From positions 1,984,001 through 2,048,000 of the forward strand of contig NZ_CP107904.1 in assembly GCF_036013975.1 (NCBI RefSeq): DNA of 64,000 nt, read 5' to 3'. Of the stretch, positions 1-64,000 are shown piece by piece (positions within the stretch are counted from its first letter, which is position 1; each line of letters begins with the position of its first letter). The notes under the pieces are model-generated. The model was not told the origin of the DNA. It saw only the letters and a list, made by a program, of their open reading frames with translations, and searched no databases. Made by a program: the position numbers and the translations under genes. This DNA is from Kitasatospora sp. NBC_00458 (lineage in GTDB: Bacteria > Actinomycetota > Actinomycetes > Streptomycetales > Streptomycetaceae).

Positions 1-730
1 CCTCGTCGGGGGTGGCCGGGGCGGCGGGGGTGCGGCCGCGCGGGCCGAGCAGGCGGGTCCAGCCGCCGGTGCGTCCGCGGTCGGCGAGGGCGCGGACGGC
101 CCGGTCGCCGATCAGCTGGACGACGGTCACGATGATCACCAGCTCCGCGACGATGATCCACATGAAGGCGGTCTCGAAGCGGAAGTAGCCGTAGTTGATG
201 GCGAGGGTGCCGAGGCCGCCGCCGCCGACGACGCCGGCCATGGCGGAGTAGCTGATCAGGGTGATGACCGTGGTGGTGACGGAGGCCACGAGGGCGGGCA
301 GGGCCTCGGGGATCAGCGTCTTGCGGACGATGGTCCAGGTGGAGCCGCCCATGGCCTGGACGGCCTCGACGAGGCCGCGGTCGACCTCGCGGATCGAGGT
401 CTCGACCAGGCGGGCGAAGAAGGGGATCGCGCCGATGGTGAGCGGCACGGTGGCGGCCTCCCAGCCGATGGAGGTGCCGACGAGCCAGCGGGTGAAGGAG
501 ATCAGGGCGATCATCAGGATGATGAACGGCACCGAGCGGGCGATGTTCACGGCGGCGCCGAGCACCTTGTTGACCGGCCGGTTCTGCAGCAGGCCGCCCT
601 TGTCGGTGAGGACGAGGAGGACGCCCAGGGGGAGGCCGAGCAGCACGGTGCCGGCGGTGGAGACGCCGACCATCTGGAGGGTCTCCCAGGTGGCGGGCCA
701 CATCAGTTCCTGCATCTGGTCCCAGGTCAT
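1..730 (-). CDS. metI: Methionine ABC transporter permease MetI (3' end beyond window)
   Basis: Inner-membrane permease of the D/L-methionine importer (MetNIQ type). The reading frame starts at the ATG at 730 and stays open to the window edge, covering about 243 residues. It begins MTWDQMQELM and shows several hydrophobic segments and the binding-protein-dependent permease loop, with an EAVQAMGGS stretch that should contact the coupling helix of the ATPase. The start overlaps the metN stop (ATGA), so the two are translationally coupled. The substrate-binding protein MetQ would be expected beyond the left edge. Family assignment is firm; methionine specificity is inferred from the NIL-domain ATPase next to it. 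Confidence 0.9.
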   Translation of the reverse strand, partial: MTWDQMQELMWPATWETLQMVGVSTAGTVLLGLPLGVLLVLTDKGGLLQNRPVNKVLGAAVNIARSVPFIILMIALISFTRWLVGTSIGWEAATVPLTIGAIPFFARLVETSIREVDRGLVEAVQAMGGSTWTIVRKTLIPEALPALVASVTTTVITLISYSAMAGVVGGGGLGTLAINYGYFRFETAFMWIIVAELVIIVTVVQLIGDRAVRALADRGRTGGWTRLLGPRGRTPAAPATPDE

Positions 731-1752
731 GCCGCCGCTCCGTTCGCCGTCTCGATCACGTCGACCTGCAGGCCCTGCTCGCGCAGGAAGCCGATCGGCA
801 CCACGTTGTCCGCGCGGGAGCCGGGGAGTTCGACCCGCATCCGGCCGACCATGCGGCCGGCGATGGTCTCGACGGCGGCGCCGAGGATGTTGATGTCGAT
901 CTGGTAGGTGCGGGCGAGCTGGGAGACGAAGGGCCGGGCGGAGCTGTCGCCCTGGAAGGTGATCTCCAGCACGGTGCTGCCGGGGTGGCCGGTGCCGAAC
1001 TCGCTGAGCGGGAAGAGTTCGCGGGCCAGTTCGGAGCCGGGCTTGGCGAGCAGGTCGGTGAGCTCGCCGGACTCGACGACCCGGCCGCCGCGCATCAGGG
1101 CGGCGGAGTCGCAGACGGACTTGATGACGTCCATCTCGTGGGTGATCAGCAGGACGGTGAGGCCGAGCTGCTGGTTGAGGTCGCGCAGCAGTTTGAGGAT
1201 CGACCGGGTGGTCTCGGGGTCGAGCGCGGAGGTGGCCTCGTCGGAGAGCAGCACCTTGGGGTCGCCGGCGAGGGCGCGGGCGATGCCGACGCGCTGCTTC
1301 TGGCCGCCGGAGAGCTGGGCGGGGTAGCTGCGGGCCTTGTCGCCGAGGCCGACGAGGTCGAGCAGTTCGGCGGCCTTGCGGCGGCGCTCGGTGCGGTCCA
1401 GTCCGATGATCTCCAGGGAGAGCTCGACGTTCTGCTGGACGGTCCGGGAGGAGAGCAGGTTGAAGTGCTGGAAGACCATGCCGATCCCGCGGCGGGCCTC
1501 GCGCAGTTCCTTGCCGGCGCGGTTCTCGCCGCCGGGGAGGGCGGTGAGTTCGACGCCGTCCACGGTGACGGTTCCGGAGCTGGGCCGCTCCAGCATGTTG
1601 ACGCAGCGGATGAGGGTCGACTTGCCGGCACCGCTGGTGCCGACGACTCCGTAGACCTCGCCGGGGCGGACGTGGAGGTCGACGCCGGCGAGGGCGGTCA
1701 CCTCGCGGCCGCTGGAGCGGTAGACCTTGGTGAGGTCCGTGGTGGTGATCAC
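727..1752 (-). CDS. metN: Methionine import ATP-binding protein MetN
   Basis: ATPase subunit of the methionine importer, 341 residues from the GTG at 1752. I chose this start because a GGAAG ribosome-binding site sits just upstream and homologues begin with the ITTTDLTKVY stretch; the longer frame to 1854 adds only Pro/Arg-rich sequence that belongs to the leader. Walker A GTSGAGKST is at about residues 39-46, signature LSGGQ at 147-151 and Walker B VLLSDE at 167-172. A C-terminal NIL domain (about 265-335), the usual methionine-sensing domain of MetN, follows. The stop overlaps the metI start. Confidence 0.95.
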   Translation of the reverse strand: MITTTDLTKVYRSSGREVTALAGVDLHVRPGEVYGVVGTSGAGKSTLIRCVNMLERPSSGTVTVDGVELTALPGGENRAGKELREARRGIGMVFQHFNLLSSRTVQQNVELSLEIIGLDRTERRRKAAELLDLVGLGDKARSYPAQLSGGQKQRVGIARALAGDPKVLLSDEATSALDPETTRSILKLLRDLNQQLGLTVLLITHEMDVIKSVCDSAALMRGGRVVESGELTDLLAKPGSELARELFPLSEFGTGHPGSTVLEITFQGDSSARPFVSQLARTYQIDINILGAAVETIAGRMVGRMRVELPGSRADNVVPIGFLREQGLQVDVIETANGAAA

Positions 1753-1777
1753 AGCTGCTTCCGTGGGTCGGGGGCGG

Positions 1778-1869
1778 GGCGGCGTGCGGCCGCCGGACCG
1801 GGTTGCGGTCGGCGACGTGGACGGCGTTGCGCCAGGGGGGTCCGGACCTGCCACCCCTTGATCGTCGCC
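1778..1869 (-). promoter_or_regulatory. Candidate structured 5' leader (riboswitch-like) of metNI
   Basis: Four stem elements enclosed by a 7-bp helix (1863-1869 with 1811-1817) lie immediately 5' of the metN start. The context (methionine importer) makes a methionine- or SAM-responsive element plausible. I cannot match it to the SAM-I or SAM-IV consensus, so the class is not named. Confidence 0.35.
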
Positions 1870-2202
1870 GTTGGACGGCCGGGCCGCGCGACGGCGTGGC
1901 CCTTACGTGTCAACGGTGATCGGCCACCCGCCCGTGGGTGGGCAGGCGGATGGAGGGGGTGGTGACGGCAGGCTGGGCTCGCTCACTCGGACGGGAGCGG
2001 CCGGGTCTCGCTTCGGGGCGCGAGGTGTGGTCCCCCGGCCGGTGGCGAGGGGGAGGGACGGTGGCCCTCAGCGGTGACACATTCGACGGCACATGGCACT
2101 CTCACCTGCCGGCAGGGTGCCGGTGGGGGTCCATTTCGTCGTCGCAGTCATGTGAGCCAGTAAATCAGATGGGTCGATTTGGTCCCAACTATTTGGACCT
2201 TC

Positions 2203-2219
2203 TGTCCGCAATGCGGACA
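2203..2219. promoter_or_regulatory. 17-bp palindrome, candidate operator
   Basis: TGTCCGCA, one central base, TGCGGACA: a perfect inverted repeat in a locally AT-rich stretch. A second, weaker pair GGTCC/GGACC (2181-2185 and 2195-2199) lies next to it. It sits between the GNAT gene and the met leader, so it may serve the met promoter; the regulator is unknown. Confidence 0.35.
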
Positions 2220-2311
2220 CTTACCGCTCTCACCTGCGGAAACGTCGACCGGCGTCGCCTTCGGTGGTCCGAATGATGGCGACGCCGGTCGGGAGGGCTG
2301 CGGGTGGGGGG

Positions 2312-2812
2312 TCAGGCGGTGGCGGCGAGCTCGCTCACCGCGGCCTTCTCCAGGCGGACCAGGCTGAGCCGGCCGCTGACCTTCTCCACGGCGGTCTGCC
2401 GGTAGCCCTGGCGGGCGTACAGGCGCAGGTTGCCCAGGCTGCGGTGGCCGGTGAACAGCCGGTACGCGGTGACCGCGCCGTCCTCGGCGAGGCGGCGTTC
2501 GAGCGCCTCCAGCAGTCGGCCGCCGAGACCGTGCCGCTGCATCCGGGGGTGGACGACCAGGCGCCCTATCCGCCCGACGCCGTCGGGCCCGAGCCGGCCG
2601 CGCACGGTCCCGACGATCTCGCCGCCGAGGCGGGCGACCAGGAAGTGCTGTTCGGTCAGTTCGGCGCGCAGGCTCTCCAGGGACTGTGTCAGGGGCTCGA
2701 TGGCCCAGTCGCCGTAGAGCTCGGCTTCGGTCTGGTAGCCGAGGTACTGGAGCTTGAGGATCTGCTCCGCGTCCTCCGCCTCGGCGGTCGAGATGATCAC
2801 GCTCATGCCCAT
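2312..2812 (-). CDS. GNAT family N-acetyltransferase
   Basis: Predicted acetyl-CoA-dependent N-acetyltransferase, 166 residues. The ATG at 2812 is preferred because GGGGAGG lies 9 nt upstream; the downstream ATG at 2806 is an alternative and the upstream one at 2866 has no such site. The acetyl-CoA binding motif region is visible as RIGRLVVHPRMQRHGLGGRLLEAL (motif A, given here in parts: LVVHPRMQRHGLGGRL). A late LYARQGY segment is the typical beta-6/7 motif B. The substrate cannot be told. It stands alone, with gaps of about 500 bp on both sides. Confidence 0.85.
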   Translation of the reverse strand: MGMSVIISTAEAEDAEQILKLQYLGYQTEAELYGDWAIEPLTQSLESLRAELTEQHFLVARLGGEIVGTVRGRLGPDGVGRIGRLVVHPRMQRHGLGGRLLEALERRLAEDGAVTAYRLFTGHRSLGNLRLYARQGYRQTAVEKVSGRLSLVRLEKAAVSELAATA

Positions 2813-3302
2813 GTGCGGGGGCCTCCCCATCGTTGTGCCCGGCGCGCGAACGTGAGGGTGTCGCACCGGATGCCCTGCCGGAGATGTCCCGGCCGGGGGT
2901 CTTCCCGAGCCGGGGGTGGCGCACGAACGTACCAGCCGCGCGTCCCTGGTGAGGTCCGCGCCGCCGGCGGCGTGCTCACGGTCAGTATCCGAGTGACCGC
3001 GCCACCGTCAAGAGCTACGTTCGCCAGCGCCTTACCCGCGCGTCAGCTGTCCTCAACCTCCCGGCCGCCGGACGTGGCGAGGGTCACGCCCGGCGGCGGC
3101 GGGTCGGGCGCGGCCGGGAGGGCGCGGACGGGGGTGGAACGTGGCGGGCGTCACGCCCGCCGGGTCCGGGGCGGGGCCGGGGCCGGAGCCGGAACGGACC
3201 CGGCCGGCGGGGCGGGAGCGACGGGACGGGGACGGCGGGGGGGGACGGCGGGACGGGGACGGGCGGGAGGGCCGGGGTCCGGCCGGGCGCGGCGCCCCGC
3301 CG
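2813..3302. other. 490-bp gap, no gene seen
   Basis: Contains the upstream region of the GNAT gene and, at about 3150-3290, a G-rich run of imperfect GGGACGGGGAC/GGCGGGA repeats. Frames crossing it are Gly/Arg-rich artefacts of composition. No hairpin with a clear terminator form was found. Confidence 0.5.
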
Positions 3303-3560
3303 TCAGGCGTAGCGCTCGGCGTGGAGGCGGGCGCGGAGGCAGGCGAGGCAGCGGGAGCGGGTCGGTCCGATGGAGCCGCGGGGCATGCCGAGGCGTTCGG
3401 AGAGTTCGCGGTAGGTCGGCGGCGGGTCCTCGGCGAGGGCGGCGACCAGTTGCGGGCAGCGGCCGGGCAGCGCGGCCACCGCCTCCCGGACGAGGCGGCG
3501 TCGCAGCTCGGCGAGGACCTCGTCCTCGGCGGAGGGGACGTACGGGAGGTTGGTGCACAT
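3303..3560 (-). CDS. Small sigma-70 region-4-like HTH protein
   Basis: An 85-residue protein starting at the ATG at 3560. The first half (about 11-50) is an acidic/Arg-rich helix pair. The second half (about 50-80) reads TYRELSERLGMPRGSIGPTR, the helix-turn-helix of sigma region 4.2, followed by a basic C-terminal helix. It lacks regions 2 and 3, so it cannot be a complete sigma factor. It could be a DNA-binding accessory or anti-/co-sigma protein, or a remnant. It is intact, ends in a proper stop and is separated from argH by a strong bidirectional hairpin. Confidence 0.7.
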   Translation of the reverse strand: MCTNLPYVPSAEDEVLAELRRRLVREAVAALPGRCPQLVAALAEDPPPTYRELSERLGMPRGSIGPTRSRCLACLRARLHAERYA

Positions 3561-3620
3561 ACCGTGGATGACCGGGTGCGGGCCGGGCCGGTTACGCCCG
3601 TCCGGTCGCGTCCGCGCGAA

Positions 3621-3651
3621 AGGGGCGCGACGGTCGGACCGTCGCGCCCCT
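3621..3651. terminator. Terminator hairpin downstream of argH
   Basis: Perfect 14-bp stem (3621-3634 with 3638-3651) and 3-nt loop between argH and the small region-4 gene. Confidence 0.8.
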
Positions 3652-3673
3652 CCCCCGGACCGGTGACCGGGTG

Positions 3674-5230
<1,557 letters not shown>

Positions 5231-6424
5231 TCAGCCGAGGTCGCGCCGGGCGGCGATCTTCGAGGAGAGCCCGAAGATCTCGATGAAGCCCTTGGACATC
5301 GACTGGTCGAAGGTGTCGCCGGTGTCGTAGGTGGCGAGGTTGAAGTCGTACAGCGACTGGTCGGACTTCCGGCCGTTGACGACGGCCCGGCCGCCGTGCA
5401 GGACCATCCGGATGTCGCCGGAGACGTGCTGGTTGGCCTCGTCGACGAAGCCGTCCAGGGCGCGCTTGAGCGGGGAGAACCAGAGGCCGTCGTAGACCAG
5501 CTCGGCCCACCGCTGCTCGACCTGCCGCTTGTAGCGGGCCAGCTCGCGCTCCAGGGTGACGTTCTCCAGCGCCTGGTGGGCGGTGATCAGGGCGATCGCG
5601 CCGGGGGCCTCGTAGATCTCCCGGGACTTGATGCCGACGAGCCGGTCCTCGACCATGTCGAGCCGGCCGATGCCCTGGGCGCCGGCCCGCTTGTTGAGCT
5701 CCTCGATGGCCTGGAGGACGGTCACCTTGCGGCCGTCGACGGCGACGGGGACGCCGGCGTCGAAGGTGATGACCACCTCGTCGGCCTCGCGCGGGGTGGC
5801 CGGGTTCTGCGTGTACTCGTAGACGTCCTCGATCGGGGCGTTCCAGATGTCCTCCAGGAAGCCGGTCTCGACGGCCCGTCCGAAGACGTTCTGGTCGATC
5901 GAGTACGGGGACTTCTTGGTGGTGGCGATCGGCAGGCCCTTGGACTCGGCGAAGGCGATGGCCTTGTCCCGGGTCATCGCGTAGTCGCGGACCGGGGCGA
6001 TGCACTTCAGGCCGGGGGCCAGCGAGTTGATGCCGACCTCGAACCGGACCTGGTCGTTGCCCTTGCCGGTGCAGCCGTGGGCGACGGTGGTGGCGCCGTG
6101 CTTCTGCGCGGCGGCGACCAGGTGCTTGACGATGACCGGCCGGGAGAGGGCGGACACCAGGGGGTACTCGCCCTGGTAGAGGGCGTTGGCCTTGAGGGCC
6201 GGGAGGCAGTACTCGTCGGCGAACTCGTCGCGGGCGTCCGCGACCTCGGCCTCGACGGCACCGCAGTCCAGCGCCCGCTGGCGGATGACGTCCAGGTCCT
6301 CGCCGCCCTGGCCGACGTCGACGGCGACGGCGATGACCTCGGCGCCCGTCTCCTCGGCGATCCAGCCGATGCAGACGGACGTGTCCAGACCGCCCGAGTA
6401 GGCGAGTACGACGCGCTCGGTCAC
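5231..6424 (-). CDS. argG: Argininosuccinate synthase
   Basis: ATP-dependent condensation of citrulline and aspartate. From the GTG at 6424 it has 397 residues. This start is chosen because GAAGGAG lies 7 nt upstream and homologues begin (M)[13 protein letters not shown]; the ATG at 6481 lies inside the operator region. The PP-loop SGGLDTS is at 10-16. Upstream (6465-6497) are two ARG-box-like sequences, so ArgR repression is expected. The gene forms the second arginine transcription unit with argH. Confidence 0.98.
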
Positions 6425-6464
6425 GGCTTTCTCCTTCACAACTGTGCGAACAGGCTTACGGCGA

Positions 6465-6497
6465 TAGGCATAAGTATGCACTACTCCGTATGAAACT
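6465..6497 (-). promoter_or_regulatory. ARG boxes upstream of argG
   Basis: On the minus strand the core GCATACTTATGC is palindromic, and a partial copy beginning TTTCATAC lies a few nt upstream, the usual paired arrangement for ArgR. They lie about 40-75 nt before the argG start in an AT-rich island. Confidence 0.75.
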
Positions 6498-6597
6498 CAA
6501 AACGCTTGCCCGGAGCGTTCTCGGAGGTGGCCCCGGAGGGGGTGCGGACGCGCCGCGGAGGCCCCGTGGGCGCGCCGCGGGGGGCTCGCGGATACGA

Positions 6598-6626
6598 CTG
6601 TGGGCCCGGGGGTACCGGGCCCACAG
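6598..6626 (-). terminator. Terminator after argR
   Basis: Perfect 12-bp stem (6598-6609 with 6615-6626) and 5-nt loop just past the argR stop; closes the argCJBDR operon. Confidence 0.8.
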
Positions 6627-6638
6627 GAGGGGGTGTCG

Positions 6639-7187
6639 CTACTGGGCCTTCGCCTGGGCCAACTGCATCAGGTGGTCCGCGAGGGCCTGGCCGCCGGCCG
6701 GGTCCCGGCTGATCAGCAGGACGGTGTCGTCACCGGCGATGGTGCCGATGATCTCGAACACCTCCGCCTGGTCGATCGCCGAGGCGAGGAACTGGGCCGC
6801 GCCCGGCGGGGTGCGCAGCACGACGAGGTTGCCGGAGGCCGTGGCGGAGACCATGAGTTCGCCGGCCAGCCGGGCCATCCGGCCCTCGGTGGCGGACTCC
6901 CCCATCGGTGCGCGGGGGGTGCGGTCGCCGCCCTCGGCCGGGACGGCGTAGATCAGCGCGCCGTCCCGGTTGCGGATCTTCACCGCGCCCAGCTCGTCCA
7001 GGTCCCGGGAGAGGGTGGCCTGGGTGACCACCAGTCCGTCGTCGGCGAGCAGCTTGGCGAGCTGGCTCTGCGAGCGCACGGGCTGGCGGGTGAGCAGGTC
7101 CACGATCCGCCGGTGGCGCGCGGTGCGGGTCTGCGGGACCTGCGGCGTCGGGCCGGCGGCGGGCTGGCCGGAGTGGGGAACGGTCAT
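6639..7187 (-). CDS. argR: Arginine repressor
   Basis: 182-residue ArgR/AhrC-type regulator, hexameric when arginine binds. The ATG at 7187 follows GGGAGAATAATCAC. The N-terminal winged helix contains [20 protein letters not shown] (about 45-65) and the SRDL recognition helix. The C-terminal oligomerisation/arginine-binding domain includes [12 protein letters not shown]. It is the last gene of argCJBDR, 17 nt after argD, and should repress its own operon and argG through the ARG boxes. Confidence 0.97.
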
Positions 7188-7204
7188 GTGATTATTCTCC
7201 CGGA

Positions 7205-8413
7205 CTACGCTCGGTTCGCATCGTCCGGGGCGTCCTCGCGGACCGCCCGGAGGACGGCCGGCAGGGCGGCGAGGAAGGCGTCCGCCTCCTGCTCGGTGAG
7301 CACCAGCGGCGGGGCGAGCCGGACCGCGTCCGGGACGGCGGCGTTGACGAGGAAGCCGGCGTCCTGGAGTCCGGCCTGGATCCTGGCCGAGACCGGTTCG
7401 GTGAGGACGATGCCGAGCAGCAGTCCGGAGCCGCGCACGTGTGCGACGAGCGGGTCGCCGATCGCCTCGACGCCGTGCCGCAGCCGGTCGCCGGTCTTGC
7501 GGGCGTGCTCCAGCAGGCCTTCGGACTCGATGGTGTCCAGCACCGCGAGGGCGGCGGCGGCGACCACCGGGTTGCCGCCGAAGGTGGTGCCGTGCTGGCC
7601 GGGGGTGAGCAGGTCGGCGGCCGGTCCGAAGGCGAGCACCGCGCCGATCGGCAGGCCGCCGCCGAGGGCCTTGGCGAGCGTGACGACGTCCGGTTCGACG
7701 CCCTCGTGGGCCTGGTGGGCGAACCAGTGGCCGGTGCGGCCGATGCCGGTCTGGATCTCGTCCAGGACGAGCAGGGTGCCGGTGGCGCGGGTGATCTCGC
7801 GGGCGGCGGTGAGGTAGCCGTCCGGCAGCGGGACGGCGCCGTTCTCGCCCTGGATCGGCTCCAGGAAGACGGCGGCGGTCTCGGTGGTGACGGCGGCGCG
7901 CAGCGCCTCGACGTCGCCGAACGGGACGTGGGTGACGTCGCCGGGCAGCGGCAGGAACGGCGCCTGCTTGGCGGGCTGGCCGGTGAGCGCGAGGGCGCCC
8001 ATGGTGCGGCCGTGGAAGCCGCCCTCCAGGGCGACGACGTGGGTGCGGCCGGTCCGGCGGCCGATCTTGAAGGCGGCCTCGTTGGCCTCGGCGCCGGAGT
8101 TGCAGAAGAAGACCCGGCCCGGGCGGCCGTCGAGGGCGAGCAGCCGCTCGGCGAGGGCGATGGTCGGCTCGGCCATGAAGAGGTTGGAGACGTGGCCGAG
8201 GGTGGCGATCTGCCGGCTGACGGCCTCGACGACCGCCGGGTGGGCGGTGCCGAGGGCGTTGACGGCGATGCCGCCGAGCAGGTCGGTGTACTCGTTGCCG
8301 TCGGCGTCCCACAGCTTGCTGCCCTCACCGCGGACCAGCGGGATGCGGGGGGTGCCGTAGTTGTCGGTGAACGCGTGCTGCCACCGGTCGGTGAGCTTGT
8401 CGTTGGAAGTCAT
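7205..8413 (-). CDS. argD: Acetylornithine aminotransferase
   Basis: PLP enzyme (class III aminotransferase) converting N-acetylglutamate semialdehyde to N-acetylornithine. It has 402 residues from the ATG at 8413, which overlaps the argB stop (ATGA). The PLP-lysine motif [13 protein letters not shown] and the phosphate-binding GTTFGGNPV stretch are intact. The upstream in-frame extension is only the shadow of argB. Confidence 0.97.
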
Positions 8414-9342
8414 GCCAGTCCCCCGGTCACGGTCGTCTCGTCGTCCGGCACGACCATCGTGCCGATGCCCTCGTCGGTGAAGATCTCCAGCAGCAGGCTG
8501 TGCGCCACCCGGCCGTCGAGCACGCGGGCGGTGCCGACGCCGGAGCGGACGGCGCGCAGGCAGCCCTCCATCTTGGGGAGCATGCCGGTGGCCAGGCCGG
8601 GCAGCAGCTCCTCCAGTTCGCTCGCGCCGAGCTGGCTGATCACGTCGTCGGAGTTCGGCCAGTCCTTGTAGAGGCCCTCGACGTCGGTGAGGACGACGAG
8701 CATCTCGGCGCCGAGTGCGACCGCCAGCGCGGAGGCGGCGGTGTCGGCGTTGATGTTGTAGACGTGGCCGTCGGTGCCGCGGGCGATCGAGGAGATCACC
8801 GGGATGCGGCCGTCGGCGATGAGCGCCTTCACCGCGCCCGCTTCGATGTTGACGATGTCGCCGACCAGGCCGATGTCGACCTGCTCGCCGTCGACGACCG
8901 CGTACCGCTTGACGGCGGTCATGGTGTGGGCGTCCTCGCCGGTCATGCCGACCGCGAAGGGGCCGTGGCTGTTGAGCAGGCCGACCAGTTCGCGCTGGAC
9001 CTGGCCGGCCAGCACCATCCGGACCACGTCCATGGTCTCGGGGGTGGTGACCCGCAGGCCGTTGGTGAAGGAGGACTCCAGCCCGAGCCGGTCGAGCTGG
9101 GCGCTGATCTGCGGGCCGCCGCCGTGCACCACGACGGGGTGGAGGCCCGCGTAGCGGAGGAAGACGACGTCCTGGGCGAAGGCGGCCTTGAGCTCGTCGT
9201 CGACCATGGCGTTGCCGCCGAACTTGATGACGACGGTCTTGCCGTGGAAGCGCTCCAGCCACGGCAGCGCCTCGATGAGCGTGATGGCCTTGGGCAACGC
9301 GGTGTTGTTGCGGGCCTGTTCGCCCTTGGGTGCGATCTGCAC
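8410..9342 (-). CDS. argB: Acetylglutamate kinase
   Basis: 310 residues, GTG start at 9342, 30 nt after argJ. The N-terminal phosphate-binding [12 protein letters not shown] (about 35-46) and the conserved HGGGPQIS loop are intact. It phosphorylates N-acetylglutamate and is the likely arginine-feedback point in a pathway that uses the cyclic ArgJ route. The stop overlaps the argD start. Confidence 0.97.
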
Positions 9343-9372
9343 GTTTTCCGTCCCCGGCTCGGGTGGCTGGTC

Positions 9373-11731
<2,359 letters not shown>

Positions 11732-11820
11732 CCTGGCGGGGAAACGGCCGGTTTCCGGGCCCGGCACTCCGGGCCCCGGCGCTCCGGTAGCAGGCGGGTG
11801 GGCGCCGGGCGCCCCGCGGT

Positions 11821-13023
11821 TCACCGGCGGACGGCCCGCAGCACGACGAACTTCGGGTTCCCCGCCACGATCCGGCAGTTCCCGAAGAGACGGCGCAGCT
11901 TGACGTGGTAGCCGAGGTGCCGGTTGCCGACCACCCAGAGCTCACCGCCCGGCCGCAGGGCACGGCGGGCGCCGGTGAACATCCGCCAGGCGGTCGCGTC
12001 GGTGGTGGCCTGGTGGGAGTGGAACGGCGGGTTGTTGAGCACGAGGTCCACCGAACCGGGCGGCACGGCCTCGGCCGCCAGCGCGTCCGCGGTCAGGAAC
12101 TCCGCCCGGGCGTCCGGGCCGAGCGCGGCGCGGAAGGTCTCCTCCGCCGAGGCCACCGCCTGGTGGGACTCGTCCACGAAGACCAGCTCGACACCGGGCG
12201 AGGCCAGCGCGGCCGCGGTGCCCACCACGCCGTTGCCGCAGCCGAGGTCGACGACGCGCCGGCCCGGCTCCGCGGTCGGGAGGTGGGCGAGGAGGAAGCG
12301 GGTGCCGACGTCGAGGCGGTCGGCGCAGAACGTGCCCGCGTGGTTGACCGCGGTGCGCCCGGCGGCCGGGCCGATGTCCGCGGGCAGCGCGTAGCGGTGC
12401 GGCCAGGGGTTGGGGCCGGGGTCGAGCGACCCGTCCGGGGTGCAGAGGATCAGCCGGGCCTTGCGGACCGCCAGCGAGGTCCGGGTCGGGCCGAGGATGC
12501 GCTCGAAGAGCCGGAGGGTGGAGGTGTGGATCTCGGTGACCATGCCGGTGCCGATCACCACGGTGCCCGGGTGGACCGCCGGGGCGAGGCGGTGCAGCTG
12601 GTCCTCCAGCAGCGCGAGGCTCTTGGGGACGCGAACCAGCAGGACGTCGATCCGCTCGGGCGGGGCGTCCCGGGTGGTGAGCAGCCGGACGGCGGCGGGG
12701 TCGGCGCCGGCCCGGGCGAGGTTGGCGCCGGTGGCCCGCTGGGCGAGGTGGGAGTCGCTGATCTGGACGGGGGCGTGGCCGGCGAGCGCGGTGGTCAGGG
12801 CGCCCCAGCGGTCGCCGAGGACGGTCACCGCGCGGCCGGTGAGGTCGGTGGGCCCGTCCTGGGCGGAGTCGGTCTCGCCGGCCAGGTGCCGCAGCAGGTA
12901 CTCGTCGGCGGCGTCCCAGGCGCGCAGCCGTTCGCGCGGGTCCTCCGGGTAGCGGGTGAGGTCGAGGCTGCCCCAGGGGGTGGCGAAGGGGGTCGTGGCG
13001 GCGGGCGTCGGGAGGCGGTTCAT
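11821..13023 (-). CDS. RlmG/RsmC-like rRNA guanine-N2 methyltransferase
   Basis: 400 residues from the ATG at 13023. The first half is the degenerate MTS-like duplicate typical of RlmG and RsmC. The second half is a class I SAM methyltransferase with VVDLGCGNGVVG and the N-methyltransferase motif NNPPFH. Together these predict methylation of a guanine N2 in 16S or 23S rRNA. Which rRNA cannot be decided from sequence alone; annotation pipelines often call the actinobacterial protein methyltransferase small domain. It stands alone upstream of the argC control region. Confidence 0.88.
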   Translation of the reverse strand: MNRLPTPAATTPFATPWGSLDLTRYPEDPRERLRAWDAADEYLLRHLAGETDSAQDGPTDLTGRAVTVLGDRWGALTTALAGHAPVQISDSHLAQRATGANLARAGADPAAVRLLTTRDAPPERIDVLLVRVPKSLALLEDQLHRLAPAVHPGTVVIGTGMVTEIHTSTLRLFERILGPTRTSLAVRKARLILCTPDGSLDPGPNPWPHRYALPADIGPAAGRTAVNHAGTFCADRLDVGTRFLLAHLPTAEPGRRVVDLGCGNGVVGTAAALASPGVELVFVDESHQAVASAEETFRAALGPDARAEFLTADALAAEAVPPGSVDLVLNNPPFHSHQATTDATAWRMFTGARRALRPGGELWVVGNRHLGYHVKLRRLFGNCRIVAGNPKFVVLRAVRR

Positions 13024-13191
13024 CGTGGCCCAGGCTAGCCGACGGGCTGGCCCGGCCGGTCGGCGGCGGCGGTGGGCGGGTGCGGGGCCGCGGGCGGCCC
13101 GGGGCCCGGCGGGCGGGGCGGTTCGGCCGGCGCCGGGCGCGCTCGGGGACTGCGGCTGATACTGGAAGGGCCCGAGGGAAGGGGCGCGGCC

Positions 13192-13596
13192 ATGGACTGG
13201 AAGCTCGAAGTGGTGGTGGTCCCGGTCTCGAACGTGGACCGGGCCAAGGTCTTCTACGAGGAACAGGCCGGGTTCACCGTCGACCACGACACCCGGATCC
13301 GGGACGGCGTACGGGTGGTCCAGCTGACGCCGCCCGGCTCCGGGTGCTCGATCGTGGTGGGCACCGGGGTGACGGAGGCGCCTCCCGGCTCCTTGAAGGG
13401 GCTCCAGCTGGTGGTGCCGGACATCGACCGGGCGCACGCCGAACTGGTCACCCGGGGCGTGGAGGTCAGCCCCGTGCAGCACTTCGAGGACGGGTCCCGG
13501 GTGGACGGGCGGGGCGGGGAGTGGAACTCGTTCGTCTTCTTCAGCGACCCGGACGGGAACGGCTGGGCGGTCCAGGAGGCACCCGGCCGTCGGTAG
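13192..13596 (+). CDS. VOC (glyoxalase/bleomycin-resistance) family protein
   Basis: 134 residues from the ATG at 13192, with purine-rich GAGGGAAGGGG upstream. One complete vicinal-oxygen-chelate module pair is visible: beta-strand VVVVPVSNVDRAKVFYEE at the start and SFVFFSDPDGNGWAVQE at the end, the latter holding the typical metal-ligand glutamate. Substrate unknown. The next gene is 100 bp downstream on the same strand. Confidence 0.88.
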   Translation: MDWKLEVVVVPVSNVDRAKVFYEEQAGFTVDHDTRIRDGVRVVQLTPPGSGCSIVVGTGVTEAPPGSLKGLQLVVPDIDRAHAELVTRGVEVSPVQHFEDGSRVDGRGGEWNSFVFFSDPDGNGWAVQEAPGRR

Positions 13597-13699
13597 GGCG
13601 TGCGGGAGGGGTGCGGCGGGACGTACGGGGGACGTGCGGCGGGCGCCTCGGGCCCGGTGGCCGGTGGGGCCGCCGCGGCGCGCTCGGTAGGCTCGGGGG

Positions 13700-14074
13700 A
13701 TGGTCGAAGACGTGGGAAGCGTCCGGGTGGACAGCTGGATCTGGTCGGTGCGGCTCGCGAAGACGCGGTCGGCGGCGGCGGACGCCTGCAAGGCCGGGCA
13801 CGTCCGGGTCAACGGCGACCGGGCCAAGCCGGCGCAGTCGCTCAAGCCCGGCGACGAGGTGCGGATCCGCCAGGAGGGGCACGAGCGGGTCGTCGTGGTG
13901 CGCAAGCTGATCCGCAAGCGGGTCGGCGCGGAGGTCGCGGCGGAGTGCCTGGTGGACAACAGTCCGCCGAGGCCGCCGCGCGAGCAGGTGACCGTACCCG
14001 GCCTGCGCGACCGGGGTGCCGGGCGGCCCACCAAGCGGGACCGCCGCGACATGAACCAGCTGCGCGGGCGGTAG
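13700..14074 (+). CDS. S4-domain RNA-binding protein (HslR/Hsp15-like)
   Basis: 124 residues. The S4 fold fills the first half: RVDSWIWSVRLAKTRSAA, then CKAGHVRVNGDRAKPAQSLKPGD. Proteins of this kind (Hsp15) bind stalled 50S-nascent-chain complexes in E. coli; that role is inferred only from similarity. The C-terminus is Arg/Lys-rich (GRPTKRDRRDMNQLRGR), suited to RNA contact. Confidence 0.88.
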   Translation: MVEDVGSVRVDSWIWSVRLAKTRSAAADACKAGHVRVNGDRAKPAQSLKPGDEVRIRQEGHERVVVVRKLIRKRVGAEVAAECLVDNSPPRPPREQVTVPGLRDRGAGRPTKRDRRDMNQLRGR

Positions 14075-14181
14075 CGCGGGGCCGGACCGGCCGCCCCTGG
14101 GGCCGGGCACCCGAGGGCCGGGCTCCCCGGCGGCGGGGCGCTCCGGTCGTCGGGGGTGTCGGCCGCCGGGTGCGTCGGCCG

Positions 14182-14691
14182 TCAGGCGGCGAGGGTGTCC
14201 GTCCGGACCTGGGTGAGGAAGGTGCCGAGGTTCGCCAGCGTGCGGGCGATCTGGTCCTCCAGCGGGAGCGACTCGTCGGGCCGGCTCACCAGTGCGGACT
14301 TCTTCAGCCCGCGCAGGTAGAGCGAGCAGGCCAGATCGGCGCAGATGTACGTGCCGACGGTGTTCCCCTCCCGTCCGGCCGCTCCGGCGCGGCGGGCGGT
14401 GAGCAGTGCGACGCCGGAGCCCGCGTGGGCGGTGACGCAGAGCGAACAGACGTTGGTCTTGGTCAGGCTGCGCCGGAACGACGGCACCCGTAGCGTCACA
14501 CCGACCAGGTCGCCGCCGTGCTCGGCCACCAGGTAGCCGCGGTCGGGCGCGCCCTGGTCCCGCCAGCCGAGGAAGTCCAGGTGTTCCCAGGGGAGTTCGG
14601 CCAGGCCCCGGGGGAGGTTGAGCCGACGGGCCTCGCCCTTGGAGCAGTTGACGAAGGACGCGCGGATGTCGGTCTCGTTCAGGGGTCGCAT
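14182..14691 (-). CDS. FBP-domain protein (treble-clef zinc finger, EF-G-binding type)
   Basis: 169 residues from the ATG at 14691. A CSLC pair and a later CADLAC pair are consistent with the four-cysteine treble clef of the FBP domain, the C-terminal domain of fusidic-acid-resistance FusB-like proteins that bind EF-G. The N-terminal helical FusB part is absent, as in the common actinobacterial form. There is no ribosome-binding site; a TTAGTTT element about 9 nt upstream suggests leaderless transcription. Confidence 0.82.
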   Translation of the reverse strand: MRPLNETDIRASFVNCSKGEARRLNLPRGLAELPWEHLDFLGWRDQGAPDRGYLVAEHGGDLVGVTLRVPSFRRSLTKTNVCSLCVTAHAGSGVALLTARRAGAAGREGNTVGTYICADLACSLYLRGLKKSALVSRPDESLPLEDQIARTLANLGTFLTQVRTDTLAA

Positions 14692-14788
14692 ACGCCGCAA
14701 ACTAACACCGGGCGGTCGGCGCCGTCGCGTGGTTTTCCGCCGCCCGCCGGGCGGCGGACCAGCGGATCCCCGGGCTCCGGGCCACCGG

Positions 14789-15421
14789 CTACGAGCCGCC
14801 GTCGGCAGCGGGCCCGCCGGGCTGCGGGACGGCGGGCCCCGGGCGCCCCGGCTGCCCGACGGGCCGGCGGACGGGCACTCCGACGGGGTGGGAGGCCTGG
14901 ACGGCGAGCCGGCGCGGGGCGTCCTCGCCGATCCGGGTGAGCAGGTCGTCCAGTTCCAGGAAGACCTCCCAGGGCTCCCGGCCGCTGCCCGCCGCGAGCC
15001 GCCCGACCAGCAGGTCCTCCAGGTCGCGGATCCGGCTGTTCTTCCACGCCTTGTCGGCGAGGCTGACCAGCAGGTCCTCGACCGTGGTGCCGGGCGCACG
15101 CCAGTCGCCGTGGGTGCGGGCGAAACGGGCGAGCCGCTCGGGGACGCCGTGCGCGAGCAGCAGCTCGTGCCCGGCCCGCTCGTGCGGCGAGCCGGGGGCG
15201 GAGAGCTCCTCGTGGTGGACGGTCTTGCCGATGTCGTGGGTGGCGGCGCCGAACAGCACCGCCTCCCGGTCCACCGGCACGCCGTACCCGGCGCACCGGT
15301 CGGCGACCGGCACCGCGACCTCGTGGACCAGCCCGAGGTGGGCGACCAGCCGGGGCGGGGCGGCGAGTGCCGCCGGCAGCTCGGCCGCGGCTGCGGGCAG
15401 CGGCGGTGTTCCGGCGGTCAT
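14789..15421 (-). CDS. HD-domain phosphohydrolase
   Basis: 210 residues from the ATG at 15421. Metal-binding HD-superfamily residues are visible as HLGLVHEVA (first His), FGAATHDIGK (the HD pair) and HERAGHELLL. This predicts a metal-dependent phosphohydrolase; the substrate is unknown. The last 40 residues are Pro/Gly/Arg-rich. It lies 50 bp downstream of the DUF574 methyltransferase on the same strand, so cotranscription is likely. Confidence 0.85.
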   Translation of the reverse strand: MTAGTPPLPAAAAELPAALAAPPRLVAHLGLVHEVAVPVADRCAGYGVPVDREAVLFGAATHDIGKTVHHEELSAPGSPHERAGHELLLAHGVPERLARFARTHGDWRAPGTTVEDLLVSLADKAWKNSRIRDLEDLLVGRLAAGSGREPWEVFLELDDLLTRIGEDAPRRLAVQASHPVGVPVRRPVGQPGRPGPAVPQPGGPAADGGS

Positions 15422-15471
15422 TCCCCGCTCCCGTTCGGCCTGTGGGTGGGTGATCGGATCGGCCGGCGGCT

Positions 15472-16353
15472 TCAGCCCTTGAAGGCGACGCCGGCGTAGG
15501 CGGAGACGTCCTGCCAGCCCTCCGGCAGATCGGAGGTCCGGATGTGCCCGGACTCCGGCCGCCAGAGCGGGAGTTGGACCAGGCCGGGGCCGGCGAACCC
15601 GAAGTCGCCGAAGAACGGCTCGACGGCGGCGCGCGGGCGCAGCACCAGCGGCGCGCTGGCGCTGCGGTAGATCCGGGTGCCCTCGGCGGCGCTCTCCCGG
15701 GAGGCGAAGTCGGGGCTGCCGTGGGAGAGGATCAGCGCGCTGCCGGGGGCGAGCGCGTCGCGCAGGGTGCTGACGATCCGTTCGGCGCCGTCCTCGTCCC
15801 GGATGAAGTGCAGGACGGCGACCAGCATGAGGGCGACCGGCCGGTCGAGATCGATGGCGGCGCGCAGGCCCGGGTGGTCGAGGATCGCCTCGGGTTCGCG
15901 CAGGTCCCCCTCGATGACGGAGGTGTGGCCGGCCGGGTGGCCGGCCAGCAGGGCGCGGGCGTGGGTGGCGACGATCGGGTCGTTGTCGACGTAGACGACG
16001 CGGGCGTCCGGGGCGACCCGCTGGGCGACCTCGTTGGTGGAGCCGACGGCCGGGATGCCGGTGCCGATGTCGAGGAACTGCCGGATCCCGCGTCCGGCGG
16101 CGAACTCGACGGCCCGGCCCAGGAATTCGCGGTTGGTTCGGGCGAGCAGCGGCAGTGCCGGGTAGGCGGCTATCGCGGCCTCGGCGGCCTTCCGGTCGGC
16201 TTCGAAGTTGTCCTTGCCGCCCAGGTAGTAGTCGTACATCCGGGCGGTGTGCGGGATGCCGGTGTCGAGCTCGGTCGGGGGCTGCCAGTCGTCGGCGCGC
16301 GCCCAGTCCCAGTCGGTGCCGATCCCCGCACCCGTCGTCGTGTCCTCGGTCAT
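15472..16353 (-). CDS. SAM-dependent methyltransferase, DUF574 family
   Basis: 293 residues from the ATG at 16353. This large actinomycete family is recognised by GIPHTARMYDYYLGGKDNFEADR near the N-terminus (here PHTARMYDYYLGGKDNF) and the SAM site FLDIGTGIPAVGSTNEVAQ. Many paralogues exist in each streptomycete genome; their substrates are mostly unknown, and some act in natural-product or developmental contexts. Confidence 0.9.
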   Translation of the reverse strand: MTEDTTTGAGIGTDWDWARADDWQPPTELDTGIPHTARMYDYYLGGKDNFEADRKAAEAAIAAYPALPLLARTNREFLGRAVEFAAGRGIRQFLDIGTGIPAVGSTNEVAQRVAPDARVVYVDNDPIVATHARALLAGHPAGHTSVIEGDLREPEAILDHPGLRAAIDLDRPVALMLVAVLHFIRDEDGAERIVSTLRDALAPGSALILSHGSPDFASRESAAEGTRIYRSASAPLVLRPRAAVEPFFGDFGFAGPGLVQLPLWRPESGHIRTSDLPEGWQDVSAYAGVAFKG

Positions 16354-16611
16354 CTGCCGCCCCCTGTCGTTCCCTGCGTTCGTCGCCGGCCGGTGCCGGC
16401 GGCGTCCCCCGTACCGGTGCGGCCGACGGGCCCGGTGTGCCGTGCCCCCACCGCCCGGTGCGCCGCGATCGTAGCCGACGACGGGGCCCTGAAACAGCGG
16501 GAGTTCAGGTTTCCGCAGCATCCGAACCATGGTGGGTGTGCACGTCAATGGGTGCGCGATGGAATCCCCGCCGGTCGCCGCGGGACGGTGTGCTCTCTAT
16601 GCTGGCTGCCG

Positions 16612-17577
16612 ATGACTGCCGATCGGCGCACCGTCCTGCGCACCACCGCCAAACTGGCCGCCCTCACCGCCGTCGGCGGGCTGTTCACCGCCTGTGGCAG
16701 CAGCGGCTCCCGCCGTGCCGACCCGGGGGCGCTCGCCGTCCGCCCGGGCACGGTCGACCCGTCGGGCACCGTCGACCCGGCCTGGGCGGGGACGGAGGGG
16801 TCCGCGTCGCCGGCGCCCGCCGGCTCCGCCGGGGCGGGTGGCGCGCCCGCCGCGGCGTCCGCGCAGGCCGAGCCGGTCGCCGCCGCGCCGGATCCGGGCG
16901 CCCCGTCCCCCTCCGCCGGTCCGGTGGCCGCCAGCGCGCCGCCGGTCCCGCCGGTGCTCCCGCCGCTGGCGCCCGGCACCCCCGTCGAGGTGGCGTACGG
17001 GCCGCGCACCGGCCGGAACGTCGCCCTGACGTTCCACGGCAGCGGTGACCCGCGGCTGGCCACGGCCCTGCTGGAGATCGCCGAGCGGCGCGGTGTCGGC
17101 CTCACGGTGCTGGCCGTCGGCAGCTGGCTCGACCAGCAGCCGCAGATGGCGCGGCGGATCCTGGACGGCGGCCACGAGCTGGGCAACCACACCCAGAACC
17201 ACCAGGACATCTCCACGATGACCGCCGACCGGGCGCGTGCCGAGATCGCCCAGTGTGCGGAGCGGCTGCAGCGGCTGACCGGCTCGATCGGCCGCTGGTT
17301 CCGCCCCTCCGCCGCCCAGTACGCGACCCCGGTGGTGCGCGAGCAGGCGAAGGCCGTCGGGTACGAGCACGTGCTCGCCTTCGACGTGGACCCGCGCGAC
17401 TACAGCGACCCGAGTGCGGCCGAGCTCCAGCGCCGGGTGCTCGGTTCGGTGCGCGGCGGGTCGGTGGTCGCCCTGCACCTGGGCCACCAGTGCACGGTGG
17501 ACGCGCTGCCCGGGATCCTCGACGGTCTCGCCAAGGCCGGGCTGACCCCGGTCACCGCCAGCCGCCTCTGCGCCTGA
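16612..17577 (+). CDS. Secreted polysaccharide-deacetylase-like lipoprotein with altered motif 1
   Basis: 321 residues from the ATG at 16612. The N-terminus RRTVLRTTAKLAALTAVGG ends in LFTAC, a twin-arginine-type signal with lipobox cysteine, so a Tat-exported lipoprotein is likely. An Ala/Pro-rich linker (about 35-120) precedes a NodB-type domain. Motif 2 is clear (GHELGNHTQNHQDIS, metal-binding His pair), and motif 3 residues RPSAAQ and the late ALHLGH are visible. Motif 1, normally TFDDG with catalytic base and metal Asp, reads TFHGSGD. Either this is a known variant actinobacterial subgroup with the Asp displaced, or the enzyme is inactive. Confidence 0.85.
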   Translation: MTADRRTVLRTTAKLAALTAVGGLFTACGSSGSRRADPGALAVRPGTVDPSGTVDPAWAGTEGSASPAPAGSAGAGGAPAAASAQAEPVAAAPDPGAPSPSAGPVAASAPPVPPVLPPLAPGTPVEVAYGPRTGRNVALTFHGSGDPRLATALLEIAERRGVGLTVLAVGSWLDQQPQMARRILDGGHELGNHTQNHQDISTMTADRARAEIAQCAERLQRLTGSIGRWFRPSAAQYATPVVREQAKAVGYEHVLAFDVDPRDYSDPSAAELQRRVLGSVRGGSVVALHLGHQCTVDALPGILDGLAKAGLTPVTASRLCA

Positions 17578-17638
17578 GGCCCGTCCGGGCCTGTCGGGCC
17601 GGCAGTCCGCGTCGGGCACGCCGGCCGAGTCGGGCGCG

Positions 17639-18457
17639 TCAGCCCATCGGGTCGTCCGGCCCGTACGGGCGGAGCCGCAGGGTGCGGGCGTCCGCCTCGC
17701 GGATCTCCCCGGCGCGGTTGACCAGGGCCTCCAGGTCGTCGCGCCCGGCGTGGATGAACCGCCCGTGCAGCCCGTCGAAGCGGCCGCGGGCGGCGTCCAC
17801 GGTGACGGCGACCATGTACGGAATGGAGCCCCACTCCTTGGTGTCCCGGAACATCGGCATCCCGGCGGTCATGTCGGTGGCGACCGCGCCGGGACTGATG
17901 TCGAGGACGACGACCTGGTGCTCGGCGAGCGGGTCCGCGAGGTTGTCGGAGAGCTTCAGCAGCGCGCCCTTGGAGGTGGAGTACGCGGTGTAGGCGCCGT
18001 CGGGGCGCAGGGCGAAGCCGGAGTTGAGGTTGATCACGCGGCCGCTGCGGCGCCGGACCATGCCCGGCAGGACGCAGCGCAGCAGGTTGTAGGGGCCGCG
18101 CAGGTTGACCTCGACGACCTGCCACCACTGGTTGGCGTCGGTCTCCCAGAGCGGGACCTCGGAGCGGTCGACCTGGCCGGCGTTGTTGACCAGCAGGTCG
18201 ACCGGGCCGAGGTCCCGCTCGATGACGCGGACGGCCTCCCGGACCGAGCCGGGCCGGGTGACGTCGGCCGTGACGGCGACGCCGCGCGCGCCGTGCCGGA
18301 CGCACTCCTTGAGGGTCTCGGTGAGGGTCTCGTGGGTGCGGCCGACCAGCCCGACGGCCATGCCCTCGGCGGCGAGGCCGATGGCGATCTCCCGGCCGAT
18401 CCCCCGACCGGCGCCGGTGACCAGGGCGACCTGCCCTCTGAGCGATCCCGTCGGCAT
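17639..18457 (-). CDS. Short-chain dehydrogenase/reductase
   Basis: 272 residues from the ATG at 18457 (GAAGGGAG 8 nt upstream); the ATG at 18496 lacks a site. Classical SDR: cofactor loop TGAGRGIGREIA, structural NNAGQVDRSE, catalytic Ser in LNSGFALRPDG and the YSTSK dyad. The substrate is unknown. It is divergent from the 3-hydroxyacyl-CoA dehydrogenase and may share its control region. Confidence 0.9.
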   Translation of the reverse strand: MPTGSLRGQVALVTGAGRGIGREIAIGLAAEGMAVGLVGRTHETLTETLKECVRHGARGVAVTADVTRPGSVREAVRVIERDLGPVDLLVNNAGQVDRSEVPLWETDANQWWQVVEVNLRGPYNLLRCVLPGMVRRRSGRVINLNSGFALRPDGAYTAYSTSKGALLKLSDNLADPLAEHQVVVLDISPGAVATDMTAGMPMFRDTKEWGSIPYMVAVTVDAARGRFDGLHGRFIHAGRDDLEALVNRAGEIREADARTLRLRPYGPDDPMG

Positions 18458-18832
18458 CCCCGTGCTCCCTTCGCCTGCGTGCAGACCGTCCCGCATTCTG
18501 TCCGGCGCGGGGCGGGGCGGCCCCGGGGCGCACGCGCGACGCGGGCGGGCTCACCCGTCCGGCGCAGCCGCCGGGCGGGCGCCGGCGGCTGCGGGAGGGC
18601 TGCGGAAAGACTGCGGGAGGGCTGCGGGGCGACCGCGGGACGGCCTCCCGCAACGGCCTCCCGAAGCCCCCGGTTCATCGCGGGGAGGGGATGACCTACT
18701 GGCCGGTACGGAGTAGTAACGTCGTCGGGGCGGTGCACCGGTGCACACCTACCGTGCTCCCGCCCCGCTGGACAACAGCTTGCGGTACCACCTGTCGCTG
18801 GGCGATCCCCAGCACCACCGAAGGGCAACTGA
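18458..18832. other. 375-bp divergent intergenic region
   Basis: Contains imperfect repeats of CTGCGGGAGGGCTGCGG and CGGCCTCCCGAA (18590-18670), then the promoter area of the hydroxyacyl-CoA dehydrogenase with the palindromic TACTGGCCGGTA at 18697-18708. No gene is supported. Confidence 0.5.
18697..18708. promoter_or_regulatory. TetR-type operator candidate upstream of 3-hydroxyacyl-CoA dehydrogenase
   Basis: TACTGGCCGGTA is near-palindromic and lies 125 nt before the start codon. TetR repressors of acyl-CoA metabolism in actinobacteria often use such spaced TAC...GTA sites; assignment here is by analogy only. Confidence 0.4.
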
Positions 18833-19702
18833 GTGAGTGACATCGCGCGCGTCGGAGTGATCGGCTGCGGCCTGATGGGGTCGGGCATCGCGGAGGTGTT
18901 CGCCCGGGCGGGACTGGAGGTCCTGGTCGCGGAGGCCACCGGGGAGGCGCTGGAGTTCGGCCGCACCCGTCTCACCAACTCGCTGGACACCGCCGTCAAG
19001 CGGGGCAAGCTCACGCCCGAGGAGCGGGACGAGGCGCTGGGCCGGCTCGCCTTCACCGTGGACCTGGCGGACTTCGCCGACCGCGACCTGGTGGTGGAGG
19101 CGGTGGCCGAGCGCGCGGACGTCAAGGTCCGGATCTTCCAGACCCTCGACCGGGTGATCGAGCGCCGGGACGCGATCCTCGCCTCCAACACCTCGTCGAT
19201 CCCGATCGTGAAGCTGGCCGCCGCCACCTCCCGCCCGGAGCAGGTGGTCGGCCTGCACTTCTTCAACCCGGCGCCGGTGCAGAAGCTGGTCGAGGTGATC
19301 CCCACCCTGACCACCTCGGCGGCCACCACCGAGCGGGCCGAGGCGTTCGCCACCGAAGTGCTCGGCAAGGAGCCGATCCGGGCCCGTGACCGGGCCGGGT
19401 TCGTGGTCAACGCCCTGCTGGTGCCGTACCTGCTCTCGGCCGTCCGGATGTTCGAGTCGGGTGTGGCCACCGCCTCCGACATCGACAAGGGCATGGAGGC
19501 GGGCTGCGCCCACCCGATGGGCCCGCTGCGGCTGTGCGACCTGATCGGCCTGGACACCATCGTCTCGATCGCCGAGTCGATGTACGACGAGTACAAGGAG
19601 CCGCTGTACGCCGCTCCCCCGCTGCTGTCCCGGATGGTGGACGCCGGTCTGCTCGGCCGCAAGTCGGGGCGCGGCTTCTACGACTACACCGCCACCGCCT
19701 GA
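18833..19702 (+). CDS. 3-hydroxyacyl-CoA (3-hydroxybutyryl-CoA) dehydrogenase
   Basis: 289 residues from the GTG at 18833. NAD-binding GVIGCGLMGSGIAEV (8-22); catalytic His in VVGLHFFNPAPV with the downstream Glu region; substrate-binding NTSSIPI; C-terminal dimerisation domain ending GRGFYDYTATA. Length matches the monofunctional FadB2/Hbd type. It reduces acetoacetyl-CoA or oxidises 3-hydroxyacyl-CoA. A strong hairpin follows at 19743. Confidence 0.95.
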   Translation: MSDIARVGVIGCGLMGSGIAEVFARAGLEVLVAEATGEALEFGRTRLTNSLDTAVKRGKLTPEERDEALGRLAFTVDLADFADRDLVVEAVAERADVKVRIFQTLDRVIERRDAILASNTSSIPIVKLAAATSRPEQVVGLHFFNPAPVQKLVEVIPTLTTSAATTERAEAFATEVLGKEPIRARDRAGFVVNALLVPYLLSAVRMFESGVATASDIDKGMEAGCAHPMGPLRLCDLIGLDTIVSIAESMYDEYKEPLYAAPPLLSRMVDAGLLGRKSGRGFYDYTATA

Positions 19703-19742
19703 CCCGCGGCGGGGCGGGCGCGTGAGGGGGCGGGCACGTGAC

Positions 19743-19776
19743 GGGGCCCGGGAGCGGTATCCAGCTCCCGGGCCCC
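19743..19776. terminator. Bidirectional terminator hairpin
   Basis: 13-bp perfect stem (19743-19755 with 19764-19776), 8-nt loop. It closes the hydroxyacyl-CoA dehydrogenase gene on the plus strand and the permuted tRNA-like transcript on the minus strand. Confidence 0.8.
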
Positions 19777-19826
19777 TGAGGTGCCACCCAATTGCTCTGC
19801 ACCGGCACGTTTAAGGGTGTGGGTCA

Positions 19827-19906
19827 GTTTTACAACGTTGCTCTGCCATTGAAGCTACCGCGCCACGGAGAGGCGCAGACGGGAGTCGAACCCGCAACCC
19901 ACGCTG
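19827..19906 (-). tRNA. Candidate circularly permuted tRNA, unit 2
   Basis: Read 5' to 3' on the minus strand, the 3' half comes first: C38 (19906), AGCGT anticodon-stem strand (19905-19901), 5-nt variable loop, T arm GCGGG-TTCGACT-CCCGT (19895-19879), acceptor strand CTGCGCC (19878-19872), discriminator T (19871). After a 6-nt linker comes the 5' half: acceptor GGCGCGG (19864-19858), TA, D arm GCTT with a GG-containing 8-nt loop (19855-19840), A26, anticodon-stem strand ACGTT (19838-19834) and GTAAAAC. Acceptor pairing is 7/7 (one G-U); the anticodon stem is 5 bp (one T-G), 6 with the next G-C. No CCA is encoded. If the 5' part supplies the loop, the anticodon would be AAA; if the 3' part does, GCT. 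Normal-order folding gives no acceptor stem. Confidence 0.75.
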
Positions 19907-19968
19907 TAGCACACACCCGGTCGATCCGGCGCTCGGCGGCGAATGCTGAGACTTGAGCGAGAGTCTGA

Positions 19969-20051
19969 GTTTCACAGGGGCTGCCTCTGCCGGTTGGGCC
20001 ACCCCGGCGTGTGGTGCCGGGGGGAGGACTCGAACCTCCACCTTTCCCCTG
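19969..20051 (-). tRNA. Candidate circularly permuted tRNA, unit 1
   Basis: The 3' half comes first: CAGGGG (20051-20046), AAAGGT, T arm GGAGG-TTCGAGT-CCTCC (20039-20023), acceptor strand CCCCGGC (20022-20016), discriminator A and an encoded CCA (20014-20012). After just 3 nt (CAC) the 5' half begins: acceptor GCCGGGG (20008-20002), TG, D arm GCC with an 11-nt loop containing GG and GGC (19999-19983), then CCCCTG (19980-19975) and TGAAAC. The acceptor stem is a perfect 7 bp; the anticodon stem is 5 bp, extendable to 6. The 5' part gives loop GTGAAAC (anticodon GAA, phenylalanine type) if it alone supplies the loop. The encoded CCA directly followed by a 5' half is hard to explain except by permutation. 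Confidence 0.78.
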
Positions 20052-20116
20052 ATGTCAGCTTCAACATCAGTGTCAGCTTGCGCTCTTCGCGCCACCCCCG
20101 CTCTGACACGGGGGCG
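20049..20116 (-). ncRNA. Pseudoknotted leader of the permuted tRNA array
   Basis: Between the stop of the upstream gene and unit 1. Hairpin CCCCCG (20114-20109) with CGGGGG (20100-20095); its loop TGTCAG (20108-20103) can pair with CTGACA at 20076-20071, forming an H-type pseudoknot over the small GCGC-GAAGA-GCGC hairpin (20092-20080). AAGCTGACA occurs twice (20079-20071 and 20061-20053), and a competing 7-bp hairpin CTGATGT/ACATCAG (20070-20049) would hide the start of the unit 1 3' half. These look like mutually exclusive folds. Confidence 0.5.
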
Positions 20117-20125
20117 ATCATGGGG

Positions 20126-20857
20126 CTACCCGAACAGGTAGCCGAACACGGCGTCGCCGACCCGGTGGTCGGTGACCTCGGCGCCGTTGGCCTCCTCGCG
20201 GGCGAACTGGACGGCCTGCTGGAGCTTCTCGACCCGCTCCAGGAGTTCGTTCACCCGCCGGGCCGGGAGGGCGCCGGAGAACTTCACGGTCGTCCAGTAG
20301 CCGATGGCGACGTCCTCGTAGTACACCTCGACCTGCGCCGGGTGCTTCTCGGTCGCCTCGGCCTTCACGTGGTTGCGCGGGACCTTCTTGGTGCGGTTGG
20401 TGCGCACCGCCTCGGTCTTCCAGGAGTCCGTGGAGGCGTCGTGGTTCCAGGACTCGGCGGCGTCCAGCACCGGCAGCTTGCGGACGAACGTCCGCAGGTC
20501 GGTGAGCTGCTTCTCCAGGAAGAGCAGGTAGGTGACCGGGACGTCGGCGACGAGGGTGCGTCCGTCGACCACGACGTCGGCGCGGGCGGCGGTGTTGGCC
20601 CAGTCCTTGGTGGCGGTGACGTCGAACAGCCGGGTCAGGGTCGCGGCGGTCGTCCGCAGGACGTCCTCGGCCTTCACCTGGACGCGGGTGGACTCGGGGG
20701 GCAGCTGCTCGCCCTCCTCGTCCTTGGGCTGGTAGGTCCGGGAGATGCCGGCCAGCAGCGCGGGCTTCTGCAGGTCCTGGTGGGACTGCGTCAGCTCCTG
20801 GAACGACTTGGACTTGACGCCCTTTTCGACGGCGATGATCTGGTTCAGCTTGGACAC
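20126..20857 (-). CDS. Conserved actinobacterial/phage-type protein of unknown function (possibly DUF7873)
   Basis: 243 residues, GTG start at 20857. The N-terminus MSKLNQIIAVEKGVKSKSF is highly conserved among actinobacterial and, as far as I remember, actinophage proteins of unknown function; I believe Pfam lists it as DUF7873 but cannot check. It is soluble, mixed alpha/beta, with charged helices (LLFLEKQLTDLRTFVRKL and ELLERVEKLQQAVQFAREE). No catalytic motif is recognised. A TAGCGT -10-like hexamer 7 nt before the GTG suggests a leaderless transcript. The permuted tRNA array starts about 10 nt after its stop on the same strand with no terminator between, so they are probably one transcript; a role in handling that RNA is a hypothesis only. 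Confidence 0.8.
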   Translation of the reverse strand: MSKLNQIIAVEKGVKSKSFQELTQSHQDLQKPALLAGISRTYQPKDEEGEQLPPESTRVQVKAEDVLRTTAATLTRLFDVTATKDWANTAARADVVVDGRTLVADVPVTYLLFLEKQLTDLRTFVRKLPVLDAAESWNHDASTDSWKTEAVRTNRTKKVPRNHVKAEATEKHPAQVEVYYEDVAIGYWTTVKFSGALPARRVNELLERVEKLQQAVQFAREEANGAEVTDHRVGDAVFGYLFG

Positions 20858-20961
20858 GCCCCGGACGCTACCAGGACGTCCGTTCGACCGTCATCCGGAT
20901 TTCCCGGCCGGCCGCGGGGCCCCGGGGGGAGCGGGCGCCCGCGGCGCGGCGGGTGGGGGCC

Positions 20962-21801
20962 TCAGCTGTTGATGGCGTAGCTGTCGCCGTAGACCTTCCA
21001 CTTCAGCGGCGGGTTGAGGTCGAAGTTCCTGGCGTTGAGGAAGACCAGCTGCGCGGTGTCGACGCGGCTGGTGTCGGAGTGTGCGTCCTCCTGCTTCATG
21101 ACGACCTTCCGGGCGTCCAGGAACGCCTTGAGGTAGGTGGCCTCGTCGCCGCCCTGGGCGGGGGTCTTGGCCTTCTTCATGGCGGCCTTGCGGATGCCGC
21201 CGAAGCTGTCGGAGCTGGTGCCGGGTCCGTGCATGACGATGGCGTCGTAGTAGACGAACTGGCCGAGCGCGCGCAGGCCGTCGGACTTGGCCTGGCTGAC
21301 GGAGGGGTTGAAGTAGACGCGGTCGCGCTCGTCGTTCTGGGCCTGCTGGAAGACGGTGTCCTTGGCGGCGGTGGCCCAGTCGCGCTCGAAGGCGGAGCCG
21401 AGGCCGGCGTGCGACTCGGTGCCGTTGACCTTGCGCAGCGCGGGCAGGTACTTGGCGAGGACGTTGCCGGGCTTGACGTCGGTGTAGTGCTCGACGAGTT
21501 CGAGCATGTCGCCGGTGCCGGAACAGAAGCCGATGATGCCGGCCGTGTAGCCGCGGCCGTCCTTGATGTCCTCGATGTACTTGTACTGGGCCTTCCAGTC
21601 CAGCGAGGAGTTCTCGGCACTGGACACCAGCTGCATCGCGATGTCCTTCTTGTGCGGGTCGTCCAGGCCGACGGCGACGGCGGCCGCGGCCGAGGGCGCG
21701 GGCTGTGCGGCGTGGCCGACCCCGGCGGCCGCCACCGTGGCCGGGGCGGCGACCAGGAGGGCGGCGAGGGCGATCCCGGCGGTGCGGTGCTTGAGGCGCA
21801 T
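20962..21801 (-). CDS. csn: Secreted chitosanase, GH46
   Basis: 279 residues. A Sec signal peptide (about 1-45, ending near the Ala-rich AAQPAPSAAAA) precedes a catalytic domain nearly identical in layout to the Streptomyces sp. N174 chitosanase. The catalytic Glu is in SSAENSSLDWK (Glu63) and the general base Asp in DGRGYTAGI (Asp81). It hydrolyses beta-1,4-glucosamine polymers outside the cell. A perfect palindrome at 21852-21872 lies 50 bp upstream and fits a CsnR-type operator. Confidence 0.96.
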   Translation of the reverse strand: MRLKHRTAGIALAALLVAAPATVAAAGVGHAAQPAPSAAAAVAVGLDDPHKKDIAMQLVSSAENSSLDWKAQYKYIEDIKDGRGYTAGIIGFCSGTGDMLELVEHYTDVKPGNVLAKYLPALRKVNGTESHAGLGSAFERDWATAAKDTVFQQAQNDERDRVYFNPSVSQAKSDGLRALGQFVYYDAIVMHGPGTSSDSFGGIRKAAMKKAKTPAQGGDEATYLKAFLDARKVVMKQEDAHSDTSRVDTAQLVFLNARNFDLNPPLKWKVYGDSYAINS

Positions 21802-21851
21802 CTGACGCTCCGTTTCCTCGGCCCGGGCAGGGGGTACCCGGGCTCCATGGG

Positions 21852-21872
21852 AGTTAGGAAACTTTCCTAACT
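21852..21872. promoter_or_regulatory. CsnR-box-like palindrome upstream of chitosanase
   Basis: A 21-bp perfect inverted repeat with core TTAGGAAACTTTCCTAA. ROK-family repressor CsnR of S. lividans is known to bind an AGGAAA/TTTCCT palindrome before csnA; this is the equivalent position. Confidence 0.8.
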
Positions 21873-22002
21873 AAGAGATAGCGCCCATCGGAGCACGTTC
21901 GCAAGGGCTTTGACCGAATCACTTCAAACCACCCGGCGCGCGCGGCCCCGAGGGGTCCTGCGGCCCGGGCGGGGGCGCCGGCCCACCCGCACCCCCGGAC
22001 AC

Positions 22003-22054
22003 GCCGAAGGGCCCCCGCCCGGACGGAGGAACGTCCGGGCGGGGGCCCTTCGGC
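22003..22054. terminator. Very strong terminator after pheT
   Basis: 23-bp perfect stem (22003-22025 with 22032-22054) and 6-nt loop, 13 bp past the pheT stop. Confidence 0.85.
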
Positions 22055-22066
22055 GAGCAGCGCGGA

Positions 22067-24568
22067 TCAGGCGCCGCGCAGCACCGCCCCGGTGCGGGCG
22101 ACGGCCTCGGCGACGGCCGCCTCGCGGGCGGCGGTCGCCTCGTCGGCGGTCAGCGTCCGGTCCCCGGCGCGGAACCGCAGCGCGTACGCCAGCGACTTCC
22201 GGCCCTCGCCGACCTGCTCGCCGGTGAACACGTCGAACAGCCGGATGGCCTCCAGCAGTTCACCGGCCCCCGTACGCAGCGCGGCCTCCACCTCGGCGGC
22301 CGGCACGGCGGCGTCGACGATCAGCGCGACGTCCTGGGTGGCCACCGGGAAGCCGGAGACCGCCGGGCCGGAGACCCGCTCGGCACCGTCGGCGGTCAGC
22401 AGGTCGAGGTCGACCTCCATCGCGGCGGTCCGCTCCGGCAGGCCCAGCGACTTGACCACGCGCGGGTGCAGCTCACCGGCGTGGCCGACCACCCGGTCGG
22501 TGCCGGCCACGACCAGCTCGGCGCAGCGGCCCGGGTGCCAGGGCAGCAGCTGCCCCCGGCGCACGGTCAGCTCGACGCCGGCGGCGCGGGCCACCGTGCG
22601 GGCCGCCTCGACGGCGTCCGCCCAGGAGGCCCCGGCGCCCTTGCCCCACCAGCCGGACGGCAGCCGCTCGCCGGCCAGCGCGACGGCGACCCGGCGCGGC
22701 TGGTGCGGCAGCGCCGCGTCCAGCGCGGCCAGCTCCGCGTCGCTGGGGCGGCGGTCGACGGCCGGGCGCGGCGCGACGGACAGCTCGTCCTTGGGCAGGA
22801 AGACCGTGCCGGTCTCGAAGACCGCCAGGTCGGTGTTCCCGCGGCCGACGTTGCGGCGCAGCGCCCCGAGCAGGCCCGGCAGCAGCGTGGTGCGCAGCGC
22901 CGGCTCCTCGTCGCTCAGCGGGTTGACCAGCTTGACCGTGCGGCGGCGGCGGTCGTCCTTCTCCAGGCCGAGCCCGTCGAAGGCGGCCTCGCCGACGAAC
23001 GGGTAGTTGTTGACCTCGACGTAGCCGGTGCCGGCCAGCGCCACGCCGACCCGGCGGTGGATCCGCTGGGCCTCGGTCAGGCCCTTGCCCGGCGGCACGG
23101 TGGGCATCCGGGCGGGCACGTTGTCGTAGCCCTCAAGCCGGATGACCTCCTCGGCGAGGTCGTACGGGTCGGTGAGGTCGGGGCGCCAGGTCGGCGGGGT
23201 GACCTCCAGGACGTCGGCGCCCGCGACGGAGCAGCCGATCTCCTGGAGCCGCCGGGTGACGGTCTCGCGGCCGTACCCGGTGCCGGCGACGCGGTCGGGC
23301 AGGTCGGCGGCGATGGTGATGGTGCGCACCGGGTGCGGGGCGGCGATGTCGGTGACACCGGCCTCGGCGGTGCCGCCGGCGATCAGCACGAGCAGGTCGA
23401 CGGCGCGCTGGGCGGCGGCGCGGGTGGCCTCCGGGTCGACGCCGCGCTCGAAGCGCTTGGACGCCTCGGAGGGCAGCTTGTGGCGCTTGGCGCCGCGGGC
23501 GATGGCGACCGGGTCGAAGTGCGCCGCCTCGATGATCACCTCGGTGGTGCCGGGGCCGGCGGCCGGGTCGAGGATCTCGGTGGAGGCGCCGCCCATGACG
23601 CCGGCCAGGCCGATCGGGCCGCTGTTGTCGCAGATCAGCAGGTCCTCGGCGGACAGCGTGCGCTTGACGCCGTCGAGGGTGGTGAGGGTCTCGCCCTGCT
23701 CCGCGCGGCGGACGGTGATCGGGCCGTCGACGCGCTGCTTGTCGTAGGCGTGGAGCGGCTGGCCGACCTCAAGCATCACGTAGTTGGTGATGTCGACGGC
23801 CAGCGAGATCGGGCGGATGCCCGACTTCTGCAGGCGGCGCTGGAGCCAGATCGGGGACTTGGCCGCCGGGTCGAGGCCGATCACGGTGCGGGCCACGAAC
23901 CGGTCGCAGCCGGCCGGGTCGGCGACCTTCACCAGGTAGCCGAAGGAGTTGGCCGGCGGGACGTCGAGCAGTGCCGGGTCGGCCAGCGGCAGCCCGTAGG
24001 CGGCGGCGGCCTCGCGGGCGACGCCGCGCATGGACAGGCAGTAGCCGCGGTCCGGGGTGACGGCGATGTCGAGCACCTCGTCGACGAGCTGGAGCAGCTC
24101 GACGGCGTCGGTGCCGGGCTCGTACTCGGGCGGGAGCACGATGATGCCGTCGTGGTCGTCGCCCATGCCCAGCTCGCGGGCGGAGCAGATCATGCCGGCC
24201 GAGGTGTGGCCGTAGGTCTGGCGGGCGGCGATCGGGAACGGGCCGGGCAGCACGGCGCCCGGGAGGACCACGACGACCTTGTCGCCGACGGCGAAGTTGG
24301 TGGCGCCGCAGACGATCTCCTGCGGGGCGCCGGTGCCGTTGGCGTCGCCGACGTTGACGAAGCAGTGCCGGATCGGCTTCTTGAAGCCGGTCAGCTCCTC
24401 GATGGAGAGCACCTCGCCGACCACCAGCGGGCCCTTGAGGTCGCCGCCGAGCTGCTCGACGGTCTCGACCTCCAGGCCGGCCCGGACCAGGCGCTCGGCC
24501 ACGTCACGGCCGGTCTCGCCGGCCGGCAGGTCGACGTACTCGCGCAGCCAGGAAAGCGGGACGCGCAT
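22067..24568 (-). CDS. pheT: Phenylalanyl-tRNA synthetase beta subunit
   Basis: 833 residues, the normal length for the bacterial beta chain. Domain order is intact: N-terminal B1 and the tRNA-binding OB domain (about 40-155, [17 protein letters not shown]), B3/B4 (about 210-400), the B5 metal-site region, the catalytic-like core and the C-terminal anticodon-binding FDX-ACB domain ([12 protein letters not shown] near 740). The ATG at 24568 shares one base with the pheS stop (TGATG). It forms the alpha2-beta2 enzyme with PheS. Confidence 0.98.
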
Positions 24569-25689
24569 CAGATCTCCATCCCGAACGGGAGGGTGAAACG
24601 CACGTCACCCTCGACCATGTCGCGCATGTCGGCGACGTTGTGACGGTTCATCAGGATCCGCTCCAGGCCCAGGCCGAAGGCGAACCCGCTGTAGCGGTTG
24701 GGGTCGACGCCGCAGGCGACCAGCACCCGGGGGTTGACGACGCCGCAGCCGCCGAGCTCGATCCAGCCCTCGGAACCGCAGGTCCGGCAGGGCTTGTCGG
24801 GGTTGCCCACCGACTCGCCGCGGCAGACGAAGCACTGCAGGTCGATCTCGGCGCTCGGCTCGGTGAACGGGAAGTACGAGGGCCGCCAGCGCAGCTCCAG
24901 GCCGTCGCCGATCAGGGTCGAGACCAGCTGCTCGATGGTGCCCTTGAGGTCGGCGAAGGTGATGCCCTCGTCCACGGCGAGGCCCTCGACCTGGCGGAAG
25001 ACCGGGGTGTGGGTGGCGTCCAGCTCGTCGGTCCGGTAGACCCGGCCGGGGCAGACGACGTACACGGGGGGCTCGCGGTCGAGCATGGTGCGCGCCTGGA
25101 CCGGGGAGGTCTGGGTGCGCAGCACCACGCCGGAGTCGGCGGAGCCGTCCGGGGCCTGGACGAAGAAGGTGTCCTGCATGGACCGGGCCGGGTGGTCCGG
25201 GCCCAGGTTGAGCGCGTCGAAGTTGAGCCACTCGGCCTCGACCTCGGGGCCCTCGGCGACCTGGTAGCCCATCGCGACGAAGGTGTCCTCGATGCGCTCG
25301 GCCAGCGTGGTCAGCGGGTGGCGGGCGCCGCGCGGGGTGCGGTCGTACGGCAGCGTGACGTCCACCGCCTCCTCGACCAGCACGCGGGCGTCGCGCTCCG
25401 CCTCCAGCTCGGTCTGCCGCCTGGCGAGCGCCTGGTTGACGGCGCCCCGGGCCTGGCCGATCAGCTTGCCGGCCGCGGCCTTGGCGTGCGGGGGCAGGGC
25501 GCCGATCTCGCGGTTGGCGAGGGAGAGCGCGGAACGGTCGCCGGTGTGGGCGACCTTGGCCTGCTTCAGCTCGTCGAGGCTGGTGGCGGCGGCGAACGCG
25601 GCGACGGCCTCGTCCCTGGCCGCCTCCACCACCTCGGGCTTGAGTGCCTCGACCTCGACCGGGTCGTACGACTTGTTGGGTGCCGACAT
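24568..25689 (-). CDS. pheS: Phenylalanyl-tRNA synthetase alpha subunit
   Basis: 373 residues: N-terminal coiled-coil (about 1-110) for tRNA binding, then class II catalytic core with motif 2 ([21 protein letters not shown], core [15 protein letters not shown]) and motif 3 [22 protein letters not shown] cysteine pair typical of actinobacterial PheS is present. The start at 25689 is preceded by GGGAAAG. First gene of the pheST operon. Confidence 0.98.
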
Positions 25690-25995
25690 CTCTATCTTTC
25701 CCGTGCTCCTGCTCGTCCGTGCTCAGGTAAGGGGGGCTCGCTCCCTCCTGGCCCGCCAGCGGGCAGGAGGGTCCCATCGCGTCACGCCCGGCGTGGCCGG
25801 GGCGCGGGCAGCCCGCTCGCCGGGCGGCACGATCCGGGGGGATCTCCGCGCGGGGAGGAGGGGTGTCCGCGGCACAACCGCGCAGGGCGTCCCACAACGC
25901 CAAAGGTCGAGTGTAGTCGCAGCGCGTAGCGCGGCTGCCGTGAAGCCCTTCCGGGGGCCGCTCCCGGCGTCGTGCGCCGGTGGTCGGGCTCCGGC
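25690..25995. other. 306-bp pheST leader/promoter region
   Basis: On the minus strand a TACACT -10 hexamer lies at 25910-25915. Downstream of it is a strong hairpin at 25743-25771 (CCCTCCT/AGGAGGG plus GCCCG/CGGGC with one bulge). I find no leader peptide rich in Phe codons and no T-box core, so regulation is unresolved; the hairpin may be a transcript-stability or attenuation element. Confidence 0.5.
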
Positions 25996-27099
25996 TCAGA
26001 GCATGAAGTCGGGCACCCCGGAGGGCAGGATAAATCGGAACCGGGCGCCACCGCCGGGTGCGCGGTCGACGCGGATCGAGCCGCCGTGGGCCTCGACGAT
26101 GCCCTTGACGATGTAGAGGCCCAGGCCGGTGCCGCCGCGCTTGGAGCCGCGCCAGAAGCGGGTGAAGACGCGCGGCATCGAGTCCTCGGGGATGCCGCTG
26201 CCTTCGTCGCTCACGGTGACCGCTGTGCCTTCCACGATGCGGGGCGGGGTGCCGGAGCGCTCCCAGACGGGTGCCTCCACGACCTCCTTGGCGGGTGCCA
26301 CCTCGATGGTGACAGTCCCCTCGCCGTGGCGCACGGCATTTTCCAGCAGGTTGGCCAGCACCTGGTCGACCTTGTCCGGGTCGGCCCACAGGACGGTCAG
26401 CGGCTCGGCGACGCGGATGTCGAAGCGCTCCTCGGGGATGCCGGTGGCGACCTTGCGCTCGACGTGCCGGCGGACGGCGGCGGCCAGGTCGACGACCTGC
26501 TTGCGCAGCTCCAGCCGTCCGGCGTCGATCCGGGAGATGTCCAGCAGTTCGGCGATCAGCCGGGTGACCCGGTCGGCGTCGGCGTCGACGGTCTCCAGCA
26601 TCAGCCGCTTCTGCCCGTCGGTGAACCGCTCCCACTTGGCGAGCAGGGTCGCGGTGAACCCCTTGACGCTCGTCAGCGGCGAACGCAGCTCGTGCGCGAC
26701 GGTGGCGATCAGCTCGGCGTGGCTGCGCTCGGTGCGGCGGCGCGCCTCGGTGCCGCGCAGGGCGATCACCAGCCGCTGCAGCGGCCCCTGCGGGAGCGTG
26801 CGGACGTACCGGGCGGAGACCAGCACCTCGCGGCCGCCGGGCAGCAGGAGGTTGCGCTCGGGCTGGCTGGTCCGGATCGCCAGGCCGCCGTACGGGTCGG
26901 TCAGCTGCCACCAGCGGCGGCCGTCGAGGTCCTCCAGCGGGAGGGCGTCCTCCAGCGTGCTGCCGAGGGCGGCCTGCGGGTGGATGCCGGTCAGCCGGGC
27001 GGCGGCGCGGTTGAAGCAGACCACCCGGCCCAGGGCGTCGGCGACCACCAGGCCGTCCGGCAGGTCGTCCGGGTCGAGCTCTGGCCCGCTGCCGACCAT
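25996..27099 (-). CDS. PAS-domain sensor histidine kinase (orphan)
   Basis: 367 residues from the ATG at 27099 (GGGGAGG 8 nt upstream). A PAS domain occupies about 15-115 (GLVVADALGRVVCFNRAAAR), followed by HisKA with the phosphoacceptor HELRSPLTSVKG (about 135-146) and an HATPase domain with N box LLENAVRHG and G2 motif GTGLGLYIVKGIVEAHGG. There are no transmembrane segments, so a cytosolic signal is likely. No response regulator is adjacent. The same kinase sits between pheS and the SpoU methyltransferase in other streptomycetes as far as I recall. Confidence 0.93.
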   Translation of the reverse strand: MVGSGPELDPDDLPDGLVVADALGRVVCFNRAAARLTGIHPQAALGSTLEDALPLEDLDGRRWWQLTDPYGGLAIRTSQPERNLLLPGGREVLVSARYVRTLPQGPLQRLVIALRGTEARRRTERSHAELIATVAHELRSPLTSVKGFTATLLAKWERFTDGQKRLMLETVDADADRVTRLIAELLDISRIDAGRLELRKQVVDLAAAVRRHVERKVATGIPEERFDIRVAEPLTVLWADPDKVDQVLANLLENAVRHGEGTVTIEVAPAKEVVEAPVWERSGTPPRIVEGTAVTVSDEGSGIPEDSMPRVFTRFWRGSKRGGTGLGLYIVKGIVEAHGGSIRVDRAPGGGARFRFILPSGVPDFML

Positions 27100-27202
27100 G
27101 GGTGTCCTCCCCGATTACCCACCGTGTCTTTCCCCCCACCGAGGCAGACCCTAGCGTCTCCCAGCGCCCGGTCATAGGGTCCGCGACGACTTGTGGGGGC
27201 GG

Positions 27203-28069
27203 CTACCCCGCCGCGCGGCACCCGCCGGGCGAGCGCTGGGCCCGGGCGGAGGCGTAGAGGCAGACGGCGGCGGCGGTGGCCAGGTTGAGGCTCTCGGCGT
27301 GCCCGTGGATCGGGACGCGCACCACCTCGTCGGCGAGCGCGCGGGTCTCCTCCGGGAGCCCCCAGGCCTCGTTGCCGAACACCCATGCGCCGGGCGCGCC
27401 CAGGGTGCCCTCGTCGAGCTCGCGGTCCAGGTCGCGCTCCCCCGCCCCGTCGGCGGCGAGCACCCGGACGCCGGCCCCGCGAAGGCGCCCGATGGCCTCC
27501 TCGACCGGCACGCCGACGGCGACCGGCAGGTGGAACAGGCTGCCGACGGAGGCCCGGACCGCCTTCGGGTTGTACAGGTCCACCGAGGCGTCGGTGAGCA
27601 CCACGGCGTCGGCGCCGGCCGCGTCGGCGGTGCGCAGCACGGTGCCGGCGTTCCCGGGGTCCCGGACGTGGGCGAGCACCGCGACGAGCCTGGGGCGGGC
27701 GGCGAGCACCTCGTCGAACGGCGTGTCGATGAAGCGGCAGAGCGCGACGATGCCCTGGGGGGTCACGGTGTCGCAGATCCCGGCGATGACCTCGTCGGTG
27801 GCGGTGAGCACCGGCAGGCCCTCGGCGAGGGCGGCGTCGACGATGCCGGCGTGCCGGTCGGCGGCCTCCGGGGTGGCGTAGACCTCGACGACGGCGTGCT
27901 CGCCCGAGTCCGGCAGCCGCCCGAACGCGATGGCCTCGCGGACGGCCTGCGGGCCCTCGGCGAGGAAGCGGCGTTCCTTGCCGCGCTGGCTCCGCTTGGC
28001 GAGGCGCCGGGCGGCGACCACCCGGGGCGAGCGCAGGGAGGTCAGCAGGGGGGTGTCGGTGCTCGGCAT
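27203..28069 (-). CDS. SpoU/TrmH-family RNA 2'-O-methyltransferase
   Basis: 288 residues from the ATG at 28069. The N-terminal substrate-binding domain includes RFLAEGPQAVREAI. The SPOUT domain carries the three motifs: LAHVRDPGNAGTVLRTADA (motif 1), WVFGNEAWGLPEE (motif 2) and VPIHGHAESLNLATAAAVCLY (motif 3; core PIHGHAESLNLATAA). This predicts ribose 2'-O methylation of tRNA or rRNA. It lies downstream of rplT beyond a terminator. Confidence 0.93.
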   Translation of the reverse strand: MPSTDTPLLTSLRSPRVVAARRLAKRSQRGKERRFLAEGPQAVREAIAFGRLPDSGEHAVVEVYATPEAADRHAGIVDAALAEGLPVLTATDEVIAGICDTVTPQGIVALCRFIDTPFDEVLAARPRLVAVLAHVRDPGNAGTVLRTADAAGADAVVLTDASVDLYNPKAVRASVGSLFHLPVAVGVPVEEAIGRLRGAGVRVLAADGAGERDLDRELDEGTLGAPGAWVFGNEAWGLPEETRALADEVVRVPIHGHAESLNLATAAAVCLYASARAQRSPGGCRAAG

Positions 28070-28121
28070 GATCTCGTCTCTGTGCGGGCTCTGTACGGAC
28101 CGGCGGCGGTCGGAACGCAAA

Positions 28122-28155
28122 ACCGGACCCGCAGGATCGAGCCTGCGGGTCCGGT
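28122..28155 (-). terminator. Intrinsic terminator after rplT
   Basis: 14-bp stem (28122-28135 with 28142-28155), 6-nt loop, followed on the minus strand by TTTTGCG. It closes infC-rpmI-rplT. Confidence 0.85.
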
Positions 28156-28182
28156 CAGCTCGACTCGACTGATCCAGGAAGA

Positions 28183-28578
28183 TCAGGCGGCGTCGGCGGC
28201 GGCCTTCGGGGCGTTCACGTCGGCCGGCAGCGCCTTCTGGGCGACCTCGACCAGGGTGGCGAACGCGCCCGGGTCGTTGACGGCGAGGTCGGCCAGCATC
28301 TTGCGGTCGATCTCGACGCTGGCGGCCTTCAGGCCCTGCACGAAGCGGTTGTAGGTGATGCCGTTGGCACGGGCCGCAGCGTTGATGCGCTGGATCCACA
28401 GCTGACGGAAGTCGCCCTTGCGCTTCTTGCGGTCGTTGAAGTTGTAGACCAGCGAGTGGGTGACCTGCTCCTTGGCCTTGCGGTACAGGCGCGAGCGCTG
28501 GCCGCGGTAGCCGCTGGCGCGCTCCAGGATGACCCGGCGCTTCTTGTGGGCGTTGACTGCCCGCTTGACGCGTGCCAC
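28183..28578 (-). CDS. rplT: 50S ribosomal protein L20
   Basis: 131 residues, beginning [20 protein letters not shown] and containing the classic [17 protein letters not shown] and [15 protein letters not shown] stretches. The last dozen residues are an Ala-rich tail seen in actinobacteria. L20 binds 23S rRNA early in 50S assembly and is a known autogenous repressor of infC-rpmI-rplT in other bacteria. Confidence 0.98.
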
Positions 28579-28687
28579 TTGATTACTCCTTGGGTTGGAC
28601 CACGGACTACTTCACGTGGTCCGTCATTCGAATGGGTCGGGAAGGATCAGCTGCCCCGCACACGGCTCGCACCGGGCGGGAGGGCGA

Positions 28688-28882
28688 TCACTTGCCGAGA
28701 AGCTTCTTGATCTTCTTGGCGTCAGCGGGGGCCAGCTCGACGGTGCCGGCCAGCTTGCGGGTCAGCGTCGAGGGCTTGTGCTCCAGGAGGTGGCGACGGC
28801 CGGCGCGCTCGCGCAGGACCTTGCCGGAGCCACTGATCTTGAAGCGCTTGCTGGCGCCACTGTGCGTCTTCTGCTTCGGCAT
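28688..28882 (-). CDS. rpmI: 50S ribosomal protein L35
   Basis: 64 residues from the ATG at 28882, beginning [20 protein letters not shown], with the [10 protein letters not shown] segment. Middle gene of the operon, 110 bp before rplT. Confidence 0.97.
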
Positions 28883-29021
28883 TTCGCCGTATCTCCTCGT
28901 CGGTCCGTCCACGCCCGCGCGGTGTGCGCCGCGCGGGCGTGAAGGATGGATCTGCGGTGACCGGGCGGGCGCCCCGTCTCCGTGGTGGCCGGTCCCCCGG
29001 GCCGCCCTGGCCGGTGAAGGC

Positions 29022-29795
29022 TCAGGCGCCCTGGGAGGCCTCGGCCGGCTGCTCGACCTCGGCGGCGGCCTCGACGTCGGCCTCGACGACGGCCTCGGCG
29101 GCCTCATCGTTGTCGTCGGCGTCGTCGATCTCGTCGGCCTCGGCCTCGGCCTCGGCGGCGGCGTTCTCGGCCTCAAGCGCGGCGTCGTCGTCGTCCGCGG
29201 CGGCGTCCGGGCCGGTGTTCCGGCCCTGGCGCTCGGCCTTGCGGGCGTCCGCGATCGCGCGGGCCTCGGCCATCGCCTCGGTCTTCTTCTTGTGCGGGCC
29301 GAGAACCATGATCATGTTACGGCCGTCCTGCTTCGGCGAGGACTCGATGAAGCCCAGGTCCTGGACGTCGTCGGCGAGCCGCTGGAGCAGTCGGAAGCCC
29401 AGCTCGGGGCGGGACTGCTCACGACCGCGGAACATGATCGTGATCTTGACCTTGTCGCCCTGCTTGAGGAACCGAACGACGTGACCCTTCTTGGTGTCAT
29501 AGTCGTGCGGGTCGATCTTCGGCCGGAGCTTCATCTCCTTGATGACCGTGTGCGCCTGGTTCTTGCGCGCCTCACGGGCCTTCATGGCCGACTCGTACTT
29601 GAACTTGCCGTAGTCCATGAGCTTGCACACCGGCGGCCGGGCGGTCGCCGCGACCTCGACCAGGTCGAGGTCGTACTCCTGCGCGAGCTCCAGCGCCTTG
29701 GCAAGCGGCACGATGCCGACCTGCTCGCCGCTGGGACCGACGAGTCGCACCTCGGGGACGCGAATCCGGTCGTTGATGCGGGGCTCGGTGCTGAT
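29022..29795 (-). CDS. infC: Translation initiation factor IF-3, apparent ATC start
   Basis: 257 residues if started at the ATC at 29795. The segment [19 protein letters not shown] is the conserved IF-3 N-terminus, and no ATG, GTG or TTG occurs upstream in frame; GAGGAGG precedes the ATC by 4 nt. Starting at the GTG at 29750 would remove conserved INDRIRVPE. Rare AUU/AUC/AUA starts are a known autoregulatory device of infC. The N domain, linker and C domain ([17 protein letters not shown]) are followed by a 60-residue Ala/Glu/Asp-rich acidic tail typical of streptomycetes. First gene of infC-rpmI-rplT. Confidence 0.95.
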
Positions 29796-30256
29796 GGGGC
29801 CTCCTCGGTTGCACCTTCTGCGATGCGGCCGTCGGACGGCGGTCGCACGTAGTGGACTCGACCACTGGGCGGGGCTTCATTCGTGCTGCGCTGCCTGACT
29901 TGCTGGTAGGCACTGCATGCACCGCGACACGAAAAAAGCCCCGCTCGGTACAAGCGGGGCTCCACACAACCGGGGGCGACGCCCGGTGAGGGGCGCTGCG
30001 GGCGACTCGGCGCCTGGGCGCCCGTCGCGGACCGGACCCGTCGACCGCGAAGCCGATCGGGTGGGAGACTTTCGCGGTTGCCCTCTCGGGCCTCCTGTGG
30101 TGGAGCCTCCACTTGCTGGCCGGGCATCCGTGAGGACGCCTGGCCGGTCAGTCTCGAATCATACAGCGCCGGGCGGTAGAACACTATTCCGCCCCTCCGC
30201 GCCACCCCTTGTACGCTCCCTCTGTACGGAGACCGGCACGACGGAACGAGCCCCCC
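29796..30256. other. infC leader and divergent promoter region
   Basis: On the minus strand a TATGAT -10 hexamer lies at 30158-30163, giving an infC leader of roughly 350 nt that contains the terminator at 29937-29961. The plus-strand side holds the start region of the DUF1844 gene, with TACGCT near 30212. No further gene is supported. Confidence 0.55.
29937..29961 (-). terminator. Intrinsic terminator inside the infC leader (attenuator candidate)
   Basis: 9-bp stem AGCCCCGCT/AGCGGGGCT with 7-nt loop; on the minus strand it is followed by T6. The only minus-strand gene it can affect is infC about 140 nt downstream, because the neighbouring gene upstream is on the other strand. Confidence 0.75.
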
Positions 30257-30634
30257 TTGAGCAGCGAGCCCACCCAGAACCCCGCCGCGGACGACGAGGC
30301 GATCGGCTTCGACGACCTCACCCGGGACATCGCCGAGGTCCCCGCCGTCGAGGTGATCACCACCGTCGCGGTGCACCTGATGAGCGCCGCCGCCGTGAAG
30401 TGCGGCCTCGCCGAGGGCGGCGAGAAGGACAAGGACCTCGACGAGGCCCGCAAGCTGATCACCGCGCTGGCCGGGCTGGTCACCGCCGGCGCCCCGGAGA
30501 TCAGCAACTTCCACGCCGCTCCGCTGCGGGACGGCCTGCGCTCGCTCCAGCTGGCCTTCCGCGAGGCCTCGGTCGTCCCGGACGCCCCGGGCTCCGGTCC
30601 GGGCGAGAAGTTCACCGGGCCGGTCTACTCCTGA
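30257..30634 (+). CDS. DUF1844 protein
   Basis: 125 residues from the TTG at 30257, supported by the family start (M)SSEPTQNP and GGAACGAG upstream; an in-frame ATG at 30209 is an alternative. The conserved core is IAEVPAVEVITTVAVHLMSAAAVKCGL. A small soluble helical family, function unknown, found next to infC in streptomycetes. It has its own promoter, divergent from infC. Confidence 0.85.
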   Translation: MSSEPTQNPAADDEAIGFDDLTRDIAEVPAVEVITTVAVHLMSAAAVKCGLAEGGEKDKDLDEARKLITALAGLVTAGAPEISNFHAAPLRDGLRSLQLAFREASVVPDAPGSGPGEKFTGPVYS

Positions 30635-30793
30635 GCCCACCCGGCGCCGCGCGGCGGCGCCGGTGCGCGAGGCCCCTTCGGAACGCGGCGTTCCGGAGGG
30701 GCCTCCGCGTTTCCGCTGCGGGCCCGGCCGCCGCGGCGCCGGGGAGCTCCCGCGGTTACGGGGAGCTCCCGCGGCTGCGGCCGCGCGTGACGG

Positions 30794-31537
30794 CTAGCGC
30801 CGGTAGAGCGGCTCCCCCGGCAGGGCCGAGCCCGCGGGCAGCACCGCCAGGCTCAGGCCCCGGTCGAGCCGGACCCGCAGCACCGGATCGGCGGCGACCG
30901 CCCGACCGACCCGCTGGGCGGCCTCCTGCACCCCGGCCTGGTCCAGGCCCTCGTCCAGCACCACCGCGAGCAGGCCGTCCGCGTCCTGGTACGGCGCCAG
31001 CAGGCCGCACACCACCGCGGGCTCGGCGGCCAGCAGCGCCCGGACCGCCTCCCGCACCTCGGGGTCGGCCACCGGCGGCAGGTACGGCCGGTTCTCGGCG
31101 AGCGCGCGCAGCCGGGCGCCGGACAGCTGGTAGGCGACCGGGCCCGCCGGGTCGATCAGCAGGGTGTCGGCGCGCTCGGAGAAGGCGACCATCGCGGCCT
31201 GCGGGGCGGCCACCGGCGCCGGGCGGGCGTCGGCGCGCCAGCGGGCCAGGGTCTCCAGCGAGGTGAAGGCCGGCAGGGCGCGGCGGCCGTCGGCGGCCTC
31301 GACCACGGGGACGGCCATGTCACTGGTCTTCTCGTGCCGGTGCCCGTGCTCGTCCAGCTCCACCTCGCCGAGGATCGCCACGATCGGCACCATCAGCCGG
31401 GTGGGCGCGAGCGCTGCGAGCACCTGCGGATCGGCCGTGCGGTCCTGCGACCAGCGGGCGAGCGCGGCGGCCAGCGCCGGGTCGGCGGCGCCGTCGTCGG
31501 CGGCGAATCCGGGGTTGGGGATGTTCTTGCGGTCCAC
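30794..31537 (-). CDS. SseB-family protein
   Basis: 247 residues from the GTG at 31537. TAGGGT lies 7 nt upstream without a ribosome-binding site, so it is probably leaderless. Contains the SseB N-terminal fold: LMVPIVAILGEVE, MAVPVVEAADGRRALPAFTSLETLARW and DTLLIDPAGPVAYQL. A second C-terminal domain (about 155-247) resembles the enhanced-serine-sensitivity-like C part. Function in actinobacteria unknown. Confidence 0.88.
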   Translation of the reverse strand: MDRKNIPNPGFAADDGAADPALAAALARWSQDRTADPQVLAALAPTRLMVPIVAILGEVELDEHGHRHEKTSDMAVPVVEAADGRRALPAFTSLETLARWRADARPAPVAAPQAAMVAFSERADTLLIDPAGPVAYQLSGARLRALAENRPYLPPVADPEVREAVRALLAAEPAVVCGLLAPYQDADGLLAVVLDEGLDQAGVQEAAQRVGRAVAADPVLRVRLDRGLSLAVLPAGSALPGEPLYRR

Positions 31538-31657
31538 CCGGCCGACCCTATGCCACCGCGCCGGCCCCGCCCACGGACCGAAGGTCCCCGGAAAGGCACC
31601 CGACACGCCCCCGTCCACCCCCTACCGACCGGTAGCGCGGTGTGGCAGTCTGCGGCC

Positions 31658-32890
31658 ATGGCCACCCTCGAAGCTGCTGCCCGCGCCGCCGCCGCGTCCT
31701 CCCCGGCGGCCGACCGCGCCCGGTACGACCGGGCCACCGCCCACCTGGACGGCCCGGTGGCCGTCGTCGACCTGGCGGCGTTCGACGCCAACGCCGCCGA
31801 CCTGGTGCGCCGGGCGGCGGGCAAACCGATCCGGGTCGCCAGCAAGTCGGTGCGCTGCCGGGCCCTGCTGGACCGGGCACTGGCCACCGACGGCTTCGCC
31901 GGGGTGATGAGCTTCACCCTCGCCGAGTCGCTCTGGCTGGCCCGCTCGGGCCTGCGCGACGTCCTGCTCGCCTACCCCTCCACCGACCGGGCGGGCTTCG
32001 CCGAGCTGACGGCCGACCCGGAGCTGGCCGCCGCCGTCACCGTGCTCCTGGACGACCCGGCCCAGCTGGACCTGGTCGACGCGGCCCGGGCCGGCTCCGC
32101 CGAGGTCCGGGTCTGCCTCGAACTGGACACCGCGCTGCAGCTGCTCGGCGGGCGGGTCCGGGTCGGCGCCCGGCGCTCGCCGCTGCGCTCCCCCGAGGAC
32201 CTGGCCGCCTTCGCCGAACTGGTCCAGCGCCGCCGCGGCTTCCGGGTGGTCGGACTGATGGCGTACGAGGGGCACGTGGCCGGGGTGGGCGACTCGGTGC
32301 CCGGGCGGCCGGTCCGTTCCCGGCTGATCCGGCTGATGCAGTCCAAGGCCCGCGCCGAGCTGGCCGGGCGGCGGGCGGAGACGGTCCGGCTGCTGCGCCG
32401 GGTCGCGGACCTGGAGTTCGTCAACGGCGGCGGCACCGGAAGCGTCGAGTCGACGGCGGCGGAGCGCGCGGTGACCGAGGTGGCGGCCGGCTCCGGGCTG
32501 TACCAGCCGCGGCTGTTCGACCACTACCGGGCGTTCCAGGGCCGGCCGGCCGCGCTGTTCGGCCAGCCGGTGGTGCGCCGGCCCGGGGTCGGCGTGGTGA
32601 CGGTGCTCGGCGGCGGCTACCCGGCGTCGGGCGCGGCCGGTCCGGACCGCTCCCCCGTGCCGTACCTGCCGCCGGGGCTGCGCTACGACCCGATGGAGGG
32701 CGCGGGCGAGGTGCAGACCCCGCTGCTCGGCTCGGCCGCCGACGACCTGCTGATCGGCGACCGGGTCTGGTTCCGGCACGCCAAGGCCGGCGAACTGTGC
32801 GAGCGGTTCTCCGAGTTGCACCTGGTCGAGGGGGACTCGGTGGTGAGCACCGTGCCGACCTACCGGGGCGAGCGGCAGACCTTCCTCTGA
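31658..32890 (+). CDS. Fold-type III PLP enzyme (D-threonine aldolase / D-serine dehydratase-like)
   Basis: 410 residues from the ATG at 31658. The N-terminal alanine-racemase-like barrel starts TPVAVVDL-like (here GPVAVVDLAAFDANAADLV) and carries the PLP lysine in RVASKSVRC (about 65-73). GLMAYEGHVAGVGD and FVNGGGTGS are phosphate-binding and barrel motifs. The C-terminal beta domain has a DLLIGDRVWFRHAKAGELCERF stretch (core VWFRHAKAGELCERF) that includes the His/Cys metal ligands expected of the DSD1 subgroup. Likely acts on a D-amino or beta-hydroxy-amino acid; substrate not predictable. Confidence 0.88.
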   Translation: MATLEAAARAAAASSPAADRARYDRATAHLDGPVAVVDLAAFDANAADLVRRAAGKPIRVASKSVRCRALLDRALATDGFAGVMSFTLAESLWLARSGLRDVLLAYPSTDRAGFAELTADPELAAAVTVLLDDPAQLDLVDAARAGSAEVRVCLELDTALQLLGGRVRVGARRSPLRSPEDLAAFAELVQRRRGFRVVGLMAYEGHVAGVGDSVPGRPVRSRLIRLMQSKARAELAGRRAETVRLLRRVADLEFVNGGGTGSVESTAAERAVTEVAAGSGLYQPRLFDHYRAFQGRPAALFGQPVVRRPGVGVVTVLGGGYPASGAAGPDRSPVPYLPPGLRYDPMEGAGEVQTPLLGSAADDLLIGDRVWFRHAKAGELCERFSELHLVEGDSVVSTVPTYRGERQTFL

Positions 32891-33279
32891 GCGGGGCGGC
32901 CCGCCGAACGGGGCGGTCCGCCGAACGGGGCGGTCCGCGCCGCGGGCCGGGCCGCACCGCACCGCACCGCCACCAACGCACCACGCACGCACCACGCACG
33001 CACCACGCGTCGACCCGCCGCGCGGGCGGCCAACCTTGACCGCGCCTTAAGAGGGCCCGATGGGATGCCTAACCCCGGCATCCGGTCGGGCCTTTGCGCT
33101 GCTCGCAGGGCTACAGTCCGTCAAAAAGTGGCCCACAACGGCCTATTGCCAGCTGGTCTAGTCCAATCATACGCTCAGCTCAGGGGCCGGCGCGCCGGGT
33201 CGGCGGGCCCCTCGGACAGACGTGTCCGGCACTCCCCCACATCTTCGGCCCGGGAACACGGTCAAGGAGTCCCCACCCC
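32891..33279. other. 389-bp gap before the LPMO gene
   Basis: Begins with tandem copies of CGGGGCGGTCCGCCGAA (32893-32935) and ACGCACCACGC (32975-33010), simple repeats with no visible role, then a lower-GC promoter region containing the DasR-like site at 33152-33167. No gene is seen. Confidence 0.55.
33152..33167. promoter_or_regulatory. DasR-responsive element (dre) candidate
   Basis: GCTGGTCTAGTCCAAT resembles the dre consensus ACTGGTCTAGACCACT (12 of 16). It lies 113 nt before the LPMO start, a usual place for DasR or the related TGGTCTAGACC chitin-gene element. Confidence 0.7.
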
Positions 33280-34200
33280 ATGTCCATGAAGCGAACCGCC
33301 ATGTCCGTAGGCGTCATCGGCGCCGCGGTCCTCACCGTCTCGGTCACCGGCATCGGCACCGCGGGCGCGCACGGCACCGTCACCAACCCGGTCAGCCGGG
33401 TCGCGGCCTGCTACGCGGAGGGCCCCGAGACCCCCAAGTCGCAGATCTGCAAGGACCTCGTCGCCCTCAGCGGCACCCAGCCGCTGTACGACTGGAACGA
33501 GGTCAACCTCGCCAACGCCGCCGGCAACCACCAGGCGCTGATCCCGGACGGCAAGCTCTGCTCGGCCGGCCGCGACAAGTACAAGGCCCTCGACCTGCCG
33601 CGCGCCGACTGGCCGGCCAGCGCGGTCACCGCCGGCAAGGTCGACTTCAAGTTCCGGGTCACCGCCGCGCACCAGGGCAACCAGACCATCTACATCACCA
33701 AGCAGACCTGGGACCCGACCAAGCCGCTGAAGTGGTCCGACCTCGACGCGGTCCCGGTCGCCCAGGTGCCGACCAGCCGGACCTCCGACAACGGCTACTA
33801 CAACTACAGCGGCACCCTGCCGCAGCGCACCGGCCGCCAGCTGCTCTACATGGTCTGGCAGCGCACCGACAGCCCCGAGGCCTTCTACAGCTGCTCCGAC
33901 GTCGACTTCGGCAAGTCGGCGGCGGCCGGCCAGCCGGCGGCGCTCACCGCGCAGGCCCCGGCCGCGCCGAGCGAGGAGCAGATCTCCGCAGGCCTGTCCA
34001 AGTCCACCGTGGCCCACCACGGGCACGGCGGCAACGCCAACGAGCCGGCCGGCGCGGTCGTCCCGACCAACAGTGCCGCGGTGGGCGGCGGCTCGGCCAC
34101 CGGCCCGCTGCTGCTCGCCGGTGCCGCCGCGATCGGCGTCGGCTGGGCCGGCATGGTGCTCCGGCGTCGTCGGGTCGAGGCTGTTCGACACGACGGCTGA
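33280..34200 (+). CDS. AA10 lytic polysaccharide monooxygenase with C-terminal membrane anchor
   Basis: 306 residues from the ATG at 33280 (AAGGAG 10 nt upstream). The signal peptide ends at GTAGA, leaving His31 of HGTVTNPVSR as the N-terminal copper ligand. The second brace His is in VTAAHQGNQTIY, and the axial Phe region is EAFYSCSDVDF. The AA10 domain ends near 215. An Ala/Pro/Ser linker then leads to a transmembrane helix LLLAGAAAIGVGWAGMVL and RRRR stop-transfer. There is no carbohydrate-binding module and no clear LPXTG sorting signal. Oxidative chitin or cellulose cleavage at the cell surface is predicted. Confidence 0.94.
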   Translation: MSMKRTAMSVGVIGAAVLTVSVTGIGTAGAHGTVTNPVSRVAACYAEGPETPKSQICKDLVALSGTQPLYDWNEVNLANAAGNHQALIPDGKLCSAGRDKYKALDLPRADWPASAVTAGKVDFKFRVTAAHQGNQTIYITKQTWDPTKPLKWSDLDAVPVAQVPTSRTSDNGYYNYSGTLPQRTGRQLLYMVWQRTDSPEAFYSCSDVDFGKSAAAGQPAALTAQAPAAPSEEQISAGLSKSTVAHHGHGGNANEPAGAVVPTNSAAVGGGSATGPLLLAGAAAIGVGWAGMVLRRRRVEAVRHDG

Positions 34201-34273
34201 CCGCCGGAAGCCGGGGCCGGACCGCCCTACCCCCGTGAGGTCCCGGCCCCGGCGATGCTCCACCGCGCAGTGA

Positions 34274-34317
34274 ACGGCGGCGGCCCGCCCGGACGATTCC
34301 GGGCGGGCCGCCGCCGT
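34274..34317. terminator. Terminator between LPMO and DUF2510 genes
   Basis: 19-bp perfect stem (34274-34292 with 34299-34317), 6-nt loop, serving the convergent genes. Confidence 0.85.
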
Positions 34318-34475
34318 GTGTGAGCGGAGCGCGGGCCGTACGCGGGGCGGTGCCGTGCGCGCGGGGAGGCGTCCCGGTGTCCCGGCTTCGTGCCTCCCCG
34401 CCCTCCCGGTCGCCCCGTGCCGTCGGCCCGCGGGGTCCGGATCCGGGTCCGGGTCCGGACCCCGCGGGCCGGCGG

Positions 34476-35696
34476 TCAGGTCGTCGCGGTGCCGGAGCCG
34501 CCGCCGTCGGCCCCGCCCGGGAAGCCCGGGATGGCCGGCAGCTTGCCGCTGTAGTCGTCGATGCCCTTGACGATGGTGTCCATCAGCGCCACGTCGGGCG
34601 CCTTGGCGGTGATGTCGAAGCCCAGGTGCACCGAGACCAGCGACTTGCCGTCGGCGGACGGGAAGACCACGGTCTGCACGTAGCCGTCGTTGCCCTTCGT
34701 CGCGTCCACCTTCCAGCGGACCAGGTAGCCGTCCCGGCCGTCGACCTTCACCGCCTCGGACTTCAGCTCCTCGTGCGAGACGATCTCGTTGTAGGAGTCC
34801 TTGGCCGCCTTCTCGATGTCGGCCTTGGCGGCCGCCTGGGCGTCGGTGCCGCCTCCGGCGATCCGGCCCGTGTTGGCTCCGCCGAGCGAGCAGGTGCCGC
34901 CGCCCTCGCACTCGTACTGGCCGATGCTCAGGGCGGCGAAGCCGTCCCGGGTGGTGCCGCCCTCCCAGCCGGACGGGACGGGCAGGACGAGCCGGTTCAC
35001 CACGTCGACGGCCTTGTCGGAGCCCGTTCCGCTGCCGTCGCCCTGGTCCCCGTTGCCGCCGTTGCCGCCGTTGCCGTTCTTGCTGTCGCCGCCCCCGTTG
35101 CCGTTGTTCTTGCCGTTCCCGTTCCCGTTCCCGTTCCCGTTCCCGTTCTTGCCCCCGCCGTTGCCGTTCCCCTGGCCGTTGCCGCCGCCGTTGCCCTGGC
35201 CGCTGCCCTGATCACCGGGGCCGCCGAGGTCCGGCAGGCCCCGCCAGGGGCCGTCGCCGTAGGGCCCGGTCGGGAAGGCGGGGCGGGCGGAGCGCTTCCG
35301 CTCCCCGTGGTCGTCCATCGCCAGGTAGGTGATGCCCGACCCGGCGCCCAGCCCGAGCAGGGCCGCCACCGTTGCGGCGATCACCAGCTTGGACGGCCGG
35401 CGCCGCCGCTTCGGGGGCGGCGGCACGGGCGAGCCGTAGGCGGTGCCGAAGGGGGGCGGCTCCGGGTAGCGGGCCGACGGTCCACCCTCCAGCACCTCCC
35501 CCTCCAGCACCCGGGTCTCGGCGGTCGCGTCCGGCCCCGGAGCGCCGGCCGCCGGGGGCTCCGGCGGCGGCGCGTCCGAGGGTGCGGGCCGGGTGCTGGC
35601 CGTCCAGCCCGTGCCGTCCCACCAGCGCTGCGGTCGCGGATCGCTGGTGATGTCCTTCGGGTCCGGGTACCACCCGGCGGGAATCTGCTCGCTCAC
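34476..35696 (-). CDS. DUF2510 single-pass membrane protein
   Basis: 406 residues from the GTG at 35696. The N-terminal DUF2510 motif is PAGWYPDPKDITSDPRPQRW, here followed by WDGTGWT. After a Pro-rich stretch and RRRR, a transmembrane helix (about 102-124, KLVIAATVAALLGLGAGSG) leads to an external Gly/Asn/Lys low-complexity spacer (about 150-210) and a globular C-terminal domain (about 220-390). The spacer is encoded by tandem 6-bp units (CCGTTC, about 35112-35150). TAGATT 7 nt upstream suggests leaderless transcription. Function unknown. Confidence 0.85.
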   Translation of the reverse strand: MSEQIPAGWYPDPKDITSDPRPQRWWDGTGWTASTRPAPSDAPPPEPPAAGAPGPDATAETRVLEGEVLEGGPSARYPEPPPFGTAYGSPVPPPPKRRRRPSKLVIAATVAALLGLGAGSGITYLAMDDHGERKRSARPAFPTGPYGDGPWRGLPDLGGPGDQGSGQGNGGGNGQGNGNGGGKNGNGNGNGNGNGKNNGNGGGDSKNGNGGNGGNGDQGDGSGTGSDKAVDVVNRLVLPVPSGWEGGTTRDGFAALSIGQYECEGGGTCSLGGANTGRIAGGGTDAQAAAKADIEKAAKDSYNEIVSHEELKSEAVKVDGRDGYLVRWKVDATKGNDGYVQTVVFPSADGKSLVSVHLGFDITAKAPDVALMDTIVKGIDDYSGKLPAIPGFPGGADGGGSGTATT

Positions 35697-35826
35697 GACA
35701 GAGAATCTAAAGGGAACCGGATAAACGCGATATCAGCTGGACGCCGAATTCCCGGCATTTTCCATGAGATTACGGTGAGAAGCGGAGCGGCCCGGGGCGG
35801 ACGGGCCCGTGAGCGGCCCGGACGGC

Positions 35827-36645
35827 CTACAGCGGGGTCACGTAGGCCCCCGCGATCCCGCCGTCCACCAGGAACTCGCTCGCCGTGATGAAGGAGGAGT
35901 CGTCGCTGGCGAGGAACGCCACCGCGGCGGCGATCTCCTCCGGCCGGGCGAACCGGCCGAGCGGGATGTGCACCAGCCGCCGGGCCGCCCGCTCCGGGTC
36001 CTTGGCGAACAGCTCCCGTAGCATCGGGGTGTCCACCGGCCCGGGCGAGAGCGCGTTGACCCGGATCCCCTCCCGGGCGAACTGCACGCCCAGCTCGCGC
36101 GACATCGCCAGCACCCCGCCCTTGGAGGCGGTGTAGGAGATCTGCGAGGTGGCCGCGCCCATCCGGGCCACGAAACTCGCGGTGTTGATGATCGACCCGC
36201 GCCCGTGCCGCCGCATGTACGGCAGCGCGGCCTTGCAGCAGAGGTAGACCGAGGTCAGGTTGACCTCCTGGACCTTGCGCCACATCTCCAGCCCGGTGGT
36301 CAGGATGGAGTCGTCCTCCGGCGGTGAGATGCCCGCGTTGTTGAACGCGACGTCCACGCTGCCGTACGTCTCGTAAGCCTCGTCGAACAGCGCCTCGACC
36401 ATGTTCGGGTCGGTGACGTCGGTGTGCACGAAGAGGCCTCCGACCTCCTGTGCGGCCGCCTTGCCGGTGGCCTCGTCGAGGTCCGCGCAGACCACCCGCG
36501 CCCCCTCCGAGGCGAGCCGGCGGGCGGCGGCCAGGCCGATCCCGCTGCCGGCTCCGGTGATCACGGCGGTGCGGCCGACCAGCCGCCGGCAGACCGGGGC
36601 GTCGGGCTCCTGGGCGTCCTGCGCGTCCTGGGACTTCCGGGTCAC
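35827..36645 (-). CDS. SDR oxidoreductase of the gamma-glutamyl-amine locus
   Basis: 272 residues, GTG start at 36645 with GGAG upstream, 9 nt after the aldehyde dehydrogenase stop. Classical SDR with TGAGSGIGLAAARRLA, NNAGISPP, catalytic Ser (INTASFVARMG region) and YTASK. The C-terminus SEFLVDGGIAGAYVTPL is the FabG-like end. As the third gene of the operon after the glutamine-synthetase-like enzyme and the aldehyde dehydrogenase, it probably acts on an alcohol/aldehyde intermediate of ethanolamine or polyamine breakdown (inference). Confidence 0.9.
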   Translation of the reverse strand: MTRKSQDAQDAQEPDAPVCRRLVGRTAVITGAGSGIGLAAARRLASEGARVVCADLDEATGKAAAQEVGGLFVHTDVTDPNMVEALFDEAYETYGSVDVAFNNAGISPPEDDSILTTGLEMWRKVQEVNLTSVYLCCKAALPYMRRHGRGSIINTASFVARMGAATSQISYTASKGGVLAMSRELGVQFAREGIRVNALSPGPVDTPMLRELFAKDPERAARRLVHIPLGRFARPEEIAAAVAFLASDDSSFITASEFLVDGGIAGAYVTPL

Positions 36646-36654
36646 GGCGTGCTC

Positions 36655-38109
36655 CTACTCCTCGGTCCGGATGAAGACGTTCTTGGTCTCGGTGAAGTGG
36701 GCGAGCGCGTCCGGCCCGAGCTCACGGCCGACGCCGGACTCGCCGAAGCCGCCGAACGGCGTCCAGTAGCGCACCGAGGAGTGCGAGTTGACGGAGAGGT
36801 TGCCCGCCGCGACACCCCGGGCCAGGCGCAGCGCCCGGCCGATGTCCCTGGTCCAGATCGAGCCGGAGAGGCCGTACCGGGTGGCGTTGGCGAGCCGCAG
36901 GGCGTCCTCCTCGTCCTCGAAGGGCAGGACGACGGCGACCGGTCCGAAGATCTCCTCGGTGACCGCCGGCACCTGCGGGTCGGTGGGCGCCAGCACGGTC
37001 GGCGGGTACCAGAAGCCGGGGCCGTCCGGCACGGCGCCGCGGGCCAGCACCGGCAGGTCGGGGGTGACGTACGACGCCACCCGGCGGACCTGCGCGGCCG
37101 AGATGAGCGGGCCGAGCTGGGTCCCCGGGTCGGTCGGGTCGCCGGTGCGGACCGCTTCGACGGCGGGCAGCAGCAGGGCGAGGAAGTCGTCGTAGGCCTC
37201 GCGCTGGACCAGGATCCGGCTGCGCGCGCAGCAGTCCTGGCCGCTGTTGTCGAGGAAGGACATCGGGTCGGCGGCGCCCGCGAGGTCGGCGTCGGCGAAG
37301 ACGATGTTGGGGCTCTTGCCGCCGAGTTCGAGGGTGACCCGCTTGGCCCGGGCCGCACAGCGGGCGGCGACCTCCTTGCCGACCGCGGTCGAGCCGGTGA
37401 AGACGATCTTGCGGACGGCCGGGTGGTCGACCAGGGCCCTGCCGGTGGTCGCGCCGGCTCCCGGGACCACCTGGAGCAGGCCCTCGGGCAGCCCGGCGGC
37501 GAGGGCGAGTTCGGCCAGCCGGAGCGCGGTCAGCGGGGTGGCCTCGGCGGGCTTGAGCAGCACCGCGTTCCCGGCGGCGAGGGCGGGTGCGAAGCCCCAG
37601 GCGGCGATCGGCATCGGGAAGTTCCACGGCGCGATCACCCCGACCACGCCGATCGGCTCGTGGAAGGTGACGTCGAGCCCGCCGGCGACCGGAATCTGCC
37701 GCCCGGTCAGCCGCTCCACGCCGCCGGCCGCGTACTCCAGCAGGTCGCGGACGTTGCCCGCCTCCCAGCGGGCGGTGCCGGTGGTGTGGCCGGCCTCGGC
37801 GACCTCCAGGGCGGCGAGTTCGGGGACGTGCACCTCGACCTGGTCGGCGAAGCGCCGCAGCAGTCGGGCCCGCTCGCCGGGGGCGAGGGCGGCCCAGCCC
37901 TGCTGTGCCTTGACGGCCCGCTGGACGGCGGCGTCCAGCCGTTCCGGGGTGGTGTCCGGGACGGTGGCCAGGGTCTCGCCGGTGGCGGGGTTGAGGACGG
38001 TGGAGGAGGCGGGCCCGGTGCCGGGGCCCGCCACGTCGGAGGTGTCGTGGGCCGCGGTGGCCCCGGTGGTCTCGGTGGTCGTGCCGGTGCTGGTCTCGAT
38101 GGTGGTCAC
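36655..38109 (-). CDS. Aldehyde dehydrogenase (gamma-glutamyl-aminoaldehyde type)
   Basis: 484 residues from the GTG at 38109, which overlaps the upstream gene's stop (GTGA). NAD-binding GSTAVGKEVA, catalytic Glu in LELGGKSPNIV, catalytic Cys in NSGQDCCARSR, and the EEIFGPV motif are intact. The first 40 residues are a Thr/Ala-rich extension. Context predicts oxidation of a gamma-glutamyl-aminoaldehyde released after amine glutamylation. Confidence 0.95.
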   Translation of the reverse strand: MTTIETSTGTTTETTGATAAHDTSDVAGPGTGPASSTVLNPATGETLATVPDTTPERLDAAVQRAVKAQQGWAALAPGERARLLRRFADQVEVHVPELAALEVAEAGHTTGTARWEAGNVRDLLEYAAGGVERLTGRQIPVAGGLDVTFHEPIGVVGVIAPWNFPMPIAAWGFAPALAAGNAVLLKPAEATPLTALRLAELALAAGLPEGLLQVVPGAGATTGRALVDHPAVRKIVFTGSTAVGKEVAARCAARAKRVTLELGGKSPNIVFADADLAGAADPMSFLDNSGQDCCARSRILVQREAYDDFLALLLPAVEAVRTGDPTDPGTQLGPLISAAQVRRVASYVTPDLPVLARGAVPDGPGFWYPPTVLAPTDPQVPAVTEEIFGPVAVVLPFEDEEDALRLANATRYGLSGSIWTRDIGRALRLARGVAAGNLSVNSHSSVRYWTPFGGFGESGVGRELGPDALAHFTETKNVFIRTEE

Positions 38110-39527
38110 ATCCGCTCGAAGGATCGGTAGCGCTCCCAGTCGGTGATGGCGCTGTCGTAGGCGGCCTGTTCGACCCTGGCCATGTGCAGGTAGTGCTCGA
38201 CCACGTCGTCGCCGAACGCGGCCCGGGCCGCCTCGCTGGCGCCCCACAGGTCGGCCGCCTCGCGGAGCGAGCCGGGCACCCGGGCGTAGTCGTCGACGGC
38301 GTAGGCGTTGCCCAGGCAGGGTGCGGGCAGCTCCAGCTTGTGCTGTACCCCGTGCAGCCCCGCGGCGATCATCCCGGCCACCGCGAGATAGGGGTTGACG
38401 TCCCCGCCGGGTACCCGGTTCTCCATCCGCAGGCCCGGGCCGTGGCCGACCACCCGGTAGGCGCAGGTGCGGTTGTCCCGGCCCCAGGCGACCGCCGTCG
38501 GGGCGAAGGAGCCCGGGCGGTACCGCTTGTAGGAGTTGATGTTGGGCGCGTACAGCAGGGTGAACTCGCGCAGCGCGAGCAGCTGGCCGGCCAGGAAGTG
38601 CCGCATGGTGTCGGTCATCCGCCCGTCGGACCCGGCGAAGGCCGGCGCGCCGACGGCGTCGCGCAGCGAGAGGTGGATGTGGCAGCTGTTGCCCTCGCGC
38701 TCGTCGTACTTGGCCATGAAGGTGAGCGCGCAGCCGAGTTGGGCGGCGATCTCCTTGGCGCCGGTCTTGTACACGCTGTGCTGGTCGCAGGTGGTGAGCG
38801 CGTCGGCGTAGCGGAAGGCGATCTCGTGCTGGCCGAGGTTGCACTCCCCCTTGGCGGACTCCACGACGAGGCCGGCGCCGGCCATCTCGGTGCGGATCCG
38901 GGAGAGCAGCGGCTCGACCCGGGCGGTGCCGAGCAGCGAGTAGTCGACGTTGTAGAGGTTGGCCGGGGTCAGGCTGCGGTAGCCGCCCTGCCAGGCCTGC
39001 TCGTAGGTGTCGCGGAAGACCAGGAACTCCAGCTCGGTGCCGATGTCGGCGGCCAGGCCGTGCTCGGCCAGCCGCTCGATCTGGCGGCGCAGCAGCTGGC
39101 GGGGGGCGGCCGCGACCGGGTGGCCGCCGTGCCTGGCCAGGTCGGCGGTGACCTGGGCGGTGCCGGGCTGCCAGGGGGTGAGCCGGAGGGTGCCGAGGTC
39201 GGGGCGCATGGTGAAGTCGCCGTAGCCGGTCTCCCAGGAGGAGAGCGCGTAGCCGTCCACCGTGTTGAGGTCGACGTCGACGGCGAGCAGGTAGTCGCAG
39301 GCCTCCGCGCCGTTCTCGGCCACCTCGTCGAGGAAGAACCGGGCGGCGAAGCGCTTGCCCTGCAGCCGGCCCTGCATGTCGGTGAAGGCGAGCGCGACGG
39401 TGTGGACCTCACCGGCGTCGACCAGGGCGCGCAGTTCGTCCAGGGGGAGCGGGGCTCGGCGCGGCGCACCCGGGGCGGCTCCTGCGGGCGCGGCGGCACC
39501 GCCGGGCGCGGCGACGTGGTCGGACAT
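38106..39527 (-). CDS. Glutamine-synthetase-like gamma-glutamyl-amine ligase (GlnA4-type)
   Basis: 473 residues from the ATG at 39527. GS fold: metal/ATP residues in GTELEFLVFRD, NLGQHEIAF, HIHLSLRD and MENRVPGGDVNPYLAVA. It is a divergent non-GlnA1 homologue. In S. coelicolor the gene in this neighbourhood (glnA4) was shown to make gamma-glutamylethanolamide, so ethanolamine or a polyamine, rather than ammonia, is the probable substrate. First gene of the operon with aldehyde dehydrogenase and SDR; divergent from the C26 hydrolase. Confidence 0.92.
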   Translation of the reverse strand: MSDHVAAPGGAAAPAGAAPGAPRRAPLPLDELRALVDAGEVHTVALAFTDMQGRLQGKRFAARFFLDEVAENGAEACDYLLAVDVDLNTVDGYALSSWETGYGDFTMRPDLGTLRLTPWQPGTAQVTADLARHGGHPVAAAPRQLLRRQIERLAEHGLAADIGTELEFLVFRDTYEQAWQGGYRSLTPANLYNVDYSLLGTARVEPLLSRIRTEMAGAGLVVESAKGECNLGQHEIAFRYADALTTCDQHSVYKTGAKEIAAQLGCALTFMAKYDEREGNSCHIHLSLRDAVGAPAFAGSDGRMTDTMRHFLAGQLLALREFTLLYAPNINSYKRYRPGSFAPTAVAWGRDNRTCAYRVVGHGPGLRMENRVPGGDVNPYLAVAGMIAAGLHGVQHKLELPAPCLGNAYAVDDYARVPGSLREAADLWGASEAARAAFGDDVVEHYLHMARVEQAAYDSAITDWERYRSFERM

Positions 39528-39680
39528 GGCCGGCCTCCTCCTCCATCACGCTGCGAGATCGTTCGGTCACAGCGAACCGTACGGCCTGCCACTGACAGCG
39601 CGGAAGAGGGCGGGCGGGTGTGGCGCGCCGATATGCGTGGTTGGCGGTGTATCGGGTGGTGCGGGAGGAGAATGCCCGCC

Positions 39681-40418
39681 ATGGATCGCAGGCCTTTTGT
39701 CGGCGTCAGCACCTATCTGGTGGACGCGAGTTGGAGCGACTGGAGGGACCGCCGGGTGGCCCTGGTGCCCGAGCGGTACACCTCGTACGTACGGGAGTCG
39801 GGCGGGATCGCGGTGCTGCTGCCGCCGGACGCCGCGGAGCGCGCACCGGAGGTGCTGGCGCGGCTGGACGCCCTGGTCATCGCGGGCGGGCCGGACATCG
39901 ACCCGGCCTACTACGGTCAGCGGCCGCACCCGCTCACCGACGTGGACTCGGGCGAGCGGGACGTCTGGGAGTGCGCGCTGCTGCGGGCGGCGCTCGCGGC
40001 CGGCATGCCGCTGCTGGGCATCTGCCGGGGCATGCAGGTGCTGAACGTGGTCTGCGGGGGCACCCTGGTGCAGCACCTGCCGGACGTCGTCGAGGTGGAC
40101 GTGCACACCGGCTCGCCCGGGAAGTACGGGACGCACGTGGTGCGGCCGGTCCCGGGGACGCTGCTCGGCGGGCTGCTGCCGGAGCCCGAGCTGACCGTGC
40201 CCACCTTCCACCACCAGGCGGTGGACCGGCTCGGCACGGGCCTGCGCGTCGGTGCGCACGCCCCGGACGGCACGGTGGAGGCGGTGGAGGGGCCGGGGTT
40301 CACGCTGGGAGTGCAGTGGCACCCGGAGCAGGGGGACGACCTGCGGGTGATGCAGGCGCTGGTCCGGGCGGCGACCGCGGCCCGGGCGGTGCAGCCGGAG
40401 CCGGTCGAGGTGGGGTAG
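39681..40418 (+). CDS. Gamma-glutamyl-gamma-aminobutyrate hydrolase-like peptidase C26
   Basis: 245 residues from the ATG at 39681, with GGAGGAG 10 nt upstream; the ATG at 39672 is too close to that site. Class I glutamine amidotransferase-type hydrolase: nucleophile in LLGICRGMQVLNV, and the catalytic His-x-Glu in GVQWHPEQ. Expected to release glutamate from the gamma-glutamylated product of the divergent operon, closing the pathway. Confidence 0.93.
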   Translation: MDRRPFVGVSTYLVDASWSDWRDRRVALVPERYTSYVRESGGIAVLLPPDAAERAPEVLARLDALVIAGGPDIDPAYYGQRPHPLTDVDSGERDVWECALLRAALAAGMPLLGICRGMQVLNVVCGGTLVQHLPDVVEVDVHTGSPGKYGTHVVRPVPGTLLGGLLPEPELTVPTFHHQAVDRLGTGLRVGAHAPDGTVEAVEGPGFTLGVQWHPEQGDDLRVMQALVRAATAARAVQPEPVEVG

Positions 40419-40463
40419 CCGCCGGGCGGGGCGGCCCGTCCGCGCCCGTCCACGCCCGTCCGT

Positions 40464-40493
40464 GCCCGCACCCCGGGTGAGTGGGGTGCGGGC
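40464..40493. terminator. Terminator between convergent C26 hydrolase and SGNH hydrolase genes
   Basis: 11-bp stem GCCCGCACCCC/GGGGTGCGGGC, 8-nt loop. Confidence 0.75.
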
Positions 40494-40533
40494 GGGGCGC
40501 CCCACCGGTGCTCGGGCGCCGCTCGGGCGGGCC

Positions 40534-41424
40534 TCAGGCGGTGGTCGGCGCCGGGCCGCCGGACGCCGCGCCGGCCGGTACCCCGGCCTCCGCGTCGGCC
40601 CCGGCCCCGGGCAGCCGGGCGGCGGCGTCGAGGAGGGCGGGGAGCATGCGGGCGGCGTGCTCGGCGTAGCCGCGGGAGCTGGGGTGGACCCCGTCGGGGC
40701 AGAGGAGGTCGGCCCGGTCCCGGAACTCGGGGCCGGAGGACGGCGCGAGCGGCGTACCGGCGCGGACGGCGGCGCGGGTCTGCAGGCGGGCGAGGCGCCG
40801 GGAGCGGTGCCCGCCCAGCAGGCGGACGGGGGTGCGGAAGCCGGGCGCGTGGCCGGGGTCGGGGCACGGCACGACGACCGGCTGCCAGCCGGTCTCGCGG
40901 AGCCGCCCGAGCAGCAGCGCGAACCGGCGGGCGGAGCGGCCGAGGGGCAGCGGGAGGAGGGCGTCGTTGCCCCCGACGATCACCACGGCGAGCCCGGGCC
41001 GCAGCCGCGCCGCCCTGGCGACCTGGTGGCGCAGGCCGGTCGTGGTGGCACCGACCCGGGCGAGGACGCGCAGCTCGACCGGCCGGTCGAGCCGGTCGCC
41101 GAGGGCCTGGGCGAGCCGGGCGCCGAGCGTCTCCTCGGCCCGGCCTGCGCCGAGGCTCCGGGCGAGCGAGTCGCCCAGCATCAGCAGGGTGACCGGCCGC
41201 TCGTCGGCGGGTTCGGCCGGGCCGTAGCGGCCGTCGGCGCGGGGGGCCGTCCAGTCGGCGGGCGGGCGGCGCATCAGCAGCCGGCTGTAGAGGCGGGAGG
41301 CGGCGAGCCCGGCCCGCACCAGCGGGCGGCGGGCGGCGGGGGCGGTGCGGGCGGCGGTGCGGGCGGCTTCGGCGGGCGGGGTGGTGGCGGCGTCCGGGGT
41401 GACCGGTGCGGTCGGGGCGGGCAT
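40534..41424 (-). CDS. SGNH/GDSL hydrolase
   Basis: 296 residues. Block I TLLMLGDSLARSLG (catalytic Ser), block III VIVGGNDALLPL and block V DGVHPSSRGYAEH (catalytic Asp/His) are intact. The N-terminus is Ala/Pro/Arg-rich without a signal peptide, and the C-terminal 30 residues are low-complexity. It lies 82 bp after the ketosynthase on the same strand, so it may act as the esterase/thioesterase of that cluster (inference). Confidence 0.88.
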   Translation of the reverse strand: MPAPTAPVTPDAATTPPAEAARTAARTAPAARRPLVRAGLAASRLYSRLLMRRPPADWTAPRADGRYGPAEPADERPVTLLMLGDSLARSLGAGRAEETLGARLAQALGDRLDRPVELRVLARVGATTTGLRHQVARAARLRPGLAVVIVGGNDALLPLPLGRSARRFALLLGRLRETGWQPVVVPCPDPGHAPGFRTPVRLLGGHRSRRLARLQTRAAVRAGTPLAPSSGPEFRDRADLLCPDGVHPSSRGYAEHAARMLPALLDAAARLPGAGADAEAGVPAGAASGGPAPTTA

Positions 41425-41506
41425 GGCGGGACTCCGGGGCTGGCGGGCAGACGGGCTGGCGGGCAGGGGGCTGGGGGCGGACGGGCAGGGGCAGGGGCAA
41501 GGGCGT

Positions 41507-42745
41507 TCAGGCGGTGGTCAGGACGACGGCCGCGTTCTGGCCGCCGAAGCCGCTGGAGACCGAGACGGCGGCCTGGAGCCGCGCCCGCCTCGGCACCTTG
41601 GTCACCACGTCGAGATCGATCGCGTCGTCCGGCCGGTCGAGGTTGGCGGTGGGCGGGATCAGTCCGTGCTGCAGGGTCAGCACGGTGACCGCCGCCTCGA
41701 TGGCGCCGGCCGCGCCCAGGCAGTGGCCGATCACGCTCTTGACCGCCGTGACCGGGGGCGGGTCGCGGAAGACCTGCCGCAGGGCGGCCGCCTCCGCGAG
41801 GTCGTTGAGCGTGGTGCCGGTGCCGTGCGCGTTGACGTGCCCGATCTCGTGCGGGGCCAGTCCGGCGTCGGCGAGCGCGGCCCGGACGGCGCGCGCCAGG
41901 CCCGCACCGTCCGGGCGGGGCGCCGTGAAGTGGTGGGCGTCCGCGGCGGAGCCGTGGCCCGCCAGGCGGGCGCGCGGGCGGGCACCGCGGGCCCGGGCGT
42001 CTGCGGCGCGTTCCAGCACCAGGACGCCCGCGCCCTCGCCGAGCACGAAGCCGTCCCGGTCCGCGTCGAACGGCCGGGAGGCACCGGCCGGGTCGTGCCT
42101 GCGGCGGGAGAGCGCGCCGAGCCGGTCGAAGGAGGTCGCGACCATGGGGGTGCGGCCGCTCTCCGCGCCGCCGGCCAGCACCACGTCGCAGGTGCCGGCC
42201 CGGAGCAGGTCGCAGGCGATGCCGAGGGCGGTGGTGCCGGACGCGCAGGCCGTGCTGGTCACCAGGTTGGGGCCGCGGGCGCCGAGGTCGAGACCGACCT
42301 CACCGGCGGCCATGTTGGGGATGGAGCGCGGCACCATCAGCGGGGAGACCCGGTCCGGCCGGCCCTCCGCGAGCCGTCCGTACTCGGCGGCGTGGGTGTC
42401 CGTGCTGCTGGCGCTCACCCCGAGCACCACGCCGACCCGGTCCGCGTCCCAGCCGGCCGGGTCGAGTCCGGCGTCGGCGACGGCCTCCCTGGCGGCCAGG
42501 ACGGCGAGTTGGGCGAACCGGTCGAGCCGCCGGGCCAGCCGGCCGCCGAGCAGCGCGACCGGGTCGAAGTCTCCGGCCTGGCAGGAGAAGTCGACGTTCA
42601 GACCGGCGAGGCGCGGGTCGGTCCGGGCGGTCGGCTCGCCGCCGAGCAGGTGCTCCCAGCCGGCCGCCACGCCGAAGCCGGCGGGGGTGACCAGTCCGAG
42701 CCCGGTCACCGCCACCGACCGGGCGGCCGCCGTGTGAGCGCTCAA
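41507..42745 (-). CDS. Beta-ketoacyl-ACP synthase (KAS I/II-like)
   Basis: 412 residues from the TTG at 42745, overlapping the ACP stop (TTGA). The condensing-enzyme triad is complete: Cys in STACASGTTALG, His in NAHGTGTTLNDLAE and His in VKSVIGHCLGAAGA. The gatekeeper region GASRPFDADRDGFVLGEGA is normal. It is a stand-alone elongating ketosynthase coupled to its own ACP, apart from the main fab cluster, which points to a dedicated acyl product. Confidence 0.93.
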   Translation of the reverse strand: MSAHTAAARSVAVTGLGLVTPAGFGVAAGWEHLLGGEPTARTDPRLAGLNVDFSCQAGDFDPVALLGGRLARRLDRFAQLAVLAAREAVADAGLDPAGWDADRVGVVLGVSASSTDTHAAEYGRLAEGRPDRVSPLMVPRSIPNMAAGEVGLDLGARGPNLVTSTACASGTTALGIACDLLRAGTCDVVLAGGAESGRTPMVATSFDRLGALSRRRHDPAGASRPFDADRDGFVLGEGAGVLVLERAADARARGARPRARLAGHGSAADAHHFTAPRPDGAGLARAVRAALADAGLAPHEIGHVNAHGTGTTLNDLAEAAALRQVFRDPPPVTAVKSVIGHCLGAAGAIEAAVTVLTLQHGLIPPTANLDRPDDAIDLDVVTKVPRRARLQAAVSVSSGFGGQNAAVVLTTA

Positions 42746-43110
42746 CTGACGGCGCCCGCGGCCAGATCGGCGCCGGTCAGCGGGGCGCCGCCGGGAGCCG
42801 GGACCGCCCCTGCCGGCGGGACGGCGGCCGTTGCGGTGGCCGTTGCGGTGGCGGTTTCGGCTTCGGCTTCGGCGGTTGCGGTTTCGGCCAGGACGCCATC
42901 GGCGTGGGCGACGAGTCCGCCGAGCGTGGAATCCGGCCGGATGTCGCTGACGGTGGCGCCGATCCGCTCCTCGACCAGCAGGGAGAGCTCGACCAGCGCG
43001 AGGCTGTCCAGGTCCAGCGAGGCCAGCGTGGCGCCGGGCGTGACCAGTGCGGCGGGGACGTCGAACTCCTCGACCAGGCAGTCGCGCAGGACGGTGAAGG
43101 TGTCGGACAT
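42742..43110 (-). CDS. Acyl carrier protein with low-complexity tail
   Basis: 122 residues. The ACP fold is in 1-75 with the phosphopantetheine serine in SLDLDSLALVELSLLVEE. Residues 76-122 are Ala/Thr/Glu/Pro-rich, encoded by short repeats of GGTTGCGGT/TTCGGCTTCGG type, an unusual extension for a discrete ACP (about 80 residues is normal). Coupled to the ketosynthase downstream. Confidence 0.9.
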   Translation of the reverse strand: MSDTFTVLRDCLVEEFDVPAALVTPGATLASLDLDSLALVELSLLVEERIGATVSDIRPDSTLGGLVAHADGVLAETATAEAEAETATATATATAAVPPAGAVPAPGGAPLTGADLAAGAVS

Positions 43111-43154
43111 GGGGCGTTCCTTTCGATGGCGGGAGGTGTGAACGGCCGGGCCGT

Positions 43155-44651
43155 TCAGTCCGGTTCGGGCACGAGGACGGCCCTCGGCACCGGGCGCCGG
43201 CCCGGCAGCCGGAGCCAGGCGAGCAGGACGGCGACCGCCGCGACGGCCCCGCCGACCCGGGCGGCGGCGGTGAGCCCGGTGGCGAACGCGGCCGCGTCAC
43301 CCGTCGCCGCACCGGCCCCGGCGGTGGCCAGCACGGAGCCGAGCACCGCCACCCCGAGGGTGGAACCGACCTGCCGGGTCGCGTCGTTGAGGGCCGACCC
43401 GACCCCGGCCATGGCGGCCGGCACGGCGCTCATCACCAGTTCGGTGGCGACCGGCGCGAGCAGTCCGGCGCCGAATCCGGAGACCGCCTCGAAGGCGAAC
43501 ACCGGCGCGTCCCCCGACTCCGCACCGAGGCGGCCGAGCTGGACGAATCCGGCGGCGATCAGCAACTGCCCGACGGCCACCGGCACACGCGCCCCGGCGT
43601 ACCGGGCGACCACCGGGCCGAGGACGGCTCCGACCGCCAGTCCCAGTGACAGCGGGACCATCCGCAGTCCGGCCTGCCAGGCGGACAGGCCGCGGACCTG
43701 CTGGAGGTAGAGGGTCAGCAGGAACATCGCGCCGAACATCGCGAAGGACATCAGCGCCAGCGACACCGTGGCCGGCCAGGCCGGGCCGTCGCGCAGCAGC
43801 CGCAGCGGCACCATCGGTGCGGCGCAGCGGAGTTGGCGCAGCACGAAGAGGGAGGTCAGCAGCGCGGCGGCGGCGAGTGCGGCGAGCACCCCGGGGCTGG
43901 TCCAGCCGCGTCCGGGCGCCTCGATGATCCCCCAGACCAGGGCGAGCAGGGCGGCGCAGGAGAGCGGCGCGCCGAGCCGGTCCAGCGGCCGGGCCTCGGG
44001 GTCGCGCGACTCGGGGACCACCGGGGTCACCGCCAGGAGTACCGCCACCACGGGGACGTTGAGCCAGAACGCGGCCTGCCAGCCGTGCTGTTCGACCAGT
44101 CGGCCGCCGACCACCGGGCCGAACAGCGCACCGATCCCGGCGACCGCCGCCCAGATCCCGATCGCCCGCCGCCGGTCGTCCGCCGCGGGCAGCACGTGCA
44201 CGACGGTGGAGAGCGTGGCGGGCATGAAGAGGGCCGCGCCGACGCCCATCGCGCAGCGGGCGGCGACCAGCGCGGCCGGGCCGTCGCCGAGCGCGCCCGC
44301 CACCGAGGCGAGCGCGCAGACGGCGAGCCCGGCGGCGAAGGCCCGCCGCCGGCCGTACCGGTCGCCGAGGGCTCCGGCGGCGAGCACGCAGCCGCCGAGG
44401 GCGAGCGCGTAGCCGTCGACGATCCACTGGGTCTCGGCCAGGGTCGGGCCGAGGTCGGCGCGCAGGCCGGGGATCGCCACGTTGAGGACGGTGAAGTCGA
44501 GTCCGAGGAGGAAGAGGGCGGCGCAGACGACGGCGACCGCCGCCCAGGCGCGCGTCCTGGTCACCGGCCCGGCCGCGGCGCCGGGTCCGGGCCGGGCTCC
44601 GAGGCCGGGTCGGGTTCCGGGTGCGGGTCCGGGTCCGGTCGAGGGGTCCAC
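43155..44651 (-). CDS. MFS transporter, DHA2 (EmrB/QacA-like), 14 TM
   Basis: 498 residues from the GTG at 44651, 7 nt after the methyltransferase stop with GAGG between; the ATG at 44687 would overlap the preceding gene. Motif A appears as GALGDRYGRRRAF and motif C as GIGALFGPVVGGRL. About 14 hydrophobic segments. It lies between the methyltransferase and ACP genes and is the likely exporter of the cluster product. Confidence 0.93.
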   Translation of the reverse strand: MDPSTGPGPAPGTRPGLGARPGPGAAAGPVTRTRAWAAVAVVCAALFLLGLDFTVLNVAIPGLRADLGPTLAETQWIVDGYALALGGCVLAAGALGDRYGRRRAFAAGLAVCALASVAGALGDGPAALVAARCAMGVGAALFMPATLSTVVHVLPAADDRRRAIGIWAAVAGIGALFGPVVGGRLVEQHGWQAAFWLNVPVVAVLLAVTPVVPESRDPEARPLDRLGAPLSCAALLALVWGIIEAPGRGWTSPGVLAALAAAALLTSLFVLRQLRCAAPMVPLRLLRDGPAWPATVSLALMSFAMFGAMFLLTLYLQQVRGLSAWQAGLRMVPLSLGLAVGAVLGPVVARYAGARVPVAVGQLLIAAGFVQLGRLGAESGDAPVFAFEAVSGFGAGLLAPVATELVMSAVPAAMAGVGSALNDATRQVGSTLGVAVLGSVLATAGAGAATGDAAAFATGLTAAARVGGAVAAVAVLLAWLRLPGRRPVPRAVLVPEPD

Positions 44652-44658
44652 CCGGGCC

Positions 44659-45564
44659 TCAGACCGGCAGCCGGAGCGGCTCGTCACGCCGCCGGAAGCC
44701 GATCCGGTAGAGCGTGGCGGCGCCGCGCAGGAAGGTGACCTCGCAGGCGCGCAGGTAGCGGCGGTAGCGGCGGAAGCCGTCCGGGCCGACCAGGTCCTCG
44801 GCCTCGGCGCGGGCCCGCAGCAGCCGGGCGTTCCAGGCGCCCAGGGTGCGGGCGTAGTCCTCGGCGGAGGCGCGGACCGCGGTGACGGCGAAGTACGGGT
44901 CGCAGGCGGTGGCGATCTCGCTCAGCCGGGGCAGCACCGCGCCGGGGAAGATCTCGGCGGCGACGAAGGAGCCGACCGGGCCCTCTCCCCCGGCCACGCC
45001 GTCGTAGGCGATGGTCTGCAGCGACATCCGGGCGCCGGGGCGCAGCCAGCCGTGGCAGCGCTCGAAGTAGCCGCGGTAGGCGGCGAGGCGTTCGGCGGCG
45101 TCCATGTCGGCGGTGGCGAAGTGCTCGAAGGCGCCGATCGAGACGATCCCGTCGTAGGGCCGCTCGGGCCGGTGGCCGTCCCAGCTCTCCAGCCGGACGT
45201 CGACGCCGGGCAGGCCGAGCGCCCGGACGTGGGCGTGCTGGGCGCGGGAGAGGGTGAGCCCGGTGGCCCCGCCGGCCCGGCCGGTGAGGACGGCGTGGGT
45301 GAGCAGGCCGCCCCAGCCGCAGCCGACGTCGAGCAGGCGGAACCCGGCGTCGGAGGCGGCGCCGGCCAGGTCGAGGTGGAGGTCGAGCTTGGCGCGCTGG
45401 GCGCGGGGCAGCGCGGTGGTGTCGGGCTCGCCGGGGGCGATGCCGTCCCAGAGGGCGGCGGAGTAGCTGAGCGTCTCGTCGAGCCAGAGTGCGTAGAACT
45501 CGTTGCCGAGGTCGTAGTGGAACTCGATGTCGGCGGCGCTGGTGCCGACGGTGGTGGTGGTCAT
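44659..45564 (-). CDS. Cyclopropane-fatty-acid-synthase-like methyltransferase
   Basis: 301 residues. HYDLGNEFYALWLDETLSYS (about 16-35) and SAM motif LLDVGCGWGGLLTHAV are CFA-synthase signatures; GAFEHF corresponds to the active-site FEH. It is shorter than E. coli Cfa because it lacks the N-terminal lipid-surface domain, like mycolic-acid-type and ACP-acting relatives. Next to an acyl-ACP desaturase it could methylenate or methylate the new double bond on an ACP-bound chain. Confidence 0.9.
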   Translation of the reverse strand: MTTTTVGTSAADIEFHYDLGNEFYALWLDETLSYSAALWDGIAPGEPDTTALPRAQRAKLDLHLDLAGAASDAGFRLLDVGCGWGGLLTHAVLTGRAGGATGLTLSRAQHAHVRALGLPGVDVRLESWDGHRPERPYDGIVSIGAFEHFATADMDAAERLAAYRGYFERCHGWLRPGARMSLQTIAYDGVAGGEGPVGSFVAAEIFPGAVLPRLSEIATACDPYFAVTAVRASAEDYARTLGAWNARLLRARAEAEDLVGPDGFRRYRRYLRACEVTFLRGAATLYRIGFRRRDEPLRLPV

Positions 45565-45757
45565 GCGGCGGTCGTGCCTCTCCTGTTCGGGGACGGACGG
45601 GTGGCAGACGGTGGGCGGTGGGCGGCGGGCGGTGGGCGGTGGGCGGTGGGCGGTGCGGGACGGGCCACCCGCGAGAAGCGAGGCCGACGGATGCCGGGTG
45701 CCAGGTGCCGGAGATCGGGTGCCGGGGATCGGGTGCCGGGCGCCGCCGCCGTCGGTC
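45565..45757. repeat. Short tandem repeats between methyltransferase and desaturase genes
   Basis: Head-to-tail copies of GGTGGGC (about 45609-45655) and of GATCGGGTGCCGGG (about 45695-45742). No gene and no operator-like symmetry seen. Confidence 0.6.
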
Positions 45758-46711
45758 TCAGGCGGGCGCGGCCCGCTCGCGGCGGGCCCGGACGGCGAGC
45801 GCCTGGGCCCGGCGTTCGACGAACCGGGCGGCCCGGGCGTCGAGCCGCTCCAGGTGCCCGGCGAGCCGGTCGCGGGCCTGCTCGCCCTCGGGGCCGAGGC
45901 CGGTCAGTTCGAGGATCCCGAGCGAGCGGAGCAGCGGGACGAGCACCTCGTCGTGGTGGACCCGCAGGTCGTACACGCCCGCGACGGCGATCTCGCCCGC
46001 CATCCGGGCGAAGCCGGGCATGCCCTGGCCTGGCATGGCGAAGCCGCGGACGGTGGCGTCGAGGGTGACGAGCACGTGGTCCGCGTCCAGTTCCAGTGCG
46101 GCGCGCAGCAGTTCGCGGTAGAAGACCATGTGCAGGTTCTCGTCCTGGGCGACCCTGGCGAGCAGGCGGTCGCAGACCGGGTCGCCGCTGAGCCGGCCGG
46201 TGTTGCGGTGGCTGACCCGGGTGGCGAGCTCCTGGACGGCCGCGTAGGCGACGAGGCCGAGCACGCCGGTCGGTTCGGGGACGGCTCCGGCGGCGACCTG
46301 GGCCATCCGGGCGCGTTCCAGGGCGGTCGGGTCGACGGCGCGGGAGGCGTGCAGGTAGCCGCGGATGGCGGCGGCGTGCCGGTCCTCCTCGGCGGTCCAG
46401 CGGTGCAGCCAGGCGCCCCAGGCGCCGTCCCGGGAGGTCTGTGCGGCGATGGTCCGGTGGTAGCCGGGGAGGTTGTCCTCGGTCAGCAGGTTGACCACCA
46501 GGGCGGAGCGGATCGCCGGGGCGAGCGCGGAGTGCTCGGGCCGCCAGGGTTCACCGTCGAGCGGCCCGTCGAAGTCCCGGCCGAGGCTCCACGGCACGTA
46601 CTGGTGCGGGAACCATTCGCGCGCCGCGGCGATGTGACGATTCATCAGTTCTTCGGCAGCGGGCTCCAGTTCGACGAGCCAGTGGACGGCTCGCACCGTG
46701 TTGATCTTCAC
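45758..46711 (-). CDS. Acyl-[ACP] desaturase (soluble diiron)
   Basis: 317 residues, GTG start at 46711. The four-helix diiron ligands are visible: Glu/His in LLTEDNLPGYHR, the EExxH of TAEEDRHAAAI, Glu in AVQELATRVSH and DENLHMVFYREL. This is the plant/actinobacterial soluble stearoyl-ACP desaturase family. It starts the cluster, with the CFA-like methyltransferase next, separated by a 193-bp repeat-rich gap. Confidence 0.93.
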   Translation of the reverse strand: MKINTVRAVHWLVELEPAAEELMNRHIAAAREWFPHQYVPWSLGRDFDGPLDGEPWRPEHSALAPAIRSALVVNLLTEDNLPGYHRTIAAQTSRDGAWGAWLHRWTAEEDRHAAAIRGYLHASRAVDPTALERARMAQVAAGAVPEPTGVLGLVAYAAVQELATRVSHRNTGRLSGDPVCDRLLARVAQDENLHMVFYRELLRAALELDADHVLVTLDATVRGFAMPGQGMPGFARMAGEIAVAGVYDLRVHHDEVLVPLLRSLGILELTGLGPEGEQARDRLAGHLERLDARAARFVERRAQALAVRARRERAAPA

Positions 46712-46788
46712 GGGCGCCGATCGTTGCGCAGGCGCACGGGGGCGCGCAAACCGGCTTCACCCGGTCGGGTGAGCCCCTTCGGGAGGAT

Positions 46789-48060
46789 TCACGCCACCGG
46801 CAGACCGGCGGCCGCCGCGAGCGCGCCGGCCGCCCCCGCGGCGAGCAGGGCGAGCACCACACCCCGCCGGGCCGCGACCAGCCAGAGCAGCGCCCCGGCC
46901 AGGACGCCCCACTGCCAGGCGTGGCCCAGTGCGGCGGCCAGCGGCACGGCCGAACCGGCGATGGCGCCGATCACCGCCGGGCCCGCGCCGGTGAGGAAGT
47001 CCTGCACCCGCCGGTCCGCACGGAGCCGGTCGAAGTGCCGGCCGCCGAGGATCACGAAGAGGAAGGACGGGGCGAAGGCGACCGCCGCCGCCAGCAGCCC
47101 GCCGGCGATCCCGGCGGCCGCGTAGCCGACCACGGCGACGGTCTGCACCACCGGGCCGGGGGTGACCTGGCCGAGGGCGACGGCGTTGAGGAACTGTCCG
47201 TCCGTCATCCAGTGGTGGCGGTTGACCGCGTCGTCCCGCATCAGGGGGATGATCACGAAGCCGCCGCCGTAGGAGAGCGCCCCCACCTTGAACGCCACCC
47301 AGGCCACCGCGCCCAGTCCGCCGAGCGCGGGAAGGCCGACGGCGAGCGGCAGCCCCGCGGCCGGCCCGGTCCGCCGGCCGCCGGAGCGGGGGCCGGACCC
47401 GGGTCCGGAGCGGGAGCGGGAGCGGGGCCGCCCGTCACCGGACCGGGGCCCCTTGTCGCCGGACCGGGCCCCCTTGCCGCCGGGCCGGGAGCGCGGGCCG
47501 GACCGGGCCGCGACCTCGGTCAGCCCTGCCGCGACCAGGACCAGCACCAGCCAGGGCCCGGTGACGATCGCGGCCGCCGCCCCCGCCAGCGCGTACCCGG
47601 TCCAGCGGGCGCGGGCGACCCGCGCCCGGCCGGCGCGGGCGAAGCTGCCGGGGATCAGCGAGGTGGCGGCCTGGACGGCGACCGCCGGCACGGCCGCCCC
47701 GGCCCCGGCGGCCGCCCCGAGCACCCCGGGCGGCGGGTCGCCGGCCAGGAAGAGCACCGCGAGCGCGAGGATCAGCGCCAGCCCCGGGGCGATGAAGCAG
47801 GCCCCGCCGACCAGCGCGCCGGGCGTGCCGCGCAGCCGCCAAGCGGTGAACACCGCCAGTTGGGTGGAGGCCGGACCGGGCAGCAGGTTGGTCGCCGCGA
47901 TGCCGTCCTCGAACTCCTCCGGCGTCAGCCAGCCCCGCCGCTCCACGCAGAGCCGCCGCAGCAGCAGGATGTGCGCGGGCGGCCCGCCGAAGCCGAGCAC
48001 CCCGATCCGGCCCCACTCCCGGGCCAGCACGCCCAGTCCCACCCGACCGGTCACGTCCAC
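46789..48060 (-). CDS. chrA: Chromate transporter (two-domain ChrA)
   Basis: 423 residues from the GTG at 48060 (AGGGGAG 7 nt upstream). Two CHR domains: the N-terminal FGGPPAHILLLRR and NLLPGPASTQLAVF, the C-terminal SYGGGFVIIPLMRDD and ALGQVTPGPVVQT. The halves are joined by an Arg/Gly/Ser-rich hydrophilic linker (about 205-245). Exports chromate or a related oxyanion. Confidence 0.93.
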   Translation of the reverse strand: MDVTGRVGLGVLAREWGRIGVLGFGGPPAHILLLRRLCVERRGWLTPEEFEDGIAATNLLPGPASTQLAVFTAWRLRGTPGALVGGACFIAPGLALILALAVLFLAGDPPPGVLGAAAGAGAAVPAVAVQAATSLIPGSFARAGRARVARARWTGYALAGAAAAIVTGPWLVLVLVAAGLTEVAARSGPRSRPGGKGARSGDKGPRSGDGRPRSRSRSGPGSGPRSGGRRTGPAAGLPLAVGLPALGGLGAVAWVAFKVGALSYGGGFVIIPLMRDDAVNRHHWMTDGQFLNAVALGQVTPGPVVQTVAVVGYAAAGIAGGLLAAAVAFAPSFLFVILGGRHFDRLRADRRVQDFLTGAGPAVIGAIAGSAVPLAAALGHAWQWGVLAGALLWLVAARRGVVLALLAAGAAGALAAAAGLPVA

Positions 48061-48120
48061 GTGCGGCTCCCCTGCTCGACGGCGGCGTGACGATACCCGA
48101 CGGGGGTTACGGCTCGGCAA

Positions 48121-48135
48121 TGACAACGGTCTCCA
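48121..48135. promoter_or_regulatory. Zur-box candidate upstream of the zinc exporter
   Basis: TGACAACGGTCTCCA matches the TGAAAACGATTTTCA type Zur consensus at 11 of 15 positions, 98 nt before the start of the CDF gene. In S. coelicolor Zur is known to activate the exporter gene zitB from such a site. Confidence 0.5.
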
Positions 48136-48232
48136 GTGCAGCCTTTGGATCTTCGTTCGATCTGAGGTTCACTTCGGTTGCAGGGCAGTTGCGCCCCCTA
48201 CCCCACCCCCGCACGTCCAGGAGAGGACTTCG

Positions 48233-49309
48233 ATGGCCGGGCACGAGCACTCCCACGATGATCATGCTCATGACCAGAAGCAGGCGCACGACGGCCACGC
48301 GCACGGTGCGGGCGGTCACGGCGGTCACGGTGGCCACGGCGGCCACTCGCACGGCGTAGCCGCCGACGCCGACCGCCGCTGGCTGCTCAGCGCGCTCGCG
48401 CTGATCGTGGTGTTCATGGCCGGCGAGGTGGTGGTCGGATTCGCGGCCCACTCGCTGGCGCTGATCTCGGACGCCGCGCACATGCTCACCGACGCCGCCT
48501 CGATCGTGCTCGCCCTGATCGCCATGCGGCTCGCCGCCCGCCCGGCCCGCGGCGGCTACACCTACGGACTCAAGCGCGCGGAGATCCTCTCGGCCCAGGC
48601 CAACGGGGTGACGCTGCTGATCCTCTCCGCCTGGCTCGGCTACGAGGCCGTCACCCGGCTGTTCGAGCCCCCGGAGGTGGCCGGCACGCTGGTGCTGGTC
48701 ACGGCGCTGATCGGGATCGTCGTCAACATCGCCGCCGCCTGGTGCATGTCCAAGGCCAACCGCAGCTCCCTCAACGTCGAGGGCGCCTTCCAGCACGTGC
48801 TCACCGACCTGTACGCGTTCATCGCGACCGCCGTCGCCGGCGTGATCATGGTGACCACCGGCTTCGCCCGCGCCGACTCGATCGCCTCGCTGATCGTGGT
48901 GGCGCTGATGCTCAAGGCCGGCATCGGCCTGGTCCGCGACTCCGGGCGGATCTTCCTGGAGGCCGCCCCGGCGGGCATCGACCCGGACACGGTCGCGGAC
49001 CGGCTGGTCGCCCAGCCGCTGGTGGAGGAGATCCACGACCTGCACATCTGGGAGATCACCTCCAACCAGCCGGCGCTCTCCGCCCACATCCTGGTCACCC
49101 CCGGCGGGGACTGCCACGCCGTCCGCCGCGAACTGCAGCGCAGGCTCGCCGACGAGTACGGGATCTCGCACAGCACGCTCCAGGTCGACCACGTCGGCGA
49201 GGACGAGGCGGGGGCGCTGCTCCAGATCACCACCCCGGGCGACCTCTCCCCCGAGCACTGCGCCGACGCCCACGGCCCCGTCCACCGGGCCGGGCCGCAC
49301 AAGCACTGA
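48233..49309 (+). CDS. CDF-family zinc exporter (ZitB/CzcD-like)
   Basis: 358 residues from the ATG at 48233 (AGGAGAGG upstream). A His/Gly-rich N-terminus (about 2-42) probably binds zinc. Six transmembrane helices follow, with the metal site in TM2 (HSLALISDAAHMLTDA) and TM5 (HVLTDLYAFIA), and a cytosolic C-terminal domain with IHDLHIWEITSNQPALSAH. Moves Zn(II) out in exchange for protons. Confidence 0.94.
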   Translation: MAGHEHSHDDHAHDQKQAHDGHAHGAGGHGGHGGHGGHSHGVAADADRRWLLSALALIVVFMAGEVVVGFAAHSLALISDAAHMLTDAASIVLALIAMRLAARPARGGYTYGLKRAEILSAQANGVTLLILSAWLGYEAVTRLFEPPEVAGTLVLVTALIGIVVNIAAAWCMSKANRSSLNVEGAFQHVLTDLYAFIATAVAGVIMVTTGFARADSIASLIVVALMLKAGIGLVRDSGRIFLEAAPAGIDPDTVADRLVAQPLVEEIHDLHIWEITSNQPALSAHILVTPGGDCHAVRRELQRRLADEYGISHSTLQVDHVGEDEAGALLQITTPGDLSPEHCADAHGPVHRAGPHKH

Positions 49310-49318
49310 GGCCACCGC

Positions 49319-49385
49319 GGCGGACGGCCCGCCGGTTCCGGTACGCGCGGGCCGCGCGCCCACCGGAACCGGCGGGCCGTCCGCC
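49319..49385. terminator. Very strong hairpin after the zinc exporter
   Basis: 24-bp perfect stem (49319-49342 with 49362-49385) around a 19-nt GC-rich loop; also lies just before the leaderless exonuclease promoter. Confidence 0.8.
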
Positions 49386-49405
49386 CGGTACGGCATGATC
49401 GGAGG

Positions 49406-50329
49406 GTGACCGCACCGCGACTGATGCTGCTCGACTCCGCCAGCCTCTACTTCCGCGCCTACTTCGGCGTCCCGGACTCCCTGCGCTCCCCGCAGGGCGA
49501 GCCGGTCAACGCCGTCCGGGGCCTGCTGGACTTCATCGCCCGACTGGTCCACGACCACCGGCCCGACCAGCTGGTCGCGTGCATGGACGCCGACTGGCGC
49601 CCGCAGTGGCGGGTGGACCTGATCCCCTCCTACAAGACGCACCGGCTCGCCGAGGCGGCCGAGGACGGCGAGGAGGAGGTGCCGGACACGCTCGCGCCTC
49701 AGGTCCCCGTGATCGAGCAGGTGCTGGACGCGCTCGGCATCGCCCGGATCGGCTCCCCCGGCTACGAGGCCGACGACGTGATCGGCACCCTGACCGCCCG
49801 CGCCACCGGCCCGGTCCAGATCGTGACCGGCGACCGCGACCTCTTCCAGCTGGTGGACGACGCCCGGGAGATCACCGTGCTCTACCCGGTCAAGGGCATG
49901 GGCAACCTCCAGGTCACCGACGACGCCCTGCTGCGGGAGAAGTACGGCGTGAACGGCGCGCAGTACGCGGACATGGCCGCCCTGCGCGGCGACGCCAGCG
50001 ACGGCCTGCCGGGCGTCAAGGGCATCGGCGAGAAGACGGCCGCCCAGCTGATCCACGAGTACGGCGACCTGGCCGGCATCCGGGCCGCCGCGCTCGACGT
50101 GGGCTCGAAGCTGACCCCGGCCCGGCGCCGCAACCTGGTCGAGGGCTCCGCCTACCTGGACGTGGCCCCGACCGTGGTCCGGGTCGCCTCCGACGCACCG
50201 CTGCCCGACTTCGACCCGGCCCTCCCCGCCGAGCCGCTCGACCCGATGACCCTGGAGGAGCTCTCCGCCCGCTGGGGCCTCGGCACCTCCCTGGAGCGCG
50301 TCCTGGAGACCCTGGCCGCCACCCGCTGA
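49406..50329 (+). CDS. 5'-3' exonuclease (PolI N-domain / flap-type)
   Basis: 307 residues, GTG at 49406, with CATGAT 6 nt upstream suggesting leaderless transcription. PIN-like active site residues in LMLLDSASLYFRAYFG, YEADDVIGT and GDRDLFQLV; the H3TH DNA-binding motif GVKGIGEKTAAQLI. A stand-alone version of the exonuclease domain of DNA polymerase I, as found in many actinobacteria; removes RNA primers or flaps. Confidence 0.93.
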   Translation: MTAPRLMLLDSASLYFRAYFGVPDSLRSPQGEPVNAVRGLLDFIARLVHDHRPDQLVACMDADWRPQWRVDLIPSYKTHRLAEAAEDGEEEVPDTLAPQVPVIEQVLDALGIARIGSPGYEADDVIGTLTARATGPVQIVTGDRDLFQLVDDAREITVLYPVKGMGNLQVTDDALLREKYGVNGAQYADMAALRGDASDGLPGVKGIGEKTAAQLIHEYGDLAGIRAAALDVGSKLTPARRRNLVEGSAYLDVAPTVVRVASDAPLPDFDPALPAEPLDPMTLEELSARWGLGTSLERVLETLAATR

Positions 50330-50382
50330 GCCCCACCGGAAGGGGCCCGCCCGCTGAGCCCTCACCCACCCACCTCCCCCCC

Positions 50383-50416
50383 AGAAGGGGCCCGCCGCTT
50401 GCGACGGGCCCCTTCT
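50383..50416 (+). terminator. Terminator after the exonuclease gene
   Basis: 12-bp stem AGAAGGGGCCCG/CGGGCCCCTTCT with 10-nt loop. Confidence 0.8.
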
Positions 50417-50480
50417 GCCTTCTCGGGCAGCCTTTCGCCCGAATCGACTTTGGATCAACATGAACTCTTGACCGCCATCT

Positions 50481-50497
50481 ACTTTGCGATGCAAAGT
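50481..50497. promoter_or_regulatory. Operator palindrome upstream of the membrane protein / HTH pair
   Basis: ACTTTGC-GAT-GCAAAGT, a perfect 7+7 inverted repeat just after a TTGACC -35 hexamer (50468-50473). The HTH protein encoded as the second gene is the natural candidate to bind it (autoregulation). Confidence 0.6.
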
Positions 50498-50596
50498 TCG
50501 TGTGTCCGGGAGGTCCCGGAGGCGGAACGGCACCGCACGCCGCTCCGCCGGGGCGGCCGCGCGACCCGCGCGGCGCACGCGAACGAGGGGTGGAGC

Positions 50597-51418
50597 ATGG
50601 AACCGGTGGGAACGGTCGGAACGGAGACGGCGGCCGACGCGGCACGGTTGCTGGCCGACGCGGAAGGACTGCGGGCACGGACCCGCACCAGGCTGGGCGG
50701 ATCGGGCGTACCGCTGCTGCTCTTCGGCACGCTCGCGCTCCTGGCCGCGCCGGTCGCCCGGCACGCCTTCAACTTCGGCTCCACCGCGCGGAGCCTGATC
50801 TCCTACCCGGCCTTCGCCTACGCGGAGCTCACCGGGCTCTGCGTCAGCCACAGCGCGGGCGGCGGCTGCGAGGCGGACGAGTTCGTCGGCTCGACCGTCC
50901 GCTTCCTCGCCTGGGGCTCCTGGTACGCGCTGCTGCCGCTGGCCTGGCTGGGCCTGGCCCGCTGGTACCGGCTGCGCGGCGAGGAGCGCGGCGTCGTCCC
51001 CCACCGGGCCGGGTGGCTCGGCTCCGTCGCCCTCGGGAGCACCGTCGTCATCGCGGTCCTGGTGCTGCTGATCACCATGCGCCGGCAGAACCTCTTCCTG
51101 ACCCTGCTGGGGAACAACTACGCCTCGCCCTGGTACCTGGTCGGCATCGGCCTGGTGGCCCTCGGCGTCACCGAACGCGACCGGGTCGTCGCCTTCGCCG
51201 GCCTCGCCCATGCCCTGCTGCTCACCGCCTACCTGGCCGCGCCGTGGGGCAGTTCACTGCTGCCGTGGGTCCGGTCGGACGGCTCGGCGTGGATCGACGG
51301 CCCCCAGCCGAAGGCCCTGCTGCTCGCAGCGGTCCTGCTGGTAGCCGGTGCCGCCCAGTGGCGGGCCGCACGCACCCGGACGGCGGGCGGCAGGGCATCG
51401 AGTACGGTCACGGCATGA
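50597..51418 (+). CDS. Polytopic membrane protein, unknown function
   Basis: 273 residues from the ATG at 50597. A short cytosolic helix (about 10-35) precedes about six transmembrane segments (near 38-55, 112-128, 143-160, 178-196, 200-218, 240-255). No family recognised. It overlaps the downstream HTH gene by ATGA; such pairs commonly respond to the same signal. Confidence 0.8.
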   Translation: MEPVGTVGTETAADAARLLADAEGLRARTRTRLGGSGVPLLLFGTLALLAAPVARHAFNFGSTARSLISYPAFAYAELTGLCVSHSAGGGCEADEFVGSTVRFLAWGSWYALLPLAWLGLARWYRLRGEERGVVPHRAGWLGSVALGSTVVIAVLVLLITMRRQNLFLTLLGNNYASPWYLVGIGLVALGVTERDRVVAFAGLAHALLLTAYLAAPWGSSLLPWVRSDGSAWIDGPQPKALLLAAVLLVAGAAQWRAARTRTAGGRASSTVTA

Positions 51419-51819
51419 ACGATGCGGAGGCGCCCGCCGGAACCGGCGGCGCGGATCAGGACACGGCCGAGCGGCCGCACCCGACCCTGGACCTGGACGA
51501 CACCGTCCACCAGCGGGTCCGGCTCGGCGTCCTGACCGTCGCCCGCGAGGCCGAGAGCGTCGAGTTCGGCTTCCTCAAGCAGGAGCTGGGCCTCACCGAC
51601 GGCAACCTGTCGCGGCACCTCAAGGTCCTGGAGGACTCCGGCCTGATCGCGGTGAACAAGGGCTACGCCGGCCGCCGCCCGCGCACCTGGATCACCCTCA
51701 CCGCGCAGGGCGCCCAGGCCCTGGACCGCGAACTGCGCGCCCTGCGCGAACTCGTCCGCCGCCTCGAAGCCGCCGGCGCGGCGAAACCCGCCGAAGCCCC
51801 GGGACAGCCCCCCGCCTAG
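51415..51819 (+). CDS. Winged-helix regulator (MarR/ArsR-like HTH_27 type)
   Basis: 134 residues from the ATG at 51415, coupled to the upstream gene. The wHTH is VHQRVRLGVLTVAREAESVE then FLKQELGLTDGNLSRHLKVL, LEDSGLIAVNKGYAGRRPRTW (wing). This is the compact type that pairs with a membrane protein and binds TACTTTG...CAAAGTA-like sites, matching the palindrome at 50481-50497. The C-terminus is Ala/Pro-rich. Confidence 0.88.
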   Translation: MNDAEAPAGTGGADQDTAERPHPTLDLDDTVHQRVRLGVLTVAREAESVEFGFLKQELGLTDGNLSRHLKVLEDSGLIAVNKGYAGRRPRTWITLTAQGAQALDRELRALRELVRRLEAAGAAKPAEAPGQPPA

Positions 51820-51939
51820 GAAGACGACCCGGCCGGCACCCCGCACCGAGGCCCCGGACCACCGACCGGCCCGGCCCCGGCCGGCTTTCCGCACACGCAG
51901 TGACGCGCCTCTCCCCAGCGCTCACACAGGCGAGACCGT

Positions 51940-51979
51940 CCGCGGCCTACCCCGAGCGGTTCTCGGGATAGGCCGCGGC
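51940..51979. terminator. Hairpin 1 in the convergent gap
   Basis: CCGCGGCCTA-CCCGAG pairs with CTCGGG-TAGGCCGCGG with one mismatch, 6-nt loop. Confidence 0.65.
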
Positions 51980-52146
51980 TGCCTGCTGTCCGGCGACCCT
52001 GCTCGCGCAGCCGCCGGATCCGGCCTTCGGCAGAGGGACCGGCACCACCGTGCGCAGGAAGTCGGACCGGCCGACCTCCTGTGCACGCCCCACGTTCGCC
52101 CGGGAGCTCAGAGGCTGAACAGTGAGGGGCGGAAGGCTGGGAGTCG

Positions 52147-52179
52147 GGCGGCCCTCGCTCGGGTCGAGCGAGGGCCGCC
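52147..52179. terminator. Hairpin 2 in the convergent gap
   Basis: 15-bp perfect stem GGCGGCCCTCGCTCG/CGAGCGAGGGCCGCC, 3-nt loop. Confidence 0.65.
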
Positions 52180-52275
52180 GAGAGCAGGGCCCATCAGTCC
52201 GGACGTTCCCGGGCGACGGCCTGCGGCTGTGCAGGGGGAAGGGCACCCTGAGCGCAGGAACAGCCCGGACAGCAG

Positions 52276-52313
52276 GGTGCCGGCCTTCGAGACGGGTCTC
52301 GAAGGCCGGCACC
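52276..52313 (-). terminator. Hairpin 3, helicase terminator
   Basis: 17-bp perfect stem (52276-52292 with 52297-52313), 4-nt loop CGGG, 20 bp past the helicase stop. Confidence 0.75.
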
Positions 52314-52332
52314 AGAACTTCGAGCGCCGGGG

Positions 52333-55221
52333 TCAGCTCACCGAGGAGTAGGCGATGATGCCGCGGCGCAGGCCGTCGACCGCCTTGCGGGCGGTCTTGC
52401 GCAGTTCGGCGTCCTCGCCCGCGGCGTCCTGGATCTGGCCGAGCACGTCGATCAGCTGCTTGGTCCAGCGGACGAAGTCGCCGGCCGGCATGTCGGCGTC
52501 GCGCAGGACCTGGTCCAGCGAGTGGCCGAGGGCCCAGCGGTAGGCGGCCCAGGCGAAGCCGAGGTCCGGCTCGCGCTGGCCCACGCCCTCCGCGGTGTTG
52601 ATCCGGTGCTGCTCCTCCAGGGCGTCGAGGTGGCCCCAGATCCGGACCATCTGGCCGAGCGCCTCCTTCGCGCCGCCCTCGGGGACCCGGGGGGCGGTGG
52701 CGTCGTCGGACTGGCGGGACTCGTAGACCAGCGCCGAGGCGCAGGCGGCGAGTTCGGCGGCGGCGAGGCCGCTCCAGACGCCCTCGCGAATGCACTCGGA
52801 GGCGAGCAGGTCGAGTTCGCCGTACAGCCGGCCGAGCCGCTTGCCGTCGTCGGTGACGGTGTCGCCGCTGAGGTAGCCGAGGTCGGTGAGCAGCCCGCAG
52901 ACGCGGTCGAAGGTGCGCGCGATGGTGTGGGTGCGGGAGCGCATCTTGCGCTCCAGCATCTCGGTGTCCCGGTGCAGCCGGTGGTAGCGCTCGGACCAGC
53001 GGGCGTGGTCCTCGCGCTCGTCGCAGCCGTGGCAGGGGTGCTGGCGCAGGACGGCGCGGAGCCGGGTGATCTCGGGGTCGTCGGCGGCGGCCGCGCGGCC
53101 CTTGCGGAACCGCTCGGGCTCCAGGTGGCCGGCCTTGGTGCGCAGCGCGGAGGCGAGGTCGCGCCGGGACTGCGGGCTGCGCGGGTTGAACGACTTGGGG
53201 ATGCGCAGCCGGTCCATGGCGACGACCGGGTGCGGGAAGTCGATCATGGCGAGCCGCTTGACCTGCCGCTCGGCGGTGAGCACCACCGGGCGCGGCCCGT
53301 CCTGGTAGTCGGGGTGGCGGGGGCCGCCCCGGGGCGAGCGGCTGACCGGCGGCAGGCCCGGGTCGAGGACGAGGGCGAGGCCGGCGAACTTGCCGGTGGG
53401 GACGTGGATGACGTCGCCGGGCTTGAGCTGCTCGATCGACTCGACGGCGGCGGCGCGGCGCTGGCTGCTGCCCTCGCGGGCGAGGTCGTTCTCGCGGTCC
53501 TTGAGCTGCCGGCGCAGGCCCATGTACTCGTCGAAGTCGCCGAGGTGGCAGGTCATGGACTCGCGGTAGCCGTCCAGGCCCTCCTCGTTGCGCTGGACCT
53601 GGCGGGCGATGCCGACCACCGAGCGGTCGGCCTGGAACTGCGCGAAGGACGTCTCCAGCAGTTCGCGGGAGCGGTGCCGGCCGAACTGGGAGACCAGGTT
53701 GACGGCCATGTTGTAGGACGGCCGGAACGAGGACTTCAGGGGGTAGGTGCGGGTGCCGGCCAGGCCGGCGAGCGCCTCGGGGTCGAGGCCGCGCTGCCAG
53801 AGCACGACGGCGTGGCCCTCGATGTCGATGCCGCGCCGGCCGGCCCGGCCGGTGAGCTGGGTGTACTCACCGGGGGTGATGTCGGCGTGGGTCTCGCCGT
53901 TCCACTTGACCAGCTTCTCCATGACCACCGAGCGGGCAGGCATGTTGATGCCGAGCGCCAGGGTCTCGGTCGCGAAGACGGCCTTGACGAGGCCCTTCAC
54001 GAAGAGCTCCTCGACGACCTCCTTGAACCGGGGCAGCATCCCGGCGTGGTGGGCGGCGATGCCGCGCTCCAGCCCGTCCAGCCACTCGAAGTAGCCGAGG
54101 ACGTGCAGGTCCTCGTCCGGGATGTCGGCGCAGCGCTCCTCGACGATGGCGCGGACCCGGCCGCGGTCGCCCTCCTTGTTGAGCCGCAGGCCGGAGGAGA
54201 GGCACTGCTGGACGGCGGCCTCGCAGCCGGCCCGGCTGAAGATGAAGGTGATGGCGGGCAGCAGGCCCTCGGAGTCGAGCCGGTCGATGACGTCGACGCG
54301 GCCGGGCGTCCAGACCTTGCCGGGGCGGCCGTTCGGCATGGAGCGGCCGCGGCCGCGGCCGAACCGGTCGCGCGGGTTGCGGTCCAGCTCGGAGCGGGCG
54401 AGGCGGACCAGCTCGGGGTTGACGGCCTTGGCCGGGTTGCGCGGGGCGTCCTTGGGGCGGCCGTCGCGGTCCGGGTTGGCGAACAGGTCGTACATCCGGT
54501 TGCCGGCCATCACGTGCTGCCAGAGCGGGACGGGCCGGGTCTCGGAGACGATGACCTTGGTGCCGCCGCGCACGGTGTCCAGCCAGTCGCCGAACTCCTC
54601 GGCGTTGGAGACGGTGGCGGAGAGGGAGACCAGGGTCACCGACTCGGGGAGGTGGATGATGACCTCCTCCCAGACGGCGCCGCGGAAGCGGTCGGCGAGG
54701 TAGTGGACCTCGTCCATGACCACGTAGCCGAGGCCGTCGAGGGTGCTGGAGCCCGCGTAGAGCATGTTGCGGAGCACCTCGGTGGTCATCACCACGACCG
54801 GGGCGTCGCCGTTGACGGTGTTGTCGCCGGTGAGCAGGCCGACCTTGGCCGCGCCGTAGCGCTTGACCAGGTCCCCGTACTTCTGGTTTGAGAGCGCCTT
54901 GATCGGCGTGGTGTAGAAGCACTTGCGCCCGCCCTGGAGGGCGAGGTGGACGGCGAACTCGCCGACGATGGTCTTGCCGGAGCCGGTGGGCGCGGCGACC
55001 AGGACGCCCTCGCCCGCCTCCAGGGTCCGGCAGGCCTCCAGCTGGAAGTCGTCCAGCGGGAAGTCGTAGAGCTGCTGGAAGCCGTACAGGGCGGTGGCCT
55101 GCTCCTTGGCCCGCGCGCGGAAGGCCGCGTACGCCTCGGCAGGGTTGAGCTCCCGGTCGTCGGAGGGCTCGGGCTCAGGGTTGTTCATCGCCGTCCGGGG
55201 GTCGTTGGTGTGATCTCGCAT
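52333..55221 (-). CDS. Ski2/Mtr4-like DEAD/DEAH RNA helicase
   Basis: 962 residues from the ATG at 55221; a TAACCT hexamer about 10 nt upstream and no ribosome-binding site suggest a leaderless transcript. The ATG at 55188 is an alternative. Motif I APTGSGKT, motif Ia TTPIKALSNQKY, motif II MDEVHYLADR, motif III LSATVSN and motif VI QLTGRAGRRGID are complete. A long C-terminal DSHCT-type helical region (about 780-950) follows, as in Ski2/Mtr4/Dob1 proteins. Actinobacterial members are thought to unwind structured RNA for decay. Confidence 0.95.
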   Translation of the reverse strand: MRDHTNDPRTAMNNPEPEPSDDRELNPAEAYAAFRARAKEQATALYGFQQLYDFPLDDFQLEACRTLEAGEGVLVAAPTGSGKTIVGEFAVHLALQGGRKCFYTTPIKALSNQKYGDLVKRYGAAKVGLLTGDNTVNGDAPVVVMTTEVLRNMLYAGSSTLDGLGYVVMDEVHYLADRFRGAVWEEVIIHLPESVTLVSLSATVSNAEEFGDWLDTVRGGTKVIVSETRPVPLWQHVMAGNRMYDLFANPDRDGRPKDAPRNPAKAVNPELVRLARSELDRNPRDRFGRGRGRSMPNGRPGKVWTPGRVDVIDRLDSEGLLPAITFIFSRAGCEAAVQQCLSSGLRLNKEGDRGRVRAIVEERCADIPDEDLHVLGYFEWLDGLERGIAAHHAGMLPRFKEVVEELFVKGLVKAVFATETLALGINMPARSVVMEKLVKWNGETHADITPGEYTQLTGRAGRRGIDIEGHAVVLWQRGLDPEALAGLAGTRTYPLKSSFRPSYNMAVNLVSQFGRHRSRELLETSFAQFQADRSVVGIARQVQRNEEGLDGYRESMTCHLGDFDEYMGLRRQLKDRENDLAREGSSQRRAAAVESIEQLKPGDVIHVPTGKFAGLALVLDPGLPPVSRSPRGGPRHPDYQDGPRPVVLTAERQVKRLAMIDFPHPVVAMDRLRIPKSFNPRSPQSRRDLASALRTKAGHLEPERFRKGRAAAADDPEITRLRAVLRQHPCHGCDEREDHARWSERYHRLHRDTEMLERKMRSRTHTIARTFDRVCGLLTDLGYLSGDTVTDDGKRLGRLYGELDLLASECIREGVWSGLAAAELAACASALVYESRQSDDATAPRVPEGGAKEALGQMVRIWGHLDALEEQHRINTAEGVGQREPDLGFAWAAYRWALGHSLDQVLRDADMPAGDFVRWTKQLIDVLGQIQDAAGEDAELRKTARKAVDGLRRGIIAYSSVS

Positions 55222-55304
55222 CTCAGCCAGAGGTTACCCGGCAGGACTGACATCGATAGCACCGTTTTTCCCGGCCGTCGGATCAGATCTCTCTCACATC
55301 CATA

Positions 55305-55322
55305 GTTGCAAATGTCTTCAAC
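55305..55322. promoter_or_regulatory. Imperfect inverted repeat upstream of the Roadblock/ArsR pair
   Basis: GTTGCAAATGTCTTCAAC, six of nine pairs symmetric, in an AT-rich pocket 130 nt before the first gene. It could be the ArsR operator. Confidence 0.35.
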
Positions 55323-55450
55323 TGATCGGAAAGGCGTCGACTTCGAAAGTCTCCGGTCATCCCCGGTGCCAGGCCGTCCGGCCTGCCTACATTCGGTGTC
55401 GCGGCCGGCACCCACCGTCCGCATCCACCGGACGCACGGGAGGAAAGACG

Positions 55451-55825
55451 ATGGCGAACCTGGAGACCTCGCTCAAGGAGGCCATGGCGATCGACGGCGC
55501 GATCGGCGTCGCCCTGGTCGACTACGGCAGCGGCATGGCGCTCGGCACCCTCGGCGACGGCGGCGAACTGGACCTCAACGTCGCCGCCGCCGGCAACACC
55601 GACGTGGTCCGGGCCAAGATGCGGGCGATGGAGCTGCTCAACCTGCACGACAACGAGATCGAGGACATCCTGGTCAGCCTCACCAGCCAGTACCACCTGG
55701 TCCGCCCGCTCACCACGCAGAGCGGCCGGGGACTGTTCCTCTTCCTCGCGCTCAACCGCAACCGCGCCAACCTGGCCATGGCCCGCCACCAGCTGAAGCG
55801 GATCGAGGTCACGCTGGAGATCTGA
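55451..55825 (+). CDS. Small Roadblock/LC7-like protein
   Basis: 124 residues from the ATG at 55451 (GGGAGGAAAG upstream). Sequence AIDGAIGVALVDYGSGMALGT, then LNVAAAGNTDVVRAKMRAM and HLVRPLTTQSGRGLFLFLAL, follows the alternating strand-helix pattern of Roadblock-fold proteins (best guess; no catalytic residues). It precedes an ArsR regulator by 37 bp in an apparent two-gene operon. Confidence 0.72.
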   Translation: MANLETSLKEAMAIDGAIGVALVDYGSGMALGTLGDGGELDLNVAAAGNTDVVRAKMRAMELLNLHDNEIEDILVSLTSQYHLVRPLTTQSGRGLFLFLALNRNRANLAMARHQLKRIEVTLEI

Positions 55826-55862
55826 GGAACCGGAACGGACTGCACACCAGGGAGGGAGCGCT

Positions 55863-56453
55863 GTGGCGGTCGCGCTGTACCAGGCCAAGGCCGAGTTCTT
55901 CCGGATGCTCGGCCATCCCGTCCGGATCCGGGTGCTGGAGCTGCTGCAGGCCGGACCGACGCCCGTCCGCGACCTGCTCGCCGAGCTGGCGGTCGAACCG
56001 TCCAGCCTCTCCCAGCAGCTCGCGGTGCTGCGCCGGTCCGGCATCGTCACCGCCACCCGGGAGGGCAGCACGGTGGTGTACGCGCTCGCGGGCGGCGACG
56101 TCGCCGAGCTCCTCCGGACGGCCCGGCGGATCCTCACCGGCCTGATCTCGGACCAGAGCGTGCTGCTCGCCGAGCTCCGTGCCGCCGCCGACCCATCACC
56201 CGCCCGACCCGACGGCGCGGACGGCACCGCCGGGCCCGGCGGCTCCGACGGGCCCGGCGAGGACGACGGCGAGGACGACGGCGAGGACCGCAACGCCGAC
56301 ACGGTCGACGCGGTCGGCGACGGCGCGGAGCGCGACCGGCCGGCCGGTCACGGCCCGTTCCCCGAGCAGGGCCGGCCCGGGGAACGGGACCGGTACGACG
56401 AGCCCGTCGGCCGGGCGTCCGGGCGGCCGACCGGTCCGCCCTGCCCCGGCTAG
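55863..56453 (+). CDS. ArsR-family winged-helix regulator with acidic tail
   Basis: 196 residues, GTG at 55863 with GGGAGG upstream. The ArsR HTH is complete in 1-95: LGHPVRIRVLELLQAGPTPV, SSLSQQLAVLRRSGIVTATREGSTVVYAL (in parts). No CXC metal site of the classical ArsR/SmtB kind is seen. Residues 105-196 are Asp/Glu/Gly/Pro-rich and probably disordered. Its end overlaps the convergent aminotransferase gene by 4 bp. Confidence 0.88.
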   Translation: MAVALYQAKAEFFRMLGHPVRIRVLELLQAGPTPVRDLLAELAVEPSSLSQQLAVLRRSGIVTATREGSTVVYALAGGDVAELLRTARRILTGLISDQSVLLAELRAAADPSPARPDGADGTAGPGGSDGPGEDDGEDDGEDRNADTVDAVGDGAERDRPAGHGPFPEQGRPGERDRYDEPVGRASGRPTGPPCPG

Positions 56454-57649
56454 GACGTGCCCGACGCGCCCGACGCGCCCCGGCCCAGCACCTCGGCCAC
56501 CCCCGAGGCCAGCACCTCGTACTCCTGCGCCCGGTTGTACACCTGCGCGCTCACCCGCATCACCCCGCCGCCGGGCCACGGCCGCGCCACCGTACGGACG
56601 GCGTGCCGCCGCCACAGCGCGGCCATCAGCTCCTGGGCCGCCGGGAGCGTCTCGGCCACGCCCGGCGGCAGCCGCAGTGCGCGCATCGCCACCCCGGCCG
56701 AGTGCGGCAGCGGGGCCAGTCCGGCGCGCTCGGCGAGCAGCGCGGCGCCGTACGCGGCGAGCTGCTCGTTGTGCCGGCGGACCCGGTCGGCGCCGAGCCC
56801 GTCCAGCAGGTCGAGGCCGGCCGGGGCGGCCAGGTACGGCGTGTAGTCGCAGGTGCCGCGCCACTCGACGTTGGACGGGAAGCCCTGGTGGTCCTCCCAG
56901 GAGAGGATGAGCGGGCGGATCTTGCCGGTCCACTCGGGGCGGACGACGAGGGCGCCGGTGGCGCGCGGGGCGAAGGCCCACTTGTGCAGGTTGCCGAACC
57001 AGAAGTCGGCGTCCGCGGGGACCGGACCGGCCAGCATGCCGGGCTCGTGCGCGGCGTCCACCACGGTGGTCACGCCGCGCCCGCGCAGCGCGGCGAGCAG
57101 GTCGGGGGTGGCGACCCGGCGGGCGGTGGTCGAGGTGATGCCGTCGAGCACGGCGAGCACGGTGCGGTCGGTGACCTCGGCCAGGACCGCCTCGCGGACG
57201 GCGTCCCCGTCCGGGGTCCCCAGCGGCAGGGCGACGGTGCGCAGCTCGGCTCCGGCCTGCTCGGCGCGGCGGCGGACGGCCTCGGTGACCGTGCCGTAGC
57301 CGTGGTCGGTGACCAGGATCCGGTCGCCGGGGGCGAGCGGGACGTTGGCCAGGGTGACGGCGATCGCGTCGGTCACGTTGGGGACGAGGGCGAGCCGGTC
57401 GGCCCCGGTGCCGAGGGCGGCGGCGATCCGGGCGCGGGCGTCGGCGACGCGCTCGGGCAGGTCGCCGAAGAAGCCGTCGGGGTCGGCCTCCTGTTCCTCG
57501 TGGAGCCGCCGCTGGAGCCGTTGGACCGGAACGGGCACGGAACCGAAGGAGCCGTGGTTGAGGTGGGCCACCGTCCGGTCCAGTGAGAACAACTCGTCCG
57601 TTCCGGGCAGTGGTTCGGGGGGTAGGACGGTCCTCGGGTGCTCGCTCAC
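56450..57649 (-). CDS. Class V PLP aminotransferase (isopenicillin-N-epimerase-like)
   Basis: 399 residues, GTG at 57649. N-terminal HLNHGSFGSVPVPVQ, PLP contacts VVDAAHEPGM and the Schiff-base lysine in FGNLHKWAFAPR are typical of the epimerase/desulfurase-like subgroup. The reaction is not predictable. It is divergent from the S9 peptidase with a 93-bp shared promoter region containing a TGTGA/TCACA palindrome. Confidence 0.9.
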   Translation of the reverse strand: MSEHPRTVLPPEPLPGTDELFSLDRTVAHLNHGSFGSVPVPVQRLQRRLHEEQEADPDGFFGDLPERVADARARIAAALGTGADRLALVPNVTDAIAVTLANVPLAPGDRILVTDHGYGTVTEAVRRRAEQAGAELRTVALPLGTPDGDAVREAVLAEVTDRTVLAVLDGITSTTARRVATPDLLAALRGRGVTTVVDAAHEPGMLAGPVPADADFWFGNLHKWAFAPRATGALVVRPEWTGKIRPLILSWEDHQGFPSNVEWRGTCDYTPYLAAPAGLDLLDGLGADRVRRHNEQLAAYGAALLAERAGLAPLPHSAGVAMRALRLPPGVAETLPAAQELMAALWRRHAVRTVARPWPGGGVMRVSAQVYNRAQEYEVLASGVAEVLGRGASGASGTS

Positions 57650-57682
57650 CGCGTCTCCTCCTGCTTACGCATCAATGTGGTG

Positions 57683-57700
57683 TGTGACATTTCACATGTC
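57683..57700. promoter_or_regulatory. TGTGA-N4-TCACA palindrome between aminotransferase and S9 peptidase
   Basis: TGTGACATTTCACA (57683-57696) has Crp-like symmetry. Its reverse complement continues as GACATGTGAAAT (57700-57689), which recurs exactly upstream of the M6 metalloprotease at 62368-62379. Confidence 0.5.
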
Positions 57701-57742
57701 GCCCTACTGGTCCGCGAGCCTCCGCACGGCGACCATCGGGCG

Positions 57743-59836
57743 GTGACCATCACCGACCCCTACCTTTCCCTCAGCGCCCGGACCGGCCGCTTCGGCTTCG
57801 GTGCCCCGCGAGCGATCTCGCTCAACCAGGACGGTACCCGGCTCCTGCTGCTCCGCTCCACCGGTCCCGAGGACCCGGTCGACCGCCTCCACCTCCTCGA
57901 CCTGACCACCGGCGAGGAGCGCGAGGTCGCCGACCCGGCCGCGCTGGCCCCCGGCCGCACCGGGGACCGGGACGACCTTCCGGCCGTCGAGCGCCGACTG
58001 CGCGAGCGGACCCGGCTCGTCGCCGCCGGCATCGGCACCTACGCGGCCACCGCCGACCTGGCCGTCGCCGTCTTCGCCCTGGACGGCCGGCTCTTCCGCA
58101 CCGACACCGCCACCGGCCGCACCGAGGAACTCCCCACCGCGGGCCCCGCCTTCGACCCCCGCCCCGAGCCGGCCGGCGAGCGCGTCGCGTACGTCGCCGA
58201 CGACGCCCTGTACGTCACCGCCGCGCCCGGGCAACCGGCCGCCGAGCCGCTCCGGCTCAGCCCGGAGGACGGCGCCCGCTGGGGTGTCGCCGAGTTCGCC
58301 GCCGCCGAGGAGCTGGGGCGCAGCCGCGGCCACTGGTGGCGCCCGGACGGCGGCGCGCTGCTCGCCGCCCGGGTCGACGAGTCCGCCCTGCCGGTGCTCC
58401 ACTTCGCCGACCCGGCCCACCCGTCCCGCGAGCCCGAGCACTTCGCCTACCCGCAGGCCGGCGGCCCCAACGCCGACGTCCGGCTCTGGGTGCTCGGCCT
58501 GGACGGCACCCGCACCCGCCTGGAGTGGGACACCGAGGCCTACCCCTACGTCTGCGCCGCCGAGTGGGACGGCGAGGACGAGCTGCTGATCACCGTCGCC
58601 GACCGGCTCCAGCAGAACGTCCTGCTGCTCGGCGCCGACCCGGCCACCGGCAGCACCCGCGAGCTCTCCCGCACCACGGACGAGTTCTGGGTCGACGACC
58701 TGCCCGGCACGCCCGCCCGGCTGGCCGACGGCCGGCTGCTCACCGTGCACGACACCCCCGAGGCCCGGGGCCTGGCCCTCGACGGCAAGCCGCTGGACAC
58801 CACCGGCCTGCAGGTCCGCCGGGTGGTCGGCCGGCTGGGCGGCCGACTGCTGTGCGAGACCGGCGAGGACGACCCGTTCGACCAGCACGTCCACCTGGTC
58901 GACCCGGACGGCGGGGCGCCCGAGCGGCTCTCCGACGGCCCCGGCCTGCACTCCGCGGTGGCCGCCGGCGAGACCGTGCTGCTCACCTCGGCCGGGCCGG
59001 ACGGCGTCCGCCGCCGGACGCTCGGCCCCGGCGGCGGGCTCACCCTGGAGGACCGCTCGGCCGCGCTGCCGTACCGGGTCGAGCCGCAGCTCGCCCGCGT
59101 CACCGAGCGTCGCCTGCCCACCGCCGTGGTGTACCCGCGCGACCACGTCCCCGGCCGCCGGCTGCCGGTGCTGCTGGACGTCTACGGCGGGCCCGGCTAC
59201 CAGGCGGTGGCCAACGAGCCGCGCCGCTGGCAGCTCAAGCAGTGGTGGGCCGACCAGGGCTTCGCCGTGATCACCACCGACAACGGCGGCACCCCGTTCG
59301 TCTCGCCCGCCTTCACCCGGACGATCTTCCGCCGCTTCTCCCAGGTGGCGCTGGACGACCAGGTGGACGCCCTGCACGCGCTCGCCGAGCTCCACCCCGA
59401 CCTCGACCTCGACCGGGTCGGCGTGCGCGGCTGGTCGTACGGCGGCTACTTCGCGGCGCTGGCCGTGCTGCGCCGCCCGGACGTCTTCCACGCCGCCTGC
59501 GCGGGCGCGCCGCCCACCGACTTCCGGCACTACGACACCGCGTACACCGAGCGCTACCTCGACCTGCCCCAGGAGAACCCGGACGGCTACGCGGCGGACT
59601 GCCTGGTGGACGACGCGCCCGGACTCTCCCGGCCCCTGCTGCTGATCCACGGCCTGGCGGACGACAACGTGCACCCCTCGCACACCCTGCTGCTCTCCCA
59701 GGCGCTCACCCGGGCGGGCCGGCCGCACAACCTGCTCGCCCTCCCGGGCATCACCCACATGACGCCGGGCGGCGTCAACGAGCAGCTCTCACAGGCTGAA
59801 CTCTCTTTCCTGCGAGGTGCGCTGGACATCGAGTAG
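57743..59836 (+). CDS. Prolyl oligopeptidase family S9 (DPP-IV-like)
   Basis: 697 residues from the GTG at 57743; upstream frame is promoter DNA. An N-terminal beta-propeller/DPPIV_N region (about 40-430) precedes the alpha/beta-hydrolase domain with nucleophile Ser565 in RGWSYGGYFAAL, Asp in HGLADDNVHPSH and the final His in PGITHM. No signal peptide, so cytosolic peptide turnover is likely. Confidence 0.94.
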   Translation: MTITDPYLSLSARTGRFGFGAPRAISLNQDGTRLLLLRSTGPEDPVDRLHLLDLTTGEEREVADPAALAPGRTGDRDDLPAVERRLRERTRLVAAGIGTYAATADLAVAVFALDGRLFRTDTATGRTEELPTAGPAFDPRPEPAGERVAYVADDALYVTAAPGQPAAEPLRLSPEDGARWGVAEFAAAEELGRSRGHWWRPDGGALLAARVDESALPVLHFADPAHPSREPEHFAYPQAGGPNADVRLWVLGLDGTRTRLEWDTEAYPYVCAAEWDGEDELLITVADRLQQNVLLLGADPATGSTRELSRTTDEFWVDDLPGTPARLADGRLLTVHDTPEARGLALDGKPLDTTGLQVRRVVGRLGGRLLCETGEDDPFDQHVHLVDPDGGAPERLSDGPGLHSAVAAGETVLLTSAGPDGVRRRTLGPGGGLTLEDRSAALPYRVEPQLARVTERRLPTAVVYPRDHVPGRRLPVLLDVYGGPGYQAVANEPRRWQLKQWWADQGFAVITTDNGGTPFVSPAFTRTIFRRFSQVALDDQVDALHALAELHPDLDLDRVGVRGWSYGGYFAALAVLRRPDVFHAACAGAPPTDFRHYDTAYTERYLDLPQENPDGYAADCLVDDAPGLSRPLLLIHGLADDNVHPSHTLLLSQALTRAGRPHNLLALPGITHMTPGGVNEQLSQAELSFLRGALDIE

Positions 59837-59966
59837 ACCGCGGATCCGGTCTTCGGCGCGGAATCGGCACCTCCTCTGCCGATGGCCGCGCCGACCTCCT
59901 AGGGTTCCCGGCGGGCGCCCCGAAGGTGCGCCACGGGTACGTCAACCCCACTCCACCGGAGGAACG

Positions 59967-60464
59967 TTGAACACCTCACGCCTGCTCGGAACCCGGCCGG
60001 CCCGGACCGCCGCCGCGACCTTCGCGGCCCTCGCGCTCTCCCTCGCGGCGGCGGGCACCGCCGGTGCCGCCGGCACCGGAACGACCGGCACCGTCTACTC
60101 CTACGCGCTGAAGAACCACAACACCGGCCGATGTGTCGACGACAGCTGGGGCGCCGGGCTGCGCGCCTTCGCCTGCAACGGCCTCAACTACCAGAACTTC
60201 AACTTCTACAAGCAGGCCGACGGCACCTGGGTCCTGCAGAACCAGAACACCGGCCGCTGCGTCGACGACAGCGGCGCCGCCGGGCTCCGCGCGTTCGGCT
60301 GCAACTACCTGGACTTCCAGAAGTGGCGGCTGACCTACCCGAGCGGCGGCGGCGCCGTCTACCAGAACGTCAACACCGGCCGGTGCATCGACGACAGCGT
60401 CGGCGTCGGCCTGCGCGCGTTCGCCTGCAACGGCCTGAACTACCAGACCTTCGACTTCGTGTGA
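59967..60464 (+). CDS. Secreted ricin-type beta-trefoil lectin
   Basis: 165 residues from the TTG at 59967 (GGAGGAACG upstream). A Sec signal peptide (about 1-36, TFAALALSLAAAGTAGAAG) precedes three near-identical repeats, each with a NTGRC[VI]DDS core and a LRAF[AG]CN segment and mostly closing with aromatic FxF or QKW. Three repeats make one beta-trefoil carbohydrate-binding domain with no attached enzyme. Confidence 0.88.
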   Translation: MNTSRLLGTRPARTAAATFAALALSLAAAGTAGAAGTGTTGTVYSYALKNHNTGRCVDDSWGAGLRAFACNGLNYQNFNFYKQADGTWVLQNQNTGRCVDDSGAAGLRAFGCNYLDFQKWRLTYPSGGGAVYQNVNTGRCIDDSVGVGLRAFACNGLNYQTFDFV

Positions 60465-60486
60465 CCCGCCCGCGCGGGCCGGCGGC

Positions 60487-61551
60487 TCACACCGCCCCCG
60501 CCCGCTCCGGCCGTTCGCCGGACGGGACCTCGTCCAGCGGGCGGCTCGGCAGCTCCCGGCGGAGCACCGGGGCGATCTCGGAGAAGAACAGCTCCAGGGT
60601 GCCGAGGTAGTCGGCGCGGTCCAGCACCTCGCCGTCGACGTGCAGGTGCAGCAGCTCGTGGCCGAACCGCGCGTGCTGCCCCAGCACCTTCTCGATGATC
60701 TGCTGCGGGCTGCCGACCAGCACCGAGCCGCGTTCGACGAAGTCCTCGACCTCGTCGAACCGGAGCGTGCCGCCGTCGAAGGCCCGGTTGACCTTCAACC
60801 GGGCCTCGAAGACCGGGCGGTAGCGCGCGACGGCCTCCTGCGAGGTGCGGGCGCCGAAGTACCCGGCCGTCCCCGCACCGACCAGCGCGCGGGCCGGGTC
60901 GTGCCCGTACGCCGCCCAGCGCTCCCGGTAGTGCCGGACGATCGCGGCGTACGGGTCGATCGGGCCGGCGCCGTTGGGCGTGAACACCGGGTCCCCGTGG
61001 CGGGCGGCGAAGTCGGCGGACTCCGGGTTGTGCCCCGCCCCGTGCCAGATCCGGATCTCCCGCTGGTAGGGGCGGGGCAGCGGCTCGGCGTCGGTCAGCG
61101 AGCGGCCGAGCCTGCCCTCCCAGCTGACCTTCTCCTCGCGCCAGAGCCGCCGGAACAGCTCGTAGTTCTCCTGGAGCAGCGCCCACTGGTTCTCCTTGGT
61201 CACCCCGAACAGCCGGGAGGAGCGCGGGTAGGCGCCCTTGGCGACGATCAGGTCGAGGCGGCCCTCGGCGAGGTTGTCGAGGGTGGCGTAGTCCTCGTAG
61301 GCGCGCAGCGGGTCGAGCATGCCGAGGGTGGTGACGGCGGTGAAGAGCCGGATCCGCTTGGTGACGGCGGCGATGTGGGCGAGCAGGACGGGCGGTGCGC
61401 TGGAGACGGCGGGGCGGTCGTGGCGCTCGCCGATGCCGTAGGCGTCGAACCCCAGCTCCTCGGCGAACACGGCGTAGTCGACGAGTTCGCGGAGCTGTTC
61501 GCGGTCCGGCTTGGACTGGTCCGGGACGTGGGGCAGGAGCAGGAAGCGCAT
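60487..61551 (-). CDS. LLM-class flavin/F420-dependent oxidoreductase
   Basis: 354 residues from the ATG at 61551 (AGGGGGGA upstream); the ATG at 61617 lies in the operator region. Luciferase-like TIM barrel: FLLLPHVPDQ start, YGIGERHDRP, DNLAEGRLDLIVAKGAYPRS (in parts), GSPQQIIEKV. Could be a flavin monooxygenase or F420 reductase. Between it and the upstream marR gene are two matching palindromes, so MarR control is likely. Confidence 0.92.
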   Translation of the reverse strand: MRFLLLPHVPDQSKPDREQLRELVDYAVFAEELGFDAYGIGERHDRPAVSSAPPVLLAHIAAVTKRIRLFTAVTTLGMLDPLRAYEDYATLDNLAEGRLDLIVAKGAYPRSSRLFGVTKENQWALLQENYELFRRLWREEKVSWEGRLGRSLTDAEPLPRPYQREIRIWHGAGHNPESADFAARHGDPVFTPNGAGPIDPYAAIVRHYRERWAAYGHDPARALVGAGTAGYFGARTSQEAVARYRPVFEARLKVNRAFDGGTLRFDEVEDFVERGSVLVGSPQQIIEKVLGQHARFGHELLHLHVDGEVLDRADYLGTLELFFSEIAPVLRRELPSRPLDEVPSGERPERAGAV

Positions 61552-61574
61552 GGCGGTCCCCCCTGGGTGCCATC

Positions 61575-61625
61575 GGGTTGATGTGTCAACCCCAGCATGG
61601 GCGTGCGGGGTTGACACGTCAACCC
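61575..61625. promoter_or_regulatory. Twin MarR-type operators upstream of the LLM oxidoreductase
   Basis: GGGTTGATGTGTCAACCC (61575-61592) and GGGTTGACACGTCAACCC (61608-61625), two 18-bp palindromes of the same class 15 bp apart, 24 bp before the LLM start. Confidence 0.8.
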
Positions 61626-61636
61626 GCTCGGGGGTC

Positions 61637-62170
61637 TCAGCAGGCGGGCCCCTCGCCCGCCGGCCCGGCCGGCACGCCGCCCGGCTCCCCGCCCGCCGCG
61701 CCGGCCGCCTCCTCGCCCTTCAGGCCGGCCAGCAGTACGGCCGATATCCCGATCAGGTCGGCTCGCTGACGATCCGTCAGCGGATCGGTGAGCCAGCGCC
61801 GGATGTGCGCCGCACGGCGCGGCAGGGCGGCGGTGACCGCGGCCCTGCCCCGATCGGTGAGCGCGATGACGGCGCCGCGCTCCTCGCCCGGACAGGGCTC
61901 GCGGGCGACCAGGCCGCGGCCGGCCATCCTTCCCAGGTGGTGGTGCAGCCGGCTCTTCTCGAACTGGGTGACCCCGCTCAGCCGGTACTGCCGCAACCGG
62001 CCCCCGGGGGCGGCCAGCAGGGCCTGGAGGATGGCGAGGTCGGGCTCGGAGAGGCCGGTCTCCTGCTGCAGCTGCTGGGCGAGGCGGCGCCAGAACAGCA
62101 CCTGGGTCTCCAGGAACCCGGTCCAGACCTCGTCCTCGTGCTCGTCCAGCCACTCCGCCCGCTCACCCAT
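61637..62170 (-). CDS. MarR-family transcriptional regulator
   Basis: 177 residues from the ATG at 62170; TAGCAT lies 7 nt upstream with no ribosome-binding site, so probably leaderless. The wHTH is LSEPDLAILQALLAAPGGRL, FEKSRLHHHLGRMAGRGLVAREPC (core EKSRLHHHLGRMAGRGLV), and a wing with EERGAVIALTDRGRAAV. Gene and operators flank the LLM oxidoreductase, its likely target. Confidence 0.93.
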   Translation of the reverse strand: MGERAEWLDEHEDEVWTGFLETQVLFWRRLAQQLQQETGLSEPDLAILQALLAAPGGRLRQYRLSGVTQFEKSRLHHHLGRMAGRGLVAREPCPGEERGAVIALTDRGRAAVTAALPRRAAHIRRWLTDPLTDRQRADLIGISAVLLAGLKGEEAAGAAGGEPGGVPAGPAGEGPAC

Positions 62171-62367
62171 GCGGCCGATGCTACCGATCACCCGCCCACC
62201 GCCACCGCCCGCGATCACCGCCCGCCACCGCCGCGCATGCCGTCCCCGCCCCCGCGCATGCCGTCACCCCGCACCACCACCCCGCACCACCACACGGCAT
62301 CACCACGCCGCACCTCCCGGACGCCGCCGCCCCGGCGTCATCCTCCGGCATCTTCCGTGTGACCCAT

Positions 62368-62379
62368 GACATGTGAAAT
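62368..62379 (+). promoter_or_regulatory. GACATGTGAAAT element before the M6 metalloprotease
   Basis: Identical 12-mer to the one upstream of the S9 peptidase (57689-57700, opposite strand), 48 nt before this start codon. Confidence 0.45.
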
Positions 62380-62427
62380 ATTACCTGCGCTCACCAGACC
62401 ACCCACCGTCCGGAAAGGACCGGTCAG

Positions 62428-64000
62428 TTGCGCAGACTGTCCGCGGTACTCGCGGCCGCGCTCACCACGAGCGCGATAGCGGCCACGCTCCTCGGCTCCC
62501 CAGCCCAGGCCGCTCCCCCCACCCCCTCCTTCACCATCTCCGCCGAGAACGGCGACAGCGCCGAGGCCGGCGGCGCCGAGGCGCCGTCCGGCCCGCTCGC
62601 GCCGCAGGAGCGCGAGCGCCAGTCGCTCCGCACCAAGGCGCTGGAGCAGGTCAACAAGGGTGCCGTGGCGAAGACCTCGGACCGGCGGGCACCCGCCAAG
62701 GTCCGGATCGGCAACGACTACGTCCAGCTCGCGCAGCAGCGCAAGGACAAGGTCTTCGTCATCCTCGCCCAGTTCGGCGACGAGGTCGACAACACCACCC
62801 AGTACAACGGCCAGCCGCGCTACGGCGGCACCCCCGGCCCGAAGCACAACGCCATCCCGAAGCCCGGCAAGAGCGACAACCACACGCTCTGGACCGAGGA
62901 CTTCAGCCGGAACTACTACCAGAAGATGTTCTTCGACGACTCGCCCGGCGCGGTCTCGATGCGCAACTACTACCGCACCCAGTCCTCCGGCCGGTACGAC
63001 ATCGAGGGCACCGTCAGCAACTGGGTGACCCTCCCGTACAACGAGGCCCGGTACGGCAGCAACAAGGGCCCGCAGGGCTCCGGCGCCTGGACCCAGGGCC
63101 AGGAGTTCATCCGGGACGCGGTCAAGGCCTGGTACGACGGCCAGATCGCCAAGGGCCGGTCGGCCGCGGACGTCAAGGCCGAGCTGGCCCAGTACGACGT
63201 CTACGACCGCTACGACCACGACAAGAACGGCGAGTTCGGCCAGCCCGACGGCTACCTCGACAACGTGATCGTCGTGCACGCCGGCGTCGACGAGACCTGG
63301 GGCGGCGGCGCCCAGGCCGCCGACGCGCTGTGGGCGCACCGCAGCTGGACCTTCCCGGACCCGACCGGCCAGGTCGGCCCGGAGGGCAACAAGATCGGCG
63401 GCGCCCCGGTCGGCGACAGCGGCCTGTTCGTCTACGACTACGTCCAGGCCGGCGAGAACAGCGGCGTCGGCCTCTTCGCCCACGAGTTCGGCCACAACCT
63501 CGGCCTGCCCGACCTGTACAGCACCTCCGGCGGCGACAACAGCGTCAACTTCTGGTCGCTGATGTCCTCCGGCTCGTACCTGGGCAAGGGCAAGAACACC
63601 ACCGGCGGCTACCCCGGTGACCTCGACGCCTGGAGCAAGCTGCAGTTCGGCTGGCTCAACTACGACGAGGCGCAGGCCGCCACCCGCTCCAGCCACGCGC
63701 TCGGCGTCAGCGGCTACAACACCGACCAGGCCCAGGCCGTCCTGGTCCACCTGCCGGACGGCACCACCAGCACCGACCTCGCCGACCCGCGCGAGGGCGC
63801 CAAGCAGTGGTGGAGCGACCAGGGCGACAACCTGGACAACGCGCTGGCCCGCGAGGTCGACCTGCGGTCGGTGACCGGCCCGGCCGCCCTCGACGCGGCG
63901 GCCTGGTACGACATCGAGCAGGACTACGACTTCCTCTCGGTCGAGGCCTCCACCGACGGCGGCAAGAGCTGGAAGCCGCTCGGCGGCACCGTGGACGGCG
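62428..64000 (+). CDS. Immune-inhibitor-A-type secreted metalloprotease M6 (3' end beyond window)
   Basis: At least 524 residues from the TTG at 62428, with GGAAAGGAC upstream; open to the window end. A Sec signal peptide (LSAVLAAALTTSAIAATLLG, cleavage near AQAA) and a propeptide precede the M6 domain. The zinc site is HEFGHNLGLPD with His352, Glu353 and His356. The N-terminal catalytic part (FVILAQFGDEVD, AGVDETWGGGAQAADALWAHR in parts) is complete. A beta-rich region with SVEASTDGGKSW begins at the edge. It degrades extracellular protein. Confidence 0.94.
   Translation, partial: MRRLSAVLAAALTTSAIAATLLGSPAQAAPPTPSFTISAENGDSAEAGGAEAPSGPLAPQERERQSLRTKALEQVNKGAVAKTSDRRAPAKVRIGNDYVQLAQQRKDKVFVILAQFGDEVDNTTQYNGQPRYGGTPGPKHNAIPKPGKSDNHTLWTEDFSRNYYQKMFFDDSPGAVSMRNYYRTQSSGRYDIEGTVSNWVTLPYNEARYGSNKGPQGSGAWTQGQEFIRDAVKAWYDGQIAKGRSAADVKAELAQYDVYDRYDHDKNGEFGQPDGYLDNVIVVHAGVDETWGGGAQAADALWAHRSWTFPDPTGQVGPEGNKIGGAPVGDSGLFVYDYVQAGENSGVGLFAHEFGHNLGLPDLYSTSGGDNSVNFWSLMSSGSYLGKGKNTTGGYPGDLDAWSKLQFGWLNYDEAQAATRSSHALGVSGYNTDQAQAVLVHLPDGTTSTDLADPREGAKQWWSDQGDNLDNALAREVDLRSVTGPAALDAAAWYDIEQDYDFLSVEASTDGGKSWKPLGGTVDG

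Follow-up and report, generated by a model that had tools for sequence, protein, structure and literature searches.

A two-arm RNA element with circularly permuted tRNA-like modules adjoins DUF7873 genes in Streptomycetaceae and phages

What kind of RNA does a bacterium encode when the halves of a tRNA stand in reverse order? A locus of Kitasatospora sp. NBC_00458 carries two such units in tandem, each with the 3′ half of a tRNA-like fold placed before the 5′ half. The preliminary description had read them as two permuted tRNA genes, had considered a chance origin very unlikely and could cite no well-characterised bacterial counterpart. We analysed the locus within a window of 64,000 nucleotides (contig NZ_CP107904.1, positions 1,984,001–2,048,000), together with DUF7873 loci from Streptomycetaceae, named phages and IMG/VR. 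Positions are those of the window unless stated otherwise.

Anatomy and covariation of the RNA element

The letters and coordinates of both units match the sequence as described. In module 1, CCCCGGC and GCCGGGG pair at 7/7 positions around A-CCA and a 3-nt linker, and AGGGG pairs with CCCCT at 5/5; in module 2, CTGCGCC pairs with GGCGCGG at 7/7 positions and AGCGT with ACGTT at 5/5, each with one G-U. The feature is larger than first noted. On the minus strand, the DUF7873 gene (20126–20857) is followed by a structured element of ~330 nt (about 19781–20114), which starts ~11 nt past the stop codon and holds both modules within 300 nt 3′ of it. Here the reading as two tRNA genes gives way: since the anticodon-like stems extend outward into long closing helices and a conserved core, both modules are arms of a single non-coding RNA element. 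The consensus fold of 46 non-redundant Streptomycetaceae sequences comprises two hairpins, two long helices that each end in a tRNA-like module, and a GC-rich hairpin. The parts of the locus are as follows.

20126..20857, minus: DUF7873 (PF25283) gene, 243 aa, predicted partner protein (Pfam E 2.2e-120)
20095..20114, minus: 5′ hairpin P1 of the RNA element (consensus fold, 46 Streptomycetaceae sequences)
20080..20092, minus: hairpin P2 (consensus fold)
20055..20078, minus: domain 1 closing helix, 5′ strand (consensus-fold pairing with 19945–19969)
20050–19976, minus: module 1 as a whole (sequence)
20046..20050, minus: module 1 anticodon-stem-like 3′ strand AGGGG (5/5 with 19976–19980)
20023..20039, minus: module 1 T arm (sequence)
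20016..20022, minus: module 1 acceptor 3′ strand CCCCGGC (7/7 with 20002–20008)
20012..20015, minus: module 1 discriminator A and encoded CCA, 3-nt linker next (sequence)
20002..20008, minus: module 1 acceptor 5′ strand GCCGGGG (7/7 with 20016–20022)
19983..19999, minus: module 1 D arm, tRNA-Leu type (nearest tRNA D arm is Leu)
19976..19980, minus: module 1 anticodon-stem-like 5′ strand CCCCT (5/5 with 20046–20050)
19945..19969, minus: conserved core and domain 1 closing helix 3′ strand, CTCAGACTCTCGCTCAAGTCTCAGC (among the most conserved segments in 81 loci)
19912..19931, minus: domain 2 closing helix 5′ strand and ATCGA side of the conserved internal loop (covarying helix)
19905–19834, minus: module 2 as a whole (sequence)
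19901..19905, minus: module 2 anticodon-stem-like 3′ strand AGCGT (5/5 with 19834–19838, one G-U)
19879..19895, minus: module 2 T arm (covariation)
19872..19878, minus: module 2 acceptor 3′ strand CTGCGCC (7/7 with 19858–19864, one G-U; covariation)
19858..19864, minus: module 2 acceptor 5′ strand GGCGCGG (covariation)
19840..19855, minus: module 2 D arm (covariation)
19834..19838, minus: module 2 anticodon-stem-like 5′ strand ACGTT (5/5 with 19901–19905)
19800..19821, minus: domain 2 closing helix 3′ strand, with CTTAAACG (several invariant or nearly invariant positions in 33 sequences)
19743..19776, minus: GC-rich hairpin at the predicted 3′ end, terminator-like, without a T run (sequence)

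Alignment of the window with other loci (best 80 of 532) extends over ~330 nt 3′ of the stop codon, and among these 81 loci the linker joining the two modules ranks with the best-conserved segments. At the 3′ end, a partial match to Rfam sR035 is confined to the hairpin at 19743–19776, and a simple terminator scan of this region called no terminator. A 94-aa open reading frame (19811–20095, minus strand) overlaps the RNA element.

We scanned the 600 nt downstream of DUF7873 for permuted modules in three sets of loci: 81 from Streptomycetaceae (the window plus the best 80 of 532 DUF7873 loci, whose titles name Streptomyces, Kitasatospora or Actinacidiphila, with one ‘Actinobacteria bacterium’ as the exception), 12 annotated loci (11 phages and Nonomuraea) and 88 from IMG/VR (the best 80 of 365 plus 8 from two further queries, including copies or near-copies of named phages, such as L189 and L190 of Klebsiella jumbo phages and L164 of a Gordonia phage). 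At least one module was detected in 81/81 Streptomycetaceae loci and two in 67/81. The corresponding counts were 12/12 and 7/12 for the annotated loci, including a probably false call in L102 (6/7 acceptor, 64-nt linker, a HEARO RNA at the same place), and 78/88 and 44/88 for IMG/VR, where 10/88 had none. L105, L106 and L107 each have one detected module; in L100 a second is visible by eye beside the single one detected, and L191 has T- and D-arm-like sequence yet no call.

Upstream controls contained at least one module in 0/80, 1/11 and 8/87 loci of the three sets, and these matches in phages may be ordinary neighbouring tRNAs; the reverse complement gave 4/81, 0/12 and 1/88. Two modules never occurred in either control. 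None of 905 dinucleotide shuffles contained a module, and this, with 81/81 loci against 0/80 upstream in Streptomycetaceae, bears out the earlier judgement that chance is an unlikely origin.

Compensatory changes across relatives, which had been suggested as a check, were found. Without guidance, RNAalifold predicted the T arm, acceptor stem and D arm of module 2 and nothing else from 54 sequences, with compensatory changes at 15/15 of the predicted pairs. The structure as named (16 pairs) was paired in 98.6% of cells and reached a covariation score of 0.772, compared with 0.209 after shuffling and at most 0.172 after sliding; these values apply to module 2 and are biased towards pairing, as the 63 non-redundant references, 53 of which were aligned with the window, had been preselected for acceptor pairing of at least 6/7 and a linker of up to 14 nt, and at least one row (L170) resembles module 1. 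Across domain 2, 27/31 pairs show compensatory change, closing helices included, in 33 sequences (the window and 32 of 34 references) that carry a similar bias, having been preselected for 7/7 acceptors, a linker of up to 12 nt and a CTTAAACG-type motif.

Given this preselection, we place most weight for the acceptors on a calling that used the T arm and D arm alone and covered both modules. It identified 270 modules in 166/181 loci, and their acceptors paired at 7/7 positions in 255, at 6/7 in 6 and at 4/7 or less in 9, while strands swapped between loci reached 7/7 in 6.2% and 6/7 in 13.9% of cases. Similarly, the anticodon-like stem was paired at 5/5 positions in 211/270 modules versus 17.5% after swapping. 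Across the 118 two-module loci, module 1 shows 39 distinct acceptor pairs and module 2 shows 51. Of the original interpretation, a circularly permuted tRNA-like fold, twice in tandem with the 3′ half before the 5′ half, thus stands on strong covariation; the status of tRNA gene does not.

Module 1 is missing in 14/81 Streptomycetaceae loci (the window plus the best 80 of 532), indicating that two arms are not always needed. In the 13 such loci with an excisable segment, its place is taken by 43–53 nt, for the most part folding into GC-rich hairpins. This replacement suggests a module that sits on its stem as a separate unit.

Linkage of the RNA element to DUF7873 in bacteria and phages

The protein encoded beside the element matches DUF7873 with 401.3 bits over residues 1–242 (Pfam gathering score, 27 bits). 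The family is common, with 7,436 of 7,999 candidates scored passing E 0.001; it is named in no PMC paper found, and 6/6 DUF7873 proteins compared with PHROGs fell into no family at E 0.001.

Using a covariance model of domain 2, designated R1, we searched 121 genomes of the bacterial family under stricter filters, scoring 24 first-look candidates in each. DUF7873 is present in 75 of these genomes. Among the matches listed, full-length R1 matches of at least 70 bits occur in 74 genomes, all of them on the same strand as DUF7873 and 123–273 nt downstream of it, and in 0/46 genomes that lack the gene. The sole DUF7873 genome below this cut-off (G311) has a fragmentary DUF7873 match adjoining a full-length R1 match of 46.9 bits. 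When weaker matches are counted too (E up to 0.01), 118/121 genomes have one among the matches listed; those examined in the genome of the window, where the element itself matches at contig positions 2003797–2003956, are duplicated tandem tRNAs (three loci checked) and the units beside TROVE described below. Alongside its anatomy and covariation, the RNA thus has a near-exclusive linkage to one gene across genomes.

No such constancy was seen for other neighbours. The genes near the window's element (GH46, 3HCDH, SDR and pheT) each recur in 5–7 of 80 bacterial loci (3-kb flanks; best 80 of 532), and apart from frames overlapping DUF7873, no other gene cluster occurs in more than 11/99 viral loci within 2–2.5 kb on each side. 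The DUF7873–RNA pair is therefore the unit, a cassette without a fixed genomic location.

Besides Streptomycetaceae, phages that infect Actinobacteria, cyanobacteria and Klebsiella carry the pair. By tblastn, DUF7873 was found in 73 phage records, and relatives are encoded on 365 IMG/VR stretches. Among the 12 annotated loci, those from phages of Arthrobacter, Gordonia, Rhodococcus, Klebsiella and Pseudanabaena carry permuted modules 3′ of DUF7873, mostly two per locus, together with a TTATCGCTC-type core at the position of the window's conserved core; a single module was found in each of the Vibrio and Rhizobium phages. In the cyanophage Pam2 group (L101, L191–L196), the core is nearly constant between close relatives and the acceptor and T stems change wholesale, mostly still paired; Pam2 itself has the same acceptor pair in both modules. 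ARAGORN calls at least one tRNA in 56/99 viral loci and three or more in 29, and the calls overlap modules in three loci.

Individual phage loci show further variation. In Microcoleus phage My-WqHQDG (L102, 3450–3659), a HEARO RNA (129.1 bits; gathering score, 83) directly follows DUF7873 in place of the twin permuted RNA. In Klebsiella phage vB_KpM_FBKp24 (L108, 2766–2845), an annotated tRNA-Sup-TTA, called as a Stop tRNA by ARAGORN, overlaps the permuted element and is probably a misannotation. In Rhodococcus phage NiceHouse (L099, 3874–4746), a gene for a Band-7-like membrane protein follows the DUF7873–RNA pair and one tRNA.

Proposed function and relation to YrlA

We propose that the DUF7873 gene product and the two-arm RNA likely form a ribonucleoprotein that would imitate tRNA in the manner of Ro60 and Y RNA, with a different protein, a reading to which we assign a probability of roughly two in three. 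The RNA would correspond to the 3′ portion of the DUF7873 transcript, either produced in that form or released by cleavage. Following the logic of Ro60 and Y RNA, in which a protein-bound stem carries an outward tRNA mimic, and because the genetic partner here is DUF7873, this protein is the candidate RNA binder; it may contact the TTATCGCTC-type core, the internal loop ATCGA/CTTAAACG, which is conserved across loci, or both. Fold comparison lends RNA binding no support, as Foldseek returned no match for DUF7873 in the PDB at E 0.001 or better and no known fold matched its predicted model convincingly. Enzymes that recognise tRNA, such as modification enzymes, PNPase, processing nucleases and host tRNA-cutting nucleases, could dock on the two outward arms and would thereby be tethered or occupied by the particle. 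In phages, the particle may protect or retune the tRNA supply of the phage, and Streptomycetaceae would hold a resident version of the same module. A constant core, fast-changing but paired arms and the frequent neighbourhood of phage tRNA genes fit such a putative decoy or tether for tRNA-recognising proteins.

A bacterial counterpart of the fold, which the preliminary description had not been able to name, does exist and is characterised: the closest known RNA is YrlA, a bacterial Y RNA that acts together with Rsr/Ro60. Two papers describe the tRNA-like domain of YrlA as a circular permutation of tRNA (PMC11472068; PMC8394870), and one of them presents it as a substrate of DusA and TruB that binds PNPase, with the basal stem tethering Rsr (PMC8394870). 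Like YrlA (PDB 6CU1), the present element sets a circularly permuted tRNA-like domain, comprising T arm, acceptor and D arm, on a basal stem; unlike YrlA, it has two tandem modules, a different conserved core and internal loop, and a link to DUF7873 instead of rsr.

These similarities raise the alternative that the modules are an ordinary YrlA pair that became separated from rsr and to which Rsr binds in trans, with DUF7873 as an accessory. The Rfam YrlA model (RF02553) matches module 2 end to end with 40.3 bits (E 9.6e-7) and module 1 with 22.3 bits (E 0.14), both below the gathering score of 69 bits. The genome's own units beside TROVE, at 42.6 and 34.6 bits, likewise fall short, so the threshold alone is not decisive, and the score of module 2 is similar to theirs. 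On their own, weak matches to this model are worth little: at E up to 10 they occur in 13/14 control genomes, none over the cut-off. In the Rfam alignment of module 2, part of the YrlA basal-stem motif to which Rsr binds is retained, with UGCU opposite AAAACUGA, but conservation across loci falls on the loop ATCGA/CTTAAACG.

The genome of the window has two TROVE matches, at contig positions 4954810 and 7928648, away from the element's R1 match. Across the 121 genomes, TROVE matches, which span only about 50–80 of 442 model positions, occur in 70; 51 genomes have both TROVE and DUF7873, 24 DUF7873 only, 19 TROVE only and 27 neither. By these simple counts, the two co-occur more often than expected (Fisher p 0.005, uncorrected for kinship), and Rsr may accordingly still play a role. 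Against a displaced YrlA pair, 24/75 DUF7873 genomes lack a TROVE match; where both are present they share a contig in 21/51 and lie within 10 kb of each other in one (G329); and the linkage of strong R1 matches (at least 70 bits) to DUF7873 is 74/74. Moreover, R1 matches this genome's TROVE-side units at positions 63–121 only, which span the tRNA-like part and leave out the closing domain. Module 1, unlike the two TROVE-side units tested, belongs to the tRNA-Leu type. Overall, we consider a relocated YrlA pair unlikely.

Two loci deserve mention in this context. In G329 (C4:4561415–4565016), the TROVE match lies 2.5 kb from DUF7873. In the window's own genome, a minus-strand locus (L010; G000:C1:4953310–4956492) combines a TROVE match with at least two upstream permuted units and three copies of a GGTTACTTC-type motif, and is probably the canonical Y RNA locus of this genome.

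Y RNAs in phages are as such already known: one report proposes Rsr and Y RNAs in Listeria phage CKA15 and mentions Y RNAs found in mycobacteriophages (PMC12282133), and another describes a Ro60-related protein in a Vibrio jumbo phage and several phages reported with YrlA (PMC7765460). A jumbo-phage survey notes TROVE proteins (PMC7824862) and a mycobacterial survey predicts yrlA in some species (PMC9569102). A search of the PMC literature, outside which the primary Y RNA papers lie, returned no description of the present RNA. YrlA already provides a known case of permuted tRNA mimicry; as far as these searches reach, neither the two-arm RNA nor its core nor its DUF7873 partner has been described.

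If the proposed ribonucleoprotein is correct, it would extend permuted tRNA mimicry beyond Ro60 and Y RNA to an RNA that has two arms and is partnered by another, unstudied gene, and would give DUF7873 a testable function through its RNA. It would also account for a non-coding gap and a tRNA call in phage genomes (L108), and would provide a natural set of rapidly changing tRNA mimics for asking which tRNA enzymes phages imitate or evade.

tRNA character of the modules and further readings

How far does each module resemble a particular tRNA? When module 1 was compared with the genome's own tRNAs, the six best rows were all tRNA-Leu. With ties shared, its D arm is nearest to Leu in 67/67, 5.8/7 and 37.5/44 loci of the three two-module sets, and 68.7/74 distinct D arms are called Leu; in a leave-one-out control, the same call was made for 29.8/33 Leu, 0/11 Ser and 9.6/201 other tRNAs. 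Among the 118 two-module loci, the discriminator of module 1 is A in 101, and CCA is encoded in 59 for module 1 versus 20 for module 2. The discriminator of module 2 is T in 80, G in 33 and A in 5. We also considered module 2 as a mimic of one particular tRNA, and no single isotype stood out.

These results bear on the possibility that module 1 is a functional permuted tRNA-Leu, in which RNase P and RNase Z would cut the linker, the A73-CCA end would be leucylated and DUF7873 would act like SmpB. Leucyl-tRNA synthetase does not need the anticodon, which module 1 lacks, and the control-backed D-arm calls, the frequent discriminator A and the excess of encoded CCA over module 2 all point in this direction. 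Conversely, the absence of module 1 from 14/81 Streptomycetaceae loci and the fact that CCA is not universal argue against it.

A related known system is tmRNA, in particular its two-piece form, which has a permuted order with the acceptor 3′ end, a short linker and the acceptor 5′ end, and no anticodon. The present element shares the permuted acceptor order and the lack of an anticodon; unlike tmRNA, it has two tRNA-like domains and complete D arms. No tmRNA was called by ARAGORN in the window or by Rfam at E up to 1 in 18500–21500, and no tag peptide was found, which further weakens the case for a permuted tRNA-Leu; we regard it as improbable. An elaboration would be a second aminoacylated-RNA system beside tmRNA, in which module 1 would be leucylated without an anticodon after cutting of the linker, at the A73-CCA that it retains, module 2 and DUF7873 would bring the particle to the ribosome or to tRNA enzymes, and phages would spread the two components as a cassette. 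We offer this as a speculative idea with a small chance of being right.

Large structured RNAs beside protein genes have precedents of another kind. HEARO, GOLLD and ROOL are large structured RNAs of phages and mobile elements found next to either a conserved protein gene or an array of phage tRNAs, and the element resembles them in adjoining a conserved protein gene or phage tRNAs. None of the three matched the window at 18500–21500, and across the window element Rfam 15 gave YrlA, a barely above-threshold tRNA match and the terminator hairpin, and nothing else.

The element could alternatively be a cis-acting 3′ untranslated structure that solely stabilises or autoregulates the DUF7873 mRNA. 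Its start just past the stop codon would suit such a role, as would the result of a promoter scan covering a single promoter type, which found no sigma-70-like site around the element. A tRNA fold kept by compensatory changes in two arms would, however, exceed what mRNA stability should need, and we think a purely cis-acting role rather improbable.

In the permuted tRNA genes of red algae and archaea, the 3′ half precedes the 5′ half, as it does here, and joining of the halves restores the anticodon loop. True permuted tRNA genes of this type, with transcripts circularised and spliced into functional tRNAs, would explain the half order and the complete acceptor, T and D arms. Unlike in those genes, the anticodon-like stems here continue into closing helices, which covary in domain 2; a hairpin can replace module 1; and ARAGORN found no tRNA in the whole window. 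We judge this origin very unlikely.

An ordinary tRNA gene was likewise rejected. The Rfam tRNA model (RF00005) does match with 30.4 bits (threshold, 29), pairing the 3′ half of unit 1 with an upstream hairpin in the ordinary order; of the 72 tRNA matches listed for the genome it scores lowest, the one above it reaching 42.8 bits, and we read it as spurious.

Finally, an artefact of neighbouring ordinary tRNAs, in which the 3′ half of one tRNA runs into the 5′ half of its neighbour, is real elsewhere in this genome, where duplicated Ala, Arg and Gly tRNAs (L003, L005 and L006) give false YrlA and R1 matches, but can be dismissed for the window, which holds no tRNA by ARAGORN and belongs to a set of 118 loci in which ordinary-order pairing of the unit 1 5′ with the unit 2 3′ acceptor strand reaches 3–5/7 in 106, 6/7 in 7 and 7/7 in 1, compared with averages of 6.97 and 6.98 for the permuted order in the same loci, preselected for at least 6/7.
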